DNA from: a virus
Reading direction: 5' to 3' (one strand)
IMG/VR virus record: IMGVR_UViG_3300028372_000049
Location: 1-22,965 of that record
DNA: 22,965 nucleotides
Shown: positions 1 through 22,965 of the stretch, one piece after another
How the letters are laid out: each line of letters opens with the position of its first letter
Numbering within the stretch: position 1 is the stretch's first letter
Program-made: the position numbers and the translations under genes
Notes under the pieces: generated by a model
The model's database searches: none
What the model was told of the DNA's origin: nothing
What the model saw: the letters and a program-made list of their open reading frames with translations, nothing else

Positions 1-1803
1 CGCGTTCGAGGGTGCGGCCGACTGCCCCGAGGATTGGTCCGGCGACGGGGTGCCGGGTCCACTCTCGTCGTTTCCCCCAGCCTCCTCACCACCGTCAGTG
101 GAGAGGTCGGCTTCGACGTCGGGGAGCATGTCGGCGAGGGCCAGCTCCTCTTTGAGGCTCTCCAGCAGGGCATCTCCAGACTTCTCGCCGACGCCTGGGA
201 GACGGAGAAGGCCGCCGCTCTTGATGTCAATTTCGCGTTCGTGGAGGTCGGCGAGGTCGCGGAAGGTCTTGATGTCCTCCTTCTCGCAATACTCCATGAT
301 GCTCTCAGCGCCAGCCTTGCCGATGCCGTCAGTCTTCTTGAACCACTTGGCGGTCAGCTCACGCTGGTCGAGCGGCTCAGGCGTGGCGTTCTCAGGGGCC
401 TCGGGCGGCTGGACCTGACCGGCGTTGGACGCGGCCGGGATGGCGTCGCGCTCCTCAGGCTCAACGACCTGAGCCTCTGCGACGAGGTCGGCCCTGGTGC
501 CCTTCTCCAGCTTGCGGCCGGAGAACTGGGCGAGGATGTCGGCGGGCCGGAGGCCGCGATTCTGGGCCACTTCTCCCATCTCGCGAACCTTGGCGACGAC
601 CTCCTCCACGGTGTCGACGTAGAAGGTGCTCATGTTGACACCGTGGAGGATGGGCGGGATGCCCAGCTCTCTGAGGCCCTCGTCAGTGACGATGCCACCG
701 TGGTCGGGCTTGTCGTCGCTCGGCGGCGCTGGTGCTGGGGCCGGTGCTGGTGCTGGGGCCGGTGCTGGTGCTGGGGCCGGTGCTGGTGCTTCCTCCTTGG
801 GCTTTGAGTCCTGTCCTTTGTACTTGTTCATCAGGTCGCTGAGGCTTGCCATGGTACTTTCCTGTGTCTCGTCTGGTTTACTGAATCCTGCGAACGGGCT
901 GTCGCTACTGTAGCGCATCTTGGAGCACTCTGCAAGTGCATAACAACCACCGTATGCTCCACAAGGGCCTGCACGGTCTCCGATGGTGTGGTCGACCTCG
1001 ACAAAGCCGAAATCGTCCTGTTCTTCTTCGAGAGCCTGGTCTCTGAGGCGTTTCATGCCCTCAACCATGGTGATGTACTTGGCGAAGCGGCCCTCAACGT
1101 GCTCTCGTGTGACGTCGGCGTGGACCCTGCGGACTTCGTGCTTGCTCTTGTGGTACTGGTTGTGGACCAGTCGAACGGTGTCGAGCGAGTCGTCCTGCTC
1201 AAAGGCCCACTTGGCGTACACAATCATCTGGATGTCGGTCGTCAGCTCCATCGCCGACAACGCCCACTTCCAACGTGAGCAGGTCTTGTGGTCCTCGATG
1301 ATGACCTTGGGGGCGTCAGGCTGGCCGGTGCCGGTGTAGTACCTGAGCACGTCGATGAAGCCAGCGACCGGGATGCCCGCCATCTCAAAGGGGCTGTCTG
1401 CGGCCTTCTTGACGTCGACCTCTGGTGCGGCCCTATAGTCGTCCAGGCTCTTGTGGACGATGGTGCCAGCGTCGATGCCAGCGACCATCAGGCGGGCGGC
1501 CTTGCGCATCCAGGCCACGTCCAGGTCTACGCCCAGGTCGGCAAGCAGCTCCTGTGGAGCGTAGTCGATGGCACCGTCTCGGATGGCCACCATGCGCTCG
1601 CGCTGCCCCATCAGGTCCACCTTGTTCTCGCTTCGGGCTGTTACCTCCTCTGCGAGATGGTGGAACGTGATACCGAAGAACAGCGGCTCAGTCTTAGGCC
1701 CCTTGTCATCAAACAGGTAGGCCAAGGCCCACTTTCGTGGACAAAGCGCGTACTTCTTGAGTTGTGAGGCGCTGACGTGGCCCCATGTCCTGGCGGTGCT
1801 CAT
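1..1803 (-). CDS. Cas4/RecB-like PD-(D/E)XK nuclease fused to helix-hairpin-helix region (partial, C-terminus beyond window)
   Basis: One uninterrupted frame of 601 codons runs from ATG at 1803 off the left edge; I read every codon and found no stop. Residues 1-300 look like a RecB/Cas4-family exonuclease: N-terminal LKKYALCPRKW (C21), GITFHH near 44-49, the GFID aspartate (D151), EDHK (D171, K173) and a Q192-x3-Y196 pair. Cysteines 281, 287 and 293 with C21 could hold a 4Fe-4S cluster, as in AddB and Cas4. A Pro-Ala linker (339-361) leads to a second part with two helix-hairpin-helix-like motifs, DGIGKAG (492-498) and LPGVGEK (535-541), which usually bind DNA backbone non-specifically. The tail is acidic and Ser/Pro-rich. 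The likely role is DNA end processing in replication or recombination beside the primase-helicase. An SD-like GAGG lies upstream of the ATG. The fusion is unusual; an internal start at 852 could yield the second half alone. Confidence 0.85.
   Translation of the reverse strand, partial: MSTARTWGHVSASQLKKYALCPRKWALAYLFDDKGPKTEPLFFGITFHHLAEEVTARSENKVDLMGQRERMVAIRDGAIDYAPQELLADLGVDLDVAWMRKAARLMVAGIDAGTIVHKSLDDYRAAPEVDVKKAADSPFEMAGIPVAGFIDVLRYYTGTGQPDAPKVIIEDHKTCSRWKWALSAMELTTDIQMIVYAKWAFEQDDSLDTVRLVHNQYHKSKHEVRRVHADVTREHVEGRFAKYITMVEGMKRLRDQALEEEQDDFGFVEVDHTIGDRAGPCGAYGGCYALAECSKMRYSSDSPFAGFSKPDETQESTMASLSDLMNKYKGQDSKPKEEAPAPAPAPAPAPAPAPAPAPAPPSDDKPDHGGIVTDEGLRELGIPPILHGVNMSTFYVDTVEEVVAKVREMGEVAQNRGLRPADILAQFSGRKLEKGTRADLVAEAQVVEPEERDAIPAASNAGQVQPPEAPENATPEPLDQRELTAKWFKKTDGIGKAGAESIMEYCEKEDIKTFRDLADLHEREIDIKSGGLLRLPGVGEKSGDALLESLKEELALADMLPDVEADLSTDGGEEAGGNDESGPGTPSPDQSSGQSAAPSNA
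727..789 (-). repeat. 18-bp coding tandem repeat (Pro-Ala linker)
   Basis: About three tandem copies of an 18-bp unit, read on the minus strand as CCGGCCCCAGCACCAGCA, encode the alternating Pro-Ala stretch. It joins the nuclease part to the helix-hairpin-helix part. Such stiff, extended linkers are common between domains. The repeat could vary in copy number by slippage without breaking the frame. Confidence 0.8.
850..863 (-). promoter_or_regulatory. possible internal ribosome binding site and start codon
   Basis: On the minus strand AGGA (863-860) sits 7 nt before an in-frame ATG (852-850), codon 318 of the nuclease fusion. This is exactly where the nuclease part ends and the linker/HhH part begins. 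It may be a remnant of two once-separate genes or a working second start. Sequence alone cannot decide. Confidence 0.35.
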
Positions 1804-1847
1804 GTTTTCTACCTCGTATAGTGGTTACAGTCTACTGGCTCCAGGGC

Positions 1848-1876
1848 ACTGTAGTGGCTATAGCGCCCCGAGTCAA
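1848..1876 (-). promoter_or_regulatory. sigma-70-like promoter for the nuclease gene
   Basis: Minus strand: TTGACT (1876-1871), a 17-bp spacer, then TACAGT (1853-1848). Predicted transcription start is near 1841, leaving a leader of about 38 nt before ATG 1803. The -35 lies just downstream of the primase-helicase stop, so the nuclease can be transcribed separately. It resembles the promoter at 4376-4404. Two half-sites, TATAG-4nt-TACAG at 1817-1830 and CTGTA-4nt-CTATA at 1849-1862, form an imperfect inverted pair over the -10 and leader and could be an operator. Confidence 0.5.
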
Positions 1877-1883
1877 ATAAAAA

Positions 1884-4325
1884 TCAGCCCTTCTGTTGAA
1901 TGCCCTTGAAGATTGAGTCGGCCCTGGGCTGCTCGCCGTCGATGATGCGCTCACTGGGGGTGTTGATTTTAGCCTCCAGCTCGCTTCGGTCGGCGAGGTT
2001 GAAGTGGTCGGCCGCGTAGAAGATGGCGTCCAGGTCGATGATGTAGCACGTCGGGCGCTTGTCATTGACCCTGGGGCGCTTGGTGCCTGCTGGGCTGATG
2101 GAGTCGAGCGCGTTTGAGAGCTGGGACTGAGTGGGCACCTTGAAGCTGTTGGTGAGCGTCTTCCACTTGTTGTGCAGGGTCTTCATGTGAACCAGGAACT
2201 CGCCGTCGCCGTAAGGCATCATGTCTGAGCGCGTGCCGCTGTCGATGTAGCTGACCAGTGCAATGAGCAGCTCCTGGTTGATACCCGTCTTGAAGTTGAA
2301 GGTCCTGATGAGTTCGCTGTCCCACCCCTCCACAAGGAACCTATCACCGGCCGTGACCTGACGGTTCTCAGCCAGCCACATGATGTGACGGGCGATGCCG
2401 CCACCGTCGACCCAGGCTTCTGTGTGGGCGCGGCCGCCAAGGCTCTCCAGGTAGGCGGCTGCCTTGGCGTCGGTCTTGATGTAGCCAATACGGCGCTTGA
2501 TGGCCTCTCTATCGTTCTCGGTGAGGTCCTCGCGCATCTTCAGGGCGTCGTCGTTGTTGGCCGTGATGAGCAGGCGGGGAGCACCAATGAGTGTGGCGTG
2601 AGGCTTGTACTTGCGGTTCAAGGACATCTGCGTGGTGCCAATGATACGCCGGAAGATGGAGCTGGCGTTGTCGCCGTAGAAGCCTGTGGGGATGGCCTCG
2701 TCGGCGAGAATCAGGGGGCAGTTGGCGATCTCCTCCTGGAAGCTCTCAGTAAGCGCAGAGTAGGGCGTGGGCGCTCGACCGTGCATACCTACGGCGATGC
2801 CTTCGGCGAGCATACCCTTGCCGATTGAGGGAGGGCCGTGCAGGTACAGGGCGCACACAGGGTCACCAAACCGAGGATAGACGGCCAGCCAGTCGAGCAG
2901 CTCGTCAGCCTTGGGGCCGCCGATGAGCCGCAGCCACTGGTCAATTTCAGGGTCATGCTCGGGCACCACGTCGGCCTGGATGCTGCCGACCCCCTCCAAC
3001 ATGGCCTGGCTGGACGGCTCGTAGTAGTTGCCCTCCTGGCCCATAACGAGCTGGACCTCGTGGACCGGCGTGCCGATGGCGTCGAGGAGGTTCTTGGTCT
3101 GGTGCAGGTTGCCCTTCTCGTTGACGTGGCGGCCGTCGGCCAGTGTCGGGCAGAGGTTGTTGATGGCCCACAGCAGTCCATCAGACTTGTACGGGGGCGT
3201 GTAGCTGGAGCTGCTTTCGTCCCAGACGTAGAAGTGGTTGGAGCTGGCGACGAAGGCAACCAGCGCGTGGGCGGCCTCTTGAGCGGGCATGTTGAGGGTG
3301 TCGGCCATCTCGTCGGCCACAAGCTTCTGGTCTTCTCCGAGCGGCATCCTGAATCCGGCCTGCTTGGCCTTGAAGGCGAGCGTGCGCAGGGTCACTGGCT
3401 TGCCGTAACGGGTGCCCGAGAAGCTGTCCCACTTGGTCCTGCAAGTGTCTGTGCCCTCGTACTTGGTGCCGGTGGAGCTCCACTGGTCCCACAGGTAGAA
3501 GGCGTCGTCGCCCCACTCATGCTTGAGGGCCATGCCCACGCGCACCCACTCCTCGTAGGTGATGTCGGCGTCGATGGCCGCGAGGGCATCTTCAACCCAG
3601 GGGTGGCTAGCAGGCCCGTACCCCCAGTGGTCTCCCTCCCCAGTGGACCCGTCTGAGGTCGGCATAGGTGATGAGGACATCTTGGCGAGGGCGTCGTCCA
3701 GCTCATCAGGTGCCCACGTCAGGGGCCGCATGGATGTGAACTCGCTGACTTCGGCCGTTGAGCGGTAGGCCCCATCGTCGGACTCGCGGCGCACGTTGGG
3801 CAGCCGGAACATCCTGGTCCAGTCTTTGCACTGCTCGTCGGCTGGGATGCCCAGGTCGCGCACATGTGCGATGAACTGGCTCAGGTAGCTGTCAGCGAGT
3901 CGTGCCGGAATGGGCACTTCCAGCGGCCATATAGCTCTCCAGCCGTGCTGGCTGAAATAGATGCCCGCCTGCTGGAGTAGGGGCTGAGTGCGGACCGTCT
4001 CGGCGAACTCGGCACGGTCGGCGTCAGTCCATTCACGATGCCCGGGGAGGTCGACGTCGATGGCGGCGTAGTTGAGCTGAGGCTCATAGCCGTCGCCCTG
4101 CTCTACCAGTGGTACCAGGGCATCCTTCTTGACCCTCAGGCCCTTGTCGGCTGCCTCGCTCAGGGCCGGGACGGTGTAGCAGACGAAGTGAGCGTCGGAC
4201 TGGTGGGCGTCCTCCATCGCGTGCATGAAGTCGGAGAGCGGCTGCATCTTGACGTCTTGCTGGTTTGAGCCGTTGAAGGCTGGGAAATACTTGTCGGGGA
4301 ATGCCAGTAGCTTTGGCAGCTCCAT
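1884..4325 (-). CDS. primase-helicase (AEP-type primase plus SF3/D5-like helicase)
   Basis: Probable bifunctional replication enzyme of 813 residues that makes primers and unwinds the fork. The N-terminal part matches archaeo-eukaryotic primase logic: IDVD (D90, D92) for metal binding, SQHG (125-128) and RMFRLPN (171-177). A middle segment with YEEWVRVGMALKHEWG resembles PriCT_2-type primase C-terminal domains. The helicase part has Walker A GPPSIGKG (497-504), Walker B LILADE (538-543) and a sensor-like LLITANND. This start is preferred because GAGG lies 5 nt upstream and the leader from the predicted promoter (about 43 nt) matches that of the nuclease gene. The alternative ATG at 4352 adds 9 residues. 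It is transcribed away from the repeat-rich region, as expected for a replication gene beside an origin. Confidence 0.9.
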   Translation of the reverse strand: MELPKLLAFPDKYFPAFNGSNQQDVKMQPLSDFMHAMEDAHQSDAHFVCYTVPALSEAADKGLRVKKDALVPLVEQGDGYEPQLNYAAIDVDLPGHREWTDADRAEFAETVRTQPLLQQAGIYFSQHGWRAIWPLEVPIPARLADSYLSQFIAHVRDLGIPADEQCKDWTRMFRLPNVRRESDDGAYRSTAEVSEFTSMRPLTWAPDELDDALAKMSSSPMPTSDGSTGEGDHWGYGPASHPWVEDALAAIDADITYEEWVRVGMALKHEWGDDAFYLWDQWSSTGTKYEGTDTCRTKWDSFSGTRYGKPVTLRTLAFKAKQAGFRMPLGEDQKLVADEMADTLNMPAQEAAHALVAFVASSNHFYVWDESSSSYTPPYKSDGLLWAINNLCPTLADGRHVNEKGNLHQTKNLLDAIGTPVHEVQLVMGQEGNYYEPSSQAMLEGVGSIQADVVPEHDPEIDQWLRLIGGPKADELLDWLAVYPRFGDPVCALYLHGPPSIGKGMLAEGIAVGMHGRAPTPYSALTESFQEEIANCPLILADEAIPTGFYGDNASSIFRRIIGTTQMSLNRKYKPHATLIGAPRLLITANNDDALKMREDLTENDREAIKRRIGYIKTDAKAAAYLESLGGRAHTEAWVDGGGIARHIMWLAENRQVTAGDRFLVEGWDSELIRTFNFKTGINQELLIALVSYIDSGTRSDMMPYGDGEFLVHMKTLHNKWKTLTNSFKVPTQSQLSNALDSISPAGTKRPRVNDKRPTCYIIDLDAIFYAADHFNLADRSELEAKINTPSERIIDGEQPRADSIFKGIQQKG

Positions 4326-4375
4326 GTTTACCTCATCTGTGAGTACGGCCATGTGGCCTCAGTGGTCCACGGTGA

Positions 4376-4404
4376 ACTGTAGCAGAAGAACTAGCAGCAC
4401 GCAA
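4376..4404 (-). promoter_or_regulatory. sigma-70-like promoter for the primase-helicase
   Basis: Minus strand: TTGCGT (4404-4399), 17-bp spacer, TACAGT (4381-4376). The -10 hexamer and following bases (CTACAGT then C, CC, TGGA) resemble the nuclease promoter at 1848-1876. The closest GAATGTCCC copy (4428-4436) is about 24 bp upstream of the -35, where an activator or repressor could act. Confidence 0.5.
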
Positions 4405-4414
4405 ATGATATTCC

Positions 4415-4801
4415 GAGGTTTCTGAGTGAATGTCCCAGATGTCCCTTGGTACATTCGTGAATGTCCCACCCCATCGGGGTCTGGAGGGGTCCACAGGGCG
4501 ATTTGTGCGTCCTAAGGCAATTGGGTCGGTACAAGTGCTCAAGTTTACCGCTGAAAACCTTGAAACCTTGTGAGGCATTTGCACACGTGAGACGGGCATT
4601 GCCACACACCTCAGAGGTTTCTGAGTGAATGTCCCAGATGTCCCTTGGTACATTCGTGAATGTCCCACCCCATCAGGGTCTGAGGGGGTCCGCAGGGCGA
4701 TTTGGGTGTCCTAAGGCAATTGGGTCGGTACAAGTGCTCAAGTTTACCGCTGAAAACCTTGAAACCTTGTAAGGCAATTCCACGCGTGAGAGGGCATTGC
4801 C
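4415..4801. repeat. tandem duplication, two copies with about 199-bp period
   Basis: Copy 1 (about 4415-4603) and copy 2 (about 4614-4801) share the same order: GAGGTTTCTGAGTGAATG, the GAATGTCCC palindrome, a GGGGTCC stretch, GGGCGATTTG, CCTAAGGCAATTGGGTCGG, CAAGTTTACCGC and GGCATTGCC. Only scattered substitutions and small indels separate them. A partial third copy of the first half starts near 4917 and merges into the module ending at 5314. Confidence 0.85.
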
Positions 4802-4932
4802 TTAGAGCGTCCTGTGGCAATTCCACGCGTGAGAAGGGCATTGCCTTAGAGCGTCCTGTGGCAATTCCACACGAGCCGGGTATTGCCTTAGAGCGTCCTG
4901 TGGCAATTCCACACGCCTCAGAGCGTCTGAGT
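4773..4932. repeat. four tandem 42-44 bp repeats (GGCAATTCC family)
   Basis: Units start at 4773, 4816, 4860 and 4902 (periods 43, 44 and 42). Each begins GGCAATTCCAC, most then have CGTGAG and GGGCATTGCC, and end TTAGAGCGTCCTGT; the last is truncated. GGCAAT and ATTGCC are inverted arms inside the units, and CACGCGTG is itself palindromic. Related single copies occur near 4574 and in the CCTAAGGCAATTGGG segments of both 199-bp repeats. Head-to-tail repeats of this size fit replication iterons or a partition site. Confidence 0.8.
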
Positions 4933-5123
4933 GAATGTCCCAGTGGTCCATGTAAATGTCCCAAGCGAGGGGGTGAATGTCCCAGAAGGTGTCTTGGTAC
5001 ATTCACGAATGTCCCACCCCATCAGGGCCTGAAGGGGTCCAAACGCCGATTTAGGGGGTCTTGGGACATTCACTTCTAATATCCTCTACCCTTTATAGAG
5101 TAAACCTTAGGTTTCGTATATAG

Positions 5124-5150
5124 ACGTGTGTGTATATGTGTGTGTATGTA
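5124..5150. other. 27-nt alternating purine-pyrimidine tract
   Basis: From ACGTGTGTG to TATGTA every base alternates purine and pyrimidine, mostly TG with some TA. Such tracts melt easily and can adopt Z-DNA under negative supercoiling. It is absent from the second module copy, so it is specific to the region beside the primase-helicase and could serve as an unwinding element. Confidence 0.6.
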
Positions 5151-5166
5151 GGTTTAAGGTTTTAAG

Positions 5167-5207
5167 TAGTAAACAATTACGCGAGGCCCCCCCACGGTAT
5201 GTACCAC
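5167..5207. repeat. 41-bp block identical to 14310-14350 (copy A)
   Basis: Runs from TAGTAAACAATTACGCG through a run of seven C to GGTATGTACCAC. All 41 bases match the other copy, while flanking sequence has diverged. The last part, GTATGTACC, is one base from the GAATGTACC motif. Confidence 0.9.
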
Positions 5208-5393
5208 TAGAATGAAAATCGCGGTCAGAAGGGCGTCAGGGGCCGATTTTAGTGAATGTCCCAGGGCCCAATTCACTGTCCCTGGTACATTCGTGGGACA
5301 TTCGTGGGACATTCTGGGTCATTTTGGGCCACAGGGCCGATATCCTGTCGATGCACTGCGTGGAGTGGTGGAGCTGTGGAGAGCGGCCGCCCT

Positions 5394-5437
5394 TATACTA
5401 AGAAATTAGTTGCGCCAAGCTCCATAGCTGTTATACT
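5394..5437 (+). promoter_or_regulatory. plus-strand promoter(s) for the regulator/terminase operon
   Basis: TTGCGC (5410-5415), a 16-bp spacer and TATACT (5432-5437) form a sigma-70-like promoter with a predicted start near 5444, about 20 nt before ATG 5465. A second TATACT at 5394-5399 has no clear -35 and may be another start. SD GAGG follows about 6 nt before the ATG. Confidence 0.5.
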
Positions 5438-5464
5438 TGAATCAGCGACTCAGAGAGGTAACCA

Positions 5465-5965
5465 ATGAAGGACACACAAGAGCAGACCCGAGAAGTAGTC
5501 GAGCCGTCCGAGACCGACAAGGAGCGGCGCGACCGCCTCAGGGCCAGACGGCTGTTATTCTTCGACCGCCCGGACTTCGAGAATATTGAGCAGTTCGCTG
5601 AGTTCGTCAGGCACTGCCGCGCCTCCTACGAGGACGGCCCGAGCATGGGCAGCACGACTCAAGCCTGTATTGAGATGGCGTTCGACGAGGACAGGTATGG
5701 TGTGGGCATCAGGACCTATCCCCAGGTCAAGCCCGTTGAGCCAGAGCCTCCCCTCCACCTGACCCACGACCACCTACTCCGGCTCGCTACGCGCAACGTC
5801 AGGCACCTGGGCACCTGGGTCGCTATTGACGTGGAGGGGCAGACCACCCGAGACAGGGCCGAAGCTCAGGGCCTGGGGAAATCTACCGTCCACGGACGTC
5901 TGACCAAGGCGCGTACGGCAATCATGGAGAAGCTCGCACGGGGAGGCCACGATGCTGCGAATTGA
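5465..5965 (+). CDS. sigma-70 region-4-like HTH regulator
   Basis: A protein of 166 residues, the first plus-strand gene after the control region. Residues from about 114 to 155 (LGTWVAIDVEG, then TTRDRAEAQGLGKSTVHGRL and TKARTAIMEKL) match the helix-turn-helix of sigma-70 region 4 and ArpU/RinA-like phage late regulators; GLGKSTVHGRL would be the recognition helix. The N-terminal half is charged and not recognised. Phage proteins of this type usually activate late or packaging genes, and its place just before the terminase operon fits. It is a reasonable candidate for the protein that reads the GAATGTCCC motifs, but nothing in the sequence proves that. GAGG precedes the ATG, and the 3' end overlaps the next gene by 14 bp. 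Confidence 0.75.
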   Translation: MKDTQEQTREVVEPSETDKERRDRLRARRLLFFDRPDFENIEQFAEFVRHCRASYEDGPSMGSTTQACIEMAFDEDRYGVGIRTYPQVKPVEPEPPLHLTHDHLLRLATRNVRHLGTWVAIDVEGQTTRDRAEAQGLGKSTVHGRLTKARTAIMEKLARGGHDAAN

Positions 5966-6302
5966 CACAATCAGCGCACTGGAGGTGCCTGGGTACGGCG
6001 TAGAGCTGGAGCTGGGCCTTGTATCTTTTGAGCACTACGTTATTGACGCCATGGGGCCTGAGGCTGCCGACACGCTCATGCGTCACCTGATGGGACAGTC
6101 CATCCACGAAGCCTCGGCCCTTGGCCTCTCCGTGGACCTGACGCGTCTCTACGTCCAGGTTCTGGACCCGACCCTTCACCCATGTGAGCAGACACTGCCG
6201 TCTGAGGCTCTCCTCAGCGGCGCGTTCCGAGTGGTCGCCCCGCTCGAAGACGACCCCCTTAAATGCCTGTACATCAGGTCACAAATCAAGGAGAAGTCAT
6301 GA
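5952..6302 (+). CDS. hypothetical phage protein
   Basis: A protein of 116 residues that I do not recognise. It has a strong SD (GGGGAGG, 5-6 nt before ATG), overlaps the upstream regulator by 14 bp and its TGA overlaps the next ATG as ATGA, so it is translationally coupled in a small operon. The N-terminal half alternates hydrophobic and acidic residues (GVELELGLVSFEHYVID) and looks like a small alpha/beta fold. No catalytic motif, signal peptide or membrane helix is visible. It may help take over host metabolism or modulate the neighbouring regulator; this is only guilt by position. Confidence 0.75.
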   Translation: MLRIDTISALEVPGYGVELELGLVSFEHYVIDAMGPEAADTLMRHLMGQSIHEASALGLSVDLTRLYVQVLDPTLHPCEQTLPSEALLSGAFRVVAPLEDDPLKCLYIRSQIKEKS

Positions 6303-6571
6303 CACGTTCGACGCAGGACACTAAGTACCAGGGCAGCGGCCCGACCAGCCCGAAGCACTATGAGCTGTTCGACGGCCTCAAGGAGACGCTTGACCTTATC
6401 GAGGACAGGCTCAGCCCAGAAGCCTACGCAGGCTACCTGGAGGGCAACCTCATCAAGTACCTGATGCGCCACAAACACAAGAACGGCCTGGAGGACCTCA
6501 AGAAGGCCCAGCGCTACCTGGAGTGGCTCATCTCGCACACACAGCAGCAGGGTGAACATGATGACCGTTGA
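6299..6571 (+). CDS. DUF3310-like protein
   Basis: A protein of 90 residues. The core HYELFDGL, then TLDLIEDR, GNLIKYLMRHKHKNG and EDLKKAQRYLEWLI follows the DUF3310 pattern (His-Tyr, a helix, G-N-x-IKY-x-x-R, then EDL-KA-x-YLE), a small all-helical family common in phages and sometimes loosely called nucleotide-kinase-related; its activity is not settled. The start at ATG 6299 is chosen because AAGGAG lies about 5 nt upstream and ATGA overlaps the preceding stop. An in-frame ATG at 6263 lies deep in the upstream gene and is unlikely. Confidence 0.75.
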   Translation: MTRSTQDTKYQGSGPTSPKHYELFDGLKETLDLIEDRLSPEAYAGYLEGNLIKYLMRHKHKNGLEDLKKAQRYLEWLISHTQQQGEHDDR

Positions 6572-6932
6572 ACAGCAGCTACAGAGCCTGATGATGGAGG
6601 GCGAGCAGTGGGCCTGGGTCGAGGGATTTGACCACACCTACGCCGTCACCACTGAGGGCCGCGTCTTCTCACTCAAGGCCGCAGAGCCCCGACAGCTCAG
6701 CGTCCACGACGGCGGCAAGGTCAAGCTGTACCGGCACGGCAAGCGGTACAGGCCCATGGTCTCCTGCCTGGTAGACCGCACGTTCTACCCTGAGGAGACA
6801 GTGGCCTACAGCTCAGCAGATCTGGCGTGGTACTTACGGACGCACTACGGCGGCCATGCGGTCGACACTGTAAGACAGTGGGCTACACGGGCCGCAAACC
6901 ACGTTTCTGACCCAATGGGTGAGGAGGACTGA
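6558..6932 (+). CDS. NUMOD4-like protein lacking an HNH domain
   Basis: A protein of 124 residues. Its N-terminal part reads like the NUMOD4 DNA-binding module of HNH homing endonucleases: W18-x-W-x-E-G-F then Y-A-V-T, G-R-V-F-S, a basic KVKLYRHGKRYRP stretch and a V-x-x-LV-x-x-TFYP segment. The His-Asn-His nuclease block that normally follows is absent. The C-terminal part (WYLRTHYGGHAVDTVRQWATRAANH) looks helical instead. It may be a domesticated DNA-binding remnant. ATG 6558 has AGGG 5 nt upstream; ATG 6561 is an equal choice. It overlaps the preceding gene by 14 bp. Confidence 0.65.
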   Translation: MMTVEQQLQSLMMEGEQWAWVEGFDHTYAVTTEGRVFSLKAAEPRQLSVHDGGKVKLYRHGKRYRPMVSCLVDRTFYPEETVAYSSADLAWYLRTHYGGHAVDTVRQWATRAANHVSDPMGEED

Positions 6933-7113
6933 AAATTAGGCCGGACATCTACCGGCCATTATTCGCCATGTATAAGTAGAGGGCGCGCTAGAGAGTGCCC
7001 AGGTGACAGCGGGCATTCACGCTTCACGCCCTCCACACTTCACTTCACCCACCAAGACACCCTCGTCAGCGTCTACCAGCTGCCGGGGGTGTTCTATTTC
7101 CCATGAGGCCGCC
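6933..7113 (+). promoter_or_regulatory. spacer before terminase genes, with a hairpin
   Basis: A 181-bp spacer. GGCCGG (6939-6944) and CCGGCC (6952-6957) form a 6-bp stem with a 7-nt loop, followed by ATTATT, a weak terminator-like or processing hairpin. TATAAG at 6971-6976 could be a -10, but no good -35 precedes it. The rest is C-rich leader with SD GAGG before ATG 7114. A GTG at 7003 is in frame with the terminase, but the extension is low-complexity and lacks an SD. Confidence 0.4.
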
Positions 7114-7623
7114 ATGCCCCAAAGCGCGAAACAACAGGCCGCAGAGCTGGCCCGCGAGGGGCGGCGCTTGAAGGCCATGGAACTCAAGCTCGAAGGCAAG
7201 ACCTTCCGGCACATCGCCGACCAGCTAGGCGTCAGTGTGGGCACAGCTCACGGCGACGTCCAAGCGTGCCTGTTGGAGCTGGTGGAGATGCGCCAAGACA
7301 CTACTGAGGAGTACGTAGAGCTGGAGACCGAGCGGCTCGAAGCTGACCGCGATGACCTCAACAGCCTGCTTGGTGCCCTGGCCCCTAACATCTCTCAGGG
7401 CTGCCACGACGCCATCGACAAGGCCATCAAGATTATCAACCAGCGGGTCAAGGTGTCTGAGAGCATTCGCAAGCTCAGGGGCCTGGACGCTCCCCAGCGC
7501 AATCAGCACACCGTCGTGACCGTATCCCCTGCGGACGCAGCCGAAGAAATCAACGACGCCTTCGGCCTTGACGTGGTGGAGGTTGTGGAGGTCGACGATG
7601 AGCAGGAAGACGCCACAGACTAA
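7114..7623 (+). CDS. terS: terminase small subunit
   Basis: A protein of 169 residues just before and overlapping the large subunit. Residues 29-49 (GKTFRHIADQLGVSVGTAHGD) form a clear helix-turn-helix, the usual DNA-recognition part of small terminases. A long charged helical segment follows and an acidic C-terminal tail (residues about 140-169) that would contact the large subunit. It recognises the packaging start site and stimulates the motor. ATG 7114 is chosen for the GAGG upstream. Confidence 0.8.
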   Translation: MPQSAKQQAAELAREGRRLKAMELKLEGKTFRHIADQLGVSVGTAHGDVQACLLELVEMRQDTTEEYVELETERLEADRDDLNSLLGALAPNISQGCHDAIDKAIKIINQRVKVSESIRKLRGLDAPQRNQHTVVTVSPADAAEEINDAFGLDVVEVVEVDDEQEDATD

Positions 7624-8971
7624 AGCCTCCATGGCCCAGTTCTGGCGGCCGTACCAGAAACGGTACATCTGCGACCAGGGCCGCCTTCAACTGTACTGCA
7701 AGAGCCGTCAGATCGGCATCTCTGAGGCCAGCAGCTTCAAGGGCGCACGAGAGGCCGCGACCAACAGACGCCGGGACGTGTACTTCGTCTCGACGAACTT
7801 CGCCAACGCCAAGGACCTCATCAGAAAGGCGAAGTGGTGGTTGCAGGTCATGGCGAAAATCCGGCCGAATCTGGCCCCTTCGCTCGCACTGGTCACGGAG
7901 AACGTGTCCATGCTGGAGCTGGCCAACGGCTCGCGGCTCATTGCGCTGCCCTGCAAGCCCGGGTCGGTACGGGGCAAGAGCGGCACCATCATCCTCGACG
8001 AGGCCGCGCACTATGAGAATGACATGGAGATGTACGCCGCTATTGCACCGGCCATCATCTCCCAGCCGGACCTCAGACTCATCCTGGTCTCCACGCCCTT
8101 CGGCCCTAACGGACTGTTCTACAAGGCGTGGACTGGCGAGCTGGGAGACGAGACAGACGAGATGCACCGTGCCGGACTGGCATGGAGTAGGCACGAAACG
8201 GACGTGTTTGGAGCGGTCGCTGACGGCTTCCCCGAAGAAGTGCTCTTGCTGGAGGACCAGTACCCTTCGGACATCTGGGCACAAGAGTTCCTGTGCCAGT
8301 TCATCTCGGACAGCACGCTGTACTTCAAGCACGCCCTGTTGAAGAAGGCGATGGCTGATGTGAGCGAGCCGGACACTCGCGACGCCAAGCGCGTCCTGGG
8401 CATCGACCTCGCCTCAGAGACCGACAAGAGCGTCTGGGTCGACATGGTCAAGGTCGGCGACAGCTACCACGTCCTGGACACTGGCGACATGTCAGCAGAC
8501 GACCGAGACAAGCCGCTGACGTACCCTGAGCAGTACGACGTACTGACCAAGAAAATCGCCAATACCGACTACTATCAGGTGGCCGTCGACGCGACCGGAG
8601 AGGGCAAGGGCCTGAGCCAGTGGCTGCAACGAGACTTTGGCTCAGGCAGAGTGGTGGGCGTCCACTTCACCAACCAGTGGAAGGCCAAGTACATCCCTCA
8701 GCTTAAGCTGGATATGGCGCGGTCGCGATTCCACATGCCCAATCACTCCAAGCTCAGGGCAGATTTCCAGAAAATCAAGCGCAAAGTGACCACAGCCAAC
8801 AACGAAATCTTCGCCGCTAGCAGGGACGCTGACGGCCACGCAGACGGCTTCTTCGCTGCGCTGCTGGGCTACTCCATGCTGTACCGGCCGCCAAAACCCA
8901 AGAGTAAGCCAAGGGCCAAGGCCCACAAGCCCAGCAATGCCTCGCTAGCCAAGAAGTACATGGGCTACTGA
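7598..8971 (+). CDS. terL: terminase large subunit (packaging ATPase/nuclease)
   Basis: A protein of 457 residues that pumps DNA into the prohead and cuts it. The ATPase P-loop is KSRQIGIS (35-42): the lysine comes before SRQ rather than after the last glycine, a deviant Walker A like that of lambda gpA. Walker B is ILDE (132-135), with a coupling-like VSTPFG segment. The RNase H-fold nuclease acids are likely D270 (GIDLAS), D331 (AVDATG) and D416 (HADGFFAAL). The overall pattern resembles Mu gp28/Terminase_6. ATG 7598 has GGAGG 7-8 nt upstream and overlaps terS by 26 bp. The C-terminus is Lys/Pro-rich and probably disordered. Confidence 0.92.
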   Translation: MSRKTPQTKASMAQFWRPYQKRYICDQGRLQLYCKSRQIGISEASSFKGAREAATNRRRDVYFVSTNFANAKDLIRKAKWWLQVMAKIRPNLAPSLALVTENVSMLELANGSRLIALPCKPGSVRGKSGTIILDEAAHYENDMEMYAAIAPAIISQPDLRLILVSTPFGPNGLFYKAWTGELGDETDEMHRAGLAWSRHETDVFGAVADGFPEEVLLLEDQYPSDIWAQEFLCQFISDSTLYFKHALLKKAMADVSEPDTRDAKRVLGIDLASETDKSVWVDMVKVGDSYHVLDTGDMSADDRDKPLTYPEQYDVLTKKIANTDYYQVAVDATGEGKGLSQWLQRDFGSGRVVGVHFTNQWKAKYIPQLKLDMARSRFHMPNHSKLRADFQKIKRKVTTANNEIFAASRDADGHADGFFAALLGYSMLYRPPKPKSKPRAKAHKPSNASLAKKYMGY

Positions 8972-9052
8972 GGCCACACGCCGGCGTAGCCAATCTGGCA
9001 CGGCACCCGTTTTGTACTCGGCCCTACTCACTACCACCTCCAGGAGCACGCC

Positions 9053-11668
9053 ATGGCCAACAAACTAGGCATCTACGAGCGCAACGGCGTCTTCCACATG
9101 GAGGCCAACGACTCGGTCGCTGAGACCGACGTGGCCACGCTGGAGAAGTACCTCGACCACAGTGACGCTGCCAAGAGCTTCTCCTTTGCTGATGATGGTG
9201 AAGGCGACAAAGGCGGCGTCTCGAACACCGAGGAGACCGGCACAGACGGCTGGTACTGGGCCAACGGCACGATCCACCAGAAGGACGCCAACTACAACTA
9301 CACGCCCATCAGGGCACGCGGCCAGAGGGGCAATCAAGGCCTGTTCTGGCAGATGTTCCTGGAGAGCGAGCAGTATAGGCGCTCATGGAAGGACCAATAC
9401 GATAACCTGCGTCAAGGCCACTGGGCCGTTGAGCTTCCCCAGGACGGCATCGACGACCTGACGGATGCCCAGCTCACCCAGCTCGAAGAACAGCGTAAGT
9501 GGACCGAGCAGGCCATCTTTGGCATCGACGGCGGCTGGTCGAAGTTTGTCCACGACGCCCTCTACTTCCTTATCGGCGGCTTCTCGGTCTTCGAGACCGT
9601 CTACTACGCGCCGACAGCAGACAATCCCTACGCCATCAGGAAGATGGCTTTCAGGATGTGCTCCTCGGTCAACAAGTGGCTGCTCGACGAGCATGAGCGT
9701 GAGCTGCTGGGGGTGGAATTCGCCCGACCATCGACCGGGGAGAAATACAGCCTCCCGGCGTCGAGCCTGATGCTCATCAGCTACAACGCCTTCGGCAATG
9801 ACTTCGAGGGCAATTCACCCATCCGAGCGGCCGTCCAGTGGATTAAAGCCAAGCAGCTCTTTGCCAAGCTGGAGATGATTGCGGCCGAGAAGTACGGCGT
9901 GCCCATCCTGACGATCCAGAAGGACCTCCAGGGCGACAACTACCCTGACCCCAAGGAGCAGGCCGAACTGGTCTACCTCCTCGACCGTATGAAGGCAGAG
10001 GACAACCCCGTTATTGAGCTGCCCGCTGGCCAGCAGATGGCCATGCTCAGCCCTGAGGGCAACGTCCCAGATTTCACCAGTCAGAAGAGCTACTGCGACA
10101 ACCAGATTAGCCTGCTGCTCAAGAGCGACGGCAATCAGGTCGGCACTCGCGACGTAGGCACACAGGCCCTCGCCGAGACCAAGAAGGACACCCTTGACGA
10201 GTCGGCCGACTCCATCGCGTTCTACATCACTGAGGCCATCAACGGACACAACGGCACCGAGCACACTGGCGTCATCAAGAAGATGGTGGACGCCAAGTTC
10301 GGCGGCCCTATCGCCCCGGGCCTGTACCCTGAGCTGACGTTCTCCAGGGCCAAGGACACCCGAGACGGTGCGTGGCTCGGAGGCGTGGCAACGGCCAAGG
10401 AGAAGGGGCTGCTGACGTGGCGCTTCGGCGACGAGAAGAACGTGCGTGACTACCTCAACCTAGACCCTATCACCGAGGACGAATGGCAAGAGGCGCAGGA
10501 GGAGAAATCGGCCGTCCACAAGGCTGTTTCAGAGGGAGGTGATTCCCCATCTTCGTCGACCCCTAACCAGGGAGGCGAGCAGGACCCTGAGCAAGAAGAC
10601 CCAGAGGACGACGAGGTCGAGGATTTTAACGCGGCCGAGTCGGACAACGGGCTATACCACTTCGGCTCGGCCTGCACAGAAGACGACCACGAGCACACAT
10701 ACCAGCTCGCCGATGATGGAGTGGACGCCCACGCCAACGTCGACTACGAGCGCATGGCTGAATGGCTCGACAATCAAGACGCCATCATGGCCAAGGCCCT
10801 GAGCAAGGTCACCAAAGACCACAGGGACGACTGGGTCAAGAAGACCGAGGGCGTCACCGACCCTGACACGCTGCGCTCCATCAAGCGGTCGATGCGACGG
10901 CGATGGGAAGCGAACTACAGGGAGGCTGTTGAGGGCGAGCTTTTCAGGAACTACCTGAGAGGTGCTGGAGAGGTGCTGGCAGAAGCTGGCGTCCTCGACG
11001 AGGTGAACATCCCCTCGACCCCCAGCGACATCGACATCCAGCGGCTCAGTCTGGGCCGCCCGCCTGCGGAAATCCAGAAGACGGTCACGGCCGTCGCCGA
11101 CGACATCGCTGAGCACACGTACAACGTCACTCAGCATTATCTGACTCAGCAGGGTGTCGAGGAGGCCAACGGACGGCCCGAGCGCAAGGATCTGGACATT
11201 CCCACGTCCAGTGCACTGGAGAAGAACGTCGTCTCCATGTACTCGCCAAGGTCCTTCCAAGAGGGCCGCGACAAGGTCATTCAAGAGGTCTACGACGAGA
11301 GCCATCTGAGAGGAGTGGAGGGCGAAATTGTCGCCGAACGCTCAGCCGTGATGGACGGGGAAACCTGCTCGCCGTGCCGCAAGCACAACGGCAAGCGCGC
11401 CCTGGTCGGCAGCTCGACCTACTCGATGTACTCGCCGCCGAACTTCTGCAAGGGGAAAGCCCGATGCCGCTGTATCTGGGCCTACATCCACCCCGACGAG
11501 GAAGGCTACCAGAAGATGCTCCAGGAGCTGCGTGATGGATTCTCACACGCATTCAGCCCGACCACCCAGGTCTCTGACCACACTCCGGTACTGATTCTAC
11601 TGGCCGAAATGAACCACGAAGACGGCCTAGTCGCTGTCTTTGGCAAGGAGGAGCCGCATGATTTTTGA
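9053..11668 (+). CDS. portal protein (DUF935-like) fused to MuF-type minor head protein
   Basis: A protein of 871 residues. The first 480 or so residues match the Mu gp29/DUF935 portal type: an SEQYRRSWKDQ segment, a region around GGFSVFETVYY, and an ISYNAFGNDFEG region. An acidic low-complexity linker (about 490-535) follows. The C-terminal third resembles the MuF/gp7 head morphogenesis domain, ending in a DGETCSPCRKHNG motif (C772, C775), then C799, C805 and C807 in RCRCIW. These two proteins are usually separate neighbouring genes; here they form one chain. As portal it would form the 12-mer at the DNA-entry vertex, each subunit carrying a minor head protein. AGGAG precedes the ATG. The 3' end overlaps the protease start. 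Confidence 0.88.
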   Translation: MANKLGIYERNGVFHMEANDSVAETDVATLEKYLDHSDAAKSFSFADDGEGDKGGVSNTEETGTDGWYWANGTIHQKDANYNYTPIRARGQRGNQGLFWQMFLESEQYRRSWKDQYDNLRQGHWAVELPQDGIDDLTDAQLTQLEEQRKWTEQAIFGIDGGWSKFVHDALYFLIGGFSVFETVYYAPTADNPYAIRKMAFRMCSSVNKWLLDEHERELLGVEFARPSTGEKYSLPASSLMLISYNAFGNDFEGNSPIRAAVQWIKAKQLFAKLEMIAAEKYGVPILTIQKDLQGDNYPDPKEQAELVYLLDRMKAEDNPVIELPAGQQMAMLSPEGNVPDFTSQKSYCDNQISLLLKSDGNQVGTRDVGTQALAETKKDTLDESADSIAFYITEAINGHNGTEHTGVIKKMVDAKFGGPIAPGLYPELTFSRAKDTRDGAWLGGVATAKEKGLLTWRFGDEKNVRDYLNLDPITEDEWQEAQEEKSAVHKAVSEGGDSPSSSTPNQGGEQDPEQEDPEDDEVEDFNAAESDNGLYHFGSACTEDDHEHTYQLADDGVDAHANVDYERMAEWLDNQDAIMAKALSKVTKDHRDDWVKKTEGVTDPDTLRSIKRSMRRRWEANYREAVEGELFRNYLRGAGEVLAEAGVLDEVNIPSTPSDIDIQRLSLGRPPAEIQKTVTAVADDIAEHTYNVTQHYLTQQGVEEANGRPERKDLDIPTSSALEKNVVSMYSPRSFQEGRDKVIQEVYDESHLRGVEGEIVAERSAVMDGETCSPCRKHNGKRALVGSSTYSMYSPPNFCKGKARCRCIWAYIHPDEEGYQKMLQELRDGFSHAFSPTTQVSDHTPVLILLAEMNHEDGLVAVFGKEEPHDF

Positions 11669-12647
11669 CCTTCAATTCAACGACGCCCACACCGAGGGCG
11701 TGAAGCTCGAAGGGCGTCGGGCTGGCCACGCCAGTCAGTCATGGGTGTTCGCCCTGCCCCTGGGTACCGCCCACGTCAAAGACGAGGCCACCAGCAAGAT
11801 GGTTGAGCTGGACGTCTCCGAGGAGCTGGCACGTAAGGTCGCCTCAGAGACTCGCCGATCGCTGTACCAGTTCGCCGACTACGCCGACATCGACCAGACT
11901 CCTTTTACTTGGCCCGTCAGGGTCGAGCACAAGGCCGAGGGCAAGCGATACGGCGGCATCCTTGATGCCAAGGTCGCAGGCGAGGGCCGCAAGCGAGGCG
12001 TCTACCTCAAGGTGGACTGGAAGAAGGGCACCTGGGAGGACATCCTCGCCAGTGAGTACGAGTTCGTGAGCATTGGCCTTGCCGGAAAGTACACCGATGA
12101 GCAAGGCAAGGACTACAGCCCGCTCATCACCGAAGTTAGCCTCACCGACAATCCACGATTCAAGCGCATTGGGTCCATTCAGGACACCCTGCAACTACGT
12201 CTCAGCGACAAGGATACACCAATGGAACTGACCGAAGAACAGCTCAACGAACTCATCGACAAGCGCGTGGCCGAACGCCTCGCTGAGCAGCCCGAGGAGG
12301 CCCCTGAGGAGGAAGCCCCCGAGGCCGATGAGGCCGACGAGGAAGAAACCGACGAGGAGACCCCTGAGGAGTCCGAGGAGCCGTCCGACGAGGATGGTGA
12401 GGGCGACGACGAGGACACCCCCGACGTCAAGCTCTCCGACGTGATGTCTGCCCTTGGTGAACTCGCCAAGGAGAACAAGCAGCTTCGCGCCCAGGTCGAG
12501 GGCATCAGTAAACTCAACTTCTCCGAAACTGGAGGCGGCGGCGCTCAGGAAGGTGCCGACAACTGCGGCTCTGACGTCAAGCTCGAAAAGGCCCGCAAGA
12601 ATGGCCTGAGCGGCGTGGCCGCTGTGCTCGCCTCAGTCAAGGACTAA
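11658..12647 (+). CDS. prohead protease with C-terminal scaffold (Mu I-like)
   Basis: A protein of 329 residues. Residues 1-180 fit the Mu I protein type of prohead protease: VEHK (H91), YEFVSIGL (candidate nucleophile S138) and VSLTDNP (161-166). From about 189 the chain becomes an acidic, helical scaffold (a Glu/Asp-rich stretch at about 210-255, then LGELAKENKQLRAQV coiled coil). The enzyme matures the head by cutting scaffold and itself. ATG 11658 follows a perfect AAGGAGGAG and overlaps the portal stop by 11 bp. A nested start at 12222 would give scaffold alone. Confidence 0.85.
   Translation: MIFDLQFNDAHTEGVKLEGRRAGHASQSWVFALPLGTAHVKDEATSKMVELDVSEELARKVASETRRSLYQFADYADIDQTPFTWPVRVEHKAEGKRYGGILDAKVAGEGRKRGVYLKVDWKKGTWEDILASEYEFVSIGLAGKYTDEQGKDYSPLITEVSLTDNPRFKRIGSIQDTLQLRLSDKDTPMELTEEQLNELIDKRVAERLAEQPEEAPEEEAPEADEADEEETDEETPEESEEPSDEDGEGDDEDTPDVKLSDVMSALGELAKENKQLRAQVEGISKLNFSETGGGGAQEGADNCGSDVKLEKARKNGLSGVAAVLASVKD
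12222..12647 (+). CDS. nested in-frame scaffold protein
   Basis: ATG at codon 189 of the protease gene follows AAGGA by 7 nt and lies right after the protease domain. The product would be 141 residues: a short start (MELTEEQLNELIDKRVAERL), a long acidic stretch, a coiled coil and a C-terminal basic patch (KLEKARKNGL) that could bind capsid protein. This mirrors lambda C/Nu3 and Mu I/Z, where scaffold is made from an internal start in the protease gene. Confidence 0.6.
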   Translation: MELTEEQLNELIDKRVAERLAEQPEEAPEEEAPEADEADEEETDEETPEESEEPSDEDGEGDDEDTPDVKLSDVMSALGELAKENKQLRAQVEGISKLNFSETGGGGAQEGADNCGSDVKLEKARKNGLSGVAAVLASVKD

Positions 12648-12703
12648 TACCCGCAAGGGCAGCACCCGACAGCAGCATCAACCCTCCAATTTAAGGAAAT
12701 ATC

Positions 12704-13078
12704 ATGCAGAACTCGAATACCGTAGTCGCGGCGGCTGCCCTCCAGAAGGGACAGTTCGTCAAGCTCGATGGATCTCAAGAAGCCACTCCCTGCACTGACG
12801 CTGGCGAAGAAGCCTACGGCGTCGCGCTCAACAGCGCCGAAGCAGGCAAGCGCGTGGTCATTGTCACCGAGGGCACCGCTCAGGCGCTGTGCTCGGACAG
12901 CACGGTCAAGCTCGGCGACGAGATCATGACCGACGCCGACGGTCAGGTGGCGAAGGCCACCAAGGCCTCCTCGACCTATACGCTGGGCAAGGCCCGCTAT
13001 AACGGACGTGCCGCAAGCTCGGCTGGCCAAGTGGCCTTCCTCGAAATCAACCTGTCGACCCTGGCCCGCAGCTACTAA
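12704..13078 (+). CDS. capsid decoration protein (DUF2190-like)
   Basis: A protein of 124 residues between the protease/scaffold and the major capsid gene, the usual place for a head decoration or stabilising protein. The sequence is small-residue-rich and beta-like: LQKGQFVKLDG, YGVALNSAEAGKRVVIVTEGTAQ, VKLGDEIMTDADGQV, GKARYNG. This order (a changeable value, a 'control of volatility' segment, GKA-x-x-G) is typical of DUF2190/capsid cement-like proteins. AAGGA lies 8 nt before the ATG. It is not related in sequence to lambda gpD by eye, so the specific family is a moderate call. Confidence 0.7.
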   Translation: MQNSNTVVAAAALQKGQFVKLDGSQEATPCTDAGEEAYGVALNSAEAGKRVVIVTEGTAQALCSDSTVKLGDEIMTDADGQVAKATKASSTYTLGKARYNGRAASSAGQVAFLEINLSTLARSY

Positions 13079-13084
13079 GCCACT

Positions 13085-13119
13085 GGGTGACTGGCCCTGA
13101 GACAATGGGCTAGTCGCCC
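13085..13119 (+). promoter_or_regulatory. strong RNA hairpin before the major capsid gene
   Basis: GGGTGACTGGCCC (13085-13097) pairs with GGGCTAGTCGCCC (13107-13119): a 13-bp stem with two G-U pairs and a 9-nt loop. There is no T-run after it, so it is not a classical terminator. It could protect or define the 5' end of capsid mRNA. Confidence 0.55.
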
Positions 13120-13172
13120 CCGCAGCACCACGAATCAATCATTCAAGCAGCACCCCCTTCTAGGAGAACATC

Positions 13173-14123
13173 ATGAGCTTCGACGTTGGAACACTCAGCC
13201 CCGCACAGCGCGAGGAAATCGTCAAGGGCCAAGAGCCGGACCTGTCCGGCTACATGGCTCGCACGGTCGTACCCGAACCGGCCTTCCCCATCACCCGACG
13301 CGAGGGCGCTTACCGCAAACTCGGACAGAACCGCACCCACGCCAGCGATGGTGAGGGCCGCAGCACCAAACAGCGCCCCGGCAGCCCGACCCCCGAAGGC
13401 AACGGCGGCGTCGAGTCCCTGAGCTACGTGTGCGAGCACTACAAGTTCAAAGAGGGCATCGACGAGCTGACCGGGATGGAGCTGGAGACGGCCATTCCCA
13501 TCTACTCCCAGCTCGGCCTGGAAGCCACTCACGAAGTCCTCGCCGACTTCGAGCGGGACTTCATCGAGGTCGTCAAGGGCAACGGCACTGACGACAGCGA
13601 GGACAGCATCCTCACCATGACTCTCTCCAGTGGAGAGGAGTTCGACGACACGACTGGCAGCCCCATCACCCAGATTCAGAAGGCCCTTCGATCCATCGGC
13701 TCAGGTGCCCGAGCTGTCCTGGGCTTCGATGTCGCCTTTGCCCTGATGCGTCACCCTGACGTCATCGGAGCGACTGAGGGAGGGTCCAAATCGGACAACA
13801 CCATGGTCGCCCTCCAGTCGCTCCGGGGATTCTTCCAGTCGCGCTTCGGCGTCAGTCAGGTCTACGTCGGCACCCAGCCGATTCACGATGGTGCTGAGAA
13901 CTGGGACTTCCAGCGCTCCTACCTCCATGACGGTGCCTGCTACTTTGACGACGGCAAGAACCTTGAGCGTCCGACGTTCATGGACCTTCGCCTCGACGAC
14001 TACGAGGACCGCGACAAGGAGATGAAGTACGTCCGCGCTCGGTTCGACGCCGACATCGTGCGACGCTTCAAGGAGAACTCCATCGCGCTGAAAAACGTGC
14101 TGGCTAATCCTGGCGCTATCTAA
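13173..14123 (+). CDS. major capsid protein
   Basis: A protein of 316 residues, right size and place for a Mu gpT/HK97-fold major capsid protein. Features: an N-terminal arm, then a Gly/Ser/Thr-rich loop around 50-75 (possible E-loop), a segment SYVCEHYKFKEGIDELTGMELE, a central helix ARAVLGFDVAFALMRHPDVIG, and a C-terminal DLRLDDYEDRDKEMKYVRARFDADIVRRF typical of late structural capsid sequence. GGAG precedes the ATG. It would build the icosahedral shell around the scaffold. It is followed by a non-coding control module rather than directly by connector genes. Confidence 0.85.
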   Translation: MSFDVGTLSPAQREEIVKGQEPDLSGYMARTVVPEPAFPITRREGAYRKLGQNRTHASDGEGRSTKQRPGSPTPEGNGGVESLSYVCEHYKFKEGIDELTGMELETAIPIYSQLGLEATHEVLADFERDFIEVVKGNGTDDSEDSILTMTLSSGEEFDDTTGSPITQIQKALRSIGSGARAVLGFDVAFALMRHPDVIGATEGGSKSDNTMVALQSLRGFFQSRFGVSQVYVGTQPIHDGAENWDFQRSYLHDGACYFDDGKNLERPTFMDLRLDDYEDRDKEMKYVRARFDADIVRRFKENSIALKNVLANPGAI

Positions 14124-14183
14124 TCGAGAGCTGTGAGGGCCTAAGTGAATGTCCCGGGACACCCCTGGGACATTCGCGAATGT

Positions 14184-14199
14184 ACCACTAAATAGTGGT
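14184..14199. repeat. 16-bp palindrome beside a motif
   Basis: ACCACTA-AA-TAGTGGT: 7-bp arms and a 2-bp centre, overlapping the end of the GAATGTACC copy at 14178. No equivalent palindrome is at this place in copy A. Confidence 0.5.
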
Positions 14200-14309
14200 G
14201 CTGTGGCCCTCACGGCCCGATTATTGGCCCCTGGTACACTGGGACACCGTTTTCTGACCCTTTATGGACTAAACCTAACCTTAGGTATTACGCCTTATAA
14301 GGTTTGGGA

Positions 14310-14350
14310 TAGTAAACAATTACGCGAGGCCCCCCCACGGTATGTACCAC
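14310..14350. repeat. 41-bp block identical to 5167-5207 (copy B)
   Basis: Starts TAGTAAACAATTACGCG, includes seven C in a row and ends GGTATGTACCAC. It is the only long stretch in the two modules without a single difference, so it is probably under direct selection. Confidence 0.9.
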
Positions 14351-14477
14351 CAGCCTGAAAATCGGCGCGTGGAGGGGCCCAGAGGCCGATTTTAGAGAAT
14401 GTCCCACATCGAAGATCAGTGTCCCTGGTACATTCGTGGGACATTCAGGACCACCCACCCCCTCAAGAGGCAAGCCC

Positions 14478-14843
14478 ATGACTCTCTACCGCTACGACGG
14501 CGACGCGCCGACCATCTACAAAGACAAGACCATCCAGCCTGGCCAAGAGGTCGACCTCCAGGGCGACGATGAGCGCATCCTCTGCGCTGAGCACCGGATG
14601 GTGGAGTCGAAGAACACCGACGGCCCTGTATCCTTCGGCGAGGATACGGACGACAAGGCCCCTGAGCGGGACGAGGATGCGTCCGACGTCAACCTTGAAG
14701 CCCTGGGCAAGGCCATCCTCAACGAAGGCGACTACGACGACGTCAGAGACTTCGTCAACGGTAACCTGCGCGAGGACGGCGAGGACTACATCAGAGGCAA
14801 GGACGCCGTGTTCGCCCGCCTCACTGAGTTCGTAGGAGAGTAA
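14478..14843 (+). CDS. hypothetical structural/connector protein
   Basis: A protein of 121 residues, the first gene after module copy B. It has a small beta-rich N-terminal part (LYRYDGDAPTIYKDKTIQPG), an acidic, probably disordered middle (about 52-68) and a helical C-terminal part (ALGKAILNEGDYDDVRDFVN). I do not recognise a family. Position between capsid and connector genes suggests a head accessory or connector. AAGAGG lies 7 nt before ATG 14478; an in-frame ATG at 14436 falls inside the repeat and lacks an SD. Confidence 0.7.
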   Translation: MTLYRYDGDAPTIYKDKTIQPGQEVDLQGDDERILCAEHRMVESKNTDGPVSFGEDTDDKAPERDEDASDVNLEALGKAILNEGDYDDVRDFVNGNLREDGEDYIRGKDAVFARLTEFVGE

Positions 14844-14846
14844 GCC

Positions 14847-15290
14847 ATGGCCATTCAGACCCACAACGTAACGGCAGACGACGTCGTCGAGGACCTCCCG
14901 TTCGCGACCGGCACCGTCACCGCCACGAGCAAGGGCCTCAACACCCCGATGGTGGAGCGGTGGGTCAAGGCCGCCGCTGGCCAGCTCAACGCCATCCTCA
15001 TCAGAAAAGGCTTCGACGTCGACAACCTTGGCGAAAACGAGAGCGAGCTTGTCCGCATGGGTATCTCTGCCTTTGCACGAGGCCGCGCCCTCAAGAAGCG
15101 TGAGTATGATGGGGCTGGCGACGAGCTGGCCATCTTCAACGATGTCAAGGATACCATTCGCAGAATGGACCAGGACATGGGGGAGACGGCACCGACGACG
15201 AACTCCATCCACTCAAACATCCCCGACGCTCACGAGCGCGACCGCGCCGACTTCGACCACGCCACTGGAGGCAAATTTCATGACTGGTAA
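14847..15290 (+). CDS. probable head-tail connector (adaptor) protein
   Basis: A protein of 147 residues with a helical core (MVERWVKAAAGQLNAILIRKG, then ELVRMGISAFARGRALKK) that resembles gp6/gp15-like adaptor proteins, which form a ring under the portal. Starts 3 bp after the previous stop, with GGAGAG upstream, so the two are co-translated. The C-terminus is His/Asp-rich (HATGGKFHDW). The family call rests on helix pattern and gene order, not on a specific motif. Confidence 0.6.
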   Translation: MAIQTHNVTADDVVEDLPFATGTVTATSKGLNTPMVERWVKAAAGQLNAILIRKGFDVDNLGENESELVRMGISAFARGRALKKREYDGAGDELAIFNDVKDTIRRMDQDMGETAPTTNSIHSNIPDAHERDRADFDHATGGKFHDW

Positions 15291-15495
15291 AAAGACAAAA
15301 CACGTGATGGTCGCCAAGGCGTGCCGGTTCATCTACGGCGACGAAGCCCACGGCCTGGGGGACTACCTCAACGTCGATAAGAGGACCTACGACAAGCACA
15401 AGGACAACCGACTGGTTCTGGTCGAGGACCTCGAAGAAGAGGACCCCCAGGTCGAGGAGGCCACCGATGGCGAAGCCCCCGCTGATGGAGATTAG
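15280..15495 (+). CDS. small hypothetical protein in the connector block
   Basis: A protein of 71 residues: basic start (MTGKKTKHVMVAKA), a middle with YGDEAHGLGDYLNVDKRTYDKHKDNRLVLVED, and a very acidic tail. Overlaps the upstream gene by 11 bp with SD GGAGG about 6-7 nt before ATG 15280, and is overlapped by the next gene by 29 bp. The tight packing supports a real gene. Function unknown; a head-tail stopper or minor accessory protein is possible from position. Confidence 0.7.
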   Translation: MTGKKTKHVMVAKACRFIYGDEAHGLGDYLNVDKRTYDKHKDNRLVLVEDLEEEDPQVEEATDGEAPADGD

Positions 15496-16015
15496 TCTTG
15501 GTGGCTCAGGCGTCGCCAAGCCCATGCACCGAACCCTTGGCCTTTTGCGCAAGGCAGTCGGCGACATGCGCCCTATCTGGAAGGACGTCGTCCACCCGTA
15601 CTTCATCGTCCACATGGCGATGCAATTCTGGAGCGGCGGCCGCCACGGCGGCAAGCCCTGGGCCAAGTATCAAGCAGAGCCGAAGTATCGCGCTTTCAAG
15701 AAAGCTGTTGTTGGTCACCTTAAGCCGCTGTTGTGGATTCCAGGCCGTGAGCGTCTGCGGCCGTCGTTCGTCTCGATGGGCCACCCCGAGCACGTCTACT
15801 CACACAGCCCCGACAAAGTGACCATCGGCTCGAAGGTTCCTTACGCTGGCGACATCGCCCGCAACACCAAGGGGCTATTTGGCGAACCCTCCCCGGCCAG
15901 ACATGTCACGGCCATGGAGGGCAAGCAGCGCACCAAGCTCGTCAACAACGTCATGCAAGGCATCAGGCGCAAGATTGGCTCTGATGGAATGCGTAAAGCC
16001 AAGGTGAATCTCTAA
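15467..16015 (+). CDS. tail completion / virion morphogenesis protein (gpG- or gp10-like)
   Basis: A protein of 182 residues. The pattern W-A-K-Y then KYRAFKKAVVGHLKPLLWIPGRERLRPSF, VYSHSPDKVTIGSKVPYAGDIARNTKG and GEPSPARHV matches Mu gpG/phage virion morphogenesis proteins, in which a test-like GS-x-V-x-YA-x-I-H/R-x-G-x-x-PAR segment is diagnostic. It sits between connector and tail-terminator genes and would act when heads and tails join. SD GAGGAGG lies 6 nt before ATG 15467. Stop and next ATG share one base (TAATG). Confidence 0.75.
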   Translation: MAKPPLMEISLGGSGVAKPMHRTLGLLRKAVGDMRPIWKDVVHPYFIVHMAMQFWSGGRHGGKPWAKYQAEPKYRAFKKAVVGHLKPLLWIPGRERLRPSFVSMGHPEHVYSHSPDKVTIGSKVPYAGDIARNTKGLFGEPSPARHVTAMEGKQRTKLVNNVMQGIRRKIGSDGMRKAKVNL

Positions 16016-16581
16016 TGACAGCCATCCCCGTAAAGTACGCGACGATCCGCGCCACCGAGCGCATCCGAGACGTTATCAAGAGCTACCTGGAGGGGGAGCT
16101 GGGGGCCGTCGAGTCGGTTGAATTTCCGTTGCCGACGCCCGAGCAAATCATCACCGGCCGCGTCACCCCCGACGATGCCTTCCGTCGCCTCAACATCGAC
16201 GAGGTAGGCATCTGGGTCACCAAGCAGGACGTCAGCCGCGAGGAGGCCACATACTCCGGCGACGGCGAGCAGAATGAAGCGACCTGGGAGACCCCTTTTC
16301 AAATCACCCTGATGGTGAAGGACCGGCCGGGCTTCGACTACCCGACCCCTCCCAACTGGGACAGGCCCATGCTCTCCGAGGAGTGGATGGACCGGCGTGC
16401 CGAGATGTACAAGGGGGCTATCATCGACACGCTCACACAGCACGCTGTGAACCAAACAGCCATCCACGAAATCAACGTACAGACCAACGAAGCCGATGTG
16501 GTGGAGGTCGAGCAGATGGGCGCACTCGCGTCAGCGTCTGTCATCTTCACCGTCCATCAGGACATTCTAATCAAACGATAG
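16015..16581 (+). CDS. probable tail terminator protein
   Basis: A protein of 188 residues placed between the virion morphogenesis gene and the tail tube, where siphoviruses keep the tail terminator (lambda gpU-like) that stops tube growth and joins the head. N-terminal helix RATERIRDVIKSYLEG and a beta-rich rest (EVGIWVTKQ, PFQITLMVKDRPGFDY, ASASVIFTVHQDILI) fit the small alpha/beta fold of these proteins. No family-specific motif is visible, so the name relies on gene order. It is coupled to the preceding gene through TAATG. Confidence 0.55.
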   Translation: MTAIPVKYATIRATERIRDVIKSYLEGELGAVESVEFPLPTPEQIITGRVTPDDAFRRLNIDEVGIWVTKQDVSREEATYSGDGEQNEATWETPFQITLMVKDRPGFDYPTPPNWDRPMLSEEWMDRRAEMYKGAIIDTLTQHAVNQTAIHEINVQTNEADVVEVEQMGALASASVIFTVHQDILIKR

Positions 16582-16590
16582 GAGAACACC

Positions 16591-17595
16591 ATGACAGACG
16601 GAATTCTGTCCGCACAAGAGAAGATGGTCGCCGTTGATTCGGAGACTGGATACGACACTGACCCTTGGAGCGGCAGCGACCCGACTGAGTGGCTGGCGTT
16701 CGAGAACTTCGACGTCAGCGCCAACATCGCAGAGCACCAAGACCAGCGTATTCTCGCGACCCACGACACGCTCCCCAGCGAGTTCGTCGGCCAGTCGCTC
16801 GGCGTGAGCTGGACCCTTCCACTGACCGGCAAATCGGCAGCAGCTGGGACGGCACCCGACTGGGCCGCGCTGCTCAAGAGCGCGAACTTTGAGGAGACCC
16901 TCGACGTCAGCTCGGCGCTGTACAAGCCCATCACTTCGGACCTCAGCACTCGCGTGCCCAGCGCCCACTTCGCCTACTACATGGTGGAGAAGGGCCACGA
17001 TCAAGCACGCAAAATGCTCATCGGCGGCACCCGAGGCAACCGCACGTTTACCTTCAACCAGGGCGAATGGGCGAAGATGACCGGCGAGGATACGGCGCTC
17101 TTTACGCCGTTCCCCTCGACCCCTCAGGCCAAGCCGTCCAACCCGACTGAGTACACCGGAGGTAAAAGCCTTCTGCGTGTGCAGGGCATGACACTGTCAG
17201 TCGGCGGCACCAACTACGCTGTGGCTGGCTGCGAAGTGCAGACCAACTGGAGCGTGGGTGAGGACAGCGACCTGACGGCCGACGAGATGGTCGACTACAT
17301 CAGCCTGTACCGTGAGCGGACCAGCCCCATCGGCGGCTCGCTGACCCTGCGAGGCAAGAGCGCGGCGCTCAACAACATCATCAGCCAGCTCACCTCCAGC
17401 TCGCCTACTTTCGAGCTGGTTATCACGGTCAGTGACGGGACCGACTCCATTGAATTCAAGATGCCAGTGTGCCAGTTCACCGGCTACACCCCGAGCGCAT
17501 CGAACGGCTCGACCAACTTCGACCTCCCGTTCATCGCACACGGCGACCTTACCGATGGTGGCGGGGAAAACGCCCTGCAAATCAAATGCACCTAA
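16591..17595 (+). CDS. major tail (tube) protein
   Basis: A protein of 334 residues, beta-rich with repeated Thr/Ser/Gly turns: LGVSWTLPLTGKSAAAGTAPDWAALLKS, RVQGMTLSVGGTNYAVAGCEVQTNW, a helix LNNIISQL, SDGTDSIEFKMPVCQFTGYTPS and a final FDLPFIAHGD. This is the usual look of long-tailed phage tube proteins, stacking as hexamer rings around the tape measure. No sheath gene follows, arguing for a non-contractile tail. GGAG precedes the ATG. A strong hairpin follows the gene. Confidence 0.8.
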   Translation: MTDGILSAQEKMVAVDSETGYDTDPWSGSDPTEWLAFENFDVSANIAEHQDQRILATHDTLPSEFVGQSLGVSWTLPLTGKSAAAGTAPDWAALLKSANFEETLDVSSALYKPITSDLSTRVPSAHFAYYMVEKGHDQARKMLIGGTRGNRTFTFNQGEWAKMTGEDTALFTPFPSTPQAKPSNPTEYTGGKSLLRVQGMTLSVGGTNYAVAGCEVQTNWSVGEDSDLTADEMVDYISLYRERTSPIGGSLTLRGKSAALNNIISQLTSSSPTFELVITVSDGTDSIEFKMPVCQFTGYTPSASNGSTNFDLPFIAHGDLTDGGGENALQIKCT

Positions 17596-17612
17596 TCCAT
17601 AGGTGACCCCCA

Positions 17613-17638
17613 GCCCCCGGCCATCCTCGGTCGGGGGC
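17613..17638 (+). terminator. strong hairpin after the tail tube gene (attenuator or 3' stabiliser)
   Basis: GCCCCCGGCC (17613-17622) pairs with GGTCGGGGGC (17629-17638), a 10-bp stem with one G-U pair and a 6-nt loop. No T-run follows, so termination may be partial or factor-aided. It lies 18 nt after the tube stop and 35 nt before the chaperone start, where it could keep tube mRNA abundant and chaperone mRNA low. Confidence 0.5.
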
Positions 17639-17673
17639 ACTCGCTCCCCTTACTCCTTTCCTGGAGATCTACC

Positions 17674-18198
17674 ATGGCCTGGACAATCGGACAGAACAGA
17701 ACCCCCGTTGGCGACTACTTCGCCGACAGCGTCGAGATGACGTTTCACTTCCTGCGGCCCGACCAGCCCGCGATGCTCGACATCGAGATTGGTGGAGCTG
17801 ACTTCGAGGAATCGTACCGTGAGCACCTTCGCAAAAGGCGCGACACGTTCGGCCCTGTGTGGGACCTTCGCGACGGGGCCGAAGAGGAACTCACCTTCGA
17901 GGAGGCAGTTGACCTGCTGCCCGAGGGCGAGGCTGAGACGCTCAGGGAGAAAATCAAGAACCACCGCGTTGAAATCCCCGGCGACCAGACCATCCCCATC
18001 ATCGACTTCGTCAACCAGCACATCGCACGAGTCGAGGGTGTTGAAGATGGAGAGGGCAACCCTGTAGAGAAGTGGGACGATGTCGGGCACGCCGACCGCA
18101 CCGCCATCCTCAGGCACATGAGCATCTGGGACCTCGCCAACCTCCACTACGAACTCAAGACCGCCGCCGCACTCAAACCGTCAGTAAAAAACGACTAG
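17674..18198 (+). CDS. tail assembly chaperone, short form (G-like)
   Basis: A protein of 174 residues between the tube and tape measure genes, where the lambda G-type chaperone lies. It is acidic and mostly helical in the second half (EEELTFEEAVDLLPEG, ILRHMSIWDLANLHYELKTAAAL). It would bind the tape measure protein and recruit tube subunits. GGAG precedes the ATG. The end of the gene contains a frameshift heptamer four codons before the stop, giving a second longer product. Confidence 0.8.
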   Translation: MAWTIGQNRTPVGDYFADSVEMTFHFLRPDQPAMLDIEIGGADFEESYREHLRKRRDTFGPVWDLRDGAEEELTFEEAVDLLPEGEAETLREKIKNHRVEIPGDQTIPIIDFVNQHIARVEGVEDGEGNPVEKWDDVGHADRTAILRHMSIWDLANLHYELKTAAALKPSVKND

Positions 18199-18515
18199 AG
18201 GCGTACCTCCAAACTCTCTACGTCCACGGCTGCAAGTGTGAGGTCTGCGAGGAGCTGCAAGGCTACACAATCGACGACCGTGAACGTGTAGGGTGTGAGT
18301 ACGCCCACACCCGCCTAGACGTCATTCGACTGCACAGGCAATTCTCCACCCTGGTTGACTCAGGCCGCGTCAACCTGCTGGAGCTGCCGTACTACATGGT
18401 GGAGGTCGCCGAACTGACCGACTCGGCCAAGGCAGCCCGAGACACCAAGCGGCTCCAAGACGACAACGAGCGCCGTAAACAGCGCGAAATGCTCCAGAAG
18501 GCAGGAATCACCTAA
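17674..18515 (+). CDS. tail assembly chaperone, -1 frameshift product (GT-like)
   Basis: Slipping back one base at A-AAA-AAC (18186-18192) joins the first 173 codons to a frame running to TAA 18513-18515, for about 280 residues. The added T-like part (KRLEAYLQTLYVHG onward) begins right at the slip site. It carries a C-x-C-x2-C cluster (C187, C189, C192) plus a later cysteine, possibly a small metal site, and a charged C-terminal helix. In lambda and relatives a small fraction of ribosomes makes GT, and its ratio to G matters for tail assembly. The T frame has no start of its own with an SD, which supports frameshifting. Confidence 0.82.
18186..18192 (+). other. programmed -1 ribosomal frameshift site
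   Basis: AAAAAAC reads as GTA-AAA-AAC in the G frame and fits the canonical X-XXY-YYZ rule. After slippage the next codon is CGA at 18192-18194. The in-frame TAG (18196-18198) lies just 3 nt after the heptamer and next codon. Confidence 0.88.
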
Positions 18516-21385
18516 TGGCTACATCTAAAGACCAGCTCGTATGGGAACTGGAGGTCGCCGACAAGGCCACCAAGACCCTGCACAAAACCGAGAAGGCCAC
18601 CAAGAAGGTCGACAAAGCCATGGACGATATGGGGGCGGCGGCCAAGAAGGCGGCCGACGACTCCAAAGACCTGCACACCAACCTGGACAGGGTTGACAAG
18701 GGCGCGAAGGACGCTGGCGACGGCGTCGAGAAGATGACCGACGAGGTCAAGAAAGGCTCGAAGGCGCTCAGGGGCATGGAGAAGGACGCCAAGGGGACGG
18801 CCAAAGCTGTCGCCAAGGCTGACCGCGAGGCGGCTGGCTTCTCCACCAGCGGCCTGGGCAAGGGCGTGGACAGCGCCGCAGGCAAGGTGCAGAACCTCGC
18901 CGACGGCTTCGGCATGACTATCTCCAAAGGGGCCATCGTCCAAGGTGCCCTTCTGGGTGTTGGTGCGGGCGCGGCCATGGGCGCAAAGAAGCTCGGTGAG
19001 ATGTCGATTGCTCAGGCGAACCACGTCAAGCAACTGACCCGCTCTGCCGAAGCTGCTGGCCTCACCACACGCGCCTACCAGGAGCTGGACGTTGCCTTTA
19101 AGAAGTACGGCGCGGACACTGAGGACATCGCCGACGCCTTCGGCAACCTGAGTGAGCGCGTCATGGACGCCAAGAAAGGCTCAGGCGCGGCCGCAGAAGC
19201 TCTCCAGACGCTCGGCATCAGTTCGGACGAGCTGGAAGGCAAGAACATCCACGAAATCTTCCTGCGTATCGCTGACGGCGTCCAGGCAGCAGACGACGAC
19301 GTGGCCGCGATGGCCGCAAGCTCGAACCTGTTTGGTGAAGATTTCTCCAAGAAGATGCTCCCTGCACTCAAGAAAGGCGGAGAGGAATTCGAGCGCATCG
19401 CAGAGGAGGCCGACCGCTATGGTCAAATCCTGGACAAAGATGCCATCAAATCCTCCAAGATGCTCTCCAAGGAGATGGACAAGTTTGACCGCGTCCTTGA
19501 CGGCGCGGGCAACACCCTTGCCACGGCCTTCACCCCGTTCCTGACGGTGGCCGTGATGGGGCTGAACGACCTCGCCGAAGTGCTCGGCCTCATCGAAGAG
19601 GAAGGACCCGACGCTGTCGAGGAGACGGCCGACGAGATGAAGACTCTCAAGGACGAGTCAGACAAGGCCGCACACAACGTCGACCGGCTGGCCAAGGCCC
19701 TGGGTGATATCAAGATGCCCGAGGTAGACAACCAGCTCGGCGTGTTCGAGCAGGGCGCACAAATCGACGCCGCCTACGCCACCAGTCAGCAAGTTCTAAT
19801 TGACCGTATCAACAACAGGCACTCCGTTGGTGGGGCAGGCCTGAGCGCGGCTGATAAAAAGATCGTCATGGACACTCGTGTCGAGTACGAGAAGTTTGCC
19901 AAGCTGCGCCAGGCGAACAACCGCAAGACCGTTGAGACGCTGTACCTGATGCAAAAAGCTCAGGGCGACCAGCTCGCCACTGAGAATGAAATCCTGGACC
20001 TGGAGAACAAGCGACTAGGCACCCAGAGCGAATCAGCTCGGGCGCAGGTTGACGCCGACATCAAGATTCTGGAACTCGAAGCAGAGATCGACCGGAAGAA
20101 GGCGGCCATCCTGCTCAAGGCCCGTCGCGTCAAGGAGATGGACGACCTCAGCCAGAACTCCAAGGACTCCTACCTCGCCAAGCTCGACCAAGAGTCCAAG
20201 AAGCTCGACACTAATTTCCAGAAGCGCAAGAAGAACATCGAGAAGGAAGAGGAACTCGCCGTCAGGAAGGCCAACGCCCCGGACGAGAAGGGGGATGATG
20301 GTGAGGCAGCCAAGAGGGCAGCAGAGGAGAAGGACACACGCTGGCGCAACATCATCGCCGAAGCTGAAATCAAGCGCGCCAAGGCAACCTCCAAGCGCCA
20401 GACCGTTGAGGAAGAATTCGCGGTCAGGCAACTGGTGCTGGCACGCAAGATTGAAGAAGGCACCATCACCTCTAGCGAGGCAGAGCAGGAGATGATTGAG
20501 GCGAAGCAGGCCAAAGAGAAGAAACTCAGCGACCTTCGCAAGAGCCGGCTCGACCAGACGGCCGAGGCCGAACGCAAGCACCAGGAGGACAAGGAGCGTC
20601 GAGAGGACGAAGCCCACAACAAGCGCATGGACCAGCTCGAAGCAGAGCTGGCGCTCCAGGACTCGGGCTACAGCGCCGTGGCCAGCTCGTTTGACATGCT
20701 CTCCAGCATGAAAGGCGAGGCCATCAGCAAGGAGGTTGAGGCCCTGCGAACACAGCAGGACCAGCTGGGCCAAGACCAAGAGCAGCGGCGTGAAGCCATC
20801 GACAAGGAAATCAAGAGCCTTGAGAACTACAAGGACGTCGGCGCTGGACTGGCTGGCATGGCCTCGAATCTCCAGACAATGACTGACCAATGGCAGACCA
20901 TGTCAGCCGAAGGGGCCACTGGAGCTGAAAAGCTCGAAGCCTCGGTCTCTGCTGGTGGAGCTGCCACCAGTCAATTCCTTGAGCAGATGGGCGTAGGCTA
21001 TCGAGAAGTGGCCGGGATTCGAGCACTGTTCGAGTCAGGCGCTGCCATCGCCGCCTACGCCTCAGGCAACATCCCCGGTGGTATTGGCCACACGGCCGCC
21101 GCCGCAGTGTTTGGTGGAATGGCCGTAGCAGGCCCGACCGCCCCTGACCCTAAAGCCGGTGCAAAAGCAGGTGGCTCGGGGCCTGAGTACATGAGCACCG
21201 ACGAGGCGTTCGAGAAGCAGAAGCGAGCACACTTCGAGGCCCTTCGCGAAGCACAGCGAGGAAGCCGCGAGTTTACCACGTACATCGACCAGCGAAACAG
21301 CTACTTCCTGGAGAGGTCGGCTGTCGGCCGACGACAGGCCCGCGAGGGTTTGAATGAAGACCCACGGCTGAGCCTTGGAGGATAA
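18515..21385 (+). CDS. tail tape measure protein
   Basis: A protein of 956 residues, the longest in the window and directly after the chaperones. The N-terminal 115 residues are Lys/Asp-rich helix (KATKTLHKTEKATKKVDKA). Hydrophobic stretches at about 139-162 (GAIVQGALLGVGAGAAMG) and 840-872 (AAIAAYASGNIPGG and what follows) may insert into the host membrane on DNA injection. A long charged coiled coil spans about 470-790. At about 1.5 Angstrom per residue the tail would be near 140 nm, an estimate from the usual rule. Its ATG shares one base with the chaperone stop (TAATG). No muramidase motif was recognised. Confidence 0.9.
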   Translation: MATSKDQLVWELEVADKATKTLHKTEKATKKVDKAMDDMGAAAKKAADDSKDLHTNLDRVDKGAKDAGDGVEKMTDEVKKGSKALRGMEKDAKGTAKAVAKADREAAGFSTSGLGKGVDSAAGKVQNLADGFGMTISKGAIVQGALLGVGAGAAMGAKKLGEMSIAQANHVKQLTRSAEAAGLTTRAYQELDVAFKKYGADTEDIADAFGNLSERVMDAKKGSGAAAEALQTLGISSDELEGKNIHEIFLRIADGVQAADDDVAAMAASSNLFGEDFSKKMLPALKKGGEEFERIAEEADRYGQILDKDAIKSSKMLSKEMDKFDRVLDGAGNTLATAFTPFLTVAVMGLNDLAEVLGLIEEEGPDAVEETADEMKTLKDESDKAAHNVDRLAKALGDIKMPEVDNQLGVFEQGAQIDAAYATSQQVLIDRINNRHSVGGAGLSAADKKIVMDTRVEYEKFAKLRQANNRKTVETLYLMQKAQGDQLATENEILDLENKRLGTQSESARAQVDADIKILELEAEIDRKKAAILLKARRVKEMDDLSQNSKDSYLAKLDQESKKLDTNFQKRKKNIEKEEELAVRKANAPDEKGDDGEAAKRAAEEKDTRWRNIIAEAEIKRAKATSKRQTVEEEFAVRQLVLARKIEEGTITSSEAEQEMIEAKQAKEKKLSDLRKSRLDQTAEAERKHQEDKERREDEAHNKRMDQLEAELALQDSGYSAVASSFDMLSSMKGEAISKEVEALRTQQDQLGQDQEQRREAIDKEIKSLENYKDVGAGLAGMASNLQTMTDQWQTMSAEGATGAEKLEASVSAGGAATSQFLEQMGVGYREVAGIRALFESGAAIAAYASGNIPGGIGHTAAAAVFGGMAVAGPTAPDPKAGAKAGGSGPEYMSTDEAFEKQKRAHFEALREAQRGSREFTTYIDQRNSYFLERSAVGRRQAREGLNEDPRLSLGG

Positions 21386-21387
21386 TC

Positions 21388-22284
21388 ATGCTCGACACAC
21401 TCGACATCTGGATTTTCCCAGTGCGCATCGGCCCCACCAACGACACGCTCGTGTTTTACGAGAACGGCAGCGATATCGTCGTCACCCTTGACCACGGCCT
21501 GTACTGGGCACTGGGTCCAGACGGCTATGGGAACTACCCGTCGTTGGTGGGGCACATTGCAGACAAGATTAACAGCCACTCCAGCACGTCGAACACATAC
21601 AGATTCACGACCGGCAGCCCTGACTACTCCTATGGCACCGACCTCAGCTACTGGGGCATCACCCTGGAGCGGCTGACAGGCTCATACAACTACGGCTGGG
21701 CATGGGGCCACGGTAGCAGAAACTTTGACGCCGCCTACCTGGGCTACCTCGACAGCTATGGCGGCACCGCCCAGACCAGCTCAGCCTCACTGGAAGCTCC
21801 ACACACTCGCAAGGGCGTGTGGATGTCGCCACGCCCCGGCGTCAAGACCAGTGACTGGGAGCGCGACGCACGCACCAATAACGCCCCGCACAGGCTCGCT
21901 CAGGTCGCCGACTACGGCATCAAGGACCTGAGGGGATTCAGGTACAACCGCATCTTTGCGGGACATATCAGGGCCAACTGCAACAAAGACGGCGAGTACG
22001 CCCAAGTGGCGGGCCTCCCTGACAACGAGGAGGGCAACTACTTCTCAGACCTGTGGAAGCAGGGCATCTCGACCTATCAGGACATCATCGTGGTCAACAA
22101 CGCCACGTCAGCCTACTACGGTTGGTCCACCCCCGACTCGCTTGTCGATGTGGTGATGGCCGCCAAGGGGTCGAGCTACGCGCAGAAGTTCTCAGACTGC
22201 GCCCGCCCATCCCAGTCAAAAGCTGGGGAGGTCTATAACATCGAAATGACGCTGGTGAAAATCGGCGGCGACTACGAAGGATAA
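21388..22284 (+). CDS. probable distal tail protein
   Basis: A protein of 298 residues right after the tape measure gene, the usual place of the distal tail (Dit-like) or first tail-tip protein. The sequence is Tyr/Gly/Ser-rich and beta-like (PDGYGNYPSLVGHIADKIN, GSYNYGWAWGHGSRNFDAAYLGYLDSYGG, SYAQKFSDCARPSQSKAG) with a C-terminal EVYNIEMTLVKIGG strand. I do not recognise a family motif. GGAGG lies 6-7 nt before the ATG and the gap from the tape measure stop is only 2 bp, so they are in one operon. Confidence 0.6.
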   Translation: MLDTLDIWIFPVRIGPTNDTLVFYENGSDIVVTLDHGLYWALGPDGYGNYPSLVGHIADKINSHSSTSNTYRFTTGSPDYSYGTDLSYWGITLERLTGSYNYGWAWGHGSRNFDAAYLGYLDSYGGTAQTSSASLEAPHTRKGVWMSPRPGVKTSDWERDARTNNAPHRLAQVADYGIKDLRGFRYNRIFAGHIRANCNKDGEYAQVAGLPDNEEGNYFSDLWKQGISTYQDIIVVNNATSAYYGWSTPDSLVDVVMAAKGSSYAQKFSDCARPSQSKAGEVYNIEMTLVKIGGDYEG

Positions 22285-22287
22285 GCC

Positions 22288-22965
22288 ATGGAACCGTACC
22301 AGACCAGACACCGACGCACGACGCTCGGCATCCACATCGAAGGCATCGGGGCGCCTGTTGGCGTGGACGCTCCAGATGGGGCGCTGTTCTGCTACGGCTA
22401 CAACCCTACCGATGTCGTCTCGACGCTCCCGGCCGAAATCGCCGACATGCACTTCGAGCAGGCTCTGGCCTCACTCCCCGGCGACCTGGACCAGAGCGTC
22501 GACCCACTGCAAGGCACGCAAGAACTCTCCAGCTCCAGCTTCGACGTGGTGGCGACTGACGCCATCTGTCAACGCCTGATGACCTACGCAGGTCAAGAGA
22601 AGGCGCGTGCCAACCTTGACCAGGAGCTGTGGTCAGGGTCGGGGGAGGCATGGGTCTACAGCCAGCGGCCCATCGCGGAAGGCGACTACCTGTTCGTTGG
22701 CGACGAGACGCTGTACGTCCACACCCTTATCACGAGTGACGGCAGTACCTACCGCGTCGCAGTCACTCGTGGCGTAGGCAGGACCACGCCCACCACACAC
22801 GCGCAAGGCAACAACGTCTACACCGGCCCAACGAGCTACAAAGACCGCATGGTCAGATTGTACCAGCTCGACTGGGACGCACCTGCTGGTGAGGAGGTCG
22901 TCAAGATTGTGTGGCGTGGACGCCTCGACGACATCTACACCAACGGCGACCAGACCCACCTGGTT
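22288..22965 (+). CDS. probable tail-tip/baseplate protein (partial, C-terminus beyond window)
   Basis: 226 codons are open to the right edge. Starts 3 bp after the preceding stop, with AAGGA about 8 nt before the ATG. The sequence is acidic and beta-rich, with SSSSFDVVATDAICQRLM, YSQRPIAEGDYLFVGDETLYVHTLI and VAVTRGVGRTTPTTHAQGNNVY segments, and then DRMVRLYQLDWDAPAGEEVVKIVWRGRLDDI. The last part looks like tail-tip proteins that hold a repeated beta fold, but I cannot name a family. By position it is a tail-tip or hub protein. Confidence 0.65.
   Translation, partial: MEPYQTRHRRTTLGIHIEGIGAPVGVDAPDGALFCYGYNPTDVVSTLPAEIADMHFEQALASLPGDLDQSVDPLQGTQELSSSSFDVVATDAICQRLMTYAGQEKARANLDQELWSGSGEAWVYSQRPIAEGDYLFVGDETLYVHTLITSDGSTYRVAVTRGVGRTTPTTHAQGNNVYTGPTSYKDRMVRLYQLDWDAPAGEEVVKIVWRGRLDDIYTNGDQTHLV

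Follow-up and report, generated by a model that had tools for sequence, protein, structure and literature searches.

To our knowledge, the replication origins of most phages are unknown. The origin of phage lambda lies inside gene O and combines iterons, an AT-rich segment and an adjacent initiator, and phage P4 has two separate binding regions with repeats, ori and crr. The P4 α protein unites origin recognition, primase and helicase functions in one polypeptide (Ziegelin et al. 1993, as cited in PMC8965321). The NrS-1 polymerase, an enzyme of the PrimPol type that also contains a helix-bundle domain and a helicase domain, starts synthesis at a short, 8-nt template word that occurs twice in its genome, on opposite strands, and that has been suggested to mark the origin (PMC7102993, PMC8718748).

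The 22,965-bp stretch of viral DNA analysed here (the window) displays the traits of an iteron origin, in itself an already known kind of element: short phased repeats of GAATGT(C/A)CC (15 sites in one array and six in another), an AT-rich segment, and a PriCT_2/DUF5906 gene only 76 bp away. It resembles P4 in having two binding regions and one candidate multifunction protein, but the word is different and the likeness is one of arrangement only. Unlike the lambda origin, which is intragenic, the array of the window lies between genes, and the window proteins include no recognised relative of lambda O; arrays inside initiator-like genes do occur in two of the other phages described below (L167 and L256). 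NrS-1 has two copies of its word and no phased array. The closest counterparts are Salicola phage CGphi29 (NC_020844) and Idiomarinaceae phage 1N2-2 (NC_025439), in which ATGTCCC and ATGTACC arrays, respectively, lie in mixed orientation beside a primase-helicase gene, as they do in the window; the arrays bear no origin annotation in these records. Both phages differ from the window in that the enzyme is a Toprim plus AAA_25 helicase rather than a PriCT_2 plus SF3-like protein, and in that the array is 3′ of the gene. Since these arrays directly follow the primase-helicase gene, they supersede the statement in the first-pass annotation that no named phage system has this motif.

We consider it likely that both arrays of the window act as replication-origin elements of the iteron type, served most plausibly by the adjacent primase-helicase, and that the second copy is auxiliary. 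As far as the literature searched shows, three things are new: the array is present in two copies in this phage, a single 7-bp word recurs across many unrelated phages, and this word is often located after genes for AAA_25 primase-helicases, a family whose members were described in 2022 as without known function (PMC8965321). A literature search for the word gave only chance occurrences among the matches listed, searches for TGTCCC or GGGACA together with phage origins gave lambda-type matches or none, and the word is absent from the papers on the RA3 plasmid and on BstA that were examined.

Helically phased sites flank an AT-rich segment

The first array (4428–5314) occupies most of a 1.1-kb, apparently non-coding region (4353–5464) between a leftward gene (1884–4352) and a rightward operon that begins at 5465. 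It contains 15 exact copies of GAATGT(C/A)CC, in both orientations, and a variant, AAATGTCCC, at 4954, just as the first-pass annotation had counted them. A first-order model predicts approximately 0.01 exact sites per 887 bp, and approximately 0.25 in the whole 22,965-bp window; the reversed pattern has zero matches in the 22,965-bp record. With the shorter word ATGTMCC, and an array defined as at least five sites of mixed orientation in 400 bp, the window has 11 sites in 4935–5312.

These sites are grouped into modules. The left module (4412–4595, plus strand) has sites at 4428(+), 4448(−) and 4459(+), together with a 7-bp ATGTCCC at 4439, and it recurs with 93% identity at 4611–4794 (plus strand; sites at 4627(+), 4647(−) and 4658(+)) as part of a 199-bp tandem duplication, so that six of the 15 exact sites represent three sites copied once. 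In the middle module (4931–5071), sites at 4933(+), 4954(+, the variant), 4975(+), 4996(−) and 5007(+) are separated by steps of 21, 21, 21 and 11 bp and are followed by one at 5063(−). The right module (5241–5314) comprises GGCCGATTTTAG and then sites at 5254(+), 5284(−), 5295(−) and 5306(−). The site starts listed earlier (4933, 4954, 4975, 4996 and 5007; 5284, 5295 and 5306) are thus correct to the base, as are the three near-perfect 20-bp palindromes, of the form GGTACATTC-NN-GAATGTCCC, at 4448–4467, 4647–4666 and 4996–5015. Centre-to-centre distances between sites follow a 10.5-bp period (mean cosine of 0.86, versus 0.12 in spacing-jittered controls; p ~0.0005). This phasing supports the earlier suggestion that a protein may bind the array co-operatively along one face of the DNA.

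The lowest-G+C 60-mers of the entire 22,965-bp window lie inside the two arrays, at 5061–5185 and at 14261; the former is a candidate DNA-unwinding element. A second word, GGCAAT/ATTGCC, is found in 10 copies within 4516–4902, partly on a 42–44-bp step; the corresponding 42–44-bp tandem repeats (4770–4914) are a feature of the first array, the word not being present in the second. An Rfam search of 4300–5500 returned zero matches.

A diverged second copy lies among late genes

Outside the first array, the first-pass annotation had noticed no more than scattered 8-of-9 matches, all within genes. This picture is incorrect: six exact GAATGT(C/A)CC sites form a second, intergenic array at 14147–14446, between the major capsid gene (13173–14123) and the next gene, both rightward. 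All exact sites of the window therefore fall in two clusters, each with both orientations. The second array is a diverged homologous copy of roughly 4975–5314 in which the layout of sites is kept. Its left module (14144–14187, plus strand) has sites at 14147(+), 14167(−) and 14178(+), in the same order and with the same steps (20 and 11 bp) as the modules whose first sites are at 4428 and 4627. Next comes an AT-rich centre (14255–14325), which ranks with the 60-mers of lowest G+C in the window, and then a right module (14384–14446) that again comprises GGCCGATTTTAG, now with sites at 14397(+), 14427(−) and 14438(−), spaced by 30 and 11 bp; the final 27 bp of this module are identical to 5277–5303.

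The two arrays also have in common an identical 41-bp block, TAGTAAACAATTACGCGAGGCCCCCCCACGGTATGTACCAC (5167–5207 and 14310–14350), which is unchanged in both while its surroundings have diverged. It contains ATGTACC and a minus-strand hairpin, CGTGGGGGGGCCTCGCG. We note that this block includes a run of seven C residues and that its hairpin is terminator-like.

Two copies with inverted end modules might be expected of a MITE (miniature transposon) whose ends were inserted twice. We consider this exceedingly improbable: no target-site duplication is seen in the sequence, the palindrome has no match in the viral collection nor the left-module layout in the genome collection, and the word occurs in unrelated phages amid other surroundings.

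The second array also bears on the proposal that the sites lie between divergent operons, which holds for the first array but not for the second, since the latter is located between two rightward late genes. An operator or stoperator array would be another explanation of the sites: a phage regulator that binds them co-operatively would control the two divergent operons as well as late transcription at 14 kb. One candidate is the 166-aa product of the first gene of the rightward operon (5465–5965, plus strand), which has a weak helix-turn-helix similar to sigma-70 region 4 and is a rival candidate for binding the array, and the helical phasing is also typical of co-operative operators. On the other hand, neither array holds a sigma-70-like promoter (shuffled sequences yield about one or fewer), the second array is between co-directional genes, AT-rich centres are unnecessary for operators, and in other phages the arrays follow the ends of primase-helicase genes. 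Nor do two clusters with both orientations resemble L5-type stoperators, which are dispersed near many genes in one orientation relative to transcription. Overall, we regard a role as operator as unlikely.

The adjacent primase-helicase is a candidate initiator

The leftward gene beside the first array (1884–4352, minus strand) encodes an 822-aa protein, and its start codon is 76 bp from the first site. PriCT_2 and DUF5906 (SF3-like) domains are recognised in the protein, and it weakly matches the papillomavirus E1 helicase, from which we conclude that it is a primase with an SF3-like helicase. In its N-terminal part we read IDVDLPGH, FSQHGWRAIW and KDWTRMFRLP as putative archaeo-eukaryotic primase motifs; a family match is absent. 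The gene adjoins one for a PD-(D/E)XK nuclease. Because it is next to the array, this primase-helicase is probably the initiator of the phage, by analogy with P4 α. Of the features of P4 α, the primase and helicase functions have counterparts in the PriCT_2 and SF3-like regions; for a putative C-terminal DNA-binding domain, a single-sequence structure prediction of the C-terminus gave an unusable pLDDT of 36. Comparison of the protein with solved structures gave no sequence match.

That the arrays are origin DNA, which protein binds them, and what the second copy does are matters that we infer from the following. In both copies, phased sites lie on either side of segments that are the most AT-rich in the window, and the 41-bp block is constant; furthermore, in other phages such arrays are associated with replication genes (see below). 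We hypothesize a process in which the initiator would bind the helically phased half-sites co-operatively, on either side of the AT-rich segment, and would wrap or bend the DNA; the AT-rich segment would then be opened by the initiator, and replicative helicase and primase loaded there. The 1884–4352 protein could combine origin recognition, priming and unwinding, like P4 α, and the second copy at 14.1 kb may be an auxiliary origin or an accessory initiator-binding region, comparable to the second region of P4. Several observations count against the origin reading. The second copy sits among late structural genes, and no primase-helicase or other replication gene is beside it. No AAA_25 helicase was recognised among the window proteins; the primase-helicase beside the first array is of another type, and the array is 5′ of that gene, whereas it is 3′ in phages with AAA_25 genes.

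A variant of the origin reading treats the word not as an iteron but as a primase recognition site, at which the PriCT_2 domain would read the single-stranded template and start synthesis. The window primase does have PriCT_2 and SF3-like domains, and there is a precedent in the need of the NrS-1 polymerase for an 8-nt template word (PMC7102993, PMC8718748). Yet a 10.5-bp period fits a protein on double-stranded DNA and not single-strand priming, and the same word is found in AAA_25 phages that have Toprim instead of PriCT_2. Priming sites are consequently disfavoured, primarily by the double-helix phasing, and we judge them quite unlikely.

Partition, a third role that had been put forward for the array alongside operator and replication initiator site, would make it the centromere-like site of a plasmid-like prophage. 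Phased 11-bp direct steps do resemble plasmid centromere arrays, but no partition gene was recognised among the window proteins scanned, and arrays elsewhere follow helicase genes; we therefore rate partition as highly improbable. Of those three roles, comparison with other phages clearly favours the initiator site.

Arrays of the same word occur in unrelated phages

Searches with the primase, the capsid and the core block found no close relatives. The only close relative found, through a terminase profile (terminase protein 99% identical), is a 4.1-kb contig (L013) that ends short of both arrays, and the distant relatives retrieved with the same profile are without an array of the word. Viral contigs (2.9 million) were scanned by motif, first for the word in pairs and triplets and then with a broader triplet pattern. 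Mixed-orientation ATGT(C/A)CC arrays are present in 29 independent groups besides the window, or about 27 without two groups that resemble coding repeats. The array-bearing phage groups span G+C contents of 0.30–0.72. Most groups use ATGTCCC only; ATGTCCC and ATGTACC are mixed in the window and in L165. Site spacing in the other groups has a 10.75-bp period, which is weaker than that of the window and yet significant.

One such array belongs to L165, an unrelated phage of 30% G+C with seven exact GAATGT(C/A)CC sites in approximately 170 bp of intergenic DNA. It lies among leftward genes that include those for a PriCT_1 protein and a PD-(D/E)XK nuclease, and it has in common with the window a companion stretch resembling GCCGATTTAGGGGGTCTT (p ~0.007 against shuffles, with the word masked). 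The arrays of L167 and L256 are inside genes with weak HTH_36 matches, both below the Pfam cut-off.

In three groups the array adjoins a gene for a terminase subunit: it is just upstream of a putative small-subunit gene in L164 and L263, and between the small- and large-subunit genes in L173. These arrays fall outside the origin explanation. They invite the proposal that the array is a pac or cos-type site to which the terminase small subunit (in the window, likely the 7003–7623 product) binds. This we consider very unlikely for the window, where the arrays are approximately 1.7 kb (the first) and 6.5 kb (the second) from the putative small-subunit gene and where two distant copies would mean two packaging starts; moreover, in about half of the groups it is an AAA_25 replication gene that the array accompanies. 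As a separate observation, the terminase large-subunit gene of L173 (2081–4324) is split by an intein (Pfam Intein_splicing match).

Several candidates were rejected as arrays. L192, L226 and L234 have the appearance of tandemly repeated coding sequence (L192 and L226 are counted in the 29), and L229 and L231 are single chance pairs. In L014 the candidate proved to be a CGAACG repeat within a gene (7329–8195) that encodes a helix-turn-helix-like C-terminal part, has many CGAACG words in its coding sequence, and is upstream of a Mu-like terminase. A genome scan for the 20-bp palindrome gave 65 stretches, mostly REP-like hairpins from gut Clostridia genomes and not arrays; the corresponding loci (L093–L157) have a dispersed palindrome around GGGACATTCACGAATGTCCC, often after GTAG, which has the look of a REP-type element and is unrelated to the phage array.

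Arrays frequently follow AAA_25 primase-helicase genes

An AAA_25 (RepA-like) helicase gene is within 500 bp of the array in 15 of the 29 groups, versus one of 101 array-negative loci fetched by the same scans, counts that may be biased in that the AAA_25 profile was built from array-positive proteins, although it also found groups outside the seed. Pfam confirmed AAA_25 in all 15 groups, several of the proteins being fused to Prim-Pol, Toprim or PriCT_2, and the array is usually at or just past the 3′ end of the gene. The AAA_25 helicase of one comparable array locus (L308) matches the structure of RepA from plasmid RSF1010 (1g8y), whereas the window lacks a recognised counterpart.

We also examined the sequence that follows the AAA_25 gene in 16 named phage and prophage records, a non-random set in that the second batch was chosen by similarity to array-associated helicases; seven of the 16 have an array there, with a commonest 7-mer at a density that no other 300-bp window of the locus reaches. 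The words are ATGTCCC in CGphi29, ATGTACC in 1N2-2, ATGAACC in XX1924, GTATAAA in CRP-831, GCGTGACA in both 16-3 and RHph_X2_25, and GGCTGGAA in CRP-406. The place of the array is thus kept while the word changes, as would be expected if each initiator has iterons of its own. By the same densest-7-mer test, the other nine of the 16 AAA_25 records have no array after the gene, and no comparable array was found in six other phages whose primases match the PriCT_2 region of the window protein; both results count against the origin reading.

Array-associated AAA_25 helicases share a predicted C-terminal winged helix, which is a DNA-binding fold (model pLDDT >90 over most of the domain); MecI and other winged-helix proteins are among its structural neighbours. 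The putative recognition helix differs between the related helicases of 1N2-2 and XX1924, and their words differ by one base. A winged-helix profile of the AAA_25 helicases shows no similarity to the 5465–5965 protein or to the C-terminus of the window primase, and the latter result is a further point against the origin reading.

It is possible, though in our estimate doubtful, that ATGT(C/A)CC is an origin-recognition code of many otherwise unrelated phages, with differing helicase types and G+C contents of 0.30–0.72. Its reader would then be either a set of related winged-helix domains, each fused to a helicase, or a conserved host protein, and the phage studied here would use the code twice, as a co-operating pair of origins. 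A word that predicts origin-like arrays from sequence, that stands after one type of gene and that gives way to other words in relatives opens phage origin recognition to direct tests; the cultivated phages CGphi29, 1N2-2 and Rhizobium phage 16-3 are at hand. Arrays based on such words would also help to locate origins in uncultured phages.

Four individual phages merit mention. Rhizobium phage 16-3 (L322), a named temperate phage, and RHph_X2_25 (L325) each have approximately 15 copies of CGTGACA (mostly as GCGTGACA) within about 400 bp after the primase-helicase gene, and that of 16-3 is an origin candidate. In Roseobacter phage CRP-831 (L321), GTATAAA occurs 10 times in both orientations at 4550–4700, past a RepA-type helicase gene. 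Finally, Vibrio phage pYD21-A (L330) has, by eye, a divergent, AT-rich and repeat-rich region with TTATGATCA words at 2776–3228, upstream of a PriCT_2-type primase.

Follow-up and report, generated by a model that had tools for sequence, protein, structure and literature searches.

Two intergenic regions of a viral DNA record carry the same 41-bp sequence, identical at every position, which raises the question of what such a block does and whether it acts alone. The window, that is, the whole stretch of DNA analyzed, is the entire IMG/VR record IMGVR_UViG_3300028372_000049 (22,965 bases, positions 1-22,965; overall GC content, 60.6%). Because genes run off both ends, the window is probably part of a larger genome. 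Its gene content is that of a tailed virus. The minus strand encodes a PD-(D/E)XK nuclease and a primase-helicase, and the plus strand carries, in this order, genes for a 166-aa HTH-like protein, DUF3310, NUMOD4/HNH, terS, terL, a Mu-type portal and a protease-like ORF, followed by the capsid genes, the tail genes and the tape measure. The majority of the proteins are acid-rich, which hints at a halophilic host, although as a host candidate only. Inside the nuclease gene, an 18-bp tandem repeat (GGTGCTGGTGCTGGGGCC) at 724-790 encodes an Ala-Pro stretch.

The 41-bp block within a duplicated segment

As originally predicted, the two copies are identical; they form a maximal exact repeat, with both flanking bases differing. 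The block and the longer homology in which it is embedded are the following:

5167..5207, plus strand: 41-bp identical block, copy 1, with a GTAA-N4-TTAC palindrome, a C7 run and a GGTA-TG-TACC palindrome/degenerate decamer
14310..14350, plus strand: 41-bp identical block, copy 2, identical to copy 1
5155..5303, plus strand: homologous segment of module 1, 83% identical, ungapped, to 14298-14446
14298..14446, plus strand: homologous segment of module 2, 83% identical, ungapped, to 5155-5303

The longest exact repeat in order-2 Markov versions of the window measured 13-18 bp, and no further copy of the block with up to 3 mismatches was found. The sequence AACAATTACGCG and the seven consecutive C singled out in the original prediction are indeed present within the block, the C7 run occurring twice in the whole window, once per block. 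In the window, GTAA-N4-TTAC, C7 and GGTA-TG-TACC are all confined to the two blocks; some of these elements, and of those in the AT-rich stretches described below, were chosen after viewing the sequence, and their uniqueness is descriptive rather than a test. The 3' end of the block is, as had been noticed, one mismatch away from the array motif (GTATGTACCA versus GAATGTMCCA), and it doubles as the left-hand boundary of a less strict repeat unit (GAATGTMCCAC ... GCCGATTT) that is present in several copies in both regions.

In the 149-bp ungapped alignment of the two modules, 123 positions are identical and 26 are mismatched, with runs of identity of 8, 41, 2, 9, 1, 1, 4, 3, 12, 10, 1, 1, 3 and 27 bp. 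When the 26 mismatches were shuffled, a run of at least 41 bp arose in 0.3% of the cases (p ~0.003), and a run of this length is thus unlikely under random scatter of mismatches. The run list and the shuffling result together show that the 41 bp are the longest among several conserved runs. The second, of 27 bp (TGTCCCTGGTACATTCGTGGGACATTC), coincides with sites of the decamer described below, and the shorter runs of 12 and 10 bp fall on the GGCCGATTTTAG element and on a decamer. Both blocks can be read in a frame that ends at the same TGA and, in module 2, gives 69 aa; outside the block no obvious codon pattern was apparent by eye, and a coding role was rejected.

Decamer arrays and AT-rich stretches

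The block is one component of a larger module present twice, in intergenic regions 9.1 kb apart and in identical orientation. Each module comprises a decamer triplet, an AT-rich stretch, the 41-bp block and decamers at fixed offsets. The decamer TGGKACATTC occurs in 20 exact copies in the window, against 0.04 expected, and all 20 lie within the intergenic regions 4353-5464 and 14124-14477. Only exact copies were counted; a one-mismatch listing, which missed known degenerate sites, was left out of the counts. The arrays and associated repeats (decamer orientations given as > and <) are:

4428..5071, unstranded: left decamer array of module 1, with triplets > < > at 4428/4447/4459, 4627/4646/4658 and 4975/4995/5007, plus decamers at 4933 and 5062
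14147..14187, unstranded: left decamer triplet of module 2, at 14147 (one mismatch), 14166 and 14178, with offsets 19/12 as in module 1
5254..5314, unstranded: right decamer set of module 1, > 5254, < 5283, < 5294, < 5305, 11-bp phased
14397..14446, unstranded: right decamer set of module 2, > 14397, < 14426, < 14437, with offsets 29/11 as in module 1
4412..4595, plus strand: first 184-bp direct repeat, 93% identical to the second, 199 bp apart, with one decamer triplet
4611..4794, plus strand: second 184-bp direct repeat, with one decamer triplet
4787..4914, plus strand: three tandem 42-nt repeats, GGCATTGCC...GGCAATTCC

To the left, the triplet geometry (> 19-20 < 12 >) is found three times in module 1 and once in module 2, there with a degenerate first member at 14147. 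To the right of both blocks, the arrangement > 29 < 11 < has offsets identical between the modules. The < 12 > pair amounts to a 20-bp palindrome, and the 11-bp tandem spacing places decamers on the same face of the helix. The 42-nt tandem repeats (GGCATTGCC / GGCAATTCC) are related to TAAGGCAATT of the adjoining 184-bp repeats.

No other 80-bp stretches of the window are as low in GC as the two that touch the blocks, between the left and right arrays:

5094..5173, unstranded: AT-rich stretch of module 1, 31% GC (window minimum), with CCTTAGG and inverted arms AACCTTA (5103) / TAAGGTT (5155)
14244..14323, unstranded: AT-rich stretch of module 2, 37.5% GC (second lowest in the window), with arms AACCTTA (14277) / TAAGGTT (14298)

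The arms, absent elsewhere in the window, are 52 bp apart in module 1 and 21 bp in module 2, that is, 31 bp closer. Between the arms of module 1, at 5110-5150, is a GT-rich simple repeat that is missing from module 2 and may explain much of this difference.

A cis-acting signal common to the two modules is well supported by the fixed site geometry, the AT-rich neighborhood and the noncoding location. Furthermore, the position of the arrays on either side of an AT-rich element speaks for a DNA complex of several proteins. It is quite improbable that the modules simply reflect a fairly recent duplication homogenised by recombination, in which the 41 bp would have no special role. Such an event would account for 149 bp aligning free of gaps, gene conversion can leave exact tracts, and a single genome is at hand; however, the conserved runs coincide with decamer sites, the AT-rich arms are retained despite the 31-bp difference in spacing, and the length of the longest run is not what scattered mismatches would be expected to leave.

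Only a little less doubtful is a repressor operator array of the immunity or stoperator type, with the block conserved merely as one more operator beside a promoter. The numerous, dispersed copies of a single short palindrome in noncoding DNA would suit it, and the stoperators of Cluster A mycobacteriophages are a precedent: these are asymmetric 13-bp sites found genome-wide, mostly in one orientation relative to transcription (PMC6550527), and they resemble the predicted sites of the window in that a short binding site is repeated many times within the genome of one phage. The window sites, however, are restricted to two regions rather than scattered and point in either direction, and among the window genes none for a repressor or integrase was identified.

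Of the roles originally proposed for the block, a processing signal is without support, because no RNA fold is common to both copies and there was no Rfam match; an RNA element was set aside on the same grounds. A packaging site is unlikely and was likewise dismissed, since there are two copies and neither is at terS. A phage-specific promoter, also proposed, keeps part of its force and is considered below.

Possible replication origin or late-gene control

Two genes next to module 1 bear on its function:

1884..4352, minus strand: primase-helicase gene (PriCT_2 + DUF5906), divergent from module 1, candidate initiator
5465..5965, plus strand: gene for the 166-aa protein, with a weak sigma region-4-like HTH at residues 118-160, candidate late regulator

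Tentatively, we read the modules as a paired replication origin resembling ori and crr of phage P4, in which they would supply a DNA-binding protein of the phage with arrays to bind and with elements that melt. The decamers, as 20-bp palindrome pairs or 11-bp stacks, would serve as binding sites for a single phage protein, with the neighboring primase-helicase or a partner as the likeliest candidate. The bound protein would oligomerise on both sides and open, at the block, the AT-rich stretch; replication would start there. On the model of the P4 pair, the principal origin region would be module 1, and module 2 would add a second site that acts in cis in replication.

In the P4 record, 8-bp repeats of 'ori type 1' point both ways, with a spacing of 9-11 bp where they are in tandem, and occupy two regions ~5 kb apart, one of them adjoining the alpha gene and built of two 120-bp direct repeats. 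Thus, the window and P4 both have short repeats in both orientations in two separated noncoding cis regions, one of which adjoins a primase-helicase gene and contains two long direct repeats (2 x 120 bp in P4; 2 x 184 bp in module 1, with one triplet each). The DUF5906 helicase domain is also common to both, at residues 504-612 of the window primase-helicase (E 7e-9) and 500-608 of P4 alpha (E 2.5e-9). Outside DUF5906, similarity between the two proteins was not significant, and single-sequence hhalign of the primase C-termini, a comparison of low power, gave no signal. There are also differences. The window decamer, TGGKACATTC, does not match the P4 iteron consensus CTGTTCACC; P4 alpha has Toprim, Zn-ribbon, D5_N and Pox_D5 matches, none of which was detected in the window primase; ori and crr share short repeats only, with no exact repeat of at least 18 bp, whereas the window modules share 149 bp; and the second region of the window sits inside the structural gene block. 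Because the repeat sequence and several alpha domains differ, we would speak of resemblance to a P4-type origin rather than membership of that class. The cumulative GC-skew extreme near 5.7 kb tracks gene direction and is uninformative on the origin.

The paired-origin reading is slightly preferred over a duplicated late-gene control region, which is almost as likely. Under the latter, the block would be a phage-specific promoter core and the decamers operators, with the operon for packaging and head driven by module 1 and that for head completion and tail by module 2, under a regulator such as the 166-aa HTH protein. This reading is nearly as good because the modules precede plus-strand gene blocks and the first gene past module 1 encodes a weak HTH. 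Indeed, both copies are equally oriented ahead of such blocks, regulator-terS-terL-portal-capsid past module 1 and, past module 2, genes that lead up to the tail tube and tape measure, an arrangement that a promoter would also explain and that counts against an origin. The gene for the 166-aa protein, with its weak sigma region-4-like match (best E 0.0076), lies, as in late activators, just upstream of terS, and the annotated late activator of phage Persinger gives a similarly weak HTH match; palindromic 20-bp sites, moreover, fit a dimeric regulator.

Known late switches offer partial parallels. In P2, Ogr acts at one site type (TGT-N12-ACA) ahead of several late operons, head and tail included, with four late promoters in all (PMC3931495). 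One site type before late operons is a feature common to P2 and the window, but the window has several sites on both sides of the core, and family scans of the window proteins gave no match to an Ogr-like zinc protein. In Gram-positive phages, RinA/Ltr-type regulators, small proteins encoded near the packaging genes, control late transcription (PMC13123087). The 166-aa candidate is similarly small and similarly placed; those phages, however, make one late transcript from one promoter, and the window protein has no sequence family match.

Several features fit late control poorly. Since the decamers lie on both sides of the block, they would fall within the transcribed leader. The following start codon is 258 bp (module 1) or 128 bp (module 2) away from the block, and the HTH is weakly assigned. 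No sigma-70-like promoter (TTGACA/TATAAT-like hexamers at -35/-10) is recognisable in either intergenic region, which favors the origin reading, and the decamers that follow the block fit better with an origin or a repressor array than with a simple promoter.

Relatives and implications

The database search proposed for the 41-mer was run on IMG/VR, where exact and degenerate queries returned nothing or chance matches in unrelated context, and no relative carrying the block was found. Likewise, IMG/VR gave no match to the decamer in its palindromic or its tandem pattern, the capsid, primase and 166-aa proteins used as queries yielded no relatives there, and BLAST of the module 1 intergenic region against phage and plasmid records gave nothing similar. 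The sole near relative, L003 (98% identical), spans window positions 6274-10355 and includes neither module. Between its terL and portal genes (L003 2707-2780) is a complete tRNA-Thr(TGT), of which the window retains a copy without the 3' part (8975-9025); ARAGORN detects no tRNA in the window. Two distant terminase relatives (L004, L005) scanned for repeats had no comparable modules.

In GTDB genomes, the decamer palindrome had 65 matching stretches, which were judged unrelated, being mostly hairpin repeats of rumen Clostridia with different flanks. Most of these loci (L010-L074), from rumen and gut Clostridia, contain an abundant hairpin repeat, GGGACATTCNTGAATGTCCC, often beside another hairpin and with GTAG/CTAC on its flanks; it bears no relation to the window.

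A fuller picture, which we consider rather unlikely as a whole, is that of a full-size tailed virus, from a lineage not yet described, whose P4-like origin has two sites, the second of them between capsid and tail genes, and relies on a decamer peculiar to this virus and on an identical 41-bp core for opening. The modules represent a sharply defined cis-element, a core with predicted binding sites at fixed offsets, in a virus with hardly any database relatives. This element bears on whether paired origin sites are also in use among tailed phages other than the P4 group or, on the late-control reading, on a late-gene switch.
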